NCBI RefSeq assembly: GCF_003352915.1
Contig: NZ_CP022314.1
Coordinates: forward strand, 303,093-367,092
Reading direction: 5' to 3'
DNA: 64,000 bases
DNA from: Arthrobacter sp. PM3
GTDB taxonomy: Bacteria; Actinomycetota; Actinomycetes; Actinomycetales; Micrococcaceae
Part shown: one piece after another, positions 1 through 64,000 of the stretch
Layout: each line of letters opens with the position of its first letter
Position numbering within the stretch: position 1 is the first letter of the stretch
Program-made: the position numbers and the translations under genes
The notes under the pieces: model-generated
Databases searched by the model: none
Told to the model about the DNA's origin: nothing
Seen by the model: the letters and a program-made list of their open reading frames with translations, nothing else

Positions 1-290
1 TGACCGACAACGCCCTGGCCTACATCCGGTCCGCGGACTTCGCCAAGGCCATCGCGGATCTCGGCGCCAAACACCGGCGCACCAAACCGCGCAGCCCCTG
101 GCAGAACGGCAAGGCCGAACGGTTCAATCGCACCCTCCAGGAAGGCTGGGCCTACAAGAACGCCTACGACTCCAGCGACCACCGCACACAGGCCCTAACC
201 GGCTGGCTAGACTTCTACAACCACCGCCGCAACCACAGCGCCCTCGGAGGACGACCACCCATCAGCAGATGTAACCAACCTGCTGGCTGA
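1..290 (+). mobile_element. IS481-type transposase, C-terminal fragment cut by window edge
   Basis: The frame starting at base 3 is open from the window edge to TGA at 288-290 and gives about 95 residues. It starts with TDN and carries NGKAERF roughly 36 residues later. These match the second Asp and the final Glu of the DDE catalytic triad of IS481/IS3-type transposases. The tail, with FYNHRRNHSALGGRPP and PISR, is the usual C-terminus of IS481 enzymes. The rest of the element lies outside the window, so whether it is intact cannot be judged. No clear terminal inverted repeat could be assigned on the right side. Confidence 0.85.
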
Positions 291-320
291 GTACAGCTAA
301 CGGCACGCCCGTTCGCCACA

Positions 321-353
321 GATGGCCGCTATGGAAGTCCCATAGCGGCCGTC
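321..353. repeat. intergenic palindrome, ATGGCCGC family, copy 1
   Basis: A perfect 11-bp inverted repeat, GGCCGCTATGG at 324-334 and its complement at 340-350, has a five-base loop. It extends to 14 bp with one G-T pair. It lies four bases beyond the stop of the acetyltransferase gene on the minus strand and after the transposase, so it could end transcription, but no T-run follows. The same word occurs at 48806-48825 and 49971-50002. Confidence 0.75.
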
Positions 354-357
354 TTCG

Positions 358-1005
358 TCAAATCGTGGAGTCCTGGGCTGTGGAGTCCCGGGCTGTGGGG
401 TGGTGGGCGGCGAGGCCCTGGGCCACGGGGTGCTGGGCCGGCGGCAGGCCCCGCCACTCGTCCTCGAGGAGGGCATACACCACTTCCGTCGCCCACTGAC
501 CTTTGTAGTGCCACTTGTCCACCTGGGTTGATTCCAGTCGCATGCCGAGGCGTTCGCACAGCGCCGCCGAGGCGGTGTTCAGCGCGTCCAGTTTGGCGTC
601 GATCCGGTGGAAGCCGAGGTCCTCGAACCCGAGCCTGAGCAGCGCCCGGGCGGCCTCGGACGCGATCCCCTTGCCGCGGGCCGCCGGGGCCAGGCTCCAG
701 CCGATCTCGGCCTGCCCGCAGCCCGGGAGCCACTTCAGTACCACCTCGCCCAGCAGCCCGGGCGAATCGGCGGCCTCGATGGCAAGGGCCACCCAGTCGC
801 CCTCCTTCTCGAACTCGAAGTTGGCGTACTTGCCCACGGATTCCATCGACTTGGTGTAGCTCTTCGCCTCCCCCGGCAGGAACCGGGCAGTCTCGGGGAG
901 GCAGTGATAGGCGTGGTACGCGTCCAGGTCCCGGGCCTCGAAGCGCCGCAGCACCAGGCGTTCCGTGCGGAGGGGCAGAGGAGGGAGCGGTTTGGGCTCT
1001 GTCAT
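358..1005 (-). CDS. GNAT family N-acetyltransferase (RimJ/RimL-like)
   Basis: This 215-residue protein begins MTEPKPLPPLPLRTERLVLRRF, the typical first strand of RimJ/RimL-type acetyltransferases. The acetyl-CoA loop is at about residues 105-115, in LAPAARGKGIASEAARAL, matching the Q/RxxGxG/A signature. It should transfer acetyl from acetyl-CoA to an amine; the substrate is unknown. The last 25 or so residues (AQHPVAQGLAAHHPTARDS and following) are a low-complexity tail encoded by short DNA repeats (tggagtcc, gtgggg), beyond the normal domain end. The ATG at 1005 is the first start of the domain. It is transcribed in the same direction as ackA-pta, 18 bases downstream, so it could be co-transcribed. 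Confidence 0.85.
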   Translation of the reverse strand: MTEPKPLPPLPLRTERLVLRRFEARDLDAYHAYHCLPETARFLPGEAKSYTKSMESVGKYANFEFEKEGDWVALAIEAADSPGLLGEVVLKWLPGCGQAEIGWSLAPAARGKGIASEAARALLRLGFEDLGFHRIDAKLDALNTASAALCERLGMRLESTQVDKWHYKGQWATEVVYALLEDEWRGLPPAQHPVAQGLAAHHPTARDSTAQDSTI

Positions 1006-1023
1006 GTCCCCAACGCTACCCGG

Positions 1024-2193
1024 CTACGGCGCAACCGATGCGTGGGCGACGACGGCGGCCGTCGCCTCGGCGATCGCCCGTTCCTCGTCGGTGGGGACCA
1101 CGAGGACGGGCAGGGCCGACATCGGGGTGGAGATGACCCGCGGCTCCTTGGACCGCTCCCGGTTCAGCCCGGCGTCGAGCTCCACGCCCAGGGCGCCGAG
1201 CCGCTGCGCCACCAGGTCCCGGAACTGGTGCGAGTTCTCGCCGATCCCGGCCGTGAACACGAGGGCCTTCGCGCCGCCGACCGCCACGTGGTAGCCGCCA
1301 ATGTACTTCGCGAGCCGGTAGGACGCGACCGCCAGGGCCATGGCCGCCCGGGCGTCGCCGGCTTCCGCGGCCTCCACCACCGAGCGCATGTCGTTGTTGC
1401 CGGCCAGGCCTTTGAGCCCGGACTGCCGGTTCAGCATCGCATCGAGGTCCTCCGGAGACCAGCCGGCCCGGCCCAGGAACACGAGGATGGACGGATCGAG
1501 GTCACCGGAGCGGGTGCCCATGACGAGGCCTTCGAGCGGGGTGAAGCCCATGGACGTGTCAATGGACTGGCCGCCGCGGATCGCCGTGACCGAGGCGCCG
1601 TTCCCCAGGTGGGCGATCACGGCGTCGAACTCCTCCACCGGGACATCCAGCAGCGCCGCGGCCCGGTGCGCCACGTACTCGTGCGAGGTGCCGTGGAACC
1701 CGTAGCGGCGGATCCCGTGGTTCGTGTAGAGCTCGTCCGGCACCGCGTAGCGCCAGGCGTGCTCGGGCAGGGTGCGGTGGAAGGCGGTGTCGAACACTGC
1801 CACCTGAGGCAGCTGCGGCCACTTCTTCGAAATCGCCCGGATGCCCAGGACGTTGGCGGGGTTGTGCAGCGGCGCGAGCGGGTTCAGCCGTTCGATGGCC
1901 CGGGTGATCTCGTTGTTCACCAGCACCGGTTCGGCGAAGCGCTCCCCGCCGTGCACCACGCGGTGGCCGACGGCGTCGAGCGCCCGGTCCCCGAGCGCGG
2001 CGTGGATGGCCGCGTCCACCAGTTCCAGCGCCTCGGCGTGGTCTCGGGGGCCCTCGATCTGGCCGTCTCCCTCGCCGCCGGTCCCCATGCCGATCTTTTC
2101 GACGAGTCCTTCGGTGAGCACGCTGCCGGCCTCGACGTCGCGCACCTGGTACTTGAGCGAGGATGAGCCGGAGTTGATGACGAGGACGAGCAC
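1024..2193 (-). CDS. ackA: acetate kinase
   Basis: The product catalyses acetate + ATP <-> acetyl phosphate + ADP in the cytoplasm. The 389-residue length is normal. Visible motifs are INSGSSSLKYQ at the N-terminus (adenylate/phosphate site), GHRVVHGG, HLGNGASV and DTSMGFTPLEGLVMGTRSGD, all diagnostic of the acetokinase family. The start is GTG at 2193, preceded by GGAGGCCCC, a strong ribosome site. It follows pta by eight bases, so the two form a pta-ackA operon for acetate overflow or re-use. In this window the neighbouring paa genes also yield acetyl-CoA, but a direct link is only inference. Confidence 0.97.
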   Translation of the reverse strand: MLVLVINSGSSSLKYQVRDVEAGSVLTEGLVEKIGMGTGGEGDGQIEGPRDHAEALELVDAAIHAALGDRALDAVGHRVVHGGERFAEPVLVNNEITRAIERLNPLAPLHNPANVLGIRAISKKWPQLPQVAVFDTAFHRTLPEHAWRYAVPDELYTNHGIRRYGFHGTSHEYVAHRAAALLDVPVEEFDAVIAHLGNGASVTAIRGGQSIDTSMGFTPLEGLVMGTRSGDLDPSILVFLGRAGWSPEDLDAMLNRQSGLKGLAGNNDMRSVVEAAEAGDARAAMALAVASYRLAKYIGGYHVAVGGAKALVFTAGIGENSHQFRDLVAQRLGALGVELDAGLNRERSKEPRVISTPMSALPVLVVPTDEERAIAEATAAVVAHASVAP

Positions 2194-2201
2194 GGGGCCT
2201 C

Positions 2202-4346
2202 CTAAGCCTTGGCTTCGACGGGCTGGCCGGTTGCGGCCTGTTCTGTTGCGGCCTGCCGGCCCTGGGACGACTGGGCCTGGATGGCGGTGATGGCCACGGT
2301 GTTCACGATGTCCTCCACCGTGCAGCCGCGCGAGAGGTCGTTGACGGGTTTGCGCAGGCCCTGCAGCACGGGCCCGACGGCGACCGCTCCCGAGGACTGC
2401 TGCACCGCCTTGTAGGTGTTGTTGCCCGTGTTCAGGTCCGGGAAGATGAACACGGTCGCCTGCCCGGCCACGGACGAGCCCGGCATCTTGGAGGCGGCGA
2501 TGGCGGCGTCCACGGCGGCGTCGTACTGGATGGGCCCTTCGACGGCGAGCCCGGGCCGCCGGCTGCGGACCAGTTCGGTGGCCTGCCGGACCAGATCCAC
2601 GGCCTCTCCCGAGCCGGAGCCGCCCGTGGAGTAGGACAGCATGGCGACCCGCGGGTCCACGCCGAACTGCGCCGCCGTCTCCGCGGATGCCAGGGCGATG
2701 TCCGCGAGCTGCTCCACGTTGGGCTCGGGGTTGACGGCGCAGTCACCGTAGACCAGCACCCGGTCGGGCATGAGCATGAGGAACACGGAGGACACGATCT
2801 TGACGCCGGGCCGGGTCTTGACGAACTCCAGCGCGGGCCGGATGGTGTGCGCGGTGGTGTGCGCGGCGCCGGAGACCATGCCGTCCACCACGCCCAGCTG
2901 CACCATCATGGTGCCGAAGTAGCTGCCGTCCAGCATGACCTCCAGCGCCCGGGCGAGGTCCACGCCCTTGTGCGCCCGCAGCTCGGCGTACTTCTCCGCG
3001 AACTCCTGGCGCAGCGGCGACGTCGCGGGGTCCATGATGCGGATGCCGGACAGGTCGATGCCCTGGGTGGAGGCCAGCTCCCGGACCGCGGACTCGTTGC
3101 CCAGGACAGTGAGGTCGCAGACGTCCCGGCGGTGCAGGATCTCGGCTGCGCGCAGGATGCGCACGTCGTTGCCTTCCGGCAGGACGATGTGCCGGCGCTG
3201 CTGCCGGGCCCGTTCGATGAGGTCGTGCAGGAACCGCAGCGGCGTCATCCGTTCGGGCCGCGGCAGGTGCAGGCGTTCCAGGAGCTCGGCCTCGTCCACC
3301 CGTTTGGCCCACAGCCCCAGGGCGGAGGCGACTTTGCGGCGGTGCCCGGACCAGATCTCGCTCCGGACCTCCGAGACGCGCTTCGCCGTCACGTAGGTGT
3401 CATCGGGGGCGGCGAAGATCGGGAACGGCGCCTGCGCCAGGAGGGAGTAGATGGTGGGGTCGGGGGCCAGGCCGCCGGTGAGGATCAGGGCCGACGGCAC
3501 CGGGAAGTCGGGCGAGAACGAGGACGCCAGGCAGGCCACGAGCACATCCGCCCGGTCGCCGGGCACGATCACCAGGGCGCCGTCGTCGAGCACGTGCAGG
3601 AAGTTGGCGACGTTCATGGCCGCGACCTTGATGGAGCGGACGTCGCGTTCCAGGTCCGGCAGGCCCGCCACCTGGCCCAGGGCCAGGGCGGAGGCGACCT
3701 CCCCGGTGGTGGGCCGGGCGATGTCCTCCAGTTCCGGGAAGACGTAGACCGGGCGGCCGGACGCGCCCGGCTTCACCGCGGCGGCAATGGCGTCAAGGTC
3801 CTCCGGGTCGGCCCGGTTGACCATGATGGCCAGGAGCGTGCACCGCTCCGCGAGGAGTTCCTTGCGGGCCACCTCGACGGCGTCCGCGGCCTCCGGTGCG
3901 GTCAGGCCCCGGGCGCCCACGACGGCGACCACCGGGACGGCCAGGTTGTTGGCCAGCCGGGCGTTGAGGTCAAACTCGACGGCGGCGTCCTGGCCGGTGA
4001 GGTCGGTTCCTTCGACGATCACCACGTCACAGTTGCGGGAGAGTTCGGCGAAGATTTCCACGCAGCGGGAGTCGATTTCCTCGCGCTTTCCCTCGGCCAG
4101 GAGGCTGCGGACCTCGGTGAAGGTCAGGCCGCCGCGGCAGCGGTCCTCGCCGAGGTCGAAGCGGGATTTCATGACGGCCACCATGGGGTCCGAGCCGGCG
4201 TCATGGCCGTTGACGACGGGCTTGAAGAACCCGATCCGGTCCGCGTGCCGGTGGAGGGTGTCCGCCAGGCCCAGGGCTATGAGGGACTTGCCGGACCCCG
4301 GCGTGGTCGCACTGACGTAGATTCCTTTGGCCATGTGTCCCAGCAT
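2202..4346 (-). CDS. pta: phosphate acetyltransferase (long, three-domain type)
   Basis: The product converts acetyl-CoA + phosphate to acetyl phosphate + CoA. At 714 residues it is the long Pta form. The N-terminal BioD-like P-loop domain is shown by TTPGSGKSLIALGLADTL, a central DRTGG domain lies around residues 220-330, and the C-terminal PTA_PTB catalytic domain starts near residue 380 (MTPLRFLHDLIERA; later YSTGGSGSGEAVD and QYDAAVD). The ATG at 4346 is chosen because AGAGGTG lies seven bases upstream; a second ATG at 4334 (MAKGIY) has a weaker site. The gene is divergent from paaI, with 79 bases between the two start codons, and is followed directly by ackA. Confidence 0.97.
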   Translation of the reverse strand: MLGHMAKGIYVSATTPGSGKSLIALGLADTLHRHADRIGFFKPVVNGHDAGSDPMVAVMKSRFDLGEDRCRGGLTFTEVRSLLAEGKREEIDSRCVEIFAELSRNCDVVIVEGTDLTGQDAAVEFDLNARLANNLAVPVVAVVGARGLTAPEAADAVEVARKELLAERCTLLAIMVNRADPEDLDAIAAAVKPGASGRPVYVFPELEDIARPTTGEVASALALGQVAGLPDLERDVRSIKVAAMNVANFLHVLDDGALVIVPGDRADVLVACLASSFSPDFPVPSALILTGGLAPDPTIYSLLAQAPFPIFAAPDDTYVTAKRVSEVRSEIWSGHRRKVASALGLWAKRVDEAELLERLHLPRPERMTPLRFLHDLIERARQQRRHIVLPEGNDVRILRAAEILHRRDVCDLTVLGNESAVRELASTQGIDLSGIRIMDPATSPLRQEFAEKYAELRAHKGVDLARALEVMLDGSYFGTMMVQLGVVDGMVSGAAHTTAHTIRPALEFVKTRPGVKIVSSVFLMLMPDRVLVYGDCAVNPEPNVEQLADIALASAETAAQFGVDPRVAMLSYSTGGSGSGEAVDLVRQATELVRSRRPGLAVEGPIQYDAAVDAAIAASKMPGSSVAGQATVFIFPDLNTGNNTYKAVQQSSGAVAVGPVLQGLRKPVNDLSRGCTVEDIVNTVAITAIQAQSSQGRQAATEQAATGQPVEAKA

Positions 4347-4357
4347 ACTTACACCTC

Positions 4358-4403
4358 TTGACAGCGGGCACCCAAATGGGATTACCTAATGAACATTCGG
4401 TAA
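4358..4403 (+). promoter_or_regulatory. paaI-paaK promoter with PaaR-type palindrome
   Basis: TTGACA at 4358-4363 is a consensus -35 box, and ATTACC around 4381-4386 is in -10 position (17-bp spacing). A 22-bp palindrome at 4382-4403 overlaps the -10: half sites TTACCTAATGA and ACATTCGGTAA match at nine of eleven positions. The same arrangement is seen at 11588-11609 and 19841-19862, upstream of other phenylacetate genes. I infer that the TetR regulator encoded at 6398 binds here and represses. Confidence 0.65.
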
Positions 4404-4425
4404 ATAAAGCTGGAGGCGACGACGC

Positions 4426-4953
4426 ATGGCTGAACTGACGATTTCCGGTGACACCCACCCCATCCTGAAAGACGACTATGCCTCCGAATGGATGGGCATC
4501 GAGGTGCTGTCACTGGGCGACGGGCATGCCACGATCCGCATGACGCTCCGGCAGGAAATGCTCAACGGCTTCGGCATGGCGCACGGCGGGATGGTGTTCG
4601 CCTTCGGTGACACGGCCTTCGCCCTCGCCTGCAACCCGGCCGTCCCGGACTTCCCGGACGCTGCGACCATCACCGTGGCCGCCGGCGTCGACATCAATTT
4701 CCTCAAGCCGGCCTTCCGCGGCCAGGTCCTCACCGCCGTCGCCAACCGCCGCGCCAGCACCGGGCGCAGCGGCCTGTACGACGTCCAGATCTACGCCGCC
4801 GGTCCCGGCGCCGCCGCAACCCCGGAGGCGTCCGACGACGGCGGGTCCCCGGCGGCCGCCGCGGACACCCCCGCAGGCGGCACTTCAGCTCCTCCTCCGG
4901 GCGAACTCATCGCCGAGTTCCGCGGCCGCAGCCGCACCATCTCCAAGAAATAG
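4426..4953 (+). CDS. paaI: PaaI hotdog thioesterase with an inserted Ala/Gly/Pro loop
   Basis: This 175-residue protein has the hotdog thioesterase fold; LNGFGMAHGGMVFAFGDTAFALACN at residues 46-70 holds the HGG motif and catalytic Asp region of PaaI. PaaI hydrolyses hydroxyphenylacetyl-CoA and related dead-end thioesters to recover CoA during phenylacetate breakdown. The ribosome site GGAGG precedes the ATG. It is 16 bases ahead of paaK, so the two form an operon. Residues about 125-158 (AGPGAAATPEASDDGG and onwards) form a low-complexity insertion between the last two beta strands, where ordinary PaaI has a short turn; the final strand AEFRGRSRTI resumes the family pattern. Confidence 0.9.
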   Translation: MAELTISGDTHPILKDDYASEWMGIEVLSLGDGHATIRMTLRQEMLNGFGMAHGGMVFAFGDTAFALACNPAVPDFPDAATITVAAGVDINFLKPAFRGQVLTAVANRRASTGRSGLYDVQIYAAGPGAAATPEASDDGGSPAAAADTPAGGTSAPPPGELIAEFRGRSRTISKK

Positions 4954-4969
4954 AAACAGGGAACCACTG

Positions 4970-6298
4970 ATGACCCAAGAAACCGCCGCCGCCACCACCG
5001 ATGCTGTCCTGGACCGCGAGGAAACCATTTCCCGCGACGAGCTCGAGGCCCTCCAGCTCAGCCGCCTGCAGCACACCGTGGCCTACGCCTACGACCGTGT
5101 TCCCCTGTACAAGCGCAAGTTCGACGCCGCCGGCGTCCACCCGACCGACCTGCGCGAGCTCTCCGACCTCGGCAAGTTCCCGTTCACCACCAAGGAAGAC
5201 CTCCGCCTTGAGTACCCCTTCGGCATGTTCGCCGTGCCGCAGAACCAGGTGGCCCGGATCCACGCCAGCTCCGGCACCACGGGCCGCGCCACCGTGGTGG
5301 GCTACACGAAGAAGGACCTCGCGGACTGGGCCAAGCTCGTGGCCCGCTCCCTGCGCGCCTCCGGCGTCCGGCCCGGCATGAAGGTCCACAACGCGTACGG
5401 CTACGGCCTGTTCACCGGCGGCATGGGCGCCCACGCCGGCGCCGAGGCCCTCGGCTGCACCGTCATCCCGATCTCCGGCGGCCAGACCGAACGCCAGATC
5501 ACGCTCATCCAGGACTTCCAGCCCGACGCCATCCTGGCCACCCCCACCTACCTGCTGACCATTGCCGACGCCATGATCAAGCAGGGCATCGACCCCGCCT
5601 CCACGTCGCTGAAGTACGCGGTGCTGGGCGCGGAGCCGTGGACCGAGGAGATGCGGCACGAGCTCGAGGTGACCATGAACATCAAGGCCTGCGACATCTA
5701 CGGCCTGTCCGAGGTCATGGGCCCCGGCGTCGCCGGCGAGGCCGTGGAGACGCAGGACGGCAGCCACATCTGGGAGGACCACTTCCGGCCCGAGATCATC
5801 GACGCCTTCGACCCCTCGGTGGTCCTGGCCGACGGCGAGCCCGGCGAGCTGGTCTTCACGTCGCTGACCAAGGAGGCGCTGCCGATCATCCGGTACCGCA
5901 CCAAGGACCTCACCCGGCTGCTGCCCGGCACCGCACGGCCGGCGCACCGCCGCATGGGCCGCATCACCGGCCGCAGCGACGATATGATCATCCTGCGCGG
6001 CGTGAACCTGTTCCCGTCGCAGATCGAGGAAATCGCCCTGCGCATCCCGGAGCTCAGCCCGCACTTCCAGCTCGAACTGACCCGGCCCGAGGGCCAGCGG
6101 ATGGACCAGATGACGGTCAAGATCGAGCGCCGCGACGCCGTCACGATCGAGAGCGGCACGGCCGCCGCCAAGGTCCTGCAGCAGCAGATCAAGATCCACG
6201 TCGGCTCCTCCTGCACGGTCGACGTCGTCGAGCCCGGCTCGCTGGAGCGGTCCAACGGCAAGCTCCGCCGGATCTACGACATGCGCCCCAAGGGCTGA
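4970..6298 (+). CDS. paaK: phenylacetate-CoA ligase
   Basis: The product activates phenylacetate with ATP and CoA to phenylacetyl-CoA, the first step of the aerobic phenylacetyl-CoA pathway. At 442 residues it has normal length. It carries the adenylate-forming motif ASSGTTGRATVVGYT (about residues 97-111), the YGLSEVMGPGVAGE motif, and the C-terminal GRSDDMIILRGVNLFPSQIE hinge typical of PaaK. The ATG at 4970 is preceded by a weak AGGGAACC. It is followed by a hairpin and then by paaR. Confidence 0.96.
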   Translation: MTQETAAATTDAVLDREETISRDELEALQLSRLQHTVAYAYDRVPLYKRKFDAAGVHPTDLRELSDLGKFPFTTKEDLRLEYPFGMFAVPQNQVARIHASSGTTGRATVVGYTKKDLADWAKLVARSLRASGVRPGMKVHNAYGYGLFTGGMGAHAGAEALGCTVIPISGGQTERQITLIQDFQPDAILATPTYLLTIADAMIKQGIDPASTSLKYAVLGAEPWTEEMRHELEVTMNIKACDIYGLSEVMGPGVAGEAVETQDGSHIWEDHFRPEIIDAFDPSVVLADGEPGELVFTSLTKEALPIIRYRTKDLTRLLPGTARPAHRRMGRITGRSDDMIILRGVNLFPSQIEEIALRIPELSPHFQLELTRPEGQRMDQMTVKIERRDAVTIESGTAAAKVLQQQIKIHVGSSCTVDVVEPGSLERSNGKLRRIYDMRPKG

Positions 6299-6325
6299 CC
6301 GGCCCTTTTCGGCTCAGCTACAGGC

Positions 6326-6369
6326 CAGCCCGGCCGGCGTGTCCTTTCGGGGCCGCGCTGGCCGGGCTG
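6326..6369. terminator. GC-rich hairpin between paaK and paaR
   Basis: CAGCCCGGCCGGCG at 6326-6339 pairs with 6356-6369 at 13 of 14 positions around a 16-base loop. No T-run follows, so an intrinsic terminator is only a possibility. Its right arm touches the putative operator half site in front of paaR. Confidence 0.45.
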
Positions 6370-6389
6370 ACTGACCGTTCATGAGAAAC
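6368..6389 (+). promoter_or_regulatory. possible PaaR half-site before paaR
   Basis: TGACTGACCGT at 6368-6378 closely matches the left half of the palindromes at 11588 and 19841. The right half is poorly conserved. It would allow weak autoregulation of the TetR gene starting at 6398. This is suggestive only. Confidence 0.35.
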
Positions 6390-6397
6390 TAGCGAGT

Positions 6398-7003
6398 ATG
6401 CCCAGCACAGCACCCACCACCAAGCGCGGCCGCCCCGGCTATGACCAGCAGTCGGTCCTGCTGATCGCCGTCGACGTCTTCAACCGCCACGGCTACGACG
6501 CCACCTCCATGGGCATCCTCGCCGAGAACCTGGGCATCTCGAAGTCCGCGATTTACCACCACGTGCCGTCCAAGGGCGATCTGCTCAAGCTGGCCCTCGA
6601 CCACGCGCTCGGCGGCCTCGAGGCCATCCTGGACCGGCCCGAAGCGCAGACCGGATCCGCCGAGGCCCGGCTGGAGTTCGTGGTCCGCGAGACCATCTCG
6701 GTCCTGGTGGAGCGGCTGCCGTTCGTCACCCTGCTGCTGCGGCTGCGCGGCAACACCGAGATCGAGCGGGACGCGCTGGAACGCCGCCGCACCTTCGACC
6801 ACAAGGTGGCGGCCCTGATTTCGGCCGCCCGCGACGAAGGTTCGCTGCGCCAGGACATCGATCCGCGCACCGTCACCCGCCTGCTGTTCGGCACGATCAA
6901 CTCGATCGTGGAATGGTACAAGCCCGGCGGCTCACTGTCCCCGGAAAAGCTGGCCGACGACGTCATCACCATGGCCTTCCACGGCCTCCACGCACCCCGC
7001 TAA
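6398..7003 (+). CDS. paaR: TetR family repressor of phenylacetate genes (PaaR-like)
   Basis: This 201-residue TetR protein has an N-terminal helix-turn-helix (residues about 15-60: VFNRHGYDATSMGILAENLG then ISKSAIYHHVPSKGDLL) and a C-terminal ligand-binding domain. TetR-type PaaR proteins in Actinobacteria and other phyla sense phenylacetyl-CoA and repress paa genes; the assignment here comes from position directly downstream of paaK and from shared palindromes at 4382, 11588 and 19841. The ATG at 6398 is the first start of the domain. Downstream lies the repeat region 7027-7490 with no further gene on this strand until 7620. Confidence 0.8.
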   Translation: MPSTAPTTKRGRPGYDQQSVLLIAVDVFNRHGYDATSMGILAENLGISKSAIYHHVPSKGDLLKLALDHALGGLEAILDRPEAQTGSAEARLEFVVRETISVLVERLPFVTLLLRLRGNTEIERDALERRRTFDHKVAALISAARDEGSLRQDIDPRTVTRLLFGTINSIVEWYKPGGSLSPEKLADDVITMAFHGLHAPR

Positions 7004-7026
7004 CCTGCTCGCTCCCTCCCCCGGGG

Positions 7027-7192
7027 GGACATGCTCATTTTTCGCCCCGCCAGCCCCGCCTTCCAACCGGACATGCTCATTTTTCGGCGCACCGGCCCGC
7101 TCCCGCAGGACATGCTCATTCTTCGCCCTGTTTCCAACCGGACATGCTCATTCTTCGCCCTGTTTCCAACCGGACATGCCCATTTTTCAAGG
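7027..7192. repeat. tandem array A, five copies of a GGACATGCTCATTTTTCG unit
   Basis: Copies begin at 7027, 7069, 7108, 7140 and 7172. The core GGACATGCTCATTYTTCG is followed by variable 13-24 base fillers, several reading CCCTGTTTCCAACC. Spacing is 42, 39, 32 and 32 bases. This is part of a 616-base stretch (7004-7619) with no credible gene: open frames across it simply translate the repeat and change frame with it. Confidence 0.85.
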
Positions 7193-7240
7193 GCTGGAGT
7201 GAGCATAGCGGCATCATGCCCGCTGCTTGGCTCTCCCACT

Positions 7241-7490
7241 GGACATGTCCCACGCTGCCTAGCCCTCCCGATGGACATGCCCCACGCTGACCACTTAGCA
7301 TGCTCTCCCACTGGACATGCCCCACGCTGACCAGCCCTCCCGATGGACATGCCCCACGCTGACCACTTAGCATGCTCTCCCACTGGACATGCCCCACGCT
7401 GACCAGCCCTCCCGATGGACATGCCCCACGCTGACCACTGAGCATGCTCATCCCCTGAACATGCCCCACGCTGACGGCTGGACATGCTCC
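7241..7490. repeat. tandem array B, compound 72-bp repeat built on GGACATGCCCCACGCTGA
   Basis: Core copies start at 7241, 7273, 7313, 7345, 7385, 7417, 7457 and 7480. Spacing alternates 32 and 40 bases, giving a 72-bp higher-order unit present about three times. The longer filler contains the perfect 8-bp palindrome AGCATGCT at 7298, 7370 and 7442. An inverted copy of the core, GGGGCATGTCC, lies near 7508-7518. The core shares GGACATG with array A, so the two arrays appear related. Confidence 0.85.
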
Positions 7491-7619
7491 ATGCGGCTCA
7501 GGGGCACGGGGCATGTCCCCGCCCAGCCCAGCCCAGCCCAGGCCCGGCTTGGGCAAGGGCTCAGGAGCGCCGCACTCGTCGCCGTTGACGGGACGGGAAT
7601 GCCGGGCCACGCTGTGAGG

Positions 7620-8468
7620 ATGGCCACCAGAGTATCCAGGGTTCTCATGGAAACCTTCCCCCAACTCCGATACGAACCCACCGCCAAAAGGGTGCGCGCG
7701 AGCCTCGGCCGGGACGCCGTCGTCGACACACAGAACGCCTACCTGCTGTGGGAACCTCGGCGGATCACCCCGGTTTTTGCCGTACCGGAACAGGACCTCG
7801 CGGCCCGGCTCGCCTCCCCCGCCCCGCGGACGGCCGCTGTCGAGGAGCACCCCTTCGCGCTTAGGCAGGGGGCGGCCCCGACCTCGCTGGATCTCACCAC
7901 CGGGTTTGGCAGGCACACCGCCGCCGGTGAGGAGTTCGACGTCGTCACCGCTTCGGCCAGTGCGTCCCGGGCGGCCTTCCGGCCCGACGACCCGGACCTG
8001 GCCGGCTACGTAGTGCTTGATTTCGCCGCTTTCGACTGGCGTGAGGACGACGAAGAGATCATCGGCCACCCGCGGGATCCGTTCCACCGGGTGGACATCC
8101 GTGCCTCGTCCGCGGCGGTGGAGGTCGCGCTCGACGGCGTGAGGCTGGCCGCGACGAACGGCGCCCAGCTGCTTTACGAGACGATGCTCCCGGTCCGGTA
8201 CTACATCCCGCCGGCGGACGTGCGGCTGGATCTCCTGCAGGAGAGCCCGAAGCGGACCGTGTGCCCGTATAAGGGCCGGGCCGGTTACTGGAGCTACCCG
8301 GGGTCGGGGCAGGGCAGCAACATCGCGTGGAGCTACGACCGGCGGTTCCGCGATGCCGCCCAGATCCACGGCCTCATCAGTTTCTTCAATGAACGGGTCG
8401 ACCTGACAGTCAACGGCGTGCTCCAGCCCCGTCCGGTGACGCCGTGGTCACGCCCGGGCGGAGCCTGA
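7620..8468 (+). CDS. DUF427 domain protein, two DUF427 repeats
   Basis: This 282-residue protein has two copies of the DUF427 fold: one around residues 30-110 and one around 160-265, the latter with the hallmark CPYKGRAGYWSY and the closing FFNERVDLTVNGV. DUF427 proteins are widespread in Actinobacteria, but no reaction is established to my knowledge. The ATG at 7620 is chosen because the frame upstream only translates the repeat array. It converges on the VOC gene at 8693, with a hairpin between them. Confidence 0.85.
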   Translation: MATRVSRVLMETFPQLRYEPTAKRVRASLGRDAVVDTQNAYLLWEPRRITPVFAVPEQDLAARLASPAPRTAAVEEHPFALRQGAAPTSLDLTTGFGRHTAAGEEFDVVTASASASRAAFRPDDPDLAGYVVLDFAAFDWREDDEEIIGHPRDPFHRVDIRASSAAVEVALDGVRLAATNGAQLLYETMLPVRYYIPPADVRLDLLQESPKRTVCPYKGRAGYWSYPGSGQGSNIAWSYDRRFRDAAQIHGLISFFNERVDLTVNGVLQPRPVTPWSRPGGA

Positions 8469-8633
8469 TCCGTCCGGGGGTACTTTGAGGGCTGCTGCGG
8501 GCGCTCAGCCGCCAAAAACGGGCATTTTCGTGCCAAAGTCGCCCCGGAGCGCCGGGAACCCACTCCAAACGGCGTATCTGGCCATCTATGGCAGTCCCGC
8601 CCGTGTCATCACCCGGATAGTGCCTCCAGCGTA

Positions 8634-8668
8634 GAAGCAGCACCCCGGGACATCCGGAGTGCTGCTTC
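8634..8668. terminator. hairpin between convergent DUF427 and VOC genes
   Basis: GAAGCAGCACCCCGG at 8634-8648 pairs with 8654-8668 with one mismatch around a five-base loop. It sits between two convergent genes and could serve both as a terminator, but lacks a clear T-run. The rest of 8469-8692 shows only short GC-rich repeats. Confidence 0.55.
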
Positions 8669-8692
8669 CAGGCGGAATGCCGGGGCTGCTGC

Positions 8693-9100
8693 TTAAAGCT
8701 GGTAGTCCGCCATCGTGGTGATGTTCTCGTGCACGCAGAGAACGTTGTGTTCGGAGTCCATGAACCAGGCGCACTTCTCCGAATCCGTCGTACAAATGTG
8801 GTTCTCGGTTTTGAGATCGGGGAGATCGTAGTCCTGGAACATGACGCCCTTGGCTTCCATCTCGCGGACCGTGCGTTCGATCTCGCTGACTTCAAAACTC
8901 AAGGCGGTGTGCTCTGAATGCTTCCCGTCCTTGACTGGCATCAGTTGCAGCATCGGGCCGCCCTCTGAGCCGAACATTTCGCTTCCGTCATCTGCCACGC
9001 CGCGGTGCGGGAGCCCCAAGGTGTCCGCGTAGAAATGCCGGGCACGCTCTGCGTCATCGACTGGCAGGACCGTTGTGGCTTTGTTGAGTACTAGGGACAT
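8693..9100 (-). CDS. VOC superfamily (glyoxalase/bleomycin resistance-like) protein
   Basis: A 135-residue single-domain VOC protein, with betaalphabetabetabeta modules visible as VLPVDDAERARHFYADTLGLP (first module) and HICTTDSEKCAWFMDSEHNVLCVHE (second). VOC proteins bind a divalent metal and act as lyases, dioxygenases or binding proteins; the substrate here is unknown. The ATG at 9100 is preceded by GGAGGTGGCGAA, a clear ribosome site, so longer upstream readings are rejected. It is downstream of a tandem repeat array and not in an obvious operon. Confidence 0.88.
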   Translation of the reverse strand: MSLVLNKATTVLPVDDAERARHFYADTLGLPHRGVADDGSEMFGSEGGPMLQLMPVKDGKHSEHTALSFEVSEIERTVREMEAKGVMFQDYDLPDLKTENHICTTDSEKCAWFMDSEHNVLCVHENITTMADYQL

Positions 9101-9210
9101 TTCGCCACCTCCTACGAGGAAGATTTTACGCCGGAGCGCAGTGGAAAGAGCCGCCCAATTGTGCCGCGGAGCGATGACCCTCCCGCAGTTTTTCCGCCTG
9201 ACGACGGGAT

Positions 9211-9428
9211 GCTCCCTCACCGAATGAGGGAGCGTCCCCGCCGGAGCCGCAGATCCTGAGGGAGCGTCCCCGCCGGACCCGCAGGACCTGAGGGAGCGTC
9301 CCCGCCGGACCCGCAGGACCTGAGGGAGTGTCCCCGCCGGACCCGCAGGACCTGAGGGAGCGTCCCCGCCGGACCCGCAGGACCTGAGGGAGCGTCCCCG
9401 CCGGACCCGCAGGACCTGAGGGAGCGTC
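9211..9428. repeat. 32-bp tandem repeat, seven units with an inverted head
   Basis: TGAGGGAG recurs exactly every 32 bases at 9225, 9257, 9289, 9321, 9353, 9385 and 9417. The unit is TGAGGGAGCGTCCCCGCC followed by a GGACCCGCAGGACC filler, nearly identical in all copies. The first copy is preceded by its own inverted core, GCTCCCTCA at 9211-9219, forming a hairpin with 9225-9233. There are no variable spacers, so it is not CRISPR. It fills most of the 336-base gap 9101-9436, directly beyond the stop of paaZ. Confidence 0.92.
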
Positions 9429-9436
9429 GGGAGGGG

Positions 9437-11539
9437 CTACTTCTCGACGAGGGTCAGGACGTCGTAGGTGGCCACGATGTCGTCGTGCTGGTTGGTCAGG
9501 ACGGCATCCCAGGCGACCTCGCCGTATTCGTCGGTCTCGCGCGGGGTGATCTTCTTGGCCGTCAGGGTGACCCGGATAGAGTCCCCGGCGGCCACCGGGG
9601 TGATGAAGCGCAGGTTCTCCAGGCCGTAGTTGGCCAGGACAGGGCCCGGCGCGGGCTCCACGAACAGGCCGGCGCCCCAGGCCAGGAGAAGGTAGCCGTG
9701 CGCCACGATGCCGGGGAAGAACGGGTTGGCCTCCGCAGCCTCCTGGTTCGTGTGCGCATAGAAGGTGTCGCCGGTGGAGTTGGCGAACTTGGTGATCTCG
9801 TCCAGGGTCACTTCGCGGAGGTCGGACCGGACGGCGTCGCCGATGTGCAGCGTGGCCAGGGACTTCCGGAACGGGTGCTGCCCCTCGGTCTCGAGCGTGA
9901 AGTTGCGGTCCGCCCCGGTGTGCCAGACGCCGGTGACGGCGGTCAGCATGTTGGGCGAGCCCTGGATGGCGGTGCGCTGCATGTGGTGCATCACCGAGCG
10001 GATGCCGCCCAGCTCTTCGCCGCCCCCGGCGCGGCCCGGACCGCCGTGGACCAGGTGCGGGACGGGGGAACCGTGGCCGGTGGAGCTGCGGGCGTCCTCG
10101 CGGTTGAGCATGAGCACGCGGCCGTGGTGGGCGGCGATCCCGGTGACCAGCTGCTGGGCCACGGCGGGATCGTTGGTGCAGACCGAGGCGACGAGCGAGC
10201 CGCCGCCGCGGGCGGCGAGCCGCACGGCGTCGGCCAGGTCCGTGTAGCCGAGCACCGAGGACACCGGGCCGAACGCCTCCAGCGAGTGGACCTCCTCGGA
10301 CTCCGGGTCGGCCCAGCTGAGCAGGACCGGGGACATGAAGGCCCCGTCCTCGACGACGCCGACGCTTCCGTCCGCGCTGGTGACCTTGGGCGCGTCGAGG
10401 GTGCCGTAGGCGAGCTCGCCGCCGGCGTCGAGCATGGACTGCACGGCGGCGCGGACATCGGCGAGCTGCTCGAGCGAGGCCAGCGCGCCCATCGTGACGC
10501 CCTCCGCACGGGGATCGCCAACGACGACGCGTTCGGCGATGCGCTCCCCCACGGCGGCGACGACGTCGGAGACGAGGTCCTGGGGCACGATCGCCCGGCG
10601 GATCGAGGTGCACTTCTGGCCGGCTTTGGCGGTCATCTCGGTGACAAGGGACTTGATGAAGGCGTCGAATTCCGGCGTGCCCTTGACGGCGTCCGGGCCC
10701 AGGATCGCGGCGTTGAGGGAGTCGGTTTCGGAAGTGAAGCGGACGCCGCCCTTGACCACGTTGGGGTGGGACTTGAGCGTGTTGGCCGTCGACGCCGAAC
10801 CCGTGAAGGCGACGAGGTCGCGGTAGTCGAGGTGGTCCAGCAGGGTCCGGACGGAGCCCGAGACGAGCTGCAGCGAGCCGGCGGGCAGGATCCCGGACTC
10901 GTCGATCGCCTTGACCACGTCGGCGGCCAGGTAACCGGTGGGGGTGGCGGGCTTGACGATGGTGGGGACGCCGGCGATGAAGGCCGGGGCGAACTTTTCG
11001 AGCATCCCCCAGACCGGGAAGTTGAAGGCATTGATCTGCACCGCCACGCCCGGGATCCGGGTGTAGATGTGCTCGCCGGCGAAGGAACCGTCCCGGGACA
11101 GCACCTCCATGGGCCCGTCCACCACCACCTGGGCGTTGGGCAGCTCGCGCCGGCCCTTGGAGCCGAACGTGAAGAGGACGCCGATGCCGCCGTCGATGTC
11201 GATCATGGAGTCGATCTTCGTGGCGCCGGTCTGCGCGGAGAGCGCGTAGAACTCCTCACGGCGGCCGTTGAGGTACTGGGCCAGTTCCTTGAGCTTGAGG
11301 GCGCGCTGGTGGAAGGTCAGCTTGCCCAGTTCCGTCTGGCCGGTGGTGCGGCCGTAGTCGACGACGGCGGCGAGGTCGAGTCCCTCGGTGCTCACCTTGG
11401 CAAGGAGCTCACCGGTGCTGGCGTCCAGGACCGGCGCTGCGCCGGCCGTGGACGCCGCGTCCGGCGTCCACCAGGAACCCCGGATGAAGCTGGGAACGAT
11501 CGCTACAGTGCCTACTGCGGGTGCGGCTGTGGTGGTCAT
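9437..11539 (-). CDS. paaZ: bifunctional PaaZ: aldehyde dehydrogenase / oxepin-CoA hydrolase
   Basis: PaaZ opens the oxepin-CoA ring and oxidises the resulting semialdehyde to 3-oxo-5,6-didehydrosuberyl-CoA. At 700 residues it has the full two-domain length. Residues 1 to about 530 are an aldehyde dehydrogenase with FNFPVWGMLEKFAPAF, the catalytic Cys in GQKCTSIRR and Glu in ETDSLNAA. Residues about 555-700 are a MaoC-like hydratase with GDTFYAHTN (Asp and His of the active site) and FFPGIVAHGYLL. The ATG at 11539 is preceded by AAGGACCCGTCAACG, an AGGA-type site. A PaaR-like palindrome lies 49 bases upstream, shared with the divergent thioesterase gene. Confidence 0.96.
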   Translation of the reverse strand: MTTTAAPAVGTVAIVPSFIRGSWWTPDAASTAGAAPVLDASTGELLAKVSTEGLDLAAVVDYGRTTGQTELGKLTFHQRALKLKELAQYLNGRREEFYALSAQTGATKIDSMIDIDGGIGVLFTFGSKGRRELPNAQVVVDGPMEVLSRDGSFAGEHIYTRIPGVAVQINAFNFPVWGMLEKFAPAFIAGVPTIVKPATPTGYLAADVVKAIDESGILPAGSLQLVSGSVRTLLDHLDYRDLVAFTGSASTANTLKSHPNVVKGGVRFTSETDSLNAAILGPDAVKGTPEFDAFIKSLVTEMTAKAGQKCTSIRRAIVPQDLVSDVVAAVGERIAERVVVGDPRAEGVTMGALASLEQLADVRAAVQSMLDAGGELAYGTLDAPKVTSADGSVGVVEDGAFMSPVLLSWADPESEEVHSLEAFGPVSSVLGYTDLADAVRLAARGGGSLVASVCTNDPAVAQQLVTGIAAHHGRVLMLNREDARSSTGHGSPVPHLVHGGPGRAGGGEELGGIRSVMHHMQRTAIQGSPNMLTAVTGVWHTGADRNFTLETEGQHPFRKSLATLHIGDAVRSDLREVTLDEITKFANSTGDTFYAHTNQEAAEANPFFPGIVAHGYLLLAWGAGLFVEPAPGPVLANYGLENLRFITPVAAGDSIRVTLTAKKITPRETDEYGEVAWDAVLTNQHDDIVATYDVLTLVEK

Positions 11540-11587
11540 CGTTGACGGGTCCTTCCAACGGGGAGCGGGATCAACACGGCCGGAACA

Positions 11588-11609
11588 TTACTGACCGTCC
11601 GTTCGGTAA
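11588..11609. promoter_or_regulatory. PaaR-type palindrome between paaZ and hotdog thioesterase
   Basis: Half sites TTACTGACCGT and CCGTTCGGTAA match at eight of eleven positions around the centre. The site lies in the divergent spacer and resembles those at 4382 and 19841, so both flanking genes are likely PaaR targets. Confidence 0.65.
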
Positions 11610-11702
11610 TATGATCTAGAGTACATGAATGAGGCCTGCCGCACACTAGCGGCGGCCCCCGCCCCGGCCGGGCCTCCGCCGGACGGCAACGAAGGAGACG
11701 CT

Positions 11703-12119
11703 ATGACGCCCGAGACCGGCAGCACCGAGTTGTGGAAGATCACCCTCGGGGAACTCGACGAGAAAATGGGCGTGAAGATCCTTGAGGAGTCCGTGGACCG
11801 GGTCGTGGCGACCATGCCGGTGGAAGGCAACCGGCAGTCCTTCGGGCTCCTGCACGGCGGCGCGTCCCTGGCCGTGGGCGAGGCCGTGGGCTCCTGGGCC
11901 GCCGTCATCCATGCCAGCACCCTGGGCAAGACGGCGGTGGGCGTGGACGTCTCGGCCACCCACCACAAGTCGGCCCGGGAGGGGACCATCACCATCACGG
12001 CGACCCCGATCCACCTCGGCGGCACCCTGACCACCCATGAAGTGCTGATCACCAACGAGGCCGGCCAGCGGCTCTGCACGCTGCGGATCACCAACCTGCT
12101 GCTGGACCGCAAGCCCTGA
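11703..12119 (+). CDS. hotdog acyl-CoA thioesterase, YdiI/EntH/PaaI type
   Basis: A 138-residue hotdog protein. The segments GLLHGGASLAVGEAVGSWAA and VSATHHKSAREG with PIHLGG resemble the YdiI/EntH (MenI) branch more than classical PaaI. The ATG at 11703 is chosen because GAAGGAGACGCT precedes it. Two roles are possible: a phenylacetate-pathway thioesterase, supported by the shared PaaR-like palindrome with paaZ, or the 1,4-dihydroxy-2-naphthoyl-CoA thioesterase needed with menB/menE/menA at 44.6-47.7 kb. The sequence alone does not decide. Confidence 0.82.
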   Translation: MTPETGSTELWKITLGELDEKMGVKILEESVDRVVATMPVEGNRQSFGLLHGGASLAVGEAVGSWAAVIHASTLGKTAVGVDVSATHHKSAREGTITITATPIHLGGTLTTHEVLITNEAGQRLCTLRITNLLLDRKP

Positions 12120-12221
12120 CGGCCGCGCTGGGGCCAATCGGCCCGGGGCGGGTGCGGTCCGGACGGCAACGTGGAAGTGCCGCCGAGGCACCCTCCGCGA
12201 CCGCCTGCCACTAACTTCCGT

Positions 12222-14948
12222 CTAGCGCACCGTCCGGCGCCGGGCGAAGATCAGGAAGGCCGCGCCGAGCAGGAGCGCCCCCGCCCCGATGCCGGCGGCG
12301 TACAGCAGCCCGCCGGCGCCCGTGCTGGCCAACTGGTTGGCGTTGCCCGGCGCTGCACCGCCGCCCACCGTGACGGATGTGTCCGACGGCCGGACAGGAA
12401 CCTGCGCCGGGTTGGCCGGCGTAACGGCCGCCGGCTGGTTGACTGCCGGCTGCTTGACTGCGGGCTGGTTGACTGCCGGCTGGTTCGGGACGGGCGGGCC
12501 GGCGTCGGTTGTGTCGGTAGTGTCGGTTGGCCCGCCCGAGGTCCCGGAGGCAGCTGCCGCGTCGATGCTGAATTCCGCGGCAGCAGGACGCGATGCGACG
12601 CCGTCGACGGCCTGCGTAACCGCCAGCGAATGCGCCCCGGTTGCCAGGCCGGAAGGGAACGGGATGCTCCACCGGCCGCCGTCGCCGGCCTGTGCGGACC
12701 CGGCAGCTGCTCCGTCCACGGACACGGTCACCGTGGCACCGTCAACGCCCGTGCCGGAGATGCCCGCGGGCAGGGCATCCTCGCGGAAGTGTTGGCCGTC
12801 CCGGATGCCCTGCACCACGGGGGCCGGCGGCATGACGAGGAACGTTCGGGTTGCCGGGGGGCTGTCCGGCTGGCCCGGCGCCGTCTGCACCGCCGTGACC
12901 GTCACTTTTCCGAAGACGTGCTGGCCGGCGACATCGATGCTCCACCGGCCGTCGGCACCGACCACGCCGGTCCCGGTGAACCCGCCGGAGAGCCGCACCG
13001 TCCGGCCGGCTTCCCCGGCGCCCTCGATCGCGGCAATGGCCGCCAGCGCCGCGCCGCCCGCCTGGCCGCCCTCGGGCGCCGTAATGGCCGGCGCGGCGAG
13101 GCCGGACACGTCCACGGACAGGGCGGCCGCCCCGGACCGGCTGAAGCCGTTCACTGTTTCGGCCGTGAACTTGAAGGTCCCGCCCGACGACGGGGCCGGG
13201 AACTGCCAGTTTCCGGACGCGTCCACCGGAACCTCCAGCGGTTGGGCGGCTTCCTGGCCCGCCTGCTGGTTTTGGGCGGTGATGCGGACCTTCGAGTTCG
13301 GGGCGACCACGGAGGCCGGCCCGGCCGCCACGTGCCCCGTGACGGGTTCACCGGCGGCGACGGTTCCGCCGGCGGCCGCGGTAAGCGTCGGCTTGTTCAG
13401 GAACAGCTGCAGCTGGACGCCGCCGGGGATTTTGCCCGCGGCGTCCTCAAGGGTGGTCGCGATGGCCCGTGTCTGGACGCCGGCGTCGCTTTCGGCCCCG
13501 GTGTGGGTGCCCACGGCGAAGTTGCCGCTGATCCACGGGCCGCCGGAATCACCCGGGCGGGACTTGACGGTGGTGGAGTCGAAGCCGTTCAGTGCCCGGA
13601 GATCATTGTTGTAGTCCGGCGGCAGCGAGTTGGGCCCGGCGATCACCCAGGTTCCGACCGAGTCCACGGTCCCGCAGGACCATCCGAGGGTCCGGCCGGA
13701 CCGGCAGACAGGCTGGCCCTGGAATGGCGCCACGGTGCCCACGATCTTCACCGACGTCGGTCCGGGATCGGCCGGGTTGTCCCACCGGGTAACGGCGGGC
13801 TGGAGGTCCAGTCCCTTCCTGATGTTCTGGAGGACGGCGATGTCCGTGCCGACGTTCGTTCCGTCGGCGGCCACTTTTGAGTTGCCCTGCCCGCCGAACT
13901 GGCTGAATCCGAACGTGCCCAAGGTTCCGGCGGCCGTTCCGGACCCGGTGCCGCCCGCGGCCGGCGCTCCCGCGGGCTGTTCGATCTCGGTTTGCTTCGC
14001 GGTGCCGTCGGCCGCGCAGTGTCCCGCGGTGAGGACCAGCGGTTCCCCGACGGGGCTGAACGCGCCGAACCCGGCTGAGCACACGGTCCGGCCGTCGATG
14101 ATGTAGCCCTGGCCGCCGAAGAAGTCTTCCTCGGTGCTGATCCGGGCGCCCTGCACAAGCGCCACATTGGCGTACCGGGCCACGAACTCCGCGGCGGAAA
14201 GTTTGGCCTGCGCGCCGGGCAGCGCGAAGGGCTGCGCGTCCTGGCCCGTCCGGGGCTCCGTCACGGCGGGGCGGGATTCAGCGGTGTTGGTCCCGCCGGT
14301 GCGGATGACGAAGTGGCCGTCGGTGTAGGTCACGGCCTGCAGGCCGGCGGCGCCGACCTCGCGGACATAGGCCTCGAACAACTGCTGGGTGCTGGATGCC
14401 AGAAGCTCCGCAGCCGGCGCGGCCGCAGCCGCCGGGGCGGTGGGGGCTGCCGGGGCGGCGGGGGCTGCCGGGGCGTCAGGGCTCACGGTGGCGGGGGCCG
14501 CGAGGGTGAACACCGTCTGCCCCTCCGCCTCCGCGTTTAGTTGATCCACGCGCGCCCGGAGCTGGCCGCCGGTACCTTCAACGGTGATCTTGCCGGCGTC
14601 GAGCCTGATCCCCACATAACCGGGGAGCGACCGCAGGGAGGGGACGGCGTCGGCGGCCCGCCGTGCCAGCGCACCGGCGGCGTCAAATTCCGCCATGCTC
14701 ATGCCGAGGTCCCGTTGGACAGCCTCGGCGAGGCCGGCGCTGCTGATGGGCGCCGTCGGCTCAGCCGGCATCGACGTAGGCGAAGCGGCCGCCGTCGGCG
14801 CCGCGCCCGTCGCGGCCGGGGATTCCGGCGTGGCTGATCCTGTTTCGGCCAGGGCGGGCACGGCGGACGCAGAGCCGGCGATCAGGGTGCCGGCAAGTGC
14901 GAGGGCCGTGGCGGCACGAACCATGAGCTGGGACTTCGGGGTCTTCAC
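12222..14948 (-). CDS. cell-wall-anchored trypsin-like serine protease with Ig-like stalk
   Basis: A 908-residue secreted protein. Residues 1-35 are a signal peptide ending near SASAVPALAE. A prodomain-like region (about 50-120) precedes a chymotrypsin-type S1 domain with LTAGHC (His about 309), GTDIAV (Asp about 368) and GDSGGPW (Ser about 466), so the triad is complete. Residues about 520-820 form Ig-like repeats, followed by a Thr/Pro-rich wall spacer with NQPAVNQPAVKQPAVNQPA. It ends LASTG (about 873-877), a hydrophobic helix and ARRRTVR, a sortase signal of the LAxTG type used by actinobacterial class E sortases. The start is GTG. The substrate is unknown. Confidence 0.88.
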   Translation of the reverse strand: MKTPKSQLMVRAATALALAGTLIAGSASAVPALAETGSATPESPAATGAAPTAAASPTSMPAEPTAPISSAGLAEAVQRDLGMSMAEFDAAGALARRAADAVPSLRSLPGYVGIRLDAGKITVEGTGGQLRARVDQLNAEAEGQTVFTLAAPATVSPDAPAAPAAPAAPTAPAAAAAPAAELLASSTQQLFEAYVREVGAAGLQAVTYTDGHFVIRTGGTNTAESRPAVTEPRTGQDAQPFALPGAQAKLSAAEFVARYANVALVQGARISTEEDFFGGQGYIIDGRTVCSAGFGAFSPVGEPLVLTAGHCAADGTAKQTEIEQPAGAPAAGGTGSGTAAGTLGTFGFSQFGGQGNSKVAADGTNVGTDIAVLQNIRKGLDLQPAVTRWDNPADPGPTSVKIVGTVAPFQGQPVCRSGRTLGWSCGTVDSVGTWVIAGPNSLPPDYNNDLRALNGFDSTTVKSRPGDSGGPWISGNFAVGTHTGAESDAGVQTRAIATTLEDAAGKIPGGVQLQLFLNKPTLTAAAGGTVAAGEPVTGHVAAGPASVVAPNSKVRITAQNQQAGQEAAQPLEVPVDASGNWQFPAPSSGGTFKFTAETVNGFSRSGAAALSVDVSGLAAPAITAPEGGQAGGAALAAIAAIEGAGEAGRTVRLSGGFTGTGVVGADGRWSIDVAGQHVFGKVTVTAVQTAPGQPDSPPATRTFLVMPPAPVVQGIRDGQHFREDALPAGISGTGVDGATVTVSVDGAAAGSAQAGDGGRWSIPFPSGLATGAHSLAVTQAVDGVASRPAAAEFSIDAAAASGTSGGPTDTTDTTDAGPPVPNQPAVNQPAVKQPAVNQPAAVTPANPAQVPVRPSDTSVTVGGGAAPGNANQLASTGAGGLLYAAGIGAGALLLGAAFLIFARRRTVR

Positions 14949-14957
14949 CCGGTTACT

Positions 14958-15671
14958 CTAGCGTCCCAATTTGGCCAGGATAGCCGTCAACTCCCGGTCC
15001 GTTATGCCATTGTGGCGTAAGAATTTTTCGGTCTTAACCTCACGCACGAACCTCAGCAGGCTCTCGCCGCGGGATTCCAGCAGGGGTGCCAGTGCGTCGT
15101 CGGGCAGGAACCGTTCGTGCGGATGCGGGACGGCGGAGCGCCGGTGGTGCTCGTTGATGCCCCGCATGGAACGCTGGTAGCCGCCCACGATTTCCTCGTC
15201 GCTGTGCCCGGCGAGGTCCTGCAGCATGGCGGCGACCATGCCGCTCCGGTCCCGCCCGGCAGAGCAGTGGATGACCACCCCGCCGTCGGCGGCGGCCACC
15301 GCTTTGAAGACCCCGGCCAGCAGGTCCGGGAACAGCCTGGCGTTGTCGGCGTAGGAGGCAGGGTCGTTCAGGTACGGCACACAGAGGGCCCGGAATTCGC
15401 CGTTGTCCGGGTCTTCGGTAGGCGCAAGCACGACGTCGAAGCCCGCCAGGGCTGCCTCCGGCACCGCGGGGTCGGTCTCCCGGCGCCGGATCTCGGCTGG
15501 GTTCCGGAGGTCGACGACCGTCCGGATGCCGTCGCTGTAGGCCTGCCGCCAGCCGGCCTCGGTCAGCCATTCCCGGCGGCCCATGCGGTACACGTCCCCG
15601 GCCACATGCCATGCATTGACGGCACCCTCCCAGGCCGCCGCACCCCTGCCGTCCATACATCTGCCGTCCAT
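14958..15671 (-). CDS. tyrosine-protein phosphatase (dual-specificity-like)
   Basis: A 237-residue protein with the CX5R phosphatase loop HCSAGRDRSG (Cys136, Arg142) and an upstream VVDLRNPAEI segment, typical of the bacterial Y_phosphatase3 / MptpB-like family that removes phosphate from tyrosine or phosphoinositides. The ATG at 15671 overlaps the stop of the upstream acetyltransferase as TAATG, indicating translational coupling and deciding the start. The 3' end lies nine bases from the divergent-in-function protease gene on the same strand. Confidence 0.88.
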   Translation of the reverse strand: MDGRCMDGRGAAAWEGAVNAWHVAGDVYRMGRREWLTEAGWRQAYSDGIRTVVDLRNPAEIRRRETDPAVPEAALAGFDVVLAPTEDPDNGEFRALCVPYLNDPASYADNARLFPDLLAGVFKAVAAADGGVVIHCSAGRDRSGMVAAMLQDLAGHSDEEIVGGYQRSMRGINEHHRRSAVPHPHERFLPDDALAPLLESRGESLLRFVREVKTEKFLRHNGITDRELTAILAKLGR

Positions 15672-16279
15672 TACCGGGACCTCGCGAGCCGGGCTTCGAG
15701 GCCGTTGCGGACCATGGGCCATTCATGTTCCAGGATGGAGAACACCACCGTGTCCCGCAGCACGCCGTCCCCGGTGCGGGAGTGGCTGCGCAGGACGCCG
15801 TCCTGCTTGGCGCCCAGCCGGGCGATGGCTTCGCGGGACTGGTGGTTGAGCCAGTGGGTCCGGAATTCGACCGCCGGGCAGCCGAGAATCTCGAACGCGT
15901 GCCGCAGCAGCAGGAGCTTGGAATCCGGGTTGGTGCCGCTGCCGTGCGTGGAGGCGGCGTTCCAGGTGGATCCGATCTCAACGCGCGGGGTTACCGGATC
16001 AATGTTCATGTACGTGGTCATGCCGATGACCGCGCCGGGCCCGCCGGTAGCGGGATCGATCCGCCGCGTGGCGAAGGGCAGCATGGACCCCTGTTCCTGG
16101 AGCGTGAGCCGGCGGTCGATTTCCGCGGCCATCCCCTCCGGCCCGGGGACGCCGGTGTACCAAAGCTTCCACAGCTCGCCGTCGCGGACCGCGGCCACGA
16201 GGCCGTCGTGGTGCGCCTGGCTCAGCGGTTCCAGGACAACATACTTGCCGGTGAGCGTGACGGGATGAATGCGGTTCAC
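15671..16279 (-). CDS. GNAT family N-acetyltransferase (RimL-like)
   Basis: A 202-residue acetyltransferase of the RimJ/RimL type: LTGKYVVLEPLSQAHHDGLV at the N-terminus, VIGMTTYMNIDP then VEIGSTWNAASTHGSGTNPD, and the cofactor region SKLLLLRHAFEILGCPAVEF with RTHWLNHQSREAI. The start is GTG at 16279. The gene is translationally coupled to the phosphatase by a one-base overlap (TAATG). Whether the two act on the same target is unknown. Confidence 0.87.
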   Translation of the reverse strand: MNRIHPVTLTGKYVVLEPLSQAHHDGLVAAVRDGELWKLWYTGVPGPEGMAAEIDRRLTLQEQGSMLPFATRRIDPATGGPGAVIGMTTYMNIDPVTPRVEIGSTWNAASTHGSGTNPDSKLLLLRHAFEILGCPAVEFRTHWLNHQSREAIARLGAKQDGVLRSHSRTGDGVLRDTVVFSILEHEWPMVRNGLEARLARSR

Positions 16280-16407
16280 GGCACCATCCTAGGGGGTGGC
16301 GCCCGGGGGCGGTGGCGGCCCGGGAAGGCGGCGGGGCCCGGATGGTGGCGGCGGCATGCTGCCTCCTGTTCGCTGCCCACGGCGCGGCTGCTGGTTAGGC
16401 TGGGGCC

Positions 16408-16848
16408 ATGATCACAGTTACCGGGACCGTCAACTCCGCCCTTGATCCCGCCAGGGCCTTCGAGTACCTCTCAGCGTTCGAGCACACCCCGGAGTGGGAC
16501 CCCGGGACTCCTGTGGTGGACAAGCTTTCCGAGGGGCCGGTGGCCATAGGGCACCGGTACCACGCGGAGGCCGAGTTCCGGGGCAAGCGCCAGGCACTGA
16601 CCTACGAGGTGATTGAACTGACAGCGCGCAGGATCACGCTGCGCGGCGAGAACAAGTCGGTCATCTCGGTGGACACCATTGACGTGTCGCCCGCTGCCGC
16701 CGGCTGCGAGGTGAAGTACACGGCGGAGTTCCGGCTCAAGGGCTGGCTCAAGGTCGCCGAACCCTTTGTCCGGCCGGCATTCCGTTCCCTTGCCGGCCCC
16801 GCCATGGACGGAATGAAGAGCAGGCTCGATTCCCTGGCAGCTGCTTGA
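16408..16848 (+). CDS. SRPBCC (START-like) family protein
   Basis: A 146-residue protein with the START-like pattern of polyketide cyclase/dehydrase proteins: TVNSALDPARAFEYLSAFEHTPEWDPGTPVV at the N-terminus, and a long C-terminal helix (KVAEPFVRPAFRSLAGPAMDG) that closes the ligand cavity. These proteins bind hydrophobic ligands; no ligand is predictable. It stands alone on the plus strand, converging on the paaH-like gene. Confidence 0.8.
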   Translation: MITVTGTVNSALDPARAFEYLSAFEHTPEWDPGTPVVDKLSEGPVAIGHRYHAEAEFRGKRQALTYEVIELTARRITLRGENKSVISVDTIDVSPAAAGCEVKYTAEFRLKGWLKVAEPFVRPAFRSLAGPAMDGMKSRLDSLAAA

Positions 16849-16894
16849 CGAAGCGGGCCGGGCCGGGCCCGGTCCGGCCCGGCTCCGGGCCCGG

Positions 16895-17767
16895 TCAGTC
16901 GGTCCAGTCGAAAAAGCCCTTGCCGGATTTGCGGCCGAGTTCCCCGCGGGCGACTTTGTCGCGGAGGATCTGCGGCGGGGCGAAACGGTCGCCGAGCATG
17001 GACTGGAGGTATTCCGCGATGCCGAGTCGCACGTCGAGGCCCACGATGTCGGTGGTCCGCAGCGGGCCGGTGGGGTGTTTGTAGCCCAGCACCATGGCGT
17101 TGTCGATGTCCTCCGCGGACGCGACGCCCTCCTCCACCATGCGCATCGCCTCGAGGGCGATCGCCACGCCGAGCCGGGACGAGGCGAAACCGGGGGCGTC
17201 GTTGACCACGACGGCGGTCTTGCCGAGGGCCTCGGTCCAGCCGCGGGCGGCCCGGGCCAGGGCGTCCGAGGTCTGTTCGCCGAGGACCACCTCAATCAGG
17301 GTCGACGCCGGCACCGGGTTGAAGAAGTGCAGGCCCAGGAAGTTCTGCGGCCGCTTCAGCTCGCGGGCCAGTCCGTTGACGGACAGCGACGACGTGTTGG
17401 AGGCGAGGTAGGCGGCGTCGTCCAGCCGTTCCTCGATGCCGCGCAGGGCGGTGACCTTGAGGTCCCAGTCCTCGGGTACGGCCTCCACCACCAACTGCCG
17501 GCCGGCGAAGTCGTCGTAGTCCACGGTGACGGCGAGCCGGGAGACGATCTCGTCCAGGTTGCCGTCCACGGCGCCGCGCTCGATGCTCTTGGCGGCGGCG
17601 GATTCGATCCGCTCACGGGCGGCCTCGGCCGATTCCTCATCGCGCTCAACCACCAGGACGTTGGCGCCCTTGATCAGGAAGGCGTGGGCGATGCCGGCGC
17701 CCATGCGGCCGCCGCCGAGGACGCCGACGTGTTCAGGGAGGTTGGCGGGGAGTACGGGGTTGCCCAT
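16895..17767 (-). CDS. paaH: 3-hydroxyacyl-CoA dehydrogenase (PaaH/FadB type)
   Basis: The product oxidises 3-hydroxyadipyl-CoA, or 3-hydroxybutyryl-CoA-like substrates, with NAD+. At 290 residues it is the short single-function form. The N-terminal Rossmann motif is GVLGGGRMGAGIAHAF (about residues 12-27); SNTSSLSVNGLA and GLHFFNPVP are the family's catalytic signatures, and the C-terminal dimer domain includes GYKHPTGPLRTTDIVGLD. It is the last of a thiolase-hydratase-dehydrogenase operon with five bases to the upstream gene. The PaaH assignment relies on this operon and its upstream palindrome. Confidence 0.9.
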   Translation of the reverse strand: MGNPVLPANLPEHVGVLGGGRMGAGIAHAFLIKGANVLVVERDEESAEAARERIESAAAKSIERGAVDGNLDEIVSRLAVTVDYDDFAGRQLVVEAVPEDWDLKVTALRGIEERLDDAAYLASNTSSLSVNGLARELKRPQNFLGLHFFNPVPASTLIEVVLGEQTSDALARAARGWTEALGKTAVVVNDAPGFASSRLGVAIALEAMRMVEEGVASAEDIDNAMVLGYKHPTGPLRTTDIVGLDVRLGIAEYLQSMLGDRFAPPQILRDKVARGELGRKSGKGFFDWTD

Positions 17768-17772
17768 GGCTG

Positions 17773-18585
17773 TTACTTCTTCTCTGCTTCGTCGGCGGAT
17801 TTCTTGTCTGCTTTTCTGGCTTCTTTTTTGTCCAAGAAAGCCTGCATGCGGTCGAACTTGGCCTGGGATTCAAAGAGGATCCCCTGTGCCAGCTGGTCGA
17901 TGAGGGGGTGCGCCTCGGCGGGGGCGTGGAACACGGACTTGGTGATCCGGACGGCGAGCGGGTCCTGCGTGGCGATCCGGTCGGCGAGGGCGTGGGCCGC
18001 GGCCATCAGCCCGGACGGTTCGTGGATTTCCGTGATCAGGTTGACGGCGAGGGCCCGTTCGGCGCGCAGCACGGCACCGGCCAGGAGCATTTCCTTGGCG
18101 ACGGGTTCGCCGACCAGCTCCTTGAGGCGCCAGCTGGCACCGGCCGCGGCCAGGATGCCGAGCCCGGTTTCGGGGTTGCCGATCCGGACGGACGGGGTGC
18201 CGATCCGGAAATCCGCGGCGTAGGCCAGTTCGGCGCCGCCGCCGAGGCAGAACCCGTCAAGGGCCGCGATGACGGGCATCGGCAGCTTCGCGATCCGGAC
18301 GAAAATGGTGGAGTTGATGCCTTGCAGGGCGTCGTCGCGGCGGCGTTCGCGCAGCTGCCCGATGTCGGCGCCGGAAGCAAAGACGCCCTCCGCGCCGGCG
18401 ATGATGAGGACCTTGGGCCGCTGCTCGAGATAGGCGCACACCGCATGCAGCTCATCCACCATCTGCTGGTCGATCGCGTTGCGGACCTCGGGGCGGTTGA
18501 GCACCACCACCATCCGGTCCCCGCGCTCTTCGACCAGCAGGGTGCTGAAACCGGCGGCGTCCAGCGCCGTACCCGTGGCCGTCAT
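17773..18585 (-). CDS. paaF: enoyl-CoA hydratase/isomerase (PaaF type)
   Basis: A 270-residue crotonase-fold enzyme, with ASGADIGQLRERR (oxyanion hole) and ALDGFCLGGGAELAYAADFRIG plus the second catalytic Glu region (GNPETGLGILAAAG). It should hydrate 2,3-dehydroadipyl-CoA in phenylacetate breakdown. The ATG at 18585 overlaps the thiolase stop as ATGA, which fixes the start. The C-terminus is unusually Lys-rich (AFLDKKEARKADKKSADEAE). Confidence 0.88.
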   Translation of the reverse strand: MTATGTALDAAGFSTLLVEERGDRMVVVLNRPEVRNAIDQQMVDELHAVCAYLEQRPKVLIIAGAEGVFASGADIGQLRERRRDDALQGINSTIFVRIAKLPMPVIAALDGFCLGGGAELAYAADFRIGTPSVRIGNPETGLGILAAAGASWRLKELVGEPVAKEMLLAGAVLRAERALAVNLITEIHEPSGLMAAAHALADRIATQDPLAVRITKSVFHAPAEAHPLIDQLAQGILFESQAKFDRMQAFLDKKEARKADKKSADEAEKK

Positions 18586-19796
18586 CAGACGCGCTCCAGC
18601 AGCATCGCCGTGCCCTGGCCGACGCCGATACACATGGTCGCCAGGCCGATCTTGGCGTCCTCGCGTTCCATCCGCCCCAGCAGCGTGATGGCGATCCGCG
18701 ACCCTGAGGAGCCCAGCGGGTGCCCGAGGGAGATCGCGCCGCCGTCGCGGTTGACGATCTCCGGGTCCAGGCCGAGCCGGCGCATGCTGGCCAGGGACTG
18801 GGTAGCGAAGGCTTCGTTCAGTTCGACGGCGCCAAGGTCACCGACGCCAAGCCCGGAACGGGCGAGCACTTTCTGCGTGGCCGGGACCGGGCCGATGCCC
18901 ATGATCTCGGGCTCACAGCCGGCCGAGGCGCCGTCGATGATGCGGGCGCGCGGTGTGAGGCCGAGCTTCTGGATGGCGGCTTCAGAGGCCACGATGATGG
19001 CGGACGCGCCGTCGTTGAGGCTGGAGGAGTTGCCGGCCGTGACAACCGAGCCGCCCTTGACGACGGGCCGCAGCCCGGAAAGCACGTCCATGGTGGTGCC
19101 GGCGCGGGGTCCTTCGTCGGTGTCCACGACGGTCTCCCCCTTGCGCGAGGTGACCGTCACGGGAACGATCTCGTCGGCGAAGCGGCCCGCGGCAATGGCA
19201 GCCAGGGCCCGTTCGTGGGAGCGGACGGCGAAGGCGTCGGCGTCCTCGCGGGAGATGCCGTCAACGCGGCCCACTTCCTCTGCCGTCTCCGGCATGGAGT
19301 ACGTCATCTTCCCGTCCCGGGCGAGCTCACCCTGGGTGAACCGCGGGTTGACGAATCGCCAGCCGATGGAGGTGTCAAAGATTTCGCCCGGCTTGGCAAA
19401 GGCCGTCCGCGGCTTTTCCTGGACCCAGGGGGCCCGGCTCATGGATTCGACGCCGCCGGCCACCACGATGTCCGCGGCGCCGGACTTGATCATCTGGCTG
19501 GCCATGATGATGGCGCTGAGGCCGGAGGCGCACAGCCGGTTCACGGTAATGCCGGGGATGTGCAGGGGCAGCCCGGCCAGGAGCGTGGCCATCCGGGCCA
19601 CGTTGCGGTTCTCCTCGCCGGCACCGTTGGCGTTGCCCAGGATCACCTCGTCGATGCTGTCCGGATCGACGCCGGCCCGGACCACGGCCTCGCGGACCAC
19701 CAGGGCGGCGAGGTCGTCGGGGCGGACCGCGGAAAGGGCGCCGCCGTAGCGGCCGACCGGGGTGCGGGCACCGCCTACAAGAAAAGCCTCGACCAT
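18585..19796 (-). CDS. paaJ: acetyl-CoA acyltransferase (thiolase, PaaJ/PcaF/FadA type)
   Basis: A 403-residue thiolase. Catalytic Cys is in LCASGLSAI (about residue 90), His in GHPLGSSGSRI and the second Cys in TMCIGVGQGTAM near the C-terminus. It cleaves 3-oxoadipyl-CoA (and probably other 3-oxoacyl-CoAs) to acetyl-CoA and succinyl-CoA. The ATG at 19796 is chosen because AAGGA lies eight bases upstream; a TTG 18 bases earlier is less likely. It leads the three-gene operon with a PaaR-like palindrome 45 bases upstream. FadA or PcaF naming is equally possible from sequence alone. Confidence 0.88.
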   Translation of the reverse strand: MVEAFLVGGARTPVGRYGGALSAVRPDDLAALVVREAVVRAGVDPDSIDEVILGNANGAGEENRNVARMATLLAGLPLHIPGITVNRLCASGLSAIIMASQMIKSGAADIVVAGGVESMSRAPWVQEKPRTAFAKPGEIFDTSIGWRFVNPRFTQGELARDGKMTYSMPETAEEVGRVDGISREDADAFAVRSHERALAAIAAGRFADEIVPVTVTSRKGETVVDTDEGPRAGTTMDVLSGLRPVVKGGSVVTAGNSSSLNDGASAIIVASEAAIQKLGLTPRARIIDGASAGCEPEIMGIGPVPATQKVLARSGLGVGDLGAVELNEAFATQSLASMRRLGLDPEIVNRDGGAISLGHPLGSSGSRIAITLLGRMEREDAKIGLATMCIGVGQGTAMLLERV

Positions 19797-19840
19797 GAGA
19801 ACATCCTTCACCAAGAAAGCGGGGCCGGCAGCAGAGTAAA

Positions 19841-19862
19841 TTACCGACCGTTCGTTCTATAA
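19841..19862 (-). promoter_or_regulatory. PaaR-type palindrome upstream of thiolase operon
   Basis: Half sites TTACCGACCGT and TCGTTCTATAA match at seven of eleven positions. The left half is nearly identical to the sites at 11588 and 6368. It lies 45 bases upstream of the thiolase start. Confidence 0.6.
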
Positions 19863-19905
19863 AGATTACACGGGACGGCAGGCGGGTCAACCGGATGCCC
19901 GCGGA

Positions 19906-20586
19906 TTACGCGACGACGATGCCCAGGTGGGTGGCCAGCAGCGGCGCCAGCAGGGTGAGCTGGTAGTCATCGATCACGAGCCCGGCAAGGCTGCCGAGGC
20001 CGCTGACGGTGCGGAAGTCGGTGCCGCGGAGGTCGAAATCTTTCAGCCGGGCGCCGCTGAAGTCCAGGGTGCCGATGGTGCAGTTTTTCAGGGCGACCCG
20101 GGTGGCGGTGCAGGAACCGAGGTCCAGTTCGCCGATGATGCAGTCGCTGATCTGCACATCGGTGAGCTTGGAGCCGCGCAGGTTGAGGTAGTCGAGTTTG
20201 CCGCCGTCGATCCTGACCGACTGCCAGCCGCTCTCATAAAGTTCCGCCGAACCCCAGCGGGGATTGCCGATTTCGACGTCCCGCAGGCTGGCCCGGGCCG
20301 CGGTGAGCACCGGGGCGTAGGCCTCGGTGAGGATGCAGTCGCGGAAGGCCGCCCCGCGCAGTTGGGTTTCATGGAAGGACACCCCGGCGAACTCGCACTC
20401 GGCAAAGATTGCGCCGCCCAGATCCAGGCCGTCGGCCGATGCCCGGCTGTACCGGACGCCGTCGTACCGTTCGCCGCTCCGGAAGCCCGGGTCGGGATCG
20501 TCACGCAGCGCACCCGGCCGGACCGGGGCGAGGCGGGGCGCAGCGACTTTCGGTGCGCCGGCGGATGCTGCGCGTCGCGCCATCAT
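19906..20586 (-). CDS. pentapeptide repeat protein
   Basis: A 226-residue protein mostly built of A(D/N)LXX-type pentapeptides, for example LGGAIFAECEFAGVSFHETQ then LRGAAFRDCILTEAYAP and, later, LNLRGSKLTDVQISDCII. Such proteins form a quadrilateral beta-helix; some protect DNA gyrase, but most have no known role. Start codons GTG-ATG-ATG stand in tandem at 20589-20581, and the first ATG is used here. It is ten bases downstream of the START-like gene, likely the same operon. Confidence 0.85.
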   Translation of the reverse strand: MMARRAASAGAPKVAAPRLAPVRPGALRDDPDPGFRSGERYDGVRYSRASADGLDLGGAIFAECEFAGVSFHETQLRGAAFRDCILTEAYAPVLTAARASLRDVEIGNPRWGSAELYESGWQSVRIDGGKLDYLNLRGSKLTDVQISDCIIGELDLGSCTATRVALKNCTIGTLDFSGARLKDFDLRGTDFRTVSGLGSLAGLVIDDYQLTLLAPLLATHLGIVVA

Positions 20587-20596
20587 CACTGCACCA

Positions 20597-21070
20597 TCAG
20601 AGCGACTCGGCTTTGGCCGCGATTTCCGCGAGATCCTTCGCGAGCGCCTTTCGGGTGACGCGCAGGCCGAGCGGGCCGAACACGGTGAGCATGATCCGGC
20701 TGAACCGGGTGGGTGCGGTGAGGCTGGCGCCGAAGGTCAGCGTGAGGTCGGTCCCGCCGTCGCGCCCGGCCAGCGTGAACCGCGAGGTGTAGTCGGCGCC
20801 GCCCTGGCGGGCCTTCACGGTGGTGCTGCCACCCCGGCCGTTCGACGGCGCCTCGCACTGGGACACCCACATCTCCACCGTCTCCGAGCGTCCCAGCATG
20901 GCGCGCGTCTCTTTCCAGCGGGTGCCGACGGCGTAGGGGCCCTCGGTGAGCAGCTGGATCGATTCGACGCCGGACAGGGTTGCGGCAGACCCGGGAATGT
21001 CGGACACCACCGCCCAGACGGAGTCGGCCGGAGCCTTGATGTGCTGCGTGAGCGTGGTCCTTTGGTCCAT
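20597..21070 (-). CDS. SRPBCC (START-like) family protein
   Basis: A 157-residue START-like protein: TTLTQHIKAPADSVWAVVSD, then GSAATLSGVESIQLLTEGPYAVG, GTRWKETRAMLGRSETVEMW, and a C-terminal helix TRFSRIMLTVFGPLGLRVTR. The ATG at 21070 begins the domain; an upstream in-frame extension lacks support. It is divergent from csbD, with the csbD promoter in the 116-base gap, and is followed by the pentapeptide gene. Confidence 0.82.
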   Translation of the reverse strand: MDQRTTLTQHIKAPADSVWAVVSDIPGSAATLSGVESIQLLTEGPYAVGTRWKETRAMLGRSETVEMWVSQCEAPSNGRGGSTTVKARQGGADYTSRFTLAGRDGGTDLTLTFGASLTAPTRFSRIMLTVFGPLGLRVTRKALAKDLAEIAAKAESL

Positions 21071-21111
21071 AGTCTCGAGCCTAGCCCGTGCGCCGGCCGA
21101 CGGAAAAAGTC

Positions 21112-21142
21112 TTGAATTAGTAAGCATGCTTTGTGTTATGGT
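21112..21142 (+). promoter_or_regulatory. csbD promoter with AAGCATGCTT palindrome in the spacer
   Basis: TTGAAT at 21112-21117 resembles a -35 and TATGGT at 21137-21142 a -10 (19-base spacer). The perfect 10-bp palindrome AAGCATGCTT at 21122-21131 sits inside the spacer, a good position for a repressor. The regulator is unknown. Confidence 0.45.
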
Positions 21143-21186
21143 GTTTGGACCAGTTTTTCTACCGGAAACGAAAGGTGGCCTGCACC

Positions 21187-21363
21187 ATGGGTATCGGAGA
21201 CAAGATTCAGAACGAGGCGGAGCACCTCGGCGGCAAGGCCAAGGAAGCTGCGGGTAACGCCACTGACAACGACCGGCTGCGGGCTGAAGGCCAGCGCGAC
21301 CAGGTTGTAGCCGACGCGAAGAAGGTCGGCGAGAACGTCAAGGACGCCTTCAAGAAGGACTAG
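21187..21363 (+). CDS. CsbD-like small stress protein
   Basis: A 58-residue hydrophilic protein, MGIGDKIQNEAEHLGGKAKE at the N-terminus then AAGNATDNDRLRAEGQRDQ, with the CsbD signature (GKAKEAxGxxTxDxxLxxEG). CsbD-family genes belong to general stress regulons in many bacteria; the molecular role is unknown. The ATG at 21187 is decided by homology. A strong terminator follows 16 bases after the stop. Confidence 0.93.
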   Translation: MGIGDKIQNEAEHLGGKAKEAAGNATDNDRLRAEGQRDQVVADAKKVGENVKDAFKKD

Positions 21364-21378
21364 TCCTTCGACTTTTTG

Positions 21379-21421
21379 CAGCGCCGGAGATTCCTTTGGG
21401 GGAATCTCCGGCGCTGTTTTT
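21379..21421 (+). terminator. intrinsic terminator of csbD
   Basis: A perfect 16-bp stem, CAGCGCCGGAGATTCC at 21379-21394 and its complement at 21401-21416, has a six-base loop and is followed by TTTTTG. This is the clearest Rho-independent terminator in the window. Confidence 0.92.
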
Positions 21422-21502
21422 GTGCCGGGCTTATGCCCCGTTCCTATGTCCCGCTGGCGAACAGCCTGCAACAATGGCCCCATCGGCGACAGAGGGGGAA
21501 GC

Positions 21503-22303
21503 ATGGCACGCACCGGGGACGACGGCGGCAACCCCGCCAGGCGGGATTTGAGCGGCCGGAATTTGAGCAACCTTGACTTGGGCCGGGAAAGCGCTGCCGC
21601 CGGCGGCTCGCCGGGGTTGCGGGGTTACCTGGCGGCGCCGGCAGGCGAAGGGCCGTTCCCCGCGGTCCTGATGATCCATGAAATGTTTGGCCTGAACGAC
21701 ATCACCGTCCGCCATGCGGACCGGCTGGCGGCGGCGGGATACCTGACGCTGGCCATAGACCTGTTCAGCGACGGCGGGGCCCGCCGCTGCATCGTGGCAA
21801 CCATGCGGGCGCTCTCGGCGGGCGAGGGCCGGGCCTTCACCGATCTGGCGACGGCCCGGGACTGGCTGCTGGCGTCGGGCCGGACCACGGGGAAGATTGG
21901 CGTGATCGGTTTCTGCATGGGCGGCAGCTTCGCCCTGCTGTTGGCCACCGACCGCTTCGACGCCTCGGCCGTGAACTACGGCCGGCTCCCTAAAGACCCG
22001 GACAAGGCCCTGGCCGGCGCGTGCCCGATCGTGGCCAACTTCGGCGGCAAGGACCGCAGCCTGGCCGGCGGGGCGGCGAAGCTTCAGTCCGTGCTGGACC
22101 GGCTGGGGGTGGAAAACGATGTCAAAGAGTTCCCGTCGGCCGGTCACTCCTTCCTCAATGATGCGGAGGCCGGCCCGGCGGCGCTGCGCCCGCTTTTCCG
22201 GGTCATGGGCGTCGGCCCGGATCCGGCGTCGGCCCCGGAAGCGTGGCAGCGGATCGAGGACCACTTCGCCAGGTATCTGAAGGCCGCTGAGGCTCACCCC
22301 TAG
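21503..22303 (+). CDS. dienelactone hydrolase family protein
   Basis: A 266-residue alpha/beta hydrolase of the dienelactone hydrolase family: MIHEMFGLNDITVRHADRLA holds the typical Glu, the nucleophile is Cys138 in GFCMGG, with Asp about 184 (GGKDRS) and His about 215 (GHSFLN). Family members open dienelactones in chlorocatechol pathways, but many act on unknown esters. The ATG at 21503 follows GAGGGGGAAGC. The first 30 residues are a polar extension. Its stop TAG overlaps that of the convergent XRE-cupin gene. Confidence 0.85.
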   Translation: MARTGDDGGNPARRDLSGRNLSNLDLGRESAAAGGSPGLRGYLAAPAGEGPFPAVLMIHEMFGLNDITVRHADRLAAAGYLTLAIDLFSDGGARRCIVATMRALSAGEGRAFTDLATARDWLLASGRTTGKIGVIGFCMGGSFALLLATDRFDASAVNYGRLPKDPDKALAGACPIVANFGGKDRSLAGGAAKLQSVLDRLGVENDVKEFPSAGHSFLNDAEAGPAALRPLFRVMGVGPDPASAPEAWQRIEDHFARYLKAAEAHP

Positions 22304-22920
22304 GGCGCAGCGATGGCGAGGAACCGGATCGGCAGGTCCAGCAGCTCTAGGGGTCCGTGCGGGCCTTCGCCGTCGAGGAGCAGCGAGTCGCCGGCTTCCA
22401 TGGTGTATTCGTAGGCGCCGTGGCCGTAGACCATGCGGCCGGCGAGCATGTAGATGAATTCCGTGCCGGGGTGCTGGAACAGCGGGAAGACGTCAGAGGC
22501 GTCGGTCAGCGTGACCAGCGTCGGTTCGATGGCGTCGGTGCGCCCCTTGAGGGTTCCCAGCACCCGGTACTCATGCCCGTGCTGAGTCCCGCTGCGCACG
22601 GTCAGGCTGCCCTGGCCGTTCTTGGTGAACGTCGCGTCCCGGTCGGTGTCGGCGCCGCGGAACAGGGCCGTGACCGGAATCTTCAGGCCGTCGGCCAGGC
22701 GCTGCAGGGTAGTCAGCGAACACGAGGTACTGGCCGACTCGATCTTCGAGATCATGGCCTTGGACAGGCCCGTCCGGGCGGCGAGTTCGGCGGCGGACAG
22801 CCCCTGGGCCGTCCGGTAGTGCCGGAGCTGGCCGGCAATGATCCGTTCGAGCTTGCCCGCGGCATCCTCCGCCGGCGGTTCCACTGGCACGTCCGACTCT
22901 CCGCCAGGCTGATTCGTCAT
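22300..22920 (-). CDS. XRE-cupin transcriptional regulator
   Basis: A 206-residue regulator: an N-terminal XRE helix-turn-helix (about residues 28-85; LRHYRTAQGLSAAELAARTG, then LSKAMISKIESASTSCSLTT) and a C-terminal cupin (about 120-205; HPGTEFIYMLAGRMVYGHGA, then YEYTMEAGDSLLLDGEGPHG). Such fusions control amino acid, amine or polyamine use genes and sense a small ligand in the cupin. It is the last gene of the amine operon, 29 bases after the amidase, and probably regulates it. The two stop codons with the convergent hydrolase share bases. Confidence 0.88.
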   Translation of the reverse strand: MTNQPGGESDVPVEPPAEDAAGKLERIIAGQLRHYRTAQGLSAAELAARTGLSKAMISKIESASTSCSLTTLQRLADGLKIPVTALFRGADTDRDATFTKNGQGSLTVRSGTQHGHEYRVLGTLKGRTDAIEPTLVTLTDASDVFPLFQHPGTEFIYMLAGRMVYGHGAYEYTMEAGDSLLLDGEGPHGPLELLDLPIRFLAIAAP

Positions 22921-22949
22921 CCAGCCATCATAGGCGGCAGCCGCGGCGT

Positions 22950-24206
22950 CTATCCGATCACCCGGGCCTCGCCCAGCAGGCCCGCGAGGACGTCCGCCAG
23001 GGCGCCGGCCCCGGCCTCGGCGTCGTGGTCTTCCACCAGTTCCTCCGGCGAATGCGAAATTCCGGTCGGGTTCCGCACGAACAGCATGGCGGTGGGAAGG
23101 TGGCCGGCGAGCACGCCGGCGTCGTGGCCCGCGCCGGTGTCCAGGACCGGAGCTCCCGGCAGCAGTGCCTGCAGCTCGTCGCGCAGCCCGGTGTCGAAGT
23201 GCACGGTCGGGCTCAGTGATTCGGTGCCGAAGCTGACGGTGCACCCTTCCTCGGCGGCGATGACCTGGGCGTTGAGGTGGATGGATTCGACCAGGGCGGC
23301 GGTGACCTCGTCCCGCGGGTGCCGGAGGTCGATCCACAGGTCCACGCGGGAGGCGATCACGTTGGTGCCGCCGGGGACGGGCTGGAGGCGGCCCACGGTG
23401 GCGCGGGCGTCCCGGTAGTTCCGGGCCGTGTCCCGGATGCCCAGCATGATCTTGGCCGCGGCGATCATGGGGTCCTTCCGGTCCTGCATGAGGGTGGTCC
23501 CGGCGTGGTTTCCCTGCCCGTGCACGGACAGTTTCCACCGGCCGTGGCCCAGGATGGACGAGCCGACGGCCACCGGCCGGCCGAGGTCGGCCAGCCCCCT
23601 GCCTTGTTCGACGTGCAGTTCGACGAACACGCCGATCTGCTGCAGGGCCTTACGGTCGGGGCCGATGAACCGGGGGTCCTGCCCGTTGGCCGCGGCCACG
23701 TCGGCGTAGGTGTTGCCGTCGGCGTCCCTGAGGTTGCGGGCTTTGTCCGGGTCCAGGGCGCCGGTGAGCAGGCGGGACCCCAGGCAGGCTACGCCGAACC
23801 GGGAGCCTTCCTCTTCGGGAAAGACGGCGATGGCCAGCGGCCTGCGGGGGCGGACGCCCCGGCTCTTGAGGATGTCGACGGCGGCGAGCGCGGAGGCCAC
23901 CCCCAAGGGGCCGTCGTATTCTCCCCCGCCGGGAACGGAGTCGAGGTGGCTTCCCGTGACGACGGCGTCCTTCCGCACACCGGTCGCGGTGTCCCACCAG
24001 GCCCAGAGGATTCCGTTGGTGTCGGTGGTGACATCCAGTCCCCGCCGGCCGGCCTGCTCGATGAACCAGCCCCGGAGCTCCGTTTCGGCGTGTGAGAAGA
24101 CCGGGCGGGTGTAGCCGCCGCGGTGCCTGTCGGTGCCGATTCCGGCGATGTCCCGCATGAGGCCGGTGACGGTGCCGGTGGCCGGTGTAGTGGCGGAGGT
24201 GGTCAC
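22950..24206 (-). CDS. Zn-dependent N-carbamoyl amino acid amidohydrolase / allantoate amidase family
   Basis: A 418-residue M20-like hydantoinase/carbamoylase family amidase. Metal ligands are visible as GSHLDSVPGGGEYDG (His, Asp), PEEEGSRF (Glu), ELHVEQG (His) and DTGAGHDAG (His). It should hydrolyse an N-carbamoyl or ureido compound, releasing ammonia and CO2. The substrate is not determined; N-carbamoylsarcosine-like or ureidoglycolate/allantoate-like compounds are candidates. The start is GTG at 24206, the first start of the domain, with only a weak ribosome site. It lies 29 bases downstream of the flavin oxidase gene. Confidence 0.88.
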   Translation of the reverse strand: MTTSATTPATGTVTGLMRDIAGIGTDRHRGGYTRPVFSHAETELRGWFIEQAGRRGLDVTTDTNGILWAWWDTATGVRKDAVVTGSHLDSVPGGGEYDGPLGVASALAAVDILKSRGVRPRRPLAIAVFPEEEGSRFGVACLGSRLLTGALDPDKARNLRDADGNTYADVAAANGQDPRFIGPDRKALQQIGVFVELHVEQGRGLADLGRPVAVGSSILGHGRWKLSVHGQGNHAGTTLMQDRKDPMIAAAKIMLGIRDTARNYRDARATVGRLQPVPGGTNVIASRVDLWIDLRHPRDEVTAALVESIHLNAQVIAAEEGCTVSFGTESLSPTVHFDTGLRDELQALLPGAPVLDTGAGHDAGVLAGHLPTAMLFVRNPTGISHSPEELVEDHDAEAGAGALADVLAGLLGEARVIG

Positions 24207-24235
24207 AAATCTGGTCCGTTCTGTTGGTGGTGTGG

Positions 24236-25384
24236 TCAGCCGGCGCTGATGCCGGCGGTGGCCTGCCGGAACCGGGCCGGGATGTCGCCGGCGCCGGTGG
24301 CGAGGTCGGCCGCCCACTGGCCGATCAGGGGGGCGAACTTGGCGCCGTGGCCGGAGCAGGGCGACAGGATGGTCAGACCCTCCGCCCGGTCGATGAGGAA
24401 GTCCTCGGTCGGGGTGTTGGTGAACAGGCATGTGGTCTCGGCGTAGGGTTCGGGGTCCAGTCCGGGGAGGTACTTCTGCACGTAGTCGACCACGCGCCGC
24501 CGGTTGTCCGGGTCCACGGTGCCGGTCTGGGCGGCGGCGGAGGGGATGAGCTTTCCGCCGTTGTATTCGGCGATTTTCTGCCCGGCGAAGCCGGCATCCC
24601 GGCCGCCCGGCAGTCCGTAGGTCTGGATGTCCGTGCTCTTGTGGATGAAGGTGGGCCAGTGCTGCCCGCCGCCGGGGATGTCCCGGTAGCGGAAGTGGTA
24701 GGCCTGTTCCTGCCGGACCGTGATCTCGGGCAGGCCTGCGAGGAACCCCGCGGGCAGACCGAGCTGTCCCAGGAGCCCGGGCAGCCAGCCACCGGCACCG
24801 ACGACGACACTACCGGCGTCGCACGTTTCCCCCGCGGCGGACGTCAAGCGGTAGCCTGCGCCCTGCTTGGCCACGCCCGCGACGTGCCAGCCGGTCAGCA
24901 GCCTCGCGCCGTGCTTCACGGCCTGGCCGATCATCGCTTTCACCGCGCTTTCGGCGTCGATGACGCCGGCGCCGGGGTGCCAGAGCACGGAGGTGTCGAA
25001 GGCGATGTGGGGCCAGCGGGTCCTGGCCTCGGCTGCGCTGAGGAGCTCGTGTTCCACGCCGGTGCCGGCCAGGACCCGGGCCAGGTCTTCGGGCCGCCGC
25101 TCGGGCCCGTAGTCCACGGCACCGAAGTCGGTGATGAGGTCGAGCCCGCTGGCCCGGTCCAGTTCGTCCCACAGGACCTTGGATTCGATCACGGCCCGGG
25201 TGTAGAACTCATCCGGGTAGGCGTAGCGGAAGATCCGGGCCGATCCGTGCGAGCTGCCGTCGTGGCTTGCCGGCACGGTCCGCTCCAGGATGGTCACGTC
25301 GTGGCCGCGGGAGGCCAGCTGCCAGGCGGTGGCGGCGCCGGCCAGTCCGGCGCCCACCACGACGTACTCGGACGATTCGGTCAT
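24236..25384 (-). CDS. monomeric sarcosine oxidase / N-methyl amino acid oxidase-like flavoenzyme
   Basis: A 382-residue FAD enzyme of the MSOX/MTOX family. The N-terminal dinucleotide motif is YVVVGAGLAGAATAWQLASR; SSHGSARIFRYAY matches the MSOX active-site segment. TTCLFTNTPTEDFLID contains the Cys that in MSOX binds FAD covalently, and SPCSGHGAKFAPL matches the flavin-carboxylate segment. It should oxidise a secondary N-methyl amine to formaldehyde, amine and H2O2. The ATG at 25384 overlaps the preceding stop as ATGA, fixing the start. In this operon N-methylglutamate or sarcosine are the likeliest substrates (inference). Confidence 0.88.
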   Translation of the reverse strand: MTESSEYVVVGAGLAGAATAWQLASRGHDVTILERTVPASHDGSSHGSARIFRYAYPDEFYTRAVIESKVLWDELDRASGLDLITDFGAVDYGPERRPEDLARVLAGTGVEHELLSAAEARTRWPHIAFDTSVLWHPGAGVIDAESAVKAMIGQAVKHGARLLTGWHVAGVAKQGAGYRLTSAAGETCDAGSVVVGAGGWLPGLLGQLGLPAGFLAGLPEITVRQEQAYHFRYRDIPGGGQHWPTFIHKSTDIQTYGLPGGRDAGFAGQKIAEYNGGKLIPSAAAQTGTVDPDNRRRVVDYVQKYLPGLDPEPYAETTCLFTNTPTEDFLIDRAEGLTILSPCSGHGAKFAPLIGQWAADLATGAGDIPARFRQATAGISAG

Positions 25385-26769
25385 CACTTCGCTCCCGGGA
25401 TCCAGCTGGTGCCGGCCAGGGGCACCCGGGCCATGGCGGAGGCTTCGATGGTCAGGGCCACCAGGTCCTCGGGTTCGAGGTTGCGCAGGTGGGACTTTCC
25501 GCAGGCCCGGGCGATGGTCTGGGCCTCCATGGTCAGGACCCTTAGGTAGTTGGCCAGGCGTCGGCCGCCCGCCACCGGATCCAGCCGTGCGGACAGTTCC
25601 GGGTCCTGCGTGGTGATGCCGGCGGGGTCGCGGCCCTCCTGGAAGTCGTCGTAGAAGCCCGCCGCCGAGCCGAGTGCGGCGTATTCGGCGGCGTAGCGGT
25701 GATCGTTGTCACCCAGGGCGATCAGCGCCGCGGTGCCGATCGCGACGGCGTCGGCGCCCAGGGCCATGGCCTTGGCGACGTCGGCGCCGGTGCGGATGCC
25801 GCCGGAGACGATCAGCTGGACTTTGCGGTGAACCCCGAGTTCCTGGAGGGCCTGGACGGCCTGCGGGATCGCGGCAAGGGTGGGGATGCCCACGTTTTCG
25901 ATGAAGACCTGCTGGGTTGCGGCGGTGCCGCCCTGCATGCCGTCCACCACCACCACATCGGCGCCGGCTTTCACGGCCAGGGCGGTGTCATAGTAGGGCC
26001 GGGAGGCGCCGATCTTGACGTAGATGGGCGTCTTCCAGTCGGTGATTTCGCGAAGTTCGCCGATCTTGATTTCGAGGTCGTCCGGGCCGGTCCAGTCCGG
26101 GTGGCGGCTGGCGGAGCGCTGGTCGATCCCGACCGGCAGGGTGCGCATGCCGGCGACGCGTTCGGTGATCTTCTGGCCCAGCAGCATGCCGCCGCCGCCG
26201 GGCTTGGCGCCTTGGCCCAGCACGATCTCGATGGCGTCGGCCTTGCGCAGGTCATCCGGGTTCATGCCGTAGCGGGAGGGCAGGTACTGATACACCAGGT
26301 GCTTGGACTGGCCTCGCTCCTCAGGCGTCATGCCGCCGTCGCCCGTGGTGGTGGAGGTCCCCACCTCGCTGGCGCCGCGGCCCAGCGCCTCCTTGGCGTT
26401 GGCGGACAGGGCGCCGAAGCTCATCCCGGCGATGGTCACCGGGGTCTGCAGGTGCAGCGGTTTGGAGGCGTGGCGGTCACCGAGGACGACGTCGGTGTCG
26501 CACTTTTCCCGGTAACCCTCCAGCGGGTAGCGGGACATGGAGGCGCCCAGGAACAGCAGGTCATCGAAGTGCGGGACCTTGCGCTTGGCGCCCCAGCCGC
26601 GGATGTCGTAGACGCCGGTGGCGGCTGCACGCTGGATGTCGGCGATGGTGGCACGGTCGAAGGTGGAGGACTCGCGCAGGCCAAGCGCAGCGATATCAGC
26701 CGCAGCAACGTTCTGTGCGGGGGCCTGCGCGGGCGCCTGGGCGGGGACGGGGATGGAGGTGATGGTCAA
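25384..26769 (-). CDS. FMN-binding glutamate synthase-like subunit (MgsC/GlxD-like)
   Basis: A 461-residue protein equal to the central FMN/Fe-S domain of glutamate synthase (GltB). Motifs: MSFGALSANAKEALGRGASE, GDGGMTPEERGQSKHLVYQY, GQGAKPGGGGMLLGQKI, VVVDGMQGGTAATQQVF and VSGGIRTGADVAKAMALGAD. In methylotrophs and rhizobia, MgsC/GlxD works with MgsA and MgsB to make N-methylglutamate from gamma-glutamylmethylamide or related compounds. The start is TTG at 26769 with AGGAGG seven bases upstream, and no nearer ATG. The N-terminus carries an Ala/Pro/Gln stretch. Confidence 0.88.
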   Translation of the reverse strand: MTITSIPVPAQAPAQAPAQNVAAADIAALGLRESSTFDRATIADIQRAAATGVYDIRGWGAKRKVPHFDDLLFLGASMSRYPLEGYREKCDTDVVLGDRHASKPLHLQTPVTIAGMSFGALSANAKEALGRGASEVGTSTTTGDGGMTPEERGQSKHLVYQYLPSRYGMNPDDLRKADAIEIVLGQGAKPGGGGMLLGQKITERVAGMRTLPVGIDQRSASRHPDWTGPDDLEIKIGELREITDWKTPIYVKIGASRPYYDTALAVKAGADVVVVDGMQGGTAATQQVFIENVGIPTLAAIPQAVQALQELGVHRKVQLIVSGGIRTGADVAKAMALGADAVAIGTAALIALGDNDHRYAAEYAALGSAAGFYDDFQEGRDPAGITTQDPELSARLDPVAGGRRLANYLRVLTMEAQTIARACGKSHLRNLEPEDLVALTIEASAMARVPLAGTSWIPGAK

Positions 26770-26778
26770 GGGGGCCTC

Positions 26779-27507
26779 CTAGTAGGCGGTCGAGTTGTCG
26801 ACGTGGAAGTGGTAAAGGTTCCTGGCTGAGCCGTAGCGCTTGAAGTCGGCCGGGTTCTCGGTCCGGCCGGCGGCGGCGAGCAGTTCCGCGAGTTCTTCGA
26901 AGTGTTCGGCCTTCAGCGGCTTTTCGATGCAGTCGGCGCCGAGGGACGCGACGGTGCCCTTGACGTAAATGCGGGCCTCGTAGATGGAGTCGCCGAGGGC
27001 GTCTCCGGCGTCACCGCAGACCACCAGTCGGCCGGCCTGGGCCATGAAGGCGGACATGTGGCCGATGTCGCCGCCCACCACAATGTCCACGCCTTTCATG
27101 GAGATCCCGCAGCGGGCTCCGGCGTTGCCGTCGATCACCACGAGTCCGCCGTGCCCGGTGGCCGCGGCCGACTGGGAAGCATCGCCCTTGACGTGCACCT
27201 TTCCGGACATGATGTTCTCCGCGAGGCCGACGCCGGCGTTGCCGGTGACGGTGACCTTGCCCTTCTGGTGCATGCCGGCCGCGTAGTAGCCGGCGTGGCC
27301 GTCGATGGTGACGGTGACGTCGGCAGTAATGCCGACGGCGAGGCTGTGCTTGCCGCCGGGGTTGGTGACCGTCCAGGCCTGGCCGTCGACGGCGTCGTGC
27401 AGTCCCTGGTTCAGTTCGCGGACGGTGCTGCCGGCGAGGTCGAGCACTGTGGTTTCGGCGTCAGCGGTGGGTGCCGTGAGGGTTTCGGGGGCTGTCAGAG
27501 TGACCAT
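26779..27507 (-). CDS. GXGXG-domain glutamate synthase-like subunit (MgsB/GlxC-like)
   Basis: A 242-residue protein corresponding to the C-terminal GXGXG beta-helix of glutamate synthase, with repeated turns such as VTVTGNAGVGLAENIMSGKV, VVIDGNAGARCGISMKGVDI and LVVCGDAGDALGDSIYEARI. In the split enzyme it is the structural subunit joining the amidotransferase and synthase parts. The ATG at 27507 overlaps the upstream amidotransferase gene by 13 bases, and the stop is nine bases from the FMN subunit, so the three subunits are translationally linked. Confidence 0.88.
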   Translation of the reverse strand: MVTLTAPETLTAPTADAETTVLDLAGSTVRELNQGLHDAVDGQAWTVTNPGGKHSLAVGITADVTVTIDGHAGYYAAGMHQKGKVTVTGNAGVGLAENIMSGKVHVKGDASQSAAATGHGGLVVIDGNAGARCGISMKGVDIVVGGDIGHMSAFMAQAGRLVVCGDAGDALGDSIYEARIYVKGTVASLGADCIEKPLKAEHFEELAELLAAAGRTENPADFKRYGSARNLYHFHVDNSTAY

Positions 27508-28403
27508 GTGTAGACCTTTCCGGGAACGGGTTCGAAGATGCGGGCGTTGTCGATGCCCGGCAGTGCGGCCAGGGCGCGGTATTCGGAGGCCATGGCCACG
27601 TAGTCGTCGGTCTCGGCGATGATGGCCGGCTTGCAGGCGATGGGGTCGCGGACCACGGCCATGCTGTCCGCGGTGGTGACAACGAGGGTGTAGAAGCCGT
27701 CCAGGACGTTGCCCAGGTTCACCAGGGCCTCTTCGAGGGTGTCGCCCTGCTGCAGCCGGGAGGCGACGTAGCGGGCGCCGACCTCGGTGTCGTTCTCGGA
27801 GTCGAAGACGACGCCCTCTCGCAAGAGGCCCCGCCGGACGGTGGCGTGGTTGGAGAAGGAGCCGTTGTGCACCAGGCAGAGGTCGTCCGCGACGGAGAAG
27901 GGGTGCGAGCCGCCGGCCGTGACGGCGGATTCGGTGGCCATCCGGGTGTGGGACAGGCCCTGGCTGCCGGCCATCGCCTCCAGCCCGTGCTCGGCGGCGA
28001 TCGCCATCGGGTGGCCCACGCTCTTCATGACGGCCACGTGCTCGCCGCGGCCGATCACCGTGGAGCCCGGCAGTGTTTCGGTGACGGCCTTCACCAGCAG
28101 GTCCGTGCCGACGGCGGCGCTCACCAGGGTGGTGTCACCCACCACCTGGACGGCCGGGGCCGCGTCGGCCGCGAGCAGGGACGCGACGGCGGCGGTGATT
28201 GCCGCCGTCGTCATGCCCTGGTCCTTGCCGAGGAGGCTGACGGTGGAGGTGCCGTCCGCGACCAGGCCGGGGGTGTTGTAGACGGCGAGGCCGGCGGAGT
28301 CCGGCCCGCGGTCCACGATCTGGCACAGCATCGAGGACAGCAGGCTGCCCATCCGGGGGTGCAGCGAGGGGTTGCGCAGCTGCAGCGCGGCGATTCCGCA
28401 CAT
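27495..28403 (-). CDS. class II glutamine amidotransferase subunit (MgsA/GlxB-like)
   Basis: A 302-residue N-terminal-nucleophile amidotransferase. It starts MCGIAALQLR, with Cys2 as the catalytic residue after Met removal, and has SHTRMATESAV and VHNGSFSNHATVR, as in GltB/PurF-type domains. It would bind the gamma-glutamyl amide and supply the amine (ammonia or methylamine) to the FMN subunit. The ATG at 28403 is fixed by Cys2. It follows the synthetase gene by 37 bases. Confidence 0.88.
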   Translation of the reverse strand: MCGIAALQLRNPSLHPRMGSLLSSMLCQIVDRGPDSAGLAVYNTPGLVADGTSTVSLLGKDQGMTTAAITAAVASLLAADAAPAVQVVGDTTLVSAAVGTDLLVKAVTETLPGSTVIGRGEHVAVMKSVGHPMAIAAEHGLEAMAGSQGLSHTRMATESAVTAGGSHPFSVADDLCLVHNGSFSNHATVRRGLLREGVVFDSENDTEVGARYVASRLQQGDTLEEALVNLGNVLDGFYTLVVTTADSMAVVRDPIACKPAIIAETDDYVAMASEYRALAALPGIDNARIFEPVPGKVYTWSL

Positions 28404-28440
28404 GGTGGTCCTTTTCTTGGTGTGGGTTGGAACAGTCGGT

Positions 28441-29841
28441 CTAGATCGAGGTGAGGTAGGTGCGGATTTCCCAGTCGCTGACCTGGTTGTGCCAGCTGAG
28501 GAATTCCTCTTCCTTGGCGTCCGCGTAGTAGGCGCCGATTTCCGCGTCGCCGCTCAGGCTGGCCAGGATCACCGGGTCCTTGCGGAGCGCTTCGACGGCG
28601 TGGAGCAGGGTGGCCGGCAGGAGGTGCGCGTCCGGTTTGGATTCCCCGGGGCCCGACGGCCGGCCGGGGTCGAGGGACTTTTCCACTCCGTCCAGGCCGG
28701 CGGCGACGGCGGTGGCGATGGCCAGGTAGGGGTTGGCGGAGCCGTCGCCGGAGCGCAGTTCGATCCGTTTGTTGTCCGGGACGCGGATCATGTGGGTGCG
28801 GTCGTTGCCGCCGAAGGAGGCCTTCCGCGGCGACCACGTGGCGCCCGAGGAGCTGGTGGTGGCGCCGGAGCGCTTGTAGGAGTTGACGGTCGGCGCCAGG
28901 AAGGCCTGCAGCGCCGGGGCATGGTCCAGGATGCCGCCGATGAACGAATAGGCGAGGCCGGACAGCCCCAGGCCGCGGCCGGCGTCGTCCGCTTCCCCGT
29001 CGCCCGGAAACAGCGGCTCGCCGCCGGACCAGAGGGAAAGATGGAAGTGGAGTCCGGTGCCGGTCCGGTCCGTGAACGGCTTGGGCATGAACGTGGCGGT
29101 CATGCCGCGCTGTTCGGCGAGGATGTTCAGGATGTAGCGCAGGGAGATGACGCGATCGGCCGTGGTCAGGGCGTCCGCGTAGTTGAAGTTCTGCTCGAAC
29201 TGGCCGGCGGCGTCCTCGTGGTCGTTGGCGTAGTTGCCCCAGCCCAGCGCGTTCATGGCCTCGGAGATGGAGGTCAGGTGGTCATACATGCGGGTGACGC
29301 CGCGGGCGTCGTAGCAGGGACGGGGCGAATCGTCGCGCGCATCGGCTGTGCTCAGGGTGCCGTCATCGTTCGTGTTGACCAGGAAGTACTCCACTTCCGC
29401 GCCGACCTTCGCCTGCATGCCCTGCGCGGCCAGCCGGGCCAGGGCGTTTTTCAGGATGACGCGCGGCGCGTACGGCCACGGCCGGCCGTTGACGTGCGGG
29501 TCGCAGTGGATGATTGCCAGTCCTTCCTTGATGAAGGGGACCGGGGTGAAGGAGGCGAGGTCCGGCACGGCGATCAGGTCCGCGTCCTGCGGCTTCTGGC
29601 CGATCAGGCCCGCGGCGTAGCCGGCGAAGCCCATGGCTCCTGCCTCGAGTTCGTCGGCGGCTTCCACCGGGACCAGCTTGGCGCAGGGCTTGCCGGTCAT
29701 GTCCACAAAGGTGGCCAGGAGGAACCGCACGTCGTGGGCCCGGGCGATGTCCGCCAGGGAAATCTGCCCGGCGTCGGCCGGCAGCGCGGCGTCTGATAGC
29801 GCTGACGCGCTGGGTACTTCAGGGGTTGCGACACTCGTCAT
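28441..29841 (-). CDS. glnT: glutamine synthetase-like enzyme, GlnT / gamma-glutamylmethylamide synthetase type
   Basis: A 466-residue glutamine-synthetase-fold enzyme of the GlnT/GmaS group. Visible are VGAEVEYFLV, GQFEQNFNYADALTTADRVI, FMPKPFTDRTGTGLHFHLSL and the conserved block NSYKRSGATTSSSGATWSPR. It joins glutamate with ammonia or an alkylamine such as methylamine using ATP. The ATG at 29841 (MTSVATPEV) has AGGACAG upstream; a TTG 18 bases earlier is possible. It is the first gene of the seven-gene operon and divergent from amtB. GmaS function is inferred from the mgs-like neighbours. Confidence 0.87.
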   Translation of the reverse strand: MTSVATPEVPSASALSDAALPADAGQISLADIARAHDVRFLLATFVDMTGKPCAKLVPVEAADELEAGAMGFAGYAAGLIGQKPQDADLIAVPDLASFTPVPFIKEGLAIIHCDPHVNGRPWPYAPRVILKNALARLAAQGMQAKVGAEVEYFLVNTNDDGTLSTADARDDSPRPCYDARGVTRMYDHLTSISEAMNALGWGNYANDHEDAAGQFEQNFNYADALTTADRVISLRYILNILAEQRGMTATFMPKPFTDRTGTGLHFHLSLWSGGEPLFPGDGEADDAGRGLGLSGLAYSFIGGILDHAPALQAFLAPTVNSYKRSGATTSSSGATWSPRKASFGGNDRTHMIRVPDNKRIELRSGDGSANPYLAIATAVAAGLDGVEKSLDPGRPSGPGESKPDAHLLPATLLHAVEALRKDPVILASLSGDAEIGAYYADAKEEEFLSWHNQVSDWEIRTYLTSI

Positions 29842-29974
29842 CGGAACTGTCCTGTCCAATTGGGGTTACCTGATGGGAAACGCTGTTGAACCACAGTAGT
29901 CAAAGTGATGTTACGGAAGTAGTGCCCGGGTGTTAAATCCGCGTGTCATGTCCCGGCGGCGAACGCAACAGAAA

Positions 29975-29990
29975 CTTAACCCGCACGAAA
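29975..29990 (+). promoter_or_regulatory. possible GlnR-like half box in amtB/glnT intergenic region
   Basis: TTAAC at 29975-29979, six bases, then GAAAC at 29986-29990 resembles the GTnAC-N6-GAAAC GlnR half box of Actinobacteria. Only one half is visible, so this is weak. The 253-base divergent gap contains no other feature that I recognise. Confidence 0.25.
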
Positions 29991-30094
29991 CCCGCAATCG
30001 TTCACTGCCATGAATCATGGTTTCATCCCATGGTTGCGTTGAGTTCCTCCGCAGCCGGCGGATGCTGACTTCCACCCCCACTGATTGGAGTTCC

Positions 30095-31384
30095 ATGAAT
30101 TCTGGAGACGTCGCCTGGATCCTCGCGGCAGGCGCCCTGCTGTGCATCATGATTCCCGGCCTTGCCCTGTTCTACGGCGGCATGGTCGGTTCCCGCAGGA
30201 TCCTGAACATGATGATGATGTGCTTTGGCGGCATGAGCATCGTCGCCGTCTTGTGGGCCGTATTCGGCTACTCCATGGTGTTCGGCAATTCCATTGGCGG
30301 CGCCGGGCTGCTCGGCGATGTCACCGAGTACTTCGGGATGGAGCAGCTGCTGGCCGAGGACCCGAACGCCCCCATCCCCGCGGCGCTGTTCGCGGCCTTC
30401 CAGCTGTTCTTTGCCGGCATCACCACGGCGATCATCGCCGGGGCCGCGGCCGGGCGCATGAAGTTCGGCGCCTGGATGACCTTCGCCGCGCTGTGGGCCA
30501 CCCTGGTCTACTTCCCGGTCGCCCACTGGGTGTTCGCGTTCAGCTCGGCGGACGGCTCCGTCACCGGCGGCTGGATCGTCAACAGCCTTAAGGCCGTTGA
30601 CTTCGCCGGCGGCACGGCCGTCCACATGAACGCCGGCGTGGCAGCCCTCGCCCTCGCCCTGGTCCTGGGTCGCAGCGCGGGCTGGCCCAAGAGCGAACAC
30701 ACCAAACCGCACAGCCGGCCGCTCGTGCTCGTCGGGGCCGGCCTCCTGTGGGCCGGCTGGTTCGGATTCAACGCCGGCTCGGCCCTCACCGCCGGCCAGT
30801 CCGCCTCCGTCGTGTTCCTGAACACCGCCGTCGCCGCCTGCGCCGGCCTCCTGGCCTGGGCCCTGGTGGAACGGATCCGGCTCGGCAGCGCCAGCAGCAT
30901 GGGCGCGGCCTCCGGCCTGATCTCAGCCTTGGTCGCCATCACGCCCGCGTGCGGGGCCGTCAGTCCGCTCGGCGCCCTGGCAATCGGCGTGATTGCCGGC
31001 GCGGTCTGCTCCCTGGCGATCGAGCTCAAGTTCCGGCTCGGCTTCGACGATTCACTCGACGTCGTCGGTGTCCACCTGGTCGGCGGCATCCTGGGAACCC
31101 TCCTGATCGGCTTCTTCGCCACCGACGCCGCCCCCAACAAGGTCAACGGACTGTTCTACGGCGGAGGATTCGAACTCCTCGGCATCCAGACGCTCGCAAC
31201 CGTGTCCGTGCTCGCGTACTCCTTCGCCGTGACCTGGGTTATCGCCAAGGTCCTGAGCGTCACCATGGGCCTGCGCGTCCATGAGGCCGATGAACTGCGC
31301 GGCATCGATATCGCCGCACACTCGGAGGCCGCGTACCTCAGCGACGAAGAACCGGTGGACCTCGGCTCCCCGAGCCGTGCTTAG
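30095..31384 (+). CDS. amtB: AmtB-type ammonium transporter
   Basis: A 429-residue membrane protein with about eleven hydrophobic segments. MIPGLALFYGGMVGSRRILN, the DFAGGTAVHMNAG motif, and GADLLW-like AGLLWAGWFGFNAGSAL identify the Amt/Mep/Rh family, which carries ammonium or methylammonium across the membrane. The ATG at 30095 follows TTGGAGTTCC; an ATG at 30062 in frame is also possible. It is divergent from the glnT/mgs-like operon, consistent with uptake of ammonium or methylamine for that pathway. No GlnK gene follows. Confidence 0.95.
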   Translation: MNSGDVAWILAAGALLCIMIPGLALFYGGMVGSRRILNMMMMCFGGMSIVAVLWAVFGYSMVFGNSIGGAGLLGDVTEYFGMEQLLAEDPNAPIPAALFAAFQLFFAGITTAIIAGAAAGRMKFGAWMTFAALWATLVYFPVAHWVFAFSSADGSVTGGWIVNSLKAVDFAGGTAVHMNAGVAALALALVLGRSAGWPKSEHTKPHSRPLVLVGAGLLWAGWFGFNAGSALTAGQSASVVFLNTAVAACAGLLAWALVERIRLGSASSMGAASGLISALVAITPACGAVSPLGALAIGVIAGAVCSLAIELKFRLGFDDSLDVVGVHLVGGILGTLLIGFFATDAAPNKVNGLFYGGGFELLGIQTLATVSVLAYSFAVTWVIAKVLSVTMGLRVHEADELRGIDIAAHSEAAYLSDEEPVDLGSPSRA

Positions 31385-31412
31385 GGCTCCGGAAGAACGC
31401 CCCCGGCCCGTC

Positions 31413-31981
31413 ATGCCGTCACACGCAATTGTCAGCGCCGGCCAGCTGCCCCGCGTCCCCTGGCGCAACGGGGCGGGCACCACCCGGGAAGTCGCCCTCT
31501 TCCCGGGTGGTGCCGGCCCGGAGGGCTTCACCTGGCGGATCAGCGTGGCCGACATCACCGGGGACGCGGACTTCTCTGCGTTCCCCGGGCGGACCGGCAC
31601 TTCCTCCTCGCCACCGGCGGCACCCTGGCCATGGACGTCAACGGCGTCCGCCGCGTTGTCTCCCGGCGCCGGCCCGAAGCATTTTCCGGCGAGGACCAGG
31701 TGAGCGTCACGACGGACCGCGGGCCTGCCACAGCGATCAACCTGATCACCAGGCGGTCCGCCTGCACCGGGTCAATGGACGTCCGGCACATCGAGGGCCC
31801 TTTCGTTCCGGACCCGGCAACCGTGGCCGTGGTCCTGCTGGACGGCACCGCCGCCACAGGCGACGGCCGTACCCTGGCGCCCCTGGACTTCCTGCTCCGC
31901 AGCCCGGGCAAGGACCCGCGCCCGGGACCGGAAACACTGCACTGCCGCGCGGCCGTAGTGGCCACCCTCCGGGTGCGGTAG
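31413..31981 (+). pseudogene. HutD/Ves family protein, broken by a one-base frameshift
   Basis: The frame from ATG 31413 gives ISAGQLP-like SAGQLPRVPWRNGAGTTREV and WRISVADITGDADFSAFPG, the N-terminal half of HutD. After FSAFPG near base 31590 the correct continuation, DRHFLLATGGTLAMDVNGVR, is two bases out of frame, consistent with loss of one base, and runs to TAG at 31979-31981. HutD is a cupin-like protein often linked to histidine use; its role is unclear. The break beside ccccggg could be a real mutation or a sequencing error. Confidence 0.8.
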
Positions 31982-32012
31982 CCCCTCCCCACCTGCCCTC
32001 TCCCCAACTGAC

Positions 32013-32058
32013 TCGCAGCAGGGGCCGTTCTGAGCCGTCAAAACGGCCCCTGCTGCGA
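32013..32058. repeat. 17-bp inverted repeat between hutD and pheA
   Basis: TCGCAGCAGGGGCCGTT at 32013-32029 is perfectly complementary to 32042-32058, with a 12-base loop. There is no T-run. It lies 32 bases after the hutD remnant and 44 before pheA on the same strand, so it may be a terminator or one of the intergenic palindrome families. Confidence 0.75.
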
Positions 32059-32101
32059 CTTACTTGGGCGGGCGGGCACCCGGCGTGAAACCATACGGAG
32101 T

Positions 32102-32959
32102 ATGGCCCAGAAGATTGCGTACCAGGGTGAGCCCGGCGCCAACTCCAATATTGCGTGCATGCAGATGTTCCCCGAACTGGAAAGCGTGCCCTGCGCCAGC
32201 TTCGAGGACGCGTTCGAACTTGTCTCCAGCGGCGACGCCGACCTCGCCATGATCCCGATCGAGAACTCCATTGCCGGCCGGGTGGCGGACATCCACGTCC
32301 TGCTCCCTGCGTCCGGGCTGCAGATCGTGGGCGAGTACTTCCTGCCGATCCACTTCGACCTCATGGGCGTCCCGGGCAGCAGCATCGAGGCCGCCACCGA
32401 GGTCCACAGCCACCTCCACGCCCTGGGCCAGTGCCGCCGCCTGATCCGCGAGGCCGGCCTCCGTCCGGTGATCGCCGGCGACACCGCCGGGTCCGCCCGG
32501 GAGGTCCGCGACTGGAACGACCCGACCAAGCTGTCCCTGGCTCCCCCGCTCGCGGCCCGGCTCTACGGGCTCGATGTGCTGGCGTCCGCCGTCGAGGACG
32601 ACCCCTCCAACACCACCCGCTTTGTGGTGCTGGCCCGGGAAACCGCACTGCCGGCCCGGGACGTCCTGCCCGGACCGGCCGTGACCAGCTTCGTGTTCCG
32701 GGTCCGGAACGTGCCGTCGGCCCTGTACAAGGCGCTGGGCGGCTTCGCCACGAACGGGGTTAACATGACCCGGCTGGAGAGCTACATGGTGGGCAACGAG
32801 TTCGCCGCCACGATGTTCATGGCCGACGTCGAGGGCCACCCCGAGGACCTGCCGCTCAGCCTGGCCCTGGAGGAGCTGGACTTCTTCACCACCGAGGTGC
32901 GGATCCTTGGCGTCTACCCTGCCGCCGGGTTCCGGTCCGGGCAGGCCGTCAACAACTGA
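32102..32959 (+). CDS. pheA: prephenate dehydratase
   Basis: The product converts prephenate to phenylpyruvate, the committed step to phenylalanine. At 285 residues it has the monofunctional actinobacterial length. The dehydratase domain (residues 1-185) has AYQGEPGANS, MIPIENSIAGRVADIH and the TRF motif in SNTTRFVVLAR; the C-terminal ACT domain (about 195-275) has GALYKAL-like SALYKALGGFATNGVNMTRL with ES, typical of phenylalanine feedback sites. The ATG at 32102 follows GAAACCATACGGAGT, a GGAG site. It stands between the broken hutD and a convergent hydroxylase gene. Confidence 0.96.
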   Translation: MAQKIAYQGEPGANSNIACMQMFPELESVPCASFEDAFELVSSGDADLAMIPIENSIAGRVADIHVLLPASGLQIVGEYFLPIHFDLMGVPGSSIEAATEVHSHLHALGQCRRLIREAGLRPVIAGDTAGSAREVRDWNDPTKLSLAPPLAARLYGLDVLASAVEDDPSNTTRFVVLARETALPARDVLPGPAVTSFVFRVRNVPSALYKALGGFATNGVNMTRLESYMVGNEFAATMFMADVEGHPEDLPLSLALEELDFFTTEVRILGVYPAAGFRSGQAVNN

Positions 32960-32997
32960 CCGCCCGCCCGGACCCTCACCGGCGCCCGGCACCGGGC

Positions 32998-34917
32998 CTA
33001 CCCGACGAGGTTCTGGAACTCCTGGACGCGCGCGCCCGACTGCAGGAGCGGCGCGAAGAACGCGGCGAGCTCCGCCGTCGCGGTCAGGGGCAGCACGTGG
33101 GCCACGTACTGGTCCGGGCGGACCACGACCACGGCGCCGCCGCGGTCGATCCCGCGCAGGTCGAAGATGTCCGCCGCGGGATCGGTGCCGTAGACCTTCT
33201 CCAGGTACGGAAGTTGGAACGGCCCGACCTCCGGCTTGAACACCGCGGGGACCGCGCCGATATCGATGCCGGTGTGGTCCTGCTGGTAGATCACCTTGAC
33301 ATCGAACCAGGCGTCGCGGTCCAGGTTCGACGGCGTCGCGGCCAGCGGCGAGTCCGGTGCGTTCGCCAGCCAGTCGGCGAAATCCACAACCGGGCCCGGG
33401 GCCCCGGCCGGCGCCGCCGCATCGGCGAAGACGTAGATGCGCCAGCGGCCGTCCGCTGTGGCCTGGTGGCCGAGCTGGAGCGGGTTGGTGTCGCAGACGC
33501 GCACCACCGGTGCTGACTTGAACCGCTTGCCGACCGGAAAACCTGCGGCCAGGTTCTGGTGCGTCGCCTCGGCGACGATCAGCGACGGCGCGTATTCGGT
33601 CATGAAGCCGGCGGGGAACTCCGCCGTGCGGACGTAGAAGTCCTCGAGCTCGGAGGGGTTCTCGAAGTCCTCGGGCTTCTTGGCCATGAGCGTGGACCAC
33701 TGCTTGTCGAAGTCGATGAGGTTCTTCGCGACCACCTGGCGCTCGGCCGAGTAGGTGGAGAGCAGGCTGTCGGGGCTGCGGCCCTCCAGCACGTGGCCGA
33801 GCTTCCAGCCGATGTTGAAGCCGTCCTGCATGGAGACGTTCATGCCCTGGCCCGCCTTGGCGCTGTGCGTGTGGCACGCGTCGCCGGTGATGAACACGCG
33901 CGGCGTGCGGGTGCCGCGCTCCTCCGGCAGGACGTCGTCGAACCGGTCAGTGAGGCGGTGGCCGACCTCGTACACGCTATGCCAGGCGACATTGCGCACG
34001 TCGAGCGTGTAGGGGTGGATGATCGCGTTGGCCTTGGCGATGATCTGCTCGATGGTGGTCTTGCGGACCGCGCCGTTGTCGTCCGCGGCAACTTCACCGA
34101 GGTCGACGTACATGCGGAAGAGATGGCCGCCCTCGCGCGGGATCAGCAGGATGCTGCCGCCGTCGTGGGACTGGATGGCGCACTTGAGGCGGATGTCGGG
34201 GAAGTCGGTGGACGCGAGCACGTCCATGACGCCCCACGCGTGGTTGGCCTGATCGCCGGCGAGCGTGCAGCCGATCGAGTCCCGCACCTTGCTCCGCGCG
34301 CCGTCGGCACCGATCACGTACTTCGCCCGGACGGAGCGCGTCTGGCCTTCGTCGGGGCCGGCCGTGTGCACGAGGGTCACGGTGACCGGGTACTCGCCCT
34401 CACCGACCTCGAGGCCGACGAACTCGTAGCCGTAGTCCGGTGCCATGCGGGTGGGCGCGTTGGCCATGAACTCACCGAAGTAGTCCAGCACGCGGGCCTG
34501 GTTGACGATCAGGTGCGGGAACTCGCTGATGCCCCTCTCGTCGTCGACCGCGCGGGCGGCACGGACGATGCGCGAGGGGTCCGCCGGGTCCGGCTTCCAG
34601 AAGGCCATTTCGGTGATGCGGTACGCCTCGGCGATGATCCGCTCGGCGAAACCGAAGGCCTGGAAGGTCTCGACGCTCCTGGCCTGGATACCGTCGGCCT
34701 GGCCGATGGCGAGCCGTCCGCCGCGGCGCTCCACGATCCTCGTGGTGACGCCCGGAAACTGGGACAGCTGCGCGGCCGCGAGCATGCCCGCGGGTCCGGT
34801 GCCCACAATGAGGACGTCCACCTCGTCGGGAAGCCGGGCCGGGCGGTCGATCCCGGTGCCGGCGGCCGGCTGAACTCGCGGATCTCCGGATACGTAACCG
34901 TGATGGTGAAAATGCAC
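32998..34917 (-). CDS. mobA: FAD-dependent aromatic hydroxylase, 3-hydroxybenzoate 4-monooxygenase (MobA)-like
   Basis: A 639-residue class A flavoprotein hydroxylase. The N-terminal FAD motif is VDVLIVGTGPAGMLAAAQLS; YVIGADGARSKVRDSIG is the DG motif, and GDACHTHSAKAGQGMNVSMQ is the second FAD site. The C-terminal thioredoxin-like domain (about 450-630) is typical of phenol hydroxylase/MobA. Length and the start MHFHHHGYVSGDP match MobA. The start is GTG at 34917 with GAGGAAAG upstream. It is divergent from the homoprotocatechuate operon, so it may instead hydroxylate a hydroxyphenylacetate to feed that operon (inference). Confidence 0.85.
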   Translation of the reverse strand: MHFHHHGYVSGDPRVQPAAGTGIDRPARLPDEVDVLIVGTGPAGMLAAAQLSQFPGVTTRIVERRGGRLAIGQADGIQARSVETFQAFGFAERIIAEAYRITEMAFWKPDPADPSRIVRAARAVDDERGISEFPHLIVNQARVLDYFGEFMANAPTRMAPDYGYEFVGLEVGEGEYPVTVTLVHTAGPDEGQTRSVRAKYVIGADGARSKVRDSIGCTLAGDQANHAWGVMDVLASTDFPDIRLKCAIQSHDGGSILLIPREGGHLFRMYVDLGEVAADDNGAVRKTTIEQIIAKANAIIHPYTLDVRNVAWHSVYEVGHRLTDRFDDVLPEERGTRTPRVFITGDACHTHSAKAGQGMNVSMQDGFNIGWKLGHVLEGRSPDSLLSTYSAERQVVAKNLIDFDKQWSTLMAKKPEDFENPSELEDFYVRTAEFPAGFMTEYAPSLIVAEATHQNLAAGFPVGKRFKSAPVVRVCDTNPLQLGHQATADGRWRIYVFADAAAPAGAPGPVVDFADWLANAPDSPLAATPSNLDRDAWFDVKVIYQQDHTGIDIGAVPAVFKPEVGPFQLPYLEKVYGTDPAADIFDLRGIDRGGAVVVVRPDQYVAHVLPLTATAELAAFFAPLLQSGARVQEFQNLVG

Positions 34918-34964
34918 GGGCTTTCCTCACTTCGTTGTGTGGCGGACATTCGTCACATGTGTTC

Positions 34965-34995
34965 TATATAAGAATTTGACGTTCGATAATTGAAC
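34965..34995 (-). promoter_or_regulatory. putative mobA promoter and overlapping inverted repeat
   Basis: On the minus strand TTCAAT (34994-34989), 18 bases, then TATATA (34970-34965) form a plausible -35/-10 pair. The imperfect inverted repeat GTTCGATAATTGAAC at 34981-34995 overlaps the -35, suggesting an operator. Confidence 0.4.
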
Positions 34996-35072
34996 TGAAT
35001 CGTTGATCCAAAACTGTACGGCAGATATGACATGGGTTACAAGTGCCTCGAAAACTCCCGGAAAATCAGGGG

Positions 35073-35114
35073 TTGACGTTCCCGGGATCCCGGGTGATAG
35101 TTATCGTATATGAT
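35073..35114 (+). promoter_or_regulatory. hpa operon promoter with GntR-type operator
   Basis: TTGACG (35073-35078), 17 bases, then GATAGT (35096-35101) form a plausible promoter. Just downstream, ATCGTATATGAT at 35103-35114 matches a 12-bp palindrome at 10 of 12 positions and resembles GTATAC-centred sites of FCD-type GntR repressors. The operon's own GntR gene starts at 36604. Confidence 0.5.
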
Positions 35115-35138
35115 TTCGTACTCGATGAGGAGTAACTC

Positions 35139-36611
35139 TTGGAACAGGTCACCGACCACCTCCTGGCCGCGGCCCGCAAGGTCATCGCGGTGCATATCAA
35201 CTACCCCAGCCGGGCAGCCCAGCGCGGCCGGACCCCGGAACAGCCCTCCTACTTCCTGAAACCGTCGTCGTCCCTGGCAACCGGTTCGGCGGAAGCGCCT
35301 TCGACGGTGGAGCGCCCGGCCGGCTGTGAGCTCCTCGGCTACGAGGGCGAGATCGCCCTGATCATCGGCAAGCCCGCCCGCCGCGTGGGTATTGAGGACG
35401 CCTGGAGCCACGTGGAGTGGGTCACTGCGAGCAACGACCTCGGCGTCTACGACCTCCGATACGCGGACAAGGGCTCCAACCTGCGGTCCAAGGGCGGTGA
35501 CGGCTTCACCCCCGTGGGTCCGGGCCTGATCGCCGCGGACGCCGTGGATCCCGCGGCCCTCCGGGTCCGCACCTGGCACAACGGGGACATGGTCCAGGAC
35601 GACACTACCGAAGACCTGCTCTTCCCCTTCGCCCGGCTGGTTGCGGACCTGTCCCAGCTGCTCACGCTCGAAGAGGGCGACATCATCCTCACCGGCACCC
35701 CGGCCGGCGCCTCCGTCGCCCTGCCCGGCGACGTCGTCGAGGTCGAAGTCAGCGCCGGCAACCTCACCACCGGCCGCCTGGCCACCCGGGTGGCGGAAGG
35801 CACGACGCCGTTCGCGGACTTCGGCGCCCGGCCCAGGACCGATGATCTCCAGCGCGAGGAAGCGTACGGTTCGCGTGAAGCGGCGGGGCTGGCCGCCGTC
35901 GGGCACAACCTGTCCCCGGAGCTGAAGGCGAAGCTGGAAAGTGTCTGCACCGCCACCCTTTCCTCCCAGCTGCGCAAGCGCGGGCTGAACAACGTCAGCA
36001 TTGACGGCCTCACCTCCACCCGTCCGGAGCAGCGGATCGTGGGCCTGGCCCGGACCCTGCGCTACGTGCCCAACCGCGAGGACCTCTTCACAACCCACGG
36101 CGGCGGTTTCAACGCCCAGAAGAAGGCCATCGATTCCGTCAACGAGGGCGAGATCCTGGTCATGGAGGCCCGCGGCGAAAAGGGCACCGGCACCATCGGC
36201 GACATCCTGGCCCTCCGCGCCCAGATCCGCGGGGCGGCGGCCATCATCACCGACGGCGGCGTCCGCGACTTCTCCGCCGTCGCCGCGATGGACATGCCCA
36301 CCTATTACGCCAACCCGCACCCCGCTGTGCTGGGCCGCCGGCACATCCCATGGGACACGGACATCACGATCGCCTGCGGCGGCACCACCGTGCAGCCCGG
36401 GGACATCATCGTGGCCGACTCCGACGGCATCCTGGTGATCCCGCCGGCCCTCGCCGAGGAGCTCGCGGACGACTCCATCGCCCAGGAACGGGAGGAGACC
36501 TTCATCGCCGAGATGGTGCAGCAGGGCCACAGCGTGGACGGCCTGTACCCGCTGAACGCCGCGTGGCGGGTTAAGTACGAGCAGTGGGAAGCAGGCAAAG
36601 CCAATGACTGA
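35139..36611 (+). CDS. hpaG: FAH family isomerase/hydrolase fused to an RraA-like domain (HpaG role)
   Basis: A 490-residue two-domain protein. Residues about 15-240 are a fumarylacetoacetate-hydrolase domain (YEGEIALIIGKPA, NDLGVYDLRYADKG, TGTPAGASVALPGD). Residues about 255-475 are RraA-like (TLSSQLRKRGLNN, GTIGDILALRAQIRG, AAAIITDGGVRDF with the metal-binding DGGVRD). In the homoprotocatechuate path HpaG decarboxylates and isomerises 5-oxopent-3-ene-1,2,5-tricarboxylate; E. coli HpaG is two FAH domains, while here the second is RraA-like, a family containing oxaloacetate decarboxylases and aldolases. The start is TTG, with GAGGAG six bases upstream, and no nearby in-frame ATG. Confidence 0.85.
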   Translation: MEQVTDHLLAAARKVIAVHINYPSRAAQRGRTPEQPSYFLKPSSSLATGSAEAPSTVERPAGCELLGYEGEIALIIGKPARRVGIEDAWSHVEWVTASNDLGVYDLRYADKGSNLRSKGGDGFTPVGPGLIAADAVDPAALRVRTWHNGDMVQDDTTEDLLFPFARLVADLSQLLTLEEGDIILTGTPAGASVALPGDVVEVEVSAGNLTTGRLATRVAEGTTPFADFGARPRTDDLQREEAYGSREAAGLAAVGHNLSPELKAKLESVCTATLSSQLRKRGLNNVSIDGLTSTRPEQRIVGLARTLRYVPNREDLFTTHGGGFNAQKKAIDSVNEGEILVMEARGEKGTGTIGDILALRAQIRGAAAIITDGGVRDFSAVAAMDMPTYYANPHPAVLGRRHIPWDTDITIACGGTTVQPGDIIVADSDGILVIPPALAEELADDSIAQEREETFIAEMVQQGHSVDGLYPLNAAWRVKYEQWEAGKAND

Positions 36612-37302
36612 GACGGCCACTTCAGGCGCCGCACCAACCGCTGCCGCCAGCAAGTCGCAGCAGGCGTACGAGGCCGTGAAGGCCCGGATCGTGGACGGGA
36701 CGTACTCCCCCGGCTACCGGCTGGTGCTGGCCAAGATCGCCGAGGACCTGGGCGTCAGCGTGGTGCCGGTCCGGGAGGCCATCCGCCGGCTCGAAGCCGA
36801 GGGGCTGGTGACGTTCGAGCGGAACGTCGGCGCCACCGTGTCCGGGATCGATCCCACCGAGTACCTGTACACGATGCAGACCCTGAGCATCGTCGAGGGC
36901 GCCGCCACCGCACTCTCGGCACCGCTGATCGGTGCGGCTGATGTGGCCCGGGCCCGGGCGGTGAACGAGGAAATGCGTGACTGCCTGCAGCACTTCGACC
37001 CCGTCCGGTTCACCGCGCTGAACCGGGACTTCCACAGCGTCCTGTTCGAGCACTGCCCCAACCCGCACATCCTGGACCTCGTGCACCGGGGCTGGAACCG
37101 GCTCGCGTCCCTGCGGTCCTCCACCTTCCGCTTCGTCCCGGGCCGCGCCCACGAGTCCGTCGACGAGCACGAGGCCCTGCTGCAGCTCATCGAAGCCGGT
37201 GCCGACGCCGACACCATCGAAAAGGCCGCCCGCCGCCACCGCAGCGCCACCCTCGACGCGTACCTCGCCCAAAGCAACGCGGGGTCACTTAGCGCCCATT
37301 AA
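36604..37302 (+). CDS. GntR family (FCD) transcriptional regulator
   Basis: A 232-residue GntR protein: winged helix at about residues 18-85 (QQAYEAVKARIVDGTYSPGY and LGVSVVPVREAIRRLEAEGL) and an FCD ligand domain (about 90-220) with a metal-binding pattern (FHSVLFEHC, HESVDEHEALL). The ATG overlaps the hpaG stop by eight bases, so it is translated with hpaG. It probably represses the hpa operon at the 35103 palindrome. Its last eight codons lie inside the left arm of a 19-bp inverted repeat, so the C-terminus may be shaped by that element. Confidence 0.87.
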   Translation: MTETATSGAAPTAAASKSQQAYEAVKARIVDGTYSPGYRLVLAKIAEDLGVSVVPVREAIRRLEAEGLVTFERNVGATVSGIDPTEYLYTMQTLSIVEGAATALSAPLIGAADVARARAVNEEMRDCLQHFDPVRFTALNRDFHSVLFEHCPNPHILDLVHRGWNRLASLRSSTFRFVPGRAHESVDEHEALLQLIEAGADADTIEKAARRHRSATLDAYLAQSNAGSLSAH

Positions 37303-37339
37303 GCCGCCCCGCACGAGCCATAAGTGACCCCGCGTTGCT
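37273..37339. repeat. 19-bp inverted repeat overlapping the gntR 3' end
   Basis: AGCAACGCGGGGTCACTTA at 37273-37291 is perfectly complementary to 37321-37339, with a 29-base loop. The left arm encodes the last residues of the GntR protein, and the right arm ends 24 bases before hpaE. It lies inside an otherwise continuous operon and has no T-run. Confidence 0.85.
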
Positions 37340-37362
37340 CTTAGACAGTAAGGAAAACAACA

Positions 37363-38877
<1,515 letters not shown>

Positions 38878-38911
38878 CCAGCAACCGCCCTTTCAACGAA
38901 GAGAGAACGCC

Positions 38912-39994
38912 ATGACCAACTTCATCCCCACCCCCAGCGTCCCGGCCCCGGACATCGTCCGCTGCGCCTACATGGAAATCGTGGTCACCGACCTCGCCAA
39001 GTCCCGCGCCTTCTACGTGGACCTGCTCGGCCTGCACGTGACCGAGGAAGACGAGAACGCGATCTACCTGCGCTCCCTCGAGGAGTTCATCCACCACAAC
39101 CTGGTCCTCCGCAAGGGCCCCATCGCCGCCGTCGCTGCCTTCGCCTACCGGGTGAAGTCCCCCGCCGAGGTCGACGCCGCCGAGGCCTACTACAAGGAGC
39201 TCGGCTGCCGGGTGGAGCGCCGCAAGGAAGGCTTCACCAAGGGCATCGGCGACTCCGTCCGGGTCGAGGACCCGCTGGGCTTCCCCTACGAGTTCTTCTA
39301 CGAGGTCGAGCACGTCGAACGCCTCACCCAGCGCTACGACCTCTACTCCGCCGGCGAACTCGTCCGGCTGGACCACTTCAACCAGGTCACCCCGGACGTC
39401 CCGCGCGGCCGCAAGTACCTCGAGGACCTGGGCTTCCGCGTCTCCGAGGACATCCAGGACTCCGACGGCGTGACCTACGCGGCCTGGATGCACCGCAAGC
39501 AGACGGTCCACGACACCGCCCTGACCGGCGGCAACGGACCCCGCATGCACCACGTCGCGTTCGCCACGCACGAGAAGCACAACATCATCCAGATCTGCGA
39601 CAAGATGGGCGCCCTGCGCATCAGCGACAGGATTGAACGCGGCCCCGGCCGGCACGGCGTGTCCAACGCCTTCTACCTCTACATCCTGGACCCGGACGGC
39701 CACCGCGTGGAGATCTACACCCAGGACTACTACACCGGCGACCCGGACAACCCCACCATCACCTGGGACGTGCACGACAACCAGCGCCGCGACTGGTGGG
39801 GCAACCCGGTGGTCCCGTCCTGGTACACCGAGGCCTCCCTGGTCCTGGACCTCGACGGCAACCCGCAGCCCGTCATCGAACGCACCGACGCCTCCGAAAT
39901 GGCCGTCACCGTCGGCGCCGACGGCTTCTCCTACACCCGCAAGGACGATGCCACGGGAGCCGTCGAGGGGTTCAAACTGGGAGCCCAGGTCTAA
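38912..39994 (+). CDS. hpaD: homoprotocatechuate (3,4-dihydroxyphenylacetate) 2,3-dioxygenase
   Basis: An extradiol dioxygenase that cleaves 3,4-dihydroxyphenylacetate next to the hydroxyls. The 360-residue protein has two VOC modules. Metal ligands fall at His155 (LDHFNQVTP), His214 (RMHHVAF) and Glu267 (HRVEIYT); the acid-base His200 and Asn157 and Tyr257 are also present, at exactly the numbers of the Brevibacterium fuscum enzyme (recalled numbering). Arthrobacter globiformis MndD of this family uses Mn(II) and the B. fuscum one Fe(II); sequence does not tell which applies here. The ATG at 38912 follows AAGAGAG. Confidence 0.96.
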   Translation: MTNFIPTPSVPAPDIVRCAYMEIVVTDLAKSRAFYVDLLGLHVTEEDENAIYLRSLEEFIHHNLVLRKGPIAAVAAFAYRVKSPAEVDAAEAYYKELGCRVERRKEGFTKGIGDSVRVEDPLGFPYEFFYEVEHVERLTQRYDLYSAGELVRLDHFNQVTPDVPRGRKYLEDLGFRVSEDIQDSDGVTYAAWMHRKQTVHDTALTGGNGPRMHHVAFATHEKHNIIQICDKMGALRISDRIERGPGRHGVSNAFYLYILDPDGHRVEIYTQDYYTGDPDNPTITWDVHDNQRRDWWGNPVVPSWYTEASLVLDLDGNPQPVIERTDASEMAVTVGADGFSYTRKDDATGAVEGFKLGAQV

Positions 39995-39998
39995 TCCG

Positions 39999-40784
39999 AT
40001 GCTGGACGCGAAGATGATCGAGGCCATCGCCGACGAACTGCTGGAAGCCGGCCGGACCCGCACCCCGGTCCCGCGCCTAACGGCCCGCTACCCGGAGATG
40101 ACGGTGGAGGACTCCTACGCCGTGCAGCAGCTGTGGCGGCGCCGGAACGAGGACGCCGGCCGCAGGCTCGTGGGCCGCAAGATCGGCCTGACATCCAAGG
40201 CCATGCAGGCGGCAACCGGTATCACCGAACCGGACTACGGCGCGATCTTCGATGACATGGTGCTGGAAACCGGCTGCTCCGTGCCGTGGGACCGGTACAC
40301 GCATCCGCGGGTGGAGGTGGAACTGGCGTTCGTCCTCAAGGACGCGCTCAAGGGGCCCGGCTGCACCATCTTCGACGTCCTGAACGCCACCGACTACGTG
40401 GTCCCGGCCCTCGAGATTCTGGACTCCCGGATCGAAATGGAGGGCCGGACCATCGTGGACACCATCGCCGACAACGCTGCGATGGGCGCCATGGTGGTCG
40501 GCGGCCGCCCGGTAAAGCCCGACGCCGTCGACCTCCGCTGGGTCTCGGCCATCCTCTACAAGAACCAGACCGTCGAGGAAACCGGCGTCGCGGCCGGCGT
40601 CCTGGACCACCCGGCCAACGGGGTGCACTGGCTGGCCAACAAGATCGCCGCCCACGGGGACGCGATGTTAGCCGGCGACATCATCCTCGCCGGCTCGTTC
40701 ACCCGGCCGCTGTGGGTGTACCAGGGCGACACCGTGCACGCCGACTACGGACCCCTGGGGGTTGTCACATGCCGCTTCGACTAG
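39999..40784 (+). CDS. hpaH: 2-oxohept-4-ene-1,7-dioate hydratase
   Basis: A 261-residue enzyme of the FAH/decarboxylase-hydratase superfamily: GRKIGLTSKAMQAATGITEP, YGAIFDDM, HPRVEVELAFVLK (metal-binding Glu-x-Glu) and AGSFTRPLWVYQGDTVHAD. It hydrates 2-oxohept-4-ene-1,7-dioate to the 4-hydroxy product used by HpaI. The ATG follows the hpaD stop by four bases, and the 3' end overlaps hpaI by 16 bases. Confidence 0.94.
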   Translation: MLDAKMIEAIADELLEAGRTRTPVPRLTARYPEMTVEDSYAVQQLWRRRNEDAGRRLVGRKIGLTSKAMQAATGITEPDYGAIFDDMVLETGCSVPWDRYTHPRVEVELAFVLKDALKGPGCTIFDVLNATDYVVPALEILDSRIEMEGRTIVDTIADNAAMGAMVVGGRPVKPDAVDLRWVSAILYKNQTVEETGVAAGVLDHPANGVHWLANKIAAHGDAMLAGDIILAGSFTRPLWVYQGDTVHADYGPLGVVTCRFD

Positions 40785-41602
40785 AACCGGACGCGACTTT
40801 CCGGCACGCCCTGCACACCCGCACCGGCGCTGCCGCCCGGCCGCTGGCCGGGATGTGGGTCTGTTCCGGCAGCCCGTTGGTGGCCGAGCTCTGCGCCGGG
40901 TCAGGCCTGGACTGGCTCCTGATCGACGCCGAGCACAGCCCCAACGGGCTCGAATCGATCCTGGCCCAGCTGCAGGCCGTGCACGGGTACCCGGTGCACG
41001 CGGTGGTCCGGCCGCCTGTGAACGACACCGTGCTGATCAAGCAGTACCTGGACCTTGGCGTGCAGAACCTGCTGGTGCCCATGGTGAATTCCGCGGCGGA
41101 AGCGGAGGCCGCCGTCGCCGCCACCCGCTACCCGCCCCACGGGGTCCGCGGCGTCGGCTCGGCGCTGGCCCGGGCCGCGCGCTGGAACCGGATCCCGGAC
41201 TACCTCGCCCGGGCCTCCGAAACCGTCAGCGTGACGGTCCAGATCGAATCGACGGCGGCCGTCGACGCGGTGGCGGACATCCTGGCGGTGGACGGGGTGG
41301 ACGCGATCTTCCTGGGCCCCTCCGACCTCGCCGCGTCCATGGGGCTGCTGGGCCAGCAGGAACACCCCGAGGTGCGTGCCGCCGTCGAACACTGCCTCGC
41401 CGCCGCCGCGGCCGCCGGCAAACCCGCCGGCGTGAACGCCTTCACCCCGGCCACGGCACGCGCCTACATGGCCGCCGGCGCGGCGTTCGTGCTGGTGGGC
41501 GCCGATGTCGCGATGCTGGCCCGCGGTTCCGAAGCCCTCGCGGCCGAATACGTCCCGTCCGCCCCGGCGGGTGAGACTGCCGGCACCCCCGCCAGCTACT
41601 GA
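40769..41602 (+). CDS. hpaI: 4-hydroxy-2-oxoheptane-1,7-dioate aldolase
   Basis: A 277-residue class II HpcH/HpaI aldolase: LLIDAEHSPNGLESI (active-site His and Glu context), VQIESTAAVDAV (metal-binding Glu), and FLGPSDLAASMG (Asp). It splits 4-hydroxy-2-oxoheptanedioate to pyruvate and succinic semialdehyde, ending the pathway. The ATG at 40769 lies inside hpaH, a coupled overlap. It is the last gene of the operon; the amino acid permease that follows is convergent. A short extra tail (PSAPAGETAGTPASY) ends the protein. Confidence 0.94.
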   Translation: MPLRLEPDATFRHALHTRTGAAARPLAGMWVCSGSPLVAELCAGSGLDWLLIDAEHSPNGLESILAQLQAVHGYPVHAVVRPPVNDTVLIKQYLDLGVQNLLVPMVNSAAEAEAAVAATRYPPHGVRGVGSALARAARWNRIPDYLARASETVSVTVQIESTAAVDAVADILAVDGVDAIFLGPSDLAASMGLLGQQEHPEVRAAVEHCLAAAAAAGKPAGVNAFTPATARAYMAAGAAFVLVGADVAMLARGSEALAAEYVPSAPAGETAGTPASY

Positions 41603-41696
41603 CACCGGGTTAACCACGACGGCGGCAGCCACCTCCCCAGGGTGGCTGCCGCCGTCGTCACTGCACAGTCCGTCACTGCACAGTCCGCTGCGCGGC

Positions 41697-43214
41697 TTAG
41701 CTGAAGAGCTCGCTCTTGGGCTCGTTGTGCTTGACCTTCTGCCAGCCCAGCCACAGCACCAGGGCGAAGAACGGAATGGTCGCCAGGGTCCACAGCCCCA
41801 GCAGGAAGACGTCGCCGGTGGCCTTGTCCGTCATGGTGTCGAAGCCGATCAGCACGGTGATGGCGAGCAGCGCGATGAGACCCGCCCAGCTGGTCCACGG
41901 GGCGCCCGGCATGGGCAGGCTGGAGACCTTGCCCTTCTTCTTCCGCAGCGCGATCTGGCTGGCGAAGATGGAGCCCCACGTGAAGATCACGCCGATCGAA
42001 GCCGAGTTCAGCGCGAGGTCGAACGCGTGCGAACCGCCCAGCCAAATATTCAGCAGGATGCCCACAAGGTAGACGGCGCCGATCGCCAGGATGGCGGCGT
42101 ACGGCACGTGGCGGGTGGACATTTTGGTGAGCCACTGCGGGGCGTGGCCGTTGTTGGCCATGGTGCGGAAGATCCGGCCGATCGAGTACAGGCCCGAGTT
42201 GCAGGAGGACAGCGCGGCGGTGATGACGATCATGTTCATGACGTCGCCCATCCAGCCGAGGCCCATCTGCCCGAACACGGTGACGAACGGCGAGGTGCCG
42301 GCCTTGTACTGGTCCGAGGGCAGCAGCATGGCCAGCAGGGACACCGAGCCGACGTAGAACACCACGATGCGAACGACGACGGCGCGGATCGCCTTGGGGA
42401 CTTCGCGTTCCGGGTTCTCCATTTCGCCGGCCGTGATGCCGACGATTTCGATGGCGTTGTAGGCGAAGATCACGGCGTTGAGGACCAGGATCATCACCAG
42501 CGCCCCCTTGGGGAACATGCCGCCCTCGTCATAGAAGAGGTTGCCCACGGAGGCGTGGCCGGTGCCCACCTTGGCGTTGGTGACCACCATGAAGGTGCCC
42601 ACGGCCAGGAAGATCACGATTGCCGCGACCTTGAGGCAGGATGCCCAGAATTCGAACTCGCCGAACGCCTTGACGCTGAACAGGTTCACGGCCACCAGCA
42701 GCACCAGCGCTGCGATGGCGGAGAGTTCCACGGGAACGTTCGGGAAGAAGAACTGGAAGTACAGGCCAATGGCGATCAGCTCGGCGATGCCGGTCATGGC
42801 CCAGTTGATGAAGTACATCCAGCCGGACAGGTAGGCGCCCTTCTTGCCGAACATTTCGCCGGCATAGCTGACGAACGAGCCCGACGTCTGGCGGTACATG
42901 ATGAGCTCGCCCAGGGCCCGCATCAGCAGGTAGGCGATCACGCCGGCGATGGCGTAGGAGAAGATCAGCGCCGGTCCGGTGGAAGCCAGGCGTCCGCCGG
43001 CCCCCATGAACAGGCCGACGCCGATTGCGCCGCCCATGGAGATCATCGTGACGTGGCGGCCGCTCAGGGTTTTCTTGTAGCCCTCGGCGCTGAGAGTCGA
43101 GTCTGCGACGGCGGGTTGCGCCGGCGCGCTCTTGAGTTCGGTGGAAGTACTTGGTGGCACAACAGTTCCTTGTAGGTCGGGGATCGGCCGGGGCTGGACC
43201 GTGGATTCAGTCAC
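41697..43214 (-). CDS. amino acid permease, APC family (AnsP/GabP-like)
   Basis: A 505-residue transporter with about twelve membrane segments. MISMGGAIGVGLFMGAGGRL is the first-helix signature of the AAT/APC family, with GELIMYRQTSGSFVSYAGEM and the IVGITAGEMENPEREVPKAI motif following. It imports an amino acid by proton symport; the substrate could be asparagine, aromatic amino acids or GABA. The start is uncertain: GTG at 43214 (VTESTVQP) or TTG two codons earlier, neither with a strong ribosome site. A 45-residue cytoplasmic extension precedes the first helix. Confidence 0.9.
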   Translation of the reverse strand: MTESTVQPRPIPDLQGTVVPPSTSTELKSAPAQPAVADSTLSAEGYKKTLSGRHVTMISMGGAIGVGLFMGAGGRLASTGPALIFSYAIAGVIAYLLMRALGELIMYRQTSGSFVSYAGEMFGKKGAYLSGWMYFINWAMTGIAELIAIGLYFQFFFPNVPVELSAIAALVLLVAVNLFSVKAFGEFEFWASCLKVAAIVIFLAVGTFMVVTNAKVGTGHASVGNLFYDEGGMFPKGALVMILVLNAVIFAYNAIEIVGITAGEMENPEREVPKAIRAVVVRIVVFYVGSVSLLAMLLPSDQYKAGTSPFVTVFGQMGLGWMGDVMNMIVITAALSSCNSGLYSIGRIFRTMANNGHAPQWLTKMSTRHVPYAAILAIGAVYLVGILLNIWLGGSHAFDLALNSASIGVIFTWGSIFASQIALRKKKGKVSSLPMPGAPWTSWAGLIALLAITVLIGFDTMTDKATGDVFLLGLWTLATIPFFALVLWLGWQKVKHNEPKSELFS

Positions 43215-43361
43215 ACGCAATTCGGTGTGAACCCCAAAAGGGGCAACAATGTGTACCGAATCTCACAAAGGGTCGAAGCTTCGCGCGGCACATCCATACT
43301 ACTAGCTTTCCGGCGTGGACCGTGACGCGGGCAACATCCGGACCGGCGCTAGGCTGGGTGC

Positions 43362-44123
43362 ATGGGCACAGCTCTCCGCACACCACCCGCGCCGCAGCCG
43401 GAGCTTTACCGGTTCTCGAGGCTCGACTTCATCACCGCCGGACTGTACGTGGCGGTGGCCGGATTCTTCGCCGTGGCGGGCGAACTGCTGGCACCGCTGC
43501 TGCTGCGCCTCTCACCCAATCCCGCCGTCGCGTCCTACGCGGTGAACCTGATTTTCTATGCGACCGTCGGCGTCCTGGCCCTGGCCGCCGCGCGGCGCGT
43601 CGCCTCCCGCGACCTCCGGGTGCTGGCCACGCGGCCCTGGTTCACCGCCCTCATGGTCCCGCTCGCAGTCGTCGCGATGCTCATCCTGACCGCGGTTCTC
43701 GTGGCCGCCAGCGGACCGGTGCAGACCTCCGCCAACCAGGCCGGCCTGCAGGCGCTGATGCAGCAGGTCCCGGCCTGGCTGATGGTGCCGCTGCTGGTGA
43801 TCGTGGGCCCGTTCGTGGAGGAGTACATCTTCCGGCACCTGCTGATCGGCAAGCTCAGCCGCCGGATCAACCTCTGGTTCTGCTGTGCACTGTCAGTGGT
43901 GCTGTTCGCGGCCCTGCACATCGTGGGCCAGGAACAAATGACCCTGCAGGTGCTTATGCCCTACCTCGCCATGGGTGCCGTCCTGGTCTTCGTCTACGTC
44001 TGGACCGGAAGGAACGTGATGTTCTCCTACTTTGTCCATGCGTCGAAGAATCTTCTGGCGGTCGTCTTCATCTATGCCATTCCGCCGGACGTCCTGGACC
44101 AGCTGCAGCAAGTCCAGGGCTAG
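43362..44123 (+). CDS. CPBP-family intramembrane metalloprotease (CAAX protease-like)
   Basis: A 253-residue membrane protein with the three CPBP motifs: FVEEYIFRHLLIGKLSRRI (EExxxR), LFAALHIVGQ (FxxxH) and YFVHASKNLLAVV (HxxxN). There are about seven hydrophobic segments. Relatives are involved in bacteriocin immunity or peptide processing, but most are unassigned. The ATG at 43362 is the first start; the gene is divergent from the permease. Confidence 0.88.
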   Translation: MGTALRTPPAPQPELYRFSRLDFITAGLYVAVAGFFAVAGELLAPLLLRLSPNPAVASYAVNLIFYATVGVLALAAARRVASRDLRVLATRPWFTALMVPLAVVAMLILTAVLVAASGPVQTSANQAGLQALMQQVPAWLMVPLLVIVGPFVEEYIFRHLLIGKLSRRINLWFCCALSVVLFAALHIVGQEQMTLQVLMPYLAMGAVLVFVYVWTGRNVMFSYFVHASKNLLAVVFIYAIPPDVLDQLQQVQG

Positions 44124-44166
44124 GCACCCCCTACCGTCGCGGGCGCCGGCGTCGTAGGTTCTTCCC

Positions 44167-44607
44167 ATGACACTGAACATCCAGATTGCCGTGGACTGCA
44201 TCAACCCGCACGAGCTCGCCGACTGGTGGGCCGAGACTCTGGACTGGGCTGTCGAGCCGCAGGACGAGGACTTCATCCGCTCCATGATCGGCAAAGGCTT
44301 CGCCACGGAGGCACAGACGCAACTGCACCGGGGCAAGCTCGTCTGGCGGGACGGCGCGGCCATCCGCCCGCCCGACGAACTCGACGCCAAAGCGCCCGCC
44401 CGCCGCATCCTGTTCCAGACGGCCCCGGAGCGAAAGACCGTCAAGAACCGGGTCCACTGGGATGTTCGGCTGGACGGCCGGGACAAGGATGAGGCCCGGG
44501 CCGCCCTGGAAGCGCGCGGTGCCACGTTCCTCTGGACGGCCAGTCAGGGCCCGCACGAATGGCACACCATGGCGGACCCGGAAGGCAACGAGTTCTGCAT
44601 CAGCTGA
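44167..44607 (+). CDS. VOC superfamily protein
   Basis: A 146-residue VOC protein (glyoxalase-like). VDCINPHELADWWAETLDWA opens the first module; HWDVRLDGRDKDEARAALEA and WHTMADPEGNEFCIS the second. The target is unknown. It precedes menB by 21 bases on the same strand, so it may be part of that transcript. Confidence 0.85.
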   Translation: MTLNIQIAVDCINPHELADWWAETLDWAVEPQDEDFIRSMIGKGFATEAQTQLHRGKLVWRDGAAIRPPDELDAKAPARRILFQTAPERKTVKNRVHWDVRLDGRDKDEARAALEARGATFLWTASQGPHEWHTMADPEGNEFCIS

Positions 44608-44628
44608 GCCGATTACTAGACTCGGACT

Positions 44629-45582
44629 GTGAGCAACGAAATCCCCGCCAAGGTATCCGACGTCTTTGACCCCCAGCGGTGGCGCACCGTGTCAGGTTTC
44701 GACGACTTCCAGGACATGACCTACCACCGGCAGGTGGAACGCTCCGCGGACGGCTCCGTGGTCCGGGACCTGCCCACGGTGCGGATCGCGTTCAACCGTC
44801 CGGAGGTACGCAACGCGTTCCGGCCCGGCACGGTGGATGAGCTCTACCGCGCCATGGACCACGCCCGGATGACCCCGGACGTGGCCACCGTGCTGCTCAC
44901 GGGCAACGGTCCCTCGCCCAAGGACGGCGGCCACTCGTTCTGCTCCGGCGGGGACCAGCGGATCCGCGGGCGCGACGGGTACCGGTACGCGGATGGGGAC
45001 ACCGTTGAAACCATTGACCCGGCCCGCGCGGGCCGGCTGCACATCCTGGAAGTCCAGCGGCTCATGCGCACCATGCCCAAAGTGGTCATCGCTGTGGTCA
45101 ACGGCTGGGCCGCCGGCGGCGGGCACTCCCTGCACGTGGTCTCGGACCTCACCATCGCGTCCCGCCAGCACGGAAAGTTCAAGCAGACCGATGCCACCGT
45201 GGGAAGCTTCGACGCCGGTTACGGCTCCGCGCTCCTGGCCCGCCAGATCGGTCAGAAGGCCGCCCGGGAGGTCTTCTTCCTGGCCCGCGAATATTCCGCA
45301 GAGGACATGGTCCGGATGGGCGCGGTGAACGAGGCCGTGGAGCACGAACGCCTCGAGGACGTCGCCCTGGAGTACGCCGCGGACATCGCCCGGCAGTCGC
45401 CGCAGGCCATCCGCATGCTGAAGTTTGCGTTCAACCTCGCCGACGACGGACTGGCCGGCCAGCAGGTGTTCGCCGGTGAGGCGACCCGCCTGGCCTACAT
45501 GACCGACGAGGCCGTGGAGGGCAAGGACGCCTTCCTCGAGAAGCGCGACGCCGACTGGTCCAAGTTCCCGTACTACTTCTGA
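44629..45582 (+). CDS. menB: 1,4-dihydroxy-2-naphthoyl-CoA synthase
   Basis: The product closes the second ring of menaquinone from O-succinylbenzoyl-CoA. A 317-residue crotonase-fold protein with the MenB-type N-terminal extension and FCSGGDQRIRGRDGY, VNGWAAGGGHSLHVVSDLTI, KQTDATVGSFDAGYGSALLA and the C-terminal EGKDAFLEKRDADWSKFPYY. The start is GTG at 44629. It is followed by menE after eight bases. The men genes menC, menD and menF are not in the window. Confidence 0.96.
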   Translation: MSNEIPAKVSDVFDPQRWRTVSGFDDFQDMTYHRQVERSADGSVVRDLPTVRIAFNRPEVRNAFRPGTVDELYRAMDHARMTPDVATVLLTGNGPSPKDGGHSFCSGGDQRIRGRDGYRYADGDTVETIDPARAGRLHILEVQRLMRTMPKVVIAVVNGWAAGGGHSLHVVSDLTIASRQHGKFKQTDATVGSFDAGYGSALLARQIGQKAAREVFFLAREYSAEDMVRMGAVNEAVEHERLEDVALEYAADIARQSPQAIRMLKFAFNLADDGLAGQQVFAGEATRLAYMTDEAVEGKDAFLEKRDADWSKFPYYF

Positions 45583-45590
45583 GGCGCGCT

Positions 45591-46751
45591 GTGATTTCCG
45601 GAGCCATGAACATCGAGCCGGCCCTCAAGGCGCTGGCTGCCGCCCTCCACGGCGAGGGTCCCGCCGTCGAACTCTCCGCCGGGCCGGACGGCACCCCGGT
45701 GCTGGCGTTCCCCGACACGTCCGGCATCGAGGACGCCGCCGTCGTGGTGCGCACGTCCGGGTCCACCGGCACACCGAAGGCGACCGTCCTCACCGTCGAT
45801 GCCCTGGCGGCGTCGTCCATGGCCACCGCGTTTGCGCTGAAGGGTGAGGGGCAGTGGCTGCTGGCACTCCCCGTGCAGTATGTGGCCGGCCTGCAGGTGC
45901 TGGTCCGCTCCCTCTTTGCCGGCACCCGGCCGTGGGTCATGGATCTGAGCGGCGGTTTCACCCCGGAGGCCTTCACAGCCGCGGCGGAGGAACTGACGGA
46001 CAAGATCCGTTTCACGTCACTGGTGCCCACCCAGCTGCAGCGGCTGCTGGAGGGCCCGTCGGCCGAAACGCTGGCCGTCCTGCGGCGCTTCAACGCGGTC
46101 CTGCTCGGCGGCGGTCCCGCGTCCCCTGAGCTGCTCGCCGCGGCCCGGGATGCCGGGGTCAGGGTGGTGACCACCTACGGCTCGTCCGAGACCTGCGGCG
46201 GCTGCGTGTACGACGGCTACCCGCTCGAGGACGTCCTGGTCCGGGTCGCGGACGACGGCAGGATCCTGCTGGGCGGGGCCACCATCGCCGCAGGGTACCT
46301 GGACGCTCCGGGGCTTTCCGCCGAGGCCTTCCTCGAGGAGGACGGGGTCCGCTGGTACCGGACCAATGACCTCGGCGAACTGGACGCCGACGGCCGGCTC
46401 ACCGTGCACGGCAGGGCGGACGACGTCGTCATCACCGGCGGGCTCAAGGTTTCGGCCGCGCACGTCCAGGCGGAGCTGGAAAAGCTCGACGGCGTCCGCG
46501 CCGCTTTTGTGGCCGGGGTGCCTTCGGCCGAATGGGGCCACGCCCTGGCCGCCTATGTCGCCGTGGCCGACACGTCCCCGGAAGGGCTGGCGGCGTTCGC
46601 CGACCGCCGGGCCGGGACCTGGGGAGCGGCGCTGGGTGCGCTGGCCCCCAAAACGGTCCTCCCTGCAGCGGATCTGCTCATGCTGCCCAACGGAAAACCG
46701 GACCGTGTGGGCATGACGGTCCTGCTGGATGCGCTGCATCAGGGAAAATAG
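45591..46751 (+). CDS. menE: O-succinylbenzoate-CoA ligase
   Basis: An adenylate-forming ligase that activates O-succinylbenzoate for MenB. The 386-residue protein has the AMP-binding loop VVVRTSGSTGTPKATVLT, TTYGSSETCGGCVYDG and the C-terminal GRADDVVITGGLKVSAAHVQ. It is short compared with typical MenE, as in other Actinobacteria. The start is GTG at 45591, with GAGG six bases upstream; an ATG at 45606 is possible. It is next to menB and menA. Confidence 0.9.
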   Translation: MISGAMNIEPALKALAAALHGEGPAVELSAGPDGTPVLAFPDTSGIEDAAVVVRTSGSTGTPKATVLTVDALAASSMATAFALKGEGQWLLALPVQYVAGLQVLVRSLFAGTRPWVMDLSGGFTPEAFTAAAEELTDKIRFTSLVPTQLQRLLEGPSAETLAVLRRFNAVLLGGGPASPELLAAARDAGVRVVTTYGSSETCGGCVYDGYPLEDVLVRVADDGRILLGGATIAAGYLDAPGLSAEAFLEEDGVRWYRTNDLGELDADGRLTVHGRADDVVITGGLKVSAAHVQAELEKLDGVRAAFVAGVPSAEWGHALAAYVAVADTSPEGLAAFADRRAGTWGAALGALAPKTVLPAADLLMLPNGKPDRVGMTVLLDALHQGK

Positions 46752-46825
46752 ACAAGGCTCTTCCGGCTGCCGGCCGGGCATCCAACCAATCAACGCGTAT
46801 TCAACGAACCAACGAGGTACTGACC

Positions 46826-47707
46826 GTGGCCACAGCCGCACAATGGATCCAAGGCGCCCGACTGCGCACCCTCCCCGCCGCGATCGCACCGGTGCTTATC
46901 GGCAGTGCAGCCGCCTACGAGATGGATTCGTTCATCCTCCTGAACGCCGTGCTGGCCGCACTGGTCGCCCTGTTGCTGCAGGTCGGCGTCAACTACGCCA
47001 ACGACTACTCCGACGGCATCCGCGGCACCGACGAGGACCGGGTGGGTCCGCTCCGGCTCGTGGGCTCGGGCGCGGCCAAGCCGGAGCACGTCAAGCGGGC
47101 AGCGTTCGCGGCATTCGGGCTCGCGATGCTGTTCGGCCTGTTCCTGGTGATCATCACGCAGGCCTGGTGGCTCATCCTGGTCGGCATCGGCTGCGTCCTC
47201 GCCGCCTGGGGCTACACCGGCGGCAAGAACCCCTACGGCTACCTGGGCCTGGGCGATGTGTTCGTGTTCGTGTTCTTCGGGCTCGTGGCGACGCTCGGCA
47301 CCACCTACACCCAGGCCGGCCAGCTCAGCCTGGCCGCGATCATCGGGGCGATCGGCACGGGCCTGATCGCGTGCGCCCTGCTGATGGCCAACAACGTCCG
47401 TGACATCCCGACGGACCGGAAGGCCGGGAAGAAAACCCTGGCCGTGCGGCTCGGGGACAAACACGCCCGCGAAAGCTACGTGCTGATGCTCGCCGTCGCG
47501 ATCCTGCTGGTAATCGTCCTGGCCCCGGCCCGGCCGTGGATGCTGATCGTGCTGCTGCTGATCCCTGCCAGCCTGATGCCGTCCTGGCTGATGATCGCCG
47601 GGCGGCGGCGCAAGAGCCTCATCCCGGTCCTGAAGCAGACCGGACTGATCAATCTCGGCTTCGCTGCCCTGTTCTCACTCGGGCTGGTCCTGAGCCACGG
47701 CTTCTAG
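46826..47707 (+). CDS. menA: 1,4-dihydroxy-2-naphthoate polyprenyltransferase
   Basis: A 293-residue membrane prenyltransferase (UbiA superfamily) that attaches the polyprenyl chain to make demethylmenaquinone. The first Asp-rich motif is NYANDYSDGIRGTDEDRVGP and the second is NNVRDIPTDRKAGKKTLAVR; about eight hydrophobic segments. The start is GTG at 46826 with GAGGT upstream. It closes the men block; the downstream DUF4229 gene is convergent. Confidence 0.95.
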   Translation: MATAAQWIQGARLRTLPAAIAPVLIGSAAAYEMDSFILLNAVLAALVALLLQVGVNYANDYSDGIRGTDEDRVGPLRLVGSGAAKPEHVKRAAFAAFGLAMLFGLFLVIITQAWWLILVGIGCVLAAWGYTGGKNPYGYLGLGDVFVFVFFGLVATLGTTYTQAGQLSLAAIIGAIGTGLIACALLMANNVRDIPTDRKAGKKTLAVRLGDKHARESYVLMLAVAILLVIVLAPARPWMLIVLLLIPASLMPSWLMIAGRRRKSLIPVLKQTGLINLGFAALFSLGLVLSHGF

Positions 47708-47736
47708 GACTGCGGCTCCCGGGCGGGCCCGGCTTG

Positions 47737-48045
47737 CTAGGCGTCTTTGGGTCGGCTGTCCGTGTGGACGGCGATGTCGGGGTTCTCGTCCACGAGGCGG
47801 TCTTCGGCCTCGGCGTCGGCCACTTCAGCGGCGCCGCGGAGGGGCTTGGCCTTGCCCGAGAACCGCGCGTGCAGGTTCGCCGTGGCGGCGTCGCGCTGCT
47901 TCTGGAAGAACAGGAAACTGATGGCGAAAGCCATCATCCCGGCGCACAGGGCGGCCAAGAGTACGCCGAGTTGCAGGTACAGGAAAAGCGCGAAGAGGGG
48001 CGCAAAAAGCGCCAGCCGGATAAGGGAGTATTTGAGAAAAGCCAC
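47737..48045 (-). CDS. DUF4229 small membrane protein
   Basis: A 102-residue protein with two hydrophobic segments (ALFAPLFALFLYLQLGVLLA and ALCAGMMAFAISFLFF), then QKQRDAATANLHARF, matching DUF4229, an actinobacterial family of unknown role usually found beside menaquinone genes. The acidic tail is polar. It is convergent with menA. Confidence 0.85.
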   Translation of the reverse strand: MAFLKYSLIRLALFAPLFALFLYLQLGVLLAALCAGMMAFAISFLFFQKQRDAATANLHARFSGKAKPLRGAAEVADAEAEDRLVDENPDIAVHTDSRPKDA

Positions 48046-48186
48046 ACCCCAAGTTTAGCCGCCGCGGCGACGGCCCGGCGTCGGCCGCTGTCCTGCCCGC
48101 GGTGACGCTGCGTCCGGCCCGGACCGGTCCCCTGCAGTGCCCCGGCGACCGGCGCCGTCGGGCCGCCTGACGGCTAGACTGAAGTT

Positions 48187-48615
48187 ATGCTCCGTGTAGT
48201 GGTTCCGATCGTCATACTGGTCGTATTCGTCTATGGACTGGTCGACCTCATCCGGACTGACGCGCGGCTGACCAGGGGGATCTCCAAGACGGCCTGGGTT
48301 TTCGTACAGATCCTCCTTCCGGTGGTCGGCGCCATTCTGTGGTTCCTCATCGGGCGCCCCCGTGCCACGGACGCGGCCCCCGTCGTTTACAGCCACCCGA
48401 TAGCGCCCGACGACGACCCCGATTTCCTGCGCAACCTCGAAATCCGCCGCCGCAACCAGGCTGAGGAAGACAGGCTAAGGAAGCTCAAGGCCGATTTCGA
48501 GGCCAAGGAGCGCAAACTCGACGCCGGCAGCGCGGACGCCGCCGGCCCGGAAAGCGCCGGCGATGCCCACGAACCCGGCGACGCCGGAACGCAAGGGACT
48601 GACGAAGTCAAGTAG
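48187..48615 (+). CDS. PLDc_N domain membrane protein
   Basis: A 142-residue protein with two hydrophobic helices (VVVPIVILVVFVYGLVDLI and WVFVQILLPVVGAILWFLIG) separated by RTDARLTRGISKTA, followed by RPRATDAAPVVYSHPIAPDD. This is the PLD-nuclease N-terminal (PLDc_N) module, here without a nuclease domain, and with a charged coiled-coil-like tail (QAEEDRLRKLKADFEAKERK). The function is unknown. It is divergent from DUF4229. Confidence 0.87.
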   Translation: MLRVVVPIVILVVFVYGLVDLIRTDARLTRGISKTAWVFVQILLPVVGAILWFLIGRPRATDAAPVVYSHPIAPDDDPDFLRNLEIRRRNQAEEDRLRKLKADFEAKERKLDAGSADAAGPESAGDAHEPGDAGTQGTDEVK

Positions 48616-48966
48616 GGCGCCGTCAAGTAGCCCCGGGAACCCACGAAGCCCGCGGGAAGCGGCCAGGCCTCCGCGCGCCCGACGCCCGCCCCCTACGGAA
48701 CCTTCCCCCGCGCGCCCGTTCCGCCCCGATCCTCCACGCGTCCGCGCTCCACCCTCCCCCGGCGGCCGCGCGCCCATGTGTCAAAGATGGCCGGAATACG
48801 GCCCTCATAGCGGCCATATGTGTCCAACGGGCAAGGACCAGGCGGCCTTTTGTGACCAATCGCCGAGGACCAGGACGGCCCCGCAGCCCCGGCCACTGCT
48901 CCCCCACACGTCTTCGCGGCTGTGGATAACCGCGACGGCCCTCCCGCGCGGGGGCAGACTTCAACT
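48616..48966. repeat. 351-base gap holding an ATGGCCGC-family palindrome (copy 2)
   Basis: No gene is supported here. GC-rich sequence without structure fills 48616-48770. At 48785-48825 a palindrome-like cluster contains GATGGCCG, CGGCC and CATAGCGGCCATATGTGTCC; read on the minus strand, its ATGGCCGCTATG equals the word at 323-334, and the flank GACACAWATGGCCGC matches 49964-49978. The remainder to 48966 shows nothing I recognise. Confidence 0.6.
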
Positions 48967-49914
48967 ATGCGCCCGCCCACGCCGCTTCCCGCGGCACTCG
49001 CCGGCCGGCCGTTCACCGCGGCCGAGGCACGCTCCGCGGGGCTGAGCCGCCGCCGGCTCCGTGCCGGTGACCTCGTAAGCCCGTGCCACGGCGTCCGCGT
49101 GGCCGTCTCTGGCCCCGGACCCACGCCCGCCGCCGATCCCACGCTGCTGGACCGTGTCTGCGCCCTGGCCGCCGTCACCGGGGCGGTGGTGAGCCATCTG
49201 TCGGCGGCGGTCCTCTGGGGCTTTCCCCTGCCCCTCAGGCTGGAATGCCTTACCGCCGTCCATCTGACGAGCCCGACGGGCAAGCGGGCCGTCCGGCGGA
49301 AGGACGTGGTCGGCCACAGCCAGGCGCTCGACCCGGACGAGATCACCGTCGGGCGGCAGACGGTCTGTACGTCCCCTTTACGGACGTGGTTTGATCTGGC
49401 CACCATTCTTACGCCCGACGAGCTCGTGATCGCCGGGGATTTCCTGCTCCGGCGGCGGAATCCGCTGGCCACCTTGGCGGCCCTGGACGCCTATCTGGGC
49501 CGCCGGCGCGGCATGCCGGGCTGCCGCCGGGCGATGCATGCGCGGGCCCTGATCCGGGCGGGAACCGACTCACCCAAGGAAAGCGAGCTGCGGCTCCTGC
49601 TGGTCCATCATGGTTTGCCCGAGCCGGGAATCAACATCCCGATGCTGGATGCGACGGGCGGCTGGATCCAGGATCCGGACATGTCCTATGAGGAGCAAAA
49701 GATCGCCATCCAGTACGACGGCGGCCATCACGCCTCGCCTGCCCAGCGCCGCAGCGACATCCTCCGGGACGAGGACGCCCGTGACGCCGGCTGGCGTGTG
49801 CTGGTCTTCACCCAGCGGGACCTCGAGGCCGCCGTGCCGGGCCGGGAGCCCCGCGCGGTTACCCGGGTCCGGGCGGCGCTGCTGGAGCGCGGTTGGATCC
49901 CGCCACGTCCATAA
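48967..49914 (+). CDS. AbiEi-like / DUF559 endonuclease-fold protein
   Basis: A 315-residue protein. Residues 1-80 resemble the AbiEi antitoxin-like winged helix (FTAAEARSAGLSRRRLRAGD, LVSPCHGVRV). Residues about 215-310 have a DUF559/Vsr-like nuclease fold: KESELRLLLVHHGLPEPGIN, DPDMSYEEQKIAIQYDGGHH and RDEDARDAGWRVLVFTQRDL. In relatives the strand usually reads VEYDG; here it is IQYDG, so the catalytic Glu may be replaced by Gln. The ATG at 48967 is preceded by no clear ribosome site. The function is unknown; it sits alone between the men and cytochrome c blocks. Confidence 0.75.
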   Translation: MRPPTPLPAALAGRPFTAAEARSAGLSRRRLRAGDLVSPCHGVRVAVSGPGPTPAADPTLLDRVCALAAVTGAVVSHLSAAVLWGFPLPLRLECLTAVHLTSPTGKRAVRRKDVVGHSQALDPDEITVGRQTVCTSPLRTWFDLATILTPDELVIAGDFLLRRRNPLATLAALDAYLGRRRGMPGCRRAMHARALIRAGTDSPKESELRLLLVHHGLPEPGINIPMLDATGGWIQDPDMSYEEQKIAIQYDGGHHASPAQRRSDILRDEDARDAGWRVLVFTQRDLEAAVPGREPRAVTRVRAALLERGWIPPRP

Positions 49915-49970
49915 TCTCGGCCCTGCCGGCCGGCCCGATCCCGGTAGGACCGCAGTCCCCTGTGACACAA

Positions 49971-50002
49971 ATGGCCGCCAAGCGGGGTAACTTGGCGACC
50001 AT
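49971..50002. repeat. intergenic palindrome, ATGGCCGC family, copy 3
   Basis: ATGGCCGCCAAG at 49971-49982 pairs with CTTGGCGACCAT at 49991-50002 (11 of 12), with an eight-base loop. The preceding GACACAA matches the flank of copy 2. It lies between the convergent 48967 gene and ccsB. Confidence 0.7.
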
Positions 50003-50031
50003 ACGTGGCAAATCGTGGATTGCGGTCCGGT

Positions 50032-51135
50032 TTACAGCCCGGAGTAGGAGTGCAGGCCGTTGAAGAACTGGTTGACGATCGTGAAATTGAAGACCACGCA
50101 CAGGTAGCCGACGATCGACAGCCACGCGGCCCGGGTTCCGGTCCAGCCGCGGGTGGCGCGCGCGTGCAGGTAGCCGGCGTAGACCACCCAGATCACAAAC
50201 GTCCAGACTTCCTTCGTGTCCCAGCCCCAGAACCGGCCCCAGGCCTTCTCCGCCCAGATGGCGCCGAACATGAGCGTGAACGTCCATCCCACGAAGGCGA
50301 TCGCGTTGATCCGGTAGGACAGGTTCTCCAAGCTCAGGGCATTCGGCACCAGGCGCATGAACCCGAGCTTGTCCGCGCCGCCGGCGGCGATGGTCTTCTG
50401 CCGGTGCGACTGCACAAGCTGCAGCGCGGACATGGCGAACGTCAGGGTGAACAGCGCCGAAGACAGCACCGCGATGGAGACGTGGATGATCAGCCAGTAG
50501 CTCTGCAGGGCGGGCACGAGGTGGCCCACGGGCGTCCAGAACGCGACTGATGCGGCAACGAGCATGATGATGGCCAGGCCGATCACGAACGTGCCCAGGA
50601 AGCGCAGGTCGCGGCGGATGAGCACCAGCAGGAAGACGGCCACGGCCACAAACGCGCCGGTCGTGAGGAATTCGTACATGTTGCCCCACGGCACCCGGCC
50701 GGCACCCAGCGCACGGGTGATCACACCGGCGGCGTGGATGGCCGCGCCCAGGACGGTGAGCGCAACAGCCACCCGGGCCGGGGCACGGCGCTCCCCGCCG
50801 TACCGCATGCTCCCGTCGGCGGTCTGGGCGGCCCCGGCGCCGCCGGCCGCGGCCGACGTCGGACGCTCCGCGCGTCCTGCCGGGCCGCTGACGTCTGCAT
50901 CGGACCGGTCAGCGCCCCGTCCGGCGGACCCGGCACCGACGCCGACGGGCACGCGCGCAGCCGCGTTGGCCTGTCCGGAGAGTTCCGCGGCCTTGAGGTC
51001 CACCGCGCGCAGCACCTTGCTGCTCTTGGCCAGGTCCCAGGCGAAGGCGATGAAGGCCACGGTGTACGTGCCGGCAGCCAGCAGCATGAAGAGCTCGCTG
51101 TACTGGCCCATGGTTTCGTTGATCGAGAACAGCAT
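50032..51135 (-). CDS. ccsB: cytochrome c biogenesis protein CcsB/ResC
   Basis: A 367-residue membrane protein of the CcmC/CcsA family that exports and presents haem with ResB for attachment to apocytochrome c. It has the haem-binding WAEKAWGRFWGWDTKEVWTF motif and conserved His-bearing segments. Residues about 50-115 are a low-complexity Ala/Gly/Ser linker after the first helix, not part of the family core. The ATG at 51135 overlaps the resB stop as TAATG, so it is coupled. It is the last gene of the operon. Confidence 0.94.
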   Translation of the reverse strand: MLFSINETMGQYSELFMLLAAGTYTVAFIAFAWDLAKSSKVLRAVDLKAAELSGQANAAARVPVGVGAGSAGRGADRSDADVSGPAGRAERPTSAAAGGAGAAQTADGSMRYGGERRAPARVAVALTVLGAAIHAAGVITRALGAGRVPWGNMYEFLTTGAFVAVAVFLLVLIRRDLRFLGTFVIGLAIIMLVAASVAFWTPVGHLVPALQSYWLIIHVSIAVLSSALFTLTFAMSALQLVQSHRQKTIAAGGADKLGFMRLVPNALSLENLSYRINAIAFVGWTFTLMFGAIWAEKAWGRFWGWDTKEVWTFVIWVVYAGYLHARATRGWTGTRAAWLSIVGYLCVVFNFTIVNQFFNGLHSYSGL

Positions 51136-52907
51136 TACTGGTCCTTCTTCGACTCGGACGAGCCGGCTGTTGACTGGATGAAGTCTTCTGCGGGTTGTTC
51201 AGGGGCGGCCTTGGAACCGCCAGCACTGTTCGCGGCTGCGTCCGCCCGGCCATTATCCGCTGTCCTGCTGGGAGCGGGCTGGGAACCGGTGGCGGGGTCC
51301 CCACCGGGCAGCCATTCAGCGGCGAGGAGTTTGCGGATGGCCGCGGCTTCCCCGGCCAGGCGGTGGTCTTCACCGCGGGCCAGGAGGCCGTATTCGACCA
51401 TGGTGCGGCCGTCCTCGTGGGTGCCGGTGCGGACCCAGACGCGGCGGCGGTTCACGTAGAGCGAGGTGACCAGCCCGGCGACGGCCAGGAGCGCGAAGAT
51501 CAGGGCGTAGAGCTGGCCCGGGTTGTGGTGGATGTCCACGCCGACGTAGCGCTTCACGCCGTCGAACGTGATGGAGCCTTTGCCGTCGGGCAGGGTCTGG
51601 GTGGTGCCGGGGGTCAGGACAATGCCCTTGGCGGCGAGGTTCCGGGCATTGAGCGGGGTCAGCTTCTGCACGTCGAGTTCGAAGACGTTCTGCGGGGCGC
51701 CCTTGTCCAGGCCGAGGTCGCCGTAGTAGGAGTTCAGGGTCAGCTGCGGATTGATGAGCTCCGGGTCACCGCTGAAGGACACGCCCTGATCGGTGATGAA
51801 GGCCGTCGGCAGGAAGAACCCGGCGAAGGCGAGCTGGTCCGGCTTGGCGTCCGGGACCTTGATGACCACGGAGGAGTAGTAGTTCTCGCCCTGGAGCTTG
51901 GCGACCACGGGCCCCTGCATGGCGATGTTCCCGGCGCCGTCCCGGATGGTGACCACGGGGGCGTAGCCGTTGCCCGTGAGGTACACGCTGGTCCCGCCGA
52001 GCGTCAGGGGGTCGTTGACCTTGAGCAGCTCTTTCTTGGCCGGCGCGTCCGGGGTCTCTTTCGTGGTCACTTCGGCCGTGAAGTCGATGGGCTGCCCGAA
52101 CTTGCCCTTCGATTCCCGGTCGAAGGTGATGTCGAACTTGTCCAGCTGCACGGAATACGGCTGGAGCTGGCTGCTTTGGAAGTTGGTGCCGGGCGTGAAC
52201 TGGTCGTAGCCGACCAGGGTGTTGACGAACGTGTCGCCCTCCACCAGGATCCGCTGTCCGCTGTAGCCGAACAGGCCGCCGATCGCCACCGAGACCAGCA
52301 CCCCGATCAGCGCGGTATGGAAGACGAGGTTGCCGACTTCCTTCATGAACCCGCGCTCGGCCCCCAGGGACGGCCGGTCGCCGTCGCGGTCCCGGACGTC
52401 CACGCGGTAGCCGCGCTTCTTCAGCAGCTCCGCGGCGCCGGTGATGGCGTCCGACGCCGGGATCCCGGCGTCGGCCGGAATCACAAGGGTGCCGTATTCA
52501 GGCAGCCGGGACAGGCGTGCCGGGGTGCGCGGCGGCTGGGAGCGCATGGCCTTGTAGTGCGCGATGGCGCGCGGGATGACACAGCCGATCAGCGAGATGA
52601 ACAGGAGCAGGTAGATCGCGGAGAACCAGGCCGAGGAGTACACGTCGTAGAGCTGGACCGAGTCCAGGATCTTGCCGTAGTCCGGGTGGTCCTTGATGTA
52701 CTGCGTCACGATCGCCGGGTTGGCGGGCCGCTGCGGGAACAGCGAACCCGGGACCGCGGCGACGGCCAGCAGCAGAAGCAGGAACAGGGCCGTGCGCATG
52801 CTGGTCAGCTGCGTCCACGCCCAGCGGAGCATGCCCAGCGGACCGAGCGTGGGCAGGACGGCCTCGGACTTCGGGGACTTCTTCTTAACGTTCACGCGCT
52901 CGCTCAT
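51135..52907 (-). CDS. resB: cytochrome c biogenesis protein ResB/Ccs1
   Basis: A 590-residue membrane protein, partner of CcsB in system II haem ligation. There are three N-terminal hydrophobic helices (MRTALFLLLLLAVAAVPGSL; WFSAIYLLLFISLIGCVIPR; LVFHTALIGVLVSVAIGGLF), a large external domain and a last helix (GQLYALIFALLAVAGLVTSL). A Ser/Ala-rich tail follows. The ATG at 52907 overlaps the ccdA stop as ATGA, fixing the start. Confidence 0.94.
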   Translation of the reverse strand: MSERVNVKKKSPKSEAVLPTLGPLGMLRWAWTQLTSMRTALFLLLLLAVAAVPGSLFPQRPANPAIVTQYIKDHPDYGKILDSVQLYDVYSSAWFSAIYLLLFISLIGCVIPRAIAHYKAMRSQPPRTPARLSRLPEYGTLVIPADAGIPASDAITGAAELLKKRGYRVDVRDRDGDRPSLGAERGFMKEVGNLVFHTALIGVLVSVAIGGLFGYSGQRILVEGDTFVNTLVGYDQFTPGTNFQSSQLQPYSVQLDKFDITFDRESKGKFGQPIDFTAEVTTKETPDAPAKKELLKVNDPLTLGGTSVYLTGNGYAPVVTIRDGAGNIAMQGPVVAKLQGENYYSSVVIKVPDAKPDQLAFAGFFLPTAFITDQGVSFSGDPELINPQLTLNSYYGDLGLDKGAPQNVFELDVQKLTPLNARNLAAKGIVLTPGTTQTLPDGKGSITFDGVKRYVGVDIHHNPGQLYALIFALLAVAGLVTSLYVNRRRVWVRTGTHEDGRTMVEYGLLARGEDHRLAGEAAAIRKLLAAEWLPGGDPATGSQPAPSRTADNGRADAAANSAGGSKAAPEQPAEDFIQSTAGSSESKKDQ

Positions 52908-53662
52908 CAGATCGGCAATTTCACATCGGTTTGGAACCAGTACTGCAACTCGGACACCCAGGCGCCCCACACGCCGCTGGCCATCAGGACGCCAAGCAGG
53001 ATCAGGATGCCGCCGCCGGTGCGCTGGATGGCGAGCCGGTGCTTGCGGAAGAAGGACATCACGCCGATGCCGCGGCGCACGGCCAGGGCAATCAGCAGGA
53101 ACGGGATGCCCAGTCCGAGACTGTAGACGAACGCCAGGAACGCCCCCTTGGCCGCCGAGGAACCGCCGGAGAGGCTCAGGAGCTGGACGGCGGAATAGGT
53201 GGGACCGATGCACGGCGCCCAGCCCAGCCCGAAAGTGATGCCCAGCAGGGGCGCGCCCCACAGCCCGGCCGGGGGTTTGGCATGGATCTTGGCGTCGCGC
53301 TGGAGCCAGCCGAAGCCGCCCATGAACACGACGCCCATGATGATCACGAGCACGCCCAGCAGCTGGGTGATCCACCGGTTCTGCGCGCCCGTGATCAGGC
53401 TGCCCAGCTGCCCGAAGGCCCCGCCGAGCAGCACAAAGATCACCGAGAAGCCGAGGACGAAGAGGCCGATCCCGGCCATCATGCGGCCGCGCCGCTGCTT
53501 TTGGAGGTCGACGCCGGTCAGTCCGGTGACGTAGCCCAGGTAGCCGGGGACGAGCGGAAGGACGCACGGGGAGAGGAAGGAGACGAGTCCGGCCAGGAGC
53601 GCAACGGGAATGGCCAGCAGGAGGGATCCGTTGAGGATGGCCTCGGCGAAGGGGCTGTTCAC
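52907..53662 (-). CDS. ccdA: thiol-disulfide transporter CcdA
   Basis: A 251-residue membrane protein with about six helices that passes electrons from cytoplasmic thioredoxin to ResA. LSPCVLPLVPGYLGYVTGLT carries the first essential Cys, and GLGWAPCIGPTYSAV the second. It ends where resB begins (ATGA) and starts 13 bases after resA. Confidence 0.95.
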   Translation of the reverse strand: MNSPFAEAILNGSLLLAIPVALLAGLVSFLSPCVLPLVPGYLGYVTGLTGVDLQKQRRGRMMAGIGLFVLGFSVIFVLLGGAFGQLGSLITGAQNRWITQLLGVLVIIMGVVFMGGFGWLQRDAKIHAKPPAGLWGAPLLGITFGLGWAPCIGPTYSAVQLLSLSGGSSAAKGAFLAFVYSLGLGIPFLLIALAVRRGIGVMSFFRKHRLAIQRTGGGILILLGVLMASGVWGAWVSELQYWFQTDVKLPI

Positions 53663-53675
53663 GGTGGGGCCTGCG

Positions 53676-54293
53676 CTATTCGGCCACGGCGGCGGCGATG
53701 AGGGACTTCAGGGTGCCTTTTTGGATTTCGCCGAGGACCCGGGACGCCACGCGGCCCTGCTTGTCCAGCACGAGGGTGGTGGGCACGGCGCCGGGCGGGA
53801 CAAGGCCGGACACGGCCAGCAGGACCGCGCCGTCTTTGTCGTTGAAGCTCGGGTATGTCAGGTTGAAGGTCTTGTCGAAGGCGTCGGCCGTGGCCTTCTC
53901 ATCGCGCAGGTTGACGCCGAAGAACTGCACGCCCTGGCTCTTGAATTCCTGGTGGAGGGCCTCGAGGGAGGGCGCCTCGACCCGGCAGGGGGCGCACGCG
54001 GCAAACCAGAAGTTCAGTACGGTGACTTTGCCCGGGAAAGCGGCCGACGTCACGGCGGTGCCGTCGAACAGCGTCCCCTGCAGCTCCACGGGGCTCTTGC
54101 GATCCGCGACGGCGAACTCGGTCACGGAGCCGTCGCCGGCCACGTAGTTTTTGTTGTCCCCGGCCTTGGCCTGTTTTGCCAGGGCATCGTCCTGGGCGCA
54201 GCCGGACAGCCCGAACAGGGCGGCGAGGGCGGCGCCGCCGGCCGTCAGGACGTTGCGGCGGGACAGCGGTGTTCCCTGTGTACTGCGTGCCAT
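53676..54293 (-). CDS. resA: ResA/TlpA-type thioredoxin lipoprotein
   Basis: A 205-residue membrane-anchored thioredoxin that reduces apocytochrome c cysteines. The N-terminus has a twin-arginine-like SRRNVLTAGGAAL and a lipobox LSGC (Cys32), so it is exported and lipidated. The active site is WFAACAPCRVEAPS (Cys100, Cys103). The ATG at 54293 is chosen to give this signal. It begins two bases after the phosphatase gene in the same operon. Confidence 0.94.
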   Translation of the reverse strand: MARSTQGTPLSRRNVLTAGGAALAALFGLSGCAQDDALAKQAKAGDNKNYVAGDGSVTEFAVADRKSPVELQGTLFDGTAVTSAAFPGKVTVLNFWFAACAPCRVEAPSLEALHQEFKSQGVQFFGVNLRDEKATADAFDKTFNLTYPSFNDKDGAVLLAVSGLVPPGAVPTTLVLDKQGRVASRVLGEIQKGTLKSLIAAAVAE

Positions 54294-54295
54294 GC

Positions 54296-54961
54296 TCAGG
54301 CTCCCGGGGTGCTGGCGGCACCGGGCAGCAGCGCGGCGGCGGGCTCGCTGTATTCGACGCGCACAAGTGCCCCGGCGTCGTCGAACACCAGGGACGTCAC
54401 GGACGTCAGCGTGCATTCGCGCTTGCGCGGGTCATGCCACAGCGGCCGGCCTTCGGCACTGAGCCGCGTAGCCCAGATGGGCAGCTGGTGGCTGACCAGG
54501 ATGGCTTCGGCGCCGTCGCCGCCCAGTTCAATGGCGCGGAGGCGGGCGTCGTGGACGGCCGCGATGACCCGGGCCGCCTGCTCCTTGTAGGGCTCACCCC
54601 AGGACGGCCGGAACGGGTTGTAGAGCCGCGTCCAGTGCTTGGGCCGCAGCAGTTCCGCCTTGGTGACGTGGAGGCCCTCAAAGTAGTTGGCGGCCTCGAT
54701 GATGCGCGCCTCGGTGGCGATCTCCAGGTCCAGGGCGTCGGCGATCGGCTGCGCCGTCTCCTGCGCGCGGGTCAGCGGGGACGCCGCCAGGTGGACGATC
54801 CGGGCCCCCTGCGCGGAGCGTTCGCTGAAGTGTTCTGCCAGCGTGCGCGCCATCTCCCGGCCGAGTTCCGAGAGGTGGAACTCCGGCAGCCTGCCGTACA
54901 GGACGTGGTCGGGGTTGTGGACCTCGCCGTGGCGGAGCAAATGAACAGTGGCTTGGGGCAT
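54296..54961 (-). CDS. histidine phosphatase family protein
   Basis: A 221-residue phosphoglycerate-mutase-like phosphatase: HLLRHGEVHNPDHVLYGRLP has the RHG motif, SPLTRAQETAQPIAD follows, and VSHQLPIWA has the second His. It dephosphorylates an unknown small molecule. The ATG at 54961 (MPQATVHLLRHG) is the domain start; longer readings lack support. It is the first gene of the operon leading to resA-ccdA-resB-ccsB, an arrangement typical of Micrococcaceae. Confidence 0.9.
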   Translation of the reverse strand: MPQATVHLLRHGEVHNPDHVLYGRLPEFHLSELGREMARTLAEHFSERSAQGARIVHLAASPLTRAQETAQPIADALDLEIATEARIIEAANYFEGLHVTKAELLRPKHWTRLYNPFRPSWGEPYKEQAARVIAAVHDARLRAIELGGDGAEAILVSHQLPIWATRLSAEGRPLWHDPRKRECTLTSVTSLVFDDAGALVRVEYSEPAAALLPGAASTPGA

Positions 54962-55074
54962 GTCTACCAGTTTCTCAAAGATGCCGGTCGATCTGAAATC
55001 TTCTACGCACGGTAGAACTGACAAGTTCAGAAAAAAGTTCCACGCCGTTGGAATAAAAGATGCAAATGCATGTT

Positions 55075-55127
55075 TATACTGGGTGAAGCAGTTAGTTGAG
55101 GATTCAACCAATGAGGCTTCAACTAAC
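55075..55127 (+). promoter_or_regulatory. yceI promoter with MarR-like inverted repeats
   Basis: TATACT at 55075-55080 is a good -10; the -35 is unclear. Downstream, GTTAGTTGA at 55091-55099 and TCAACTAAC at 55119-55127 are exact inverted 9-mers, and GTTGA-GGAT-TCAAC at 55095-55108 is a second, nested one. TTGA/TCAA spacing like this is typical of MarR operators; the position after the -10 fits repression. No marR gene is in the window next to it. Confidence 0.45.
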
Positions 55128-55174
55128 GATCAGACGAACCACCGTTTGACCCACCCGACATAAGGAGCATCACC

Positions 55175-55723
55175 ATGGCACTTCCCGCAAACGTCACCAC
55201 CGGCACCTGGACCCTCGACCCGTCCCACAGCGAGATCGGCTTCACCGTCCGCCACGCCGGCATCAGCAAGGTCCGCGGCCAGTTCACCGACGCCGCCGCC
55301 ACCCTGGACCTCGCCGAGAACGTCGCCGATTCCAAGGTGAACGCCTCGATCAAGACCGCGAGCTTCGACTCCGGCGACGCCAACCGCGACGGCCACGTCC
55401 GCGGCGAGGACTTCTTCGACGTCGAGAAGTTCCCGGAGATCTCCTTTGTCTCCAGCACCATCGTCCCCAAGGGTGACGCCTACGAACTCCAGGGCGACCT
55501 CACCATCAAGGGCATCACCCGCCCGGTGGCCCTCGAGACCGAGTTCAACGGTGTGGCCGTCGATCCCTTCGGCAACACCCGCGCCGGCCTCACCGCCGAA
55601 ACCACCATCAGCCGCAAGGACTTCGGCCTGACCTGGAACGCGGTCCTCGAAGCCGGCGGCGTGCTGGTCAGCGACAAGGTTGCCATCAACCTGGAACTGG
55701 CCTTCATCGCTCCCGCCGCCTAG
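55175..55723 (+). CDS. YceI family lipocalin-like protein
   Basis: A 182-residue YceI protein: TGTWTLDPSHSEIGFTVRHA is the family hallmark, then FDSGDANRDGHVRGEDFFDV and TIKGITRPVALETEF. YceI proteins bind polyprenyl-like lipids; this one lacks a signal peptide, as in most Actinobacteria, so it is cytoplasmic. The ATG at 55175 follows TAAGGAGCATCACC, a strong AAGGAG site. A terminator lies 65 bases downstream. Confidence 0.94.
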   Translation: MALPANVTTGTWTLDPSHSEIGFTVRHAGISKVRGQFTDAAATLDLAENVADSKVNASIKTASFDSGDANRDGHVRGEDFFDVEKFPEISFVSSTIVPKGDAYELQGDLTIKGITRPVALETEFNGVAVDPFGNTRAGLTAETTISRKDFGLTWNAVLEAGGVLVSDKVAINLELAFIAPAA

Positions 55724-55787
55724 CCGGAACCGTTCGCGCCTGGTCAGTAGCGGCGGCGCCGACCGCACGACGCCGGCCGGCGTCTCC

Positions 55788-55824
55788 AGCGCCCTGCCTC
55801 ATCCACGGGATGAGGCAGGGCGCT
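55788..55824 (+). terminator. hairpin terminator after yceI
   Basis: AGCGCCCTGCCTCATCC at 55788-55804 pairs perfectly with 55808-55824 (17 bp), with a three-base loop, then GTTGTTT. It is likely a Rho-independent terminator. Confidence 0.75.
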
Positions 55825-55950
55825 GTTGTTTCCGCCGCTTCCGCGCACGCGGCAGCGGCCGCGATTGGCGCCGCGGCCGGCCCTGGGGCCGGCCCTGGCG
55901 GGCCCGGAAGTCCCTAGATTCCGGGGAAACCGCGGTCTACAGTGAGACCC

Positions 55951-56622
55951 ATGAGCAACCCCAGCGATGTACCGCCGCAGCAGCCGGGCTCCCAGCCCCC
56001 GCCGCCTGACGGGGCCCAACCTGCGGGCTACCAGGCACCCTCGCCCGGCCCTCAGGCACCCCCGCCGGGCTATCCGGCGCCGCCGCCGGGCTACCAGGCG
56101 CCCCCGCCGGGCTACCAGGCGCCCCCGCCGGGCGGAAGCCGCTTCTCGATGCCCGCCGACCGCCCCCGCAGCTTCAGCGAGGTGCTGCCCGCGGGCGGTT
56201 TTTCGGGCATGTTCAAGGTCCCCCCGATGCCCACAGAGCTGAAGGTTTCCTACTGGATCTGGCTGATCGGGGGACTCCTTGGTCTCCTGGGCGGAGTCAT
56301 CGGCTTGTTCGGGTCCTTCGTCCTCATCGCTTTCGCACCGCCGCTGGGACTTCTGGTGCTGATCCTGGTCCTCGTGGCGCTCGCGCTGGCCGCCGCCCAG
56401 ATCGTCCTGGCCATGAAGATGAAGGAAGGCCGGGAGTGGTCCCGCCTGGCCCTCACCATCATTGCCGGCATCTCCCTTCTGCTGGCCGTCATCAATTCCA
56501 GCGCCGCCGCGGGCAGGGGCGGCGGCAGCATGCCCGGATTCCTCATCAGCCTTGCGGCCACAGTGCTCATGTGGCTACCCAACGCACAGGCCTGGTTTGC
56601 CGCGCAGCGGGGCCGGATCTAG
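55951..56622 (+). CDS. membrane protein with Pro/Gln/Tyr-rich N-terminal tail
   Basis: A 223-residue protein. Residues 1-60 are rich in Pro, with APPPGYQ-type repeats. A cytoplasmic linker follows, then about four hydrophobic segments from residue 95 (VSYWIWLIGGLLGLLGGVIG, FVLIAFAPPLGLLVLILVLV, LALTIIAGISLLLAVI, FLISLAATVLMWLP). I do not recognise a family. The gene at 56821 has the same plan and the same start MSNP, so the two appear paralogous. Confidence 0.75.
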   Translation: MSNPSDVPPQQPGSQPPPPDGAQPAGYQAPSPGPQAPPPGYPAPPPGYQAPPPGYQAPPPGGSRFSMPADRPRSFSEVLPAGGFSGMFKVPPMPTELKVSYWIWLIGGLLGLLGGVIGLFGSFVLIAFAPPLGLLVLILVLVALALAAAQIVLAMKMKEGREWSRLALTIIAGISLLLAVINSSAAAGRGGGSMPGFLISLAATVLMWLPNAQAWFAAQRGRI

Positions 56623-56820
56623 GCCCGGAACCTGACGGGAGCCTGCCGAATTCGCACCGCGACGTGGCAGTCCGGGCCGCCGACAGCGACCGGCTGAGAA
56701 TACCTCTTCAGAATGATCCGCACGGCGGCCGGCCCGCGGTACGGTGGAGCTAAACCATGCTGGGGGCAGGGCAGGATCGCTGGTCCCGGCGGCCGATTCA
56801 GACACGCAAAGGACCGCTTC

Positions 56821-57753
56821 ATGAGCAACCCTCCAGTCCAGCCTCCGACCGGCTCTGAGCCGGGCGGAGAGCCCGCCCCGGGCGACGGCCGGAACACCCC
56901 GCAGTACGGCCAGCAGACTCCCCCGGCCTACGGCCAGCAGGCCCCGCAATACGGCCAGCAGACTCCCCCGGCCTACGGCCAGCAGACACCCCCGGCCTAC
57001 GGCCAGCAGGCCCCGCAATACGGCCAGCAGACTCCCCCGGCCTACGGCCAGCAGACACCCCCGGCCTACGGCCAGCAGGCCCCGCAATACGGCCAGCAGA
57101 CTCCCCCGGCCTACGGCCAGCAGACTCCCCCGGCCTACGGCCAGCAGACACCCCCGGTCTACGGGCAGCAGGCCCCGCAGTACGGCCAGTACGGTCAGCA
57201 GGCCCCGCAGTACGGCCAGTACGGTCAGCAGGCCCCGCAGTATGGGCAGTCCCCCTACGCCCAGTACCCGTCCGAGCTGCCGCAGGCCGCCGGGCCGGTC
57301 CCGCAGCTCGTCAACACGTCGTTCTGGCTGATCGTCGCCGCCGGCGCCGTGTGGGTCATTTCCATGCTCCTGTCCCTCGGAACCCTGGACACCCCCGCCG
57401 TCCGGGACTTGTTCGAGCAGCAGATGGCAACGAGCGGCACGCAGATCGACTTTGACCAGCTCAAGGGGTTCCTGATCGGCACCATCGTGGTGTTCGCCGT
57501 GATCAGCGCCGGACTTTACGCCCTGGTCGCGTTCAACGTCCGCAAGGGCAAGAACTGGGCCCGCATTCTGGGCACCGTGTTCGCCGCCCTGTCGGTCCTC
57601 AACATCGTCCCGTTCAGCCTGGCCACCCTCGCAGCGCTGCTCGGCATCGCGGCCATCGTGTTGCTGTACTTGCCGGCATCGGCCCCCTACTTCCAGAAGC
57701 GGCAATCCTTCGCCAACCCTTACGGGCAGCCCGGAGCACCCTTCGGGAAGTAG
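56821..57753 (+). CDS. membrane protein with QYGQQTPPAYGQQ repeat tail
   Basis: A 310-residue protein. Residues about 27-147 are repeats of YGQQ(T/A)P(P/Q), up to a 23-residue, 69-base higher unit; the DNA from 56899 to 57250 is itself a tandem array. Four hydrophobic segments follow (about 167-187, 217-240, 247-266, 268-288). No catalytic motif is seen. It is 198 bases after a similarly built gene and ends at the rex terminator hairpin. The repeat number may vary between strains. Confidence 0.75.
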   Translation: MSNPPVQPPTGSEPGGEPAPGDGRNTPQYGQQTPPAYGQQAPQYGQQTPPAYGQQTPPAYGQQAPQYGQQTPPAYGQQTPPAYGQQAPQYGQQTPPAYGQQTPPAYGQQTPPVYGQQAPQYGQYGQQAPQYGQYGQQAPQYGQSPYAQYPSELPQAAGPVPQLVNTSFWLIVAAGAVWVISMLLSLGTLDTPAVRDLFEQQMATSGTQIDFDQLKGFLIGTIVVFAVISAGLYALVAFNVRKGKNWARILGTVFAALSVLNIVPFSLATLAALLGIAAIVLLYLPASAPYFQKRQSFANPYGQPGAPFGK

Positions 57754-57788
57754 CTCCACAGCGAAATTCGCGGCATCGAACGGCCACC

Positions 57789-57847
57789 GGGCGCAGGACC
57801 CGGAAGACCCCGCCGGACTTAGTCGGCGTCCTCCGGGTCCTGCGCCC
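57789..57847. terminator. bidirectional hairpin overlapping the rex 3' end
   Basis: GGGCGCAGGACCCGGAAGAC at 57789-57808 is complementary to 57828-57847 at 19 of 20 positions. The right arm lies inside the last codons of rex and is followed by TTTG on the plus strand. It could terminate both convergent transcripts. Confidence 0.7.
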
Positions 57848-58526
57848 TTTGTGCGTGGTAGGCAAGGATCTGCAGTTCCGTTGCCATATCGACCTTGCGG
57901 AGGTTGACCCCCGGCGGGACCTGCAGCATCACCGGCGCGAAACTGAGGATGCTTCGCACGCCGGCGGCGATCACCCGGTCACAGACGTCCTGCGCCACGG
58001 CGGCAGGCAGGGCAAGGACCACCATATTGGCGCCGGTCCGCTGCAATACGGGTTCGAGGTCGGCGGCGTCGCTGACCCGCAGCCAGCCGACTTCACTGCC
58101 CACCACCATCTGGTCGGCGTCGAATATTGCCACGATGTCAAAGCCCCGCGACTCGAATCCGCCGTACCGGGCCAGAGCCTTGCCCAGGTTGCCGGCCCCC
58201 ACGATCGCGACCTTCCAGTCATGCGTGAGGCCGAGGGCGGCTGCAATGTGCCGGTTCAGGTATTGGACCTCGTAGCCCACGCCCCGGGTTCCGTACGAGC
58301 CGACGTAGGACAGGTCCTTGCGCAGCGTGGAGGAACTGACCCCGGAGGCCTCAGCCAGCGACTCCGATGACACCCGGTCCACCCCGTCGGCCAGCAGCGT
58401 GGTCAGGGCGCGCAGATAGATGGTCAGCCGGGCCACGGCCGCCGGCGGAATTTGTTTAGCGGCAGTCCCGGCTCCCCCGGGAACAGCCTCCGGAGATGAA
58501 TCCAGCGAAGTCACTATCTGCTCCAT
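57819..58526 (-). CDS. rex: redox-sensing transcriptional repressor Rex
   Basis: A 235-residue repressor that binds DNA when NAD+ is high and lets go when NADH rises. An N-terminal winged helix (about 25-95; SSESLAEASGVSSSTLRKDL, SYVGSYGTRGVGYEV) precedes a Rossmann domain (KVAIVGAGNLGKALARYGGF). The ATG at 58526 is the first start. It follows the glutaredoxin-like gene by 62 bases on the same strand. I found no clear TGTGAA-type Rex box nearby. Confidence 0.95.
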   Translation of the reverse strand: MEQIVTSLDSSPEAVPGGAGTAAKQIPPAAVARLTIYLRALTTLLADGVDRVSSESLAEASGVSSSTLRKDLSYVGSYGTRGVGYEVQYLNRHIAAALGLTHDWKVAIVGAGNLGKALARYGGFESRGFDIVAIFDADQMVVGSEVGWLRVSDAADLEPVLQRTGANMVVLALPAAVAQDVCDRVIAAGVRSILSFAPVMLQVPPGVNLRKVDMATELQILAYHAQRAQDPEDAD

Positions 58527-58588
58527 TGCGTCGCGTTGTGCTTCCCACTGTAGAGCCCCCGCGCACTACCCAACAAAGCAGCCCGGCA

Positions 58589-58861
58589 TCAGGACTGCTG
58601 CCCGAGGATCCGCTGCAGGGTCCGGGTCAGGCGGGCCTCGTCGATCTTCCAGAAATCACGCTGGATGCCATCGACGAGGACCACCGGGATCTCCTCGGCG
58701 AAGCGTTCCCGCAAGCCGGCGTCGTCGTCCACGGACTGCTCGCTCCAGCCGATTCCGAGGGCGGCGGTGACGCGTCCGACGACGGCGCGGGCCTCGGTGC
58801 ACAGGTGACAGTTGGTTTTGGTGATGAGGACGACCTCGGGGAGGGACGCGGGTGTGGCCAT
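58589..58861 (-). CDS. glutaredoxin family protein (DUF836-like)
   Basis: A 90-residue thioredoxin-fold protein: VVLITKTNCHLCTEARAVVG holds the CxxC site (Cys18, Cys21), and EIPVVLVDG the cis-Pro. It resembles actinobacterial glutaredoxin-like proteins that precede rex. A role in thiol redox balance with rex is inferred from position. Confidence 0.88.
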   Translation of the reverse strand: MATPASLPEVVLITKTNCHLCTEARAVVGRVTAALGIGWSEQSVDDDAGLRERFAEEIPVVLVDGIQRDFWKIDEARLTRTLQRILGQQS

Positions 58862-59004
58862 GCCTCCACCGTAGCCCGGCGGCCGCGTCGGCGTCGACGC
58901 GCAGCCGCCCGGCGGGGCCGCACGCGGGGTCCGCCGGGCATTGCTGCCGCCGCGTCGCGTGCCCGCCGGGCGGTCCGCGGCCGGTCATTGACTAGACTCG
59001 TGGC

Positions 59005-59823
59005 ATGCCCGAGGAGAAATACGTCACTGTGGCCAGCGAGCCCGCTGCATCGATGCAGCACGGCGAGGCCGCATTTTTCGACGTCGACAACACCCTCATG
59101 AAGGGCGCCAGCCTCTTCCACGTGGCCCGGAAGCTGCACCAGCGCGGCGCGTTCACCCTGCCGCAGGCGGCGGGCATCGTCTGGAAACAGCTCATGTTCA
59201 TACTTCGCGGCGAAAAAATGGCCGACGTCCATGCCGTCCGCGATTCCGCCCTCAAGCTTGCCGCAGGCATCACAGCCAAGGACATCGAGGCCCTGGGCGA
59301 AGAGGTCTATGACGAGATGATCGAGTCGCGGATCTGGCCGGGCGCCAAGGCGTTGGCCGAGCAGCATCTTCGGGTCGGACGCAAGGTCTGGCTGGTCACG
59401 GCGACGCCGGTCGAGGTGGCCAACGTCATCGCCACCCGGTTGGGCCTGACCGGGGCGCTGGGCACGGTGGGCGAAATCCTGGACGGCTCCTATACCGGGC
59501 AGCTCGTGGGCGAAATCCTCCACGGCCCGGCCAAGGCCGTGGCGGTCCGCCGCATCGCCGAGGACGAGGGACTGGACCTGGCCCGCTGCTGGGCCTACAG
59601 CGATTCCCACAACGACATCCCGCTGCTGAGCATGGTCGGCCACCCGGTCGCCATCAACCCCGATGCCAGGCTGCGCCGCTACGCCCGCGAGCACAACTGG
59701 CCGGTCTACGATTTCCGGGCCGGCCGGCGCGCCGCGACCCTGGGCTTCAAGGCTGCGACGGTCGGCGGGGCCATCTACGGGCTGTGGCGGGGGTTCTCCC
59801 GCTTCCGCGGCCCCACCCGTTAA
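59005..59823 (+). CDS. HAD-IB family hydrolase (SerB-like)
   Basis: A 272-residue HAD phosphatase. Motif I is FFDVDNTLMKGASLF, motif II WLVTATPVEVANVI and motif IV AYSDSHNDIPLLSMVGHPVA. It belongs to subfamily IB, near phosphoserine phosphatase and acyltransferase-linked hydrolases. The substrate is unknown. The start ATG 59005 is the first in frame. The bS22 gene lies downstream on the opposite strand. Confidence 0.9.
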   Translation: MPEEKYVTVASEPAASMQHGEAAFFDVDNTLMKGASLFHVARKLHQRGAFTLPQAAGIVWKQLMFILRGEKMADVHAVRDSALKLAAGITAKDIEALGEEVYDEMIESRIWPGAKALAEQHLRVGRKVWLVTATPVEVANVIATRLGLTGALGTVGEILDGSYTGQLVGEILHGPAKAVAVRRIAEDEGLDLARCWAYSDSHNDIPLLSMVGHPVAINPDARLRRYAREHNWPVYDFRAGRRAATLGFKAATVGGAIYGLWRGFSRFRGPTR

Positions 59824-59880
59824 GGGCCGCGGGCAACGGGCCGGGGCCACGGGCCCGCGGGCACCAGCCCGGGGACAAGA

Positions 59881-59913
59881 AAATGCCCGCTGCCTGGCAG
59901 GCAACGGGCATTT
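59881..59913 (-). terminator. terminator of the bS22 gene
   Basis: AAATGCCCGCTGCCT at 59881-59895 pairs with 59899-59913 with one mismatch around a three-base loop. On the minus strand it is followed by TTTTCTT. It also faces the end of the plus-strand HAD gene. Confidence 0.8.
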
Positions 59914-59932
59914 CATGCAGTGCGAAGTATCT

Positions 59933-60031
59933 CTACTTCTTATTGCGGCGCTGGTGGCGGGTCTTGCGAAGCAGCTTGCGGTGCTTCTTCTTGGCCATAC
60001 GCTTGCGACGCTTCTTAATAACTGAACCCAC
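59933..60031 (-). CDS. 30S ribosomal protein bS22 (AURKAIP1/COX24 domain)
   Basis: A 32-residue, very basic peptide read on the minus strand from GTG at 60031: MGSVIKKRRKRMAKKKHRKL then LRKTRHQRRNKK. It matches the actinobacterial bS22 protein, a small subunit component found in Mycobacterium ribosomes, and carries the AURKAIP1/COX24 signature. GGAACTTTC precedes the GTG. It is too short for ordinary gene finders, but codon use, conservation and a following terminator support it. Confidence 0.93.
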   Translation of the reverse strand: MGSVIKKRRKRMAKKKHRKLLRKTRHQRRNKK

Positions 60032-60236
60032 GAAAGTTCCTTACCGGCTAGATGCAGTACCTGCCCGTTGGGAAGCGTCCGCGGGCTAAGCAGCAGACTG
60101 AAACAACTGACAGGTTCTTACAATGACGTAAAACGTTCCTTAACAGGGTACCGCCTCCGCGGGCCACCCCACGACCGCGGGCCGCTTCGGGCGGCCGTGG
60201 CCGCCCGGTCAGCCCGCGCGCGGCGCCGTCGGCGGC

Positions 60237-60449
60237 TCAGCCTGTCTCTGTATGACCTTCGACAACGGCACCCTTGAGGTATTGCTCGACGGCGTTTTCG
60301 GGAACCCTGTAGGAGCGGCCGAAACGGACGGCCGGCATCTCCCCCGAGTGCACCAGGCGGTACACAGTCATCTTTGACACCCGCATGACTTCCGCGACCT
60401 CGGCCACTGTCAAAAAACGGGCCTTGGAGAAGTTGGCCTCCGTAGACAT
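60237..60449 (-). CDS. excisionase-type helix-turn-helix DNA-binding protein
   Basis: A 70-residue MerR/excisionase-family protein: FLTVAEVAEVMRVSKMTVYR with LVHSGEMPAVRFGRSYRVPE. Such proteins are small DNA-binding regulators, chromosomal in Actinobacteria and not necessarily phage-related. The ATG at 60449 follows GGAATAGGGAA. It lies upstream of bS22 on the same strand. Nothing identifiable lies in 60032-60236 apart from bS22's presumed promoter. Confidence 0.88.
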   Translation of the reverse strand: MSTEANFSKARFLTVAEVAEVMRVSKMTVYRLVHSGEMPAVRFGRSYRVPENAVEQYLKGAVVEGHTETG

Positions 60450-60646
60450 TTCCCTATTCCTTTGCTCAAACGAACGGCAGCCCCACCTGAGTGACATGGC
60501 GGTGTGCCGATGCTGAGCCATCAAACAACCATGTGCCAGCAACTCTAGTTGCTCATGGTGCCAATGTGAAAGAGTTCCTCAGGAATCCCCACAGACTTTA
60601 CGCAGGAATCCCGAAATCCCGGCCGTCCGGGCACGCGGGCGGCAGG

Positions 60647-61771
60647 TCAGCCGCGGGTCCGGCGGGTCCGCGAGGAGGCCGCGAGCTGGTTCAGGACCGA
60701 TGCCGTAACGTCCCAGTCCATGCAGGCGTCCGTCACGCTCTGGCCGTAGACCAGGCCGTCCCGGGCGGCCTGTCCGTCTGCGCCGGCGGCCGTAACGTCC
60801 AGGTTCTGCGCCCCGCCCACCAGGAAGCTCTCCAGCATGACGCCGGCAATGGCACCGGCGGAGGCGCCGCCGTCCTCGAGCTGGGCGCCGATCTCCAAGG
60901 CCACCTCGGCCTGGCGGTGGTGGTTCTTGCCGCTGTTGGCGTGGCTGGCGTCGACGATCAGGCGGGGGTTCAGTTGCTTGGCGGCCAGCTTGGCGGACGT
61001 GGCCTCGACGTCAGCGGCCGAGTAGTTCGGACCCTTGCGGCCGCCGCGCAGGATGACGTGGGTGTCCGGGTTGCCGGCAGTGGCCACCAGGGCGGCCCGC
61101 CCGCTGTCGTCGATTCCGAGGAACGCCTGGGCGGCCGCGGCGGCACTGCACGCGTCCAGCGCCACCTGGAGGTCGCCGTCGGTCCCGTTCTTGAAGCCGA
61201 TCGGCATGGACAGGCCGGACGCCAGCTGGCGGTGGATCTGGCTCTCCGTGGTGCGGGCGCCGATCGCTCCCCACGAGACCAGGTCCGCGACGTACTGGGG
61301 GCTGATGGGCTCCAGGAACTCGGTGGCAGTCGGCAGGCCGAGCGAGGTGACCCGGTGCAGGAACCGCCGCGCCTCCTGCAGGCCGGCGGCGATGTCGTGG
61401 CTGCCGTCGAGCCGGGGATCGTTGATCAGGCCCTTCCAGCCCACGGTGGTCCGGGGCTTCTCGAAGTAGGCTCGCATCACGATCAGGAGGTCCTCACGGT
61501 GCTTCTCGGCCTGGCTGACCAGCCGGCGGGCGTACTCCAGGCCGGCCTTCGGATCGTGGATGGAGCAGGGGCCCACAATGACGAGCAGGCGGTCATCGAC
61601 GCCGTCCATGATGGCGCGCACCTCGTCCCGACCGCGCCCGACGACGTCCGCCACCCGGGCGTCCAGCGGCAGTTCCGCGATCATGTCCTGCGGGGTGGGC
61701 AGCGGCGTGAACTCGCTGATGCGCAGGTTCGAGGTGGACTGCTGGGTTTCAGTGGCTGCTTCGATGCTCAT
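60647..61771 (-). CDS. aroG: 3-deoxy-7-phosphoheptulonate synthase, class I
   Basis: The first enzyme of the shikimate pathway (erythrose-4-phosphate + PEP -> DAHP). A 374-residue class I (AroF/G/H) enzyme: LLVIVGPCSIHDPKAGLEYA, MRAYFEKPRTTVGWKGLIND, SWGAIGARTTESQIHRQLAS and VDASHANSGKNHHRQAEVAL carry the metal and PEP sites. The ATG at 61771 follows AGGACCCGAAC. A 19-residue aromatic leader peptide and paired RNA segments lie upstream, so synthesis is probably attenuated by aromatic amino acid supply. Confidence 0.96.
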   Translation of the reverse strand: MSIEAATETQQSTSNLRISEFTPLPTPQDMIAELPLDARVADVVGRGRDEVRAIMDGVDDRLLVIVGPCSIHDPKAGLEYARRLVSQAEKHREDLLIVMRAYFEKPRTTVGWKGLINDPRLDGSHDIAAGLQEARRFLHRVTSLGLPTATEFLEPISPQYVADLVSWGAIGARTTESQIHRQLASGLSMPIGFKNGTDGDLQVALDACSAAAAAQAFLGIDDSGRAALVATAGNPDTHVILRGGRKGPNYSAADVEATSAKLAAKQLNPRLIVDASHANSGKNHHRQAEVALEIGAQLEDGGASAGAIAGVMLESFLVGGAQNLDVTAAGADGQAARDGLVYGQSVTDACMDWDVTASVLNQLAASSRTRRTRG

Positions 61772-61945
61772 GTTCGGGTCCTGTTCCGGATGCGGAGCGG
61801 GCCCTGATCAGAACCCGCCGGAGAAATGGCGAAGGGCAGAGAATGATCTCTGCCCTGTTGGCTCTGAAGGAAAGTTGGATGCGTGTCAGTTAGACGCGGG
61901 CCCCTCCAGAGCCAACGAAAAATACGCATACCAACGGTTAGTCAT
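61772..61945 (-). promoter_or_regulatory. candidate aromatic attenuator leader of aroG
   Basis: The leader contains the peptide gene (61886-61945), the perfect 10-bp pair GTTGGCTCTG / CAGAGCCAAC (61907-61916 with 61857-61866), and a 9-bp hairpin at 61833-61841/61848-61856 with a six-base loop. The first arm overlaps codons 10-13, just after the Trp-Tyr-Ala-Tyr-Phe run, so a stalled ribosome would cover it. The hairpin lacks a strong T-run, so the end effect could be on termination or translation. Confidence 0.6.
61886..61945 (-). CDS. aromatic leader peptide
   Basis: A 19-residue reading frame MTNRWYAYFSLALEGPASN, ending in TGA. Trp5, Tyr6, Tyr8 and Phe9 are clustered, as expected in a leader sensing aromatic aminoacyl-tRNAs. 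An in-frame ATG four codons earlier (61957) is also possible; GGAG lies two bases before the chosen ATG. It stands 114 bases upstream of the DAHP synthase start. Confidence 0.65.
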   Translation of the reverse strand: MTNRWYAYFSLALEGPASN

Positions 61946-62021
61946 GGCTCCGACCATAGCGGCGCGGACCGGCGCGGGGCAAACGCCGGCCGTAACATTT
62001 CGCCGGTCGCCGGGTTACGCG

Positions 62022-62615
62022 TTAGGCGTGCGGCGCAGGCGCCAGGAGCACGTCCACCAGCTGGGTGAGCCCGTCGGCCATGTCCACGTTCTTGTCATAC
62101 AGCCACTGCAGTTGCAGGCCGTCAAAGGCCGCAATGACCAGCCTGGCCAGCGTGTCCGGCGGAACGTCCGTCCGGACAGTCCCGGCACCCTGGCGGCGCA
62201 CGATGTCCTGGCTGAGTTCCTGGACCAACTGCTCGTACCGGTCCTGAAAGTAGCCGTGGGAATCGTGTCCGGGATCGTTGGCGGTCGCCGAGGCCACGGC
62301 GTAGAGCGTGGTGAGGCCCGGTTCCTGCCGGTTGCGTTCGGCGACGACGGCGAGTGCCGCCAGCCCGACGTCCCCGCCCCCTCCAGCCTCCCGGCTGCGC
62401 CGGTCACGCTCGGCCAGCACCGCCGTGAGGAGTTCCTGTTTGCCGGTGAAGTAATGAAAGAGGGTTGCCTCCTTCACGCCGACGAGTTCGGCAACGCGCT
62501 TCAGGGCGGTGCCCTCAAAGCCCTCCGTGGCGAACACATCCGTGGCAGTCCGAACGATCTGCTCGCGGCGTTCAGCACCTTTCGCGTACGGTCCGCGGGG
62601 CTTCGACATTGGCAT
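62022..62615 (-). CDS. TetR family transcriptional regulator
   Basis: A 197-residue TetR protein: HTH at about residues 15-60 (REQIVRTATDVFATEGFEGT, then VGVKEATLFHYFTGKQELLT) and a C-terminal ligand domain. It is divergent from an MFS transporter and shares with it the 23-bp palindrome at 62645, so it likely controls that transporter. The ATG at 62615 (MPMSKPRG) or at 62609 could be the start. Confidence 0.9.
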   Translation of the reverse strand: MPMSKPRGPYAKGAERREQIVRTATDVFATEGFEGTALKRVAELVGVKEATLFHYFTGKQELLTAVLAERDRRSREAGGGGDVGLAALAVVAERNRQEPGLTTLYAVASATANDPGHDSHGYFQDRYEQLVQELSQDIVRRQGAGTVRTDVPPDTLARLVIAAFDGLQLQWLYDKNVDMADGLTQLVDVLLAPAPHA

Positions 62616-62644
62616 TGCTTCAGTCTATTTCACGATTTTGAACA

Positions 62645-62667
62645 AAAACCTAGTCAGACTCGGTTTT
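62645..62667. promoter_or_regulatory. TetR operator between regulator and MFS gene
   Basis: AAAACCTAGTC (62645-62655), one central base, then GACTCGGTTTT (62657-62667) match as an inverted repeat at ten of eleven positions. It is central in the 109-base divergent gap, where it can control both genes. Confidence 0.65.
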
Positions 62668-62724
62668 AGGCGCTACGATTTTTCGCAGGGCCCAACGGAG
62701 GGCCACTTTTCGTCAGGAGGCAAT

Positions 62725-64000
62725 GTGGCCGTCAGGACCATCAAGCAGGATCTAGCGGCCCAGTCCGCACGCCAGGCTCCCAGCAGCCCGGAAACTTCAA
62801 CCCGAAAGGCGCCCCGCGCCTACGTGATCGGCATGCCGATCGCGAGCGCCGGATTGTGGATGGCGGTGCTGGCCCCGGCCATCGTGGTGCTGGCCATCAA
62901 GATTTCCGAAATCACCACCCCGGACACCCGCGCCGGCGCCCTGAGCCTCGTCGCCGGGGTCGGCGCCGTCGTCGCCCTTCTCGCCAATCCGTTCTTCGGA
63001 CGGCTGAGCGACCGCACCACCTCCCGCTTCGGGATGCGCAAGCCGTGGATTGTCGGCGGCGCACTGACCGGCCTCGCCGCCCTGTTCTTCCTGGGATCGG
63101 CCACCGATGTTCCCGGGGTCCTGGTGGCGTGGATCTTCGCGCAGCTGGGGTTCAACGCGGCACTCGCTGCCCTGGTGGCCACCCTTCCGGACCAGGCCGC
63201 CCCCTCGGAGCGCGGCCGCCTGTCCGGCCTGATCGGCATGACCCTCTCCGTCGGGCTTGTGGCGGCGGCGTTTTTCGCGCAGCTGTTCGACAACGCCCTG
63301 CAGATGGCCGTCGTCCCCGGCCTCGTGGGCACGGCCCTGGCCATCGGCTTCGCGTTCACCTTCAAGGACCGGGTCCTCACCGAGAAGCCTGCTCCGCTGA
63401 ACCTCAAGGAGATCCTGGGTTCGTTCTACTTCAACCCCCGCACCTACCCGGGTCTGGGCTGGGCGTGGCTGACCAAGTTCATGGTCTATGTGGGCTACTG
63501 CGCGGCCCTGCTCTACCTGCCGTACTTCTTCACCGACCAGCTCCACGTCGCCCCGTCCCAGGTCACCACCCTGGTCTTCCAGGCCACGCTGATCAGCTCA
63601 GCCGGCACGGTCCTCACCAGTGTGGCCGGCGGCTGGCTCAGCGACAGGATCGGGAAGCGCAAGGGCATGGTGATCGCCTCCGCCCTCATCATCATGGTGG
63701 GCCTGATCGTCATTGCCACGTCCGGCACCACGGACCAGGTCCTGGTGGGCCAGGCCATCGCGGGACTCGGCCTGGGCTGCTTCGGCGCCGTCGACGTCGC
63801 CCTGATCGCCGACCTCCTGCCGGGCACTCAGTCTGAAAACGCCAAGACCTTCGGTGTGTTCAACATTGCCCAGGCGCTCCCCCAGTCCCTGGTTCCCGCC
63901 GTCGCCTTCCCCGTGATCGCCCTCGGCGGCTACCCCGCCCTGTTCCTGGGCGGCGCCGTCGTCGGCATTGTCGGCGCCATCCTCGTCACCCGCATCAAAG
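62725..64000 (+). CDS. MFS transporter, GPH/MelB-like, cut by window edge
   Basis: About 425 residues are present, with no stop before the window end. The frame starts at GTG 62725 with AGGAGG seven bases upstream and gives at least ten hydrophobic segments. GMPIASAGLWMAVLAPAIVV, the loop FFGRLSDRTTSRFGMRKPWI (MFS signature) and GGWLSDRIGKRKGMVIASAL are clear. It resembles sugar or glycoside cation symporters; the substrate is unknown. Regulated by the divergent TetR gene (inference). Confidence 0.88.
   Translation, partial: MAVRTIKQDLAAQSARQAPSSPETSTRKAPRAYVIGMPIASAGLWMAVLAPAIVVLAIKISEITTPDTRAGALSLVAGVGAVVALLANPFFGRLSDRTTSRFGMRKPWIVGGALTGLAALFFLGSATDVPGVLVAWIFAQLGFNAALAALVATLPDQAAPSERGRLSGLIGMTLSVGLVAAAFFAQLFDNALQMAVVPGLVGTALAIGFAFTFKDRVLTEKPAPLNLKEILGSFYFNPRTYPGLGWAWLTKFMVYVGYCAALLYLPYFFTDQLHVAPSQVTTLVFQATLISSAGTVLTSVAGGWLSDRIGKRKGMVIASALIIMVGLIVIATSGTTDQVLVGQAIAGLGLGCFGAVDVALIADLLPGTQSENAKTFGVFNIAQALPQSLVPAVAFPVIALGGYPALFLGGAVVGIVGAILVTRIK

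Follow-up and report, generated by a model that had tools for sequence, protein, structure and literature searches.

The N-methylglutamate (NMG) pathway, represented in Methyloversatilis, Methylocella and Pseudomonas, is encoded by gmaS, mgsABC and mgdABCD. Its four-subunit dehydrogenase, MgdABCD, is folate-linked, folate binding being a feature of MgdC. An accompanying Amt gene is also present in Pseudomonas sp. C5pp, according to the excerpted text of PMC8292978. For methylotrophic Mycobacterium, excerpts of PMC5023230 describe a gma-mgsABC cluster and assign the potential dehydrogenase to mgdA-D clusters located separately; in the same excerpts, the gma-mgsABC cluster was not found in that study's Arthrobacter strains.

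We examined a 64,000-nt stretch of contig NZ_CP022314.1 from Arthrobacter sp. PM3, a soil-type actinobacterium (hereafter the window and the host, respectively), in which a related operon lies beside a divergent transporter gene (Table 1). An open reading frame and domain-profile check of the window bore out the preliminary description of seven tightly packed minus-strand genes, whose spacing from the synthetase gene to the XRE-cupin gene is 37 bases, an overlap, 9 bases, an overlap, 29 bases and 29 bases. Named genomes of Arthrobacter, Pseudarthrobacter and Cryobacterium show an identical or almost identical gene order, so the clustering is not due to chance, and Pseudarthrobacter chlorophenolicus Mor30.16 is among the carriers of the operon; the gene set is not confined to the host strain and is seen as one of three alternative versions across Actinobacteria. 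The XRE-cupin gene neighbours Mgs in most loci. Beyond the transporter gene, a HutD-family gene is recognizable as two pieces in different frames (67 and 96 bits) and is either broken or affected by a sequencing error.

Table 1. Features of the operon and its surroundings; coordinates are positions in the window.
Feature	Position	Strand	Remarks
XRE-cupin regulator	22300-22920	-	HTH_3 46 bits + Cupin_2 34 bits
AMID, M20 amidohydrolase of hut-operon type, proposed N-formylglutamate amidohydrolase	22950-24206	-	GTG start; M20 63 bits
OX, MSOX-family single-chain flavin oxidase, proposed N-methylglutamate oxidase	24236-25384	-	DAO 166 bits
MgsC-like, subunit with FMN glutamate-synthase domain	25384-26769	-	PF01645 (Glu_synthase) 309 bits
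MgsB-like, stand-alone GXGXG structural subunit	26779-27507	-	PF01493 38 bits
MgsA-like, class II glutamine amidotransferase subunit, N-methylglutamate synthase	27495-28403	-	PF13522 (GATase_6) 58 bits
GmaS-type gamma-glutamylmethylamide synthetase (type III GS), predicted	28441-29841	-	ATG; TTG at 29859 is a possible start; Gln-synt_C 270 bits
Shared GS/AmtB control region	29842-30016		alignment, 10 rows
AmtB ammonium/methylammonium transporter	30017-31384	+	divergent; PF00909 (Ammonium_transp) 380 bits
HutD-family gene, split over two frames	31414-31978	+	PF05962

The first four genes of the operon correspond to the synthetic half of the NMG pathway. The synthetase (GS) matches TIGR03105 at 585 bits, and its two best PDB matches by sequence are 7cql and 9qur ('Glutamate--methylamine ligase'), of which we take 7cql to be the GmaS of PMC7948447. 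Among the nine positions compared with excerpts of that paper, D177, E179, E186, N188, R312, W300, A48 and K30 are kept in the window protein, including the catalytic D177, E186 and R312, the Ala that replaces Asp50' and the Trp that replaces the Glu-flap Glu; the sole mismatch is Q175, which is Ala here and in 62 of the 63 rows aligned. By these residues, the protein looks like a GmaS-type gamma-glutamylmethylamide synthetase. It is adjoined by three separate Mgs subunits carrying the class II amidotransferase, GXGXG and FMN domains, the first of which begins MCGIA and thus has Cys2.

The fifth gene encodes the oxidase OX. Its predicted model (pLDDT 90.6) matches the structures of MSOX, MTOX and NikD, and MSOX residues R49, R52, K265, C315 and K348 are conserved. 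The cysteine for covalent FAD, pointed out in the preliminary description, is indeed present, with C319 of the window protein aligning with MSOX C315; OX combines this residue, Lys265 and the Arg52/Lys348 carboxylate pair of MSOX with the MSOX fold. Its scores of 229 bits against N-methyltryptophan oxidase and 193 bits against soxA_mon fall short of the respective NCBIfam cut-offs, 257 and 480 bits.

To place this arrangement in context, we surveyed 49 Mgs-positive actinobacterial genomes and a class sample of 394 genomes, 44 of which carry MgsB relatives. In each of the 49, one and only one of three alternative enzymes was seen: OX in 11, Mgd-type SoxD in 7, and in 31 a single-chain SoxB-like enzyme (SLOTB) that is a distant relative of OX, with a profile identity of only 26%. 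Both single-chain types usually lie directly 3' of MgsC. OX is within 5 kb of MgsB in 11/11 genomes, and SLOTB is inside the Mgs operon in 25/31, directly after MgsC in 24 and, in genome G388, directly 3' of MgsB, MgsC not being found in that stretch. SoxD of any type was not found in 29 of the 31 SLOTB genomes or in 5 of the 11 OX genomes. Across the class sample, SLOTB co-occurs with Mgs in 31/35 cases (Fisher p 2e-31) and OX in 8/16 (p 8e-5), values that are indicative only because the genomes are related. In 5 of the 49 genomes, dimethylamine-monooxygenase-family genes (PF11927) lie no more than 11 kb from MgsB, with the DmmA family confirmed at one named locus. This proximity favours the NMG reading; the absence of such genes from the host genome counts against it.

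No four-subunit MgdABCD with a SoxD-like MgdB near mgs was found in the host, whose sole detected SoxD (126 bits) belongs to a soxBDAG-SHMT cluster about 209 kb from the operon. This separate cluster probably serves sarcosine, and could in principle itself oxidise NMG. The one-of-three pattern and the position near MgsB and MgsC support the earlier proposal of a single-chain oxidase in the place of MgdABCD, and we consider it highly probable that OX stands in for the four-subunit enzyme in the NMG pathway.

A broader role for OX has to be weighed here. Of 83 OX-bearing loci, 56 are without MgsC and have the same active-site residues as Mgs-linked OX, which suggests that OX may act more widely on N-methyl amino acids; OX and AMID also occur together in clusters that lack Mgs and contain LysR, AmtB and a gene of the ornithine cyclodeaminase family, and none of the clade-specific basic residues listed for the gamma-carboxylate cleanly separates linked from unlinked OX. 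If OX acted generally on N-methyl amino acids or on sarcosine, its place beside Mgs would be a secondary convenience, a reading we regard as doubtful: most of the early-diverging OX lineages in the tree are linked to Mgs (midpoint root, unsure), the partition into three enzymes among Mgs-positive genomes argues against it, and sarcosine is already served in the host by soxBDAG. The presence of this cluster with SHMT likewise weakens sarcosine as the sole OX substrate.

The sixth gene, AMID, had been taken to suggest entry of N-carbamoylated or ureido amines. The protein matches NF006770 (616 bits), a model named allantoate amidohydrolase; the L-carbamoylase 3n5f is its best PDB match, and its catalytic motifs are invariant across 18 rows. 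Its relatives, 48-67% identical, are located in hut operons beside hutU/hutF, typically in the order hutU-AMID-hutF-hutI, a setting in which N-formylglutamate must be hydrolysed. Among 16 oxidase-free AMID loci picked by hand, 15 contain hut-cluster genes, and canonical HutG/FGase is missing from 33 of the 36 genomes searched; AMID, an M20 protein, does not match canonical HutG (PF05013), which was not found in the host. HutD, which may bind formylglutamate, lies beside AMID in 16 of 19 HutD loci; among the papers listed on the HutD ligand and a formyl route, none was useful. Together, the hut-operon relatives and the frequent HutD-family neighbours point to N-formylglutamate as substrate, and we propose AMID as a hut-type M20 N-formylglutamate amidohydrolase. 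We therefore reject carbamoyl entry as the main reading, given the hut clusters occupied by AMID relatives. Despite the fold family, the NCBIfam name and the top structural match, it seems improbable that AMID lets in ureido or N-carbamoyl amines as a carbamoylase or an allantoate-type enzyme; no hydantoinase was seen in the host operon or among ten flanking genes scanned at related loci (a small sample), and these ten genes showed no hydantoin or ureide context.

How AMID is coupled to the oxidase is less certain. It is present in 20/27 Mgs+OX loci and absent from 20/24 scored SLOTB operons, AMID-free systems occur for both oxidase types, and oxidase-AMID pairs involve both types, some of them away from Mgs. 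Genome-wide, AMID-family genes are not enriched with Mgs (25/44 Mgs-positive versus 162/350 other genomes; p 0.12), which rules out AMID as an essential pathway gene. The kinship of AMID to a histidine-breakdown enzyme raises the possibility that the carbon is released as formate and not as toxic formaldehyde. AMID-coupled oxidases might convert NMG through a carbinolamine to N-formylglutamate in two rounds of flavin oxidation, a four-electron oxidation in all, with AMID releasing glutamate and formate. Besides the hut context, this tentative route is favoured by the phylogenies: the SLOTB rows linked to AMID group as a single clade (SH-aLRT 100), and the AMIDs linked to SLOTB occupy two separate positions in a quick-method AMID tree. 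On this route, the amidohydrolase would have been recruited from histidine degradation, apparently more than once. Similarly, MSOX H269 and Y317, which correspond to positions 274 and 321 of OX, are kept in 4/7 Mgs-linked AMID-free OX loci, and AMID-coupled OX has Y/F at 269 and F at 317. However, Y/F at 269 is unspecific (27/29 OX rows without nearby Mgs or AMID), loci L130, L024 and L026 are exceptions to the pattern, and the residue state may represent one event on the tree; the scarcity of AMID among SLOTB operons, its lack of enrichment and the OX relatives without Mgs also count against the route, as does the lack of deformylase activity in a Streptomyces avermitilis COG0624 protein (Table 3 in the excerpts of PMC3223725). 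It is also possible, at a similarly low level of confidence, that OX yields formaldehyde and AMID rescues a little N-formylglutamate by-product, which would agree with the optional nature of AMID and does not account for its accompanying the oxidase rather than Mgs where these lie apart.

The GS-proximal part of the GS/AmtB intergenic region is conserved among close relatives and contains GTAAC/GTTTC words. Scanned with a GlnR-box-like motif, the region has near matches at 29865-29880 and 29976-29991; with near matches only and no enrichment of the motif across the window, GlnR control of the operon was rejected.

From the observed gene content, operon layout, replacement pattern and conserved catalytic residues, we infer what the enzymes consume and produce, which way the flux runs, how the operon is regulated and what AMID does, as follows. 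AmtB would take in (methyl)ammonium, GmaS would join methylamine to glutamate to give gamma-glutamylmethylamide, and MgsABC would turn this into N-methylglutamate. In place of MgdABCD, OX would act as a single-chain FAD oxidase on N-methylglutamate and regenerate glutamate, H2O2 being expected, while AMID may clear or use N-formylglutamate derived from the same carbon and the XRE-cupin protein may regulate the operon. Gene content, the GmaS residues and the genome survey support the NMG-pathway reading, and nitrogen scavenging from methylamine via NMG, with OX replacing MgdABCD, is the probable function of the operon. Of the earlier interpretation, the pathway and the substituted oxidase are thus retained, and the entry of carbamoylated or ureido amines is not.

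Two different single-chain flavoenzymes appear to fill the place of MgdABCD across Actinobacteria; surveys requiring mgdABCD would therefore miss methylamine users, for which OX and SLOTB are potential markers. Should N-formylglutamate prove to be what links AMID to the oxidase, this would represent a new way to burn the methyl group, in which the C1 unit could bypass free formaldehyde and folate steps and methylamine use would be tied to histidine breakdown.

Compared with actinobacterial hut-operon M20 amidohydrolases (in SEED, alternative N-formylglutamate deformylase), AMID shares catalytic motifs at the identities given above and differs in having a flavin-oxidase partner in place of hutF; according to the excerpts of PMC3223725, assay of a Streptomyces protein did not bear out the deformylase assignment. 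OX resembles the MSOX/N-methyltryptophan oxidase/NikD family in fold and in the five conserved residues, whereas its pocket differs (M245I, F256L, H269Y, Y317F, F342C) and it is, by contrast, operon-linked to an NMG synthase. Relative to the NMG pathway, the window retains GmaS and MgsABC homologs, lacks MgdABCD and any folate-binding chain in the operon, and has instead one MSOX-family chain, with a hut-type amidohydrolase added. GmaS and MgsABC are likewise shared with methylotrophic Mycobacterium, another actinobacterium, and, unlike the Arthrobacter strains covered in the excerpts of PMC5023230, the Micrococcaceae of the present analysis have gma-mgsABC together with OX.

The operon comprises seven minus-strand genes, in the order gmaS-type synthetase, mgsA, mgsB, mgsC, a single-chain flavin oxidase of the monomeric sarcosine oxidase (MSOX) family, here called OX, an M20 amidohydrolase, here called AMID, and a regulator of the XRE-cupin type; AmtB lies divergently on the plus strand. 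From gmaS to the regulator, the successive junctions are 37 bases, an overlap, 9 bases, an overlap, 29 bases and 29 bases, which bears out the preliminary description of seven minus-strand genes overlapping or separated by at most 37 bases.

Features around the operon (window positions) and a second oxidase of the host (genome positions)
Feature	Position	Strand	Observation
Region upstream of gmaS	29842-29950		Conserved in Arthrobacter-type loci, with GTAAC/GTTTC words repeated (alignment, 10 rows)
HutD-family gene after AmtB	31414-31978	+	In two reading frames (67 + 96 bits); either broken or a sequencing error
FAD monooxygenase-like gene	32998-34917		Named by eye only; adjoins the next feature
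Fumarylacetoacetate hydrolase-RraA fusion	35139-36611	+	NF009399, 893 bits
Second MSOX/MTOX-like oxidase (L171; MTOX, N-methyltryptophan oxidase)	G000 (host) C1 895368-896477		38% identical to OX; LysR-like genes nearby

MgsB relatives were detected in 6/61 genomes of the family sample and 44/394 of the class sample, together 49 distinct genomes (Mgs+). OX, at 43% identity or more, occurs in 11 of these, within 5 kb of MgsB in all 11; five weaker paralogs (35-38%) elsewhere in G000, G097, G251, G266 and G292 were not counted. A single-chain SoxB-like enzyme (SLOTB), scoring 125-151 bits with TIGR01373 against a cut-off of 529, is present in 31 genomes, 25 times within the operon and 6 times elsewhere; in the operon it directly follows MgsC in 24/25 cases and MgsB in G388, where MgsC was not found in the stretch around the MgsB-SLOTB pair. 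The remaining seven genomes carry a SoxD of 79-93 bits, less than 5 kb from MgsB in five, which we term Mgd-type by score and place, a label that does not certify a full mgdABCD set; a SoxB-like gene adjoins it in L165 (519 bits) and L172 (516 bits). The three sets do not overlap and together account for all 49 genomes.

In the host and the five extra family-sample genomes, the search for SLOTB gave no match above 33% identity. SoxD, whatever its type, went undetected in 29/31 SLOTB genomes and in 5/11 OX genomes; in the remaining six OX genomes, the host among them, one scoring 121-130 bits lies elsewhere. Given the distant relationship of SLOTB to OX (26% profile identity), the place of the four-subunit N-methylglutamate dehydrogenase MgdABCD seems to have been taken by two unlike single-chain enzymes. 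Across the class sample, 31 of the 35 SLOTB genomes and 8 of the 16 OX genomes are Mgs+. These searches scored the best four candidates per genome for OX, SLOTB and AMID and up to seven for MgsB, and the OX search of the 49 Mgs+ genomes up to 39, so that absences are not absolute.

Among functionally important MSOX residues, OX keeps H45, R49, R52, Y254, K265, C315 and K348 in the alignment, with pocket changes M245I, F256L, H269Y, Y317F and F342C and further changes T48A and E57D; all 17 MSOX letters compared agree with the PDB chain. The AlphaFold model of OX (pLDDT 90.6, built with 18 sequences) resembles MSOX, 7exs, NikD and MTOX (query TM 0.83-0.88). Most early branches of the OX tree are Mgs-linked, but the tree is rooted only by midpoint and relatives of 43-45% identity without Mgs exist. 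In all, 56/83 OX-bearing loci lack MgsC, 34 of them with neither MgsC nor AMID and 22 with AMID. Some form a cluster of LysR, OCD-family “tyramine oxidase subunit B”, OX, AMID and AmtB, at times with PII and HutD (L043, L044, L056, L073, L074, L178 and L180 have the first five). The active-site letters of Mgs-free OX are those of most Mgs-linked OX, and OX may therefore accept other N-methyl amino acids. The Cryobacterium loci L040, L080 and L081, with no Mgs in the stretch examined, seem decayed, OX or AMID being only partial.

The top two PDB matches of the synthetase are 7cql (Type III glutamate--ammonia ligase), which we take to be the GmaS structure of the paper used for residue roles, and 9qur (Glutamate--methylamine ligase). 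Of the 63 aligned rows, the window among them, all or all but one keep each of K30, A48, D177, E179, E186, N188, W300 and R312; at position 175, 62 rows have Ala, the exception being L033 (Ser), a different GS paralog of 31% identity. With residue roles taken from PMC7948447, the enzyme, like GmaS, lacks two residues of true glutamine synthetases, the Asp that binds ammonia and the Glu of the Glu flap.

In the favored reading, GmaS would convert methylamine to gamma-glutamylmethylamide, MgsABC would form N-methylglutamate, and OX would oxidize this to glutamate and a C1 unit. PF11927, the family of dimethylamine monooxygenase/N-demethylase, occurs in 25/49 Mgs+ genomes, less than 11 kb from MgsB in five (beside OX operons in three, SLOTB operons in two); the DmmA family was confirmed at the Cryobacterium locus L028 (NF041259, 110 bits). 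The host lacks PF11927 and would use methylamine directly. Open-licence PMC literature, judged by titles, abstract openings and selected passages, yielded no description of a single-chain N-methylglutamate oxidase, nor the phrases “N-methylglutamate oxidase” or “N-methyl-L-glutamate oxidase” in papers with at least two of five related terms, nor methylamine, N-formylglutamate and formate together; an earlier subscription-journal account is possible.

AMID belongs to the M20 carbamoylase/allantoate family and is not enriched with Mgs, being found at E 1e-80 or better in 187/394 class genomes and 25/44 Mgs+ class genomes. Twenty AMID places were hand-picked, four beside OX or SLOTB (three picked for that); at least one histidine-degradation (hut) gene lies at 15 of the other 16. 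NCBIfam confirmed hutI, hutF, hutU and hutH in L197, hutF in L191 and hutU in L188, whereas clustering served to assign the remaining hut genes. L182, L191, L194 and L197 have the whole order hutU-AMID-hutF-hutI, and other places show parts. The hut AMIDs are 48-67% identical to that of the window, and an alignment of 18 AMIDs taken from both hut and oxidase loci shows invariant catalytic motifs. HutG (PF05013) was found in 3/36 genomes searched and 3/15 hut-AMID genomes. According to Table 3 of PMC3223725, COG0624 is predicted to serve as an alternative N-formylglutamate deformylase; the same table reports no deformylase activity for the S. avermitilis COG0624 protein, which may or may not be an ortholog of AMID, and this counts against such a role for AMID.

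We classed 124 loci by gene content, leaving out the window, some being cut by contig ends. Mgs and OX co-occur in 27, with AMID in 20; AMID is present in 4/24 scored Mgs-SLOTB loci, and 22 loci have OX and AMID without a scored MgsC (L021 with a fragment only). Six genomes have SLOTB apart from Mgs, and in five of them AMID immediately adjoins it; in the sixth, G381, SLOTB and AMID are on different contigs. The detached pairs are in G301, G170, G115, G257 and G396, with Mgs on other contigs or, in G170, about 277 kb off. The seven SLOTB rows with a linked AMID group as a single clade (SH-aLRT 100). In the AMID tree, made by a quick method with SH-aLRT as the only support and rooted at the midpoint, the SLOTB-linked AMIDs occupy two distinct positions, one of them within the hut AMIDs. 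Of the 19 loci with a HutD-family gene, 16 also have AMID (Fisher p 1.5e-5, with no correction for relatedness), and 32 AMID loci have none. Seven Mgs-linked OX loci lack AMID: L126-L129 retain H269 and Y317 like MSOX, and L130, L024 and L026 (cut off at that point by its contig end) resemble AMID-coupled OX in having F at 317 and either Y or F at 269. Position 269 is likewise Y or F in 27/29 OX rows that lack both Mgs and AMID, so the substitution characterizes a large clade of OX, may have arisen only once, and is weak evidence by itself.

With a hydrolase of hut type adjoining a single-chain oxidase, N-formylglutamate may be the intermediate, in which case formate would be released directly. 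This would differ from Pseudomonas sp. C5pp, where, according to PMC8292978, mgdABCD occurs together with purU and folD, which route formaldehyde to formate via folate.
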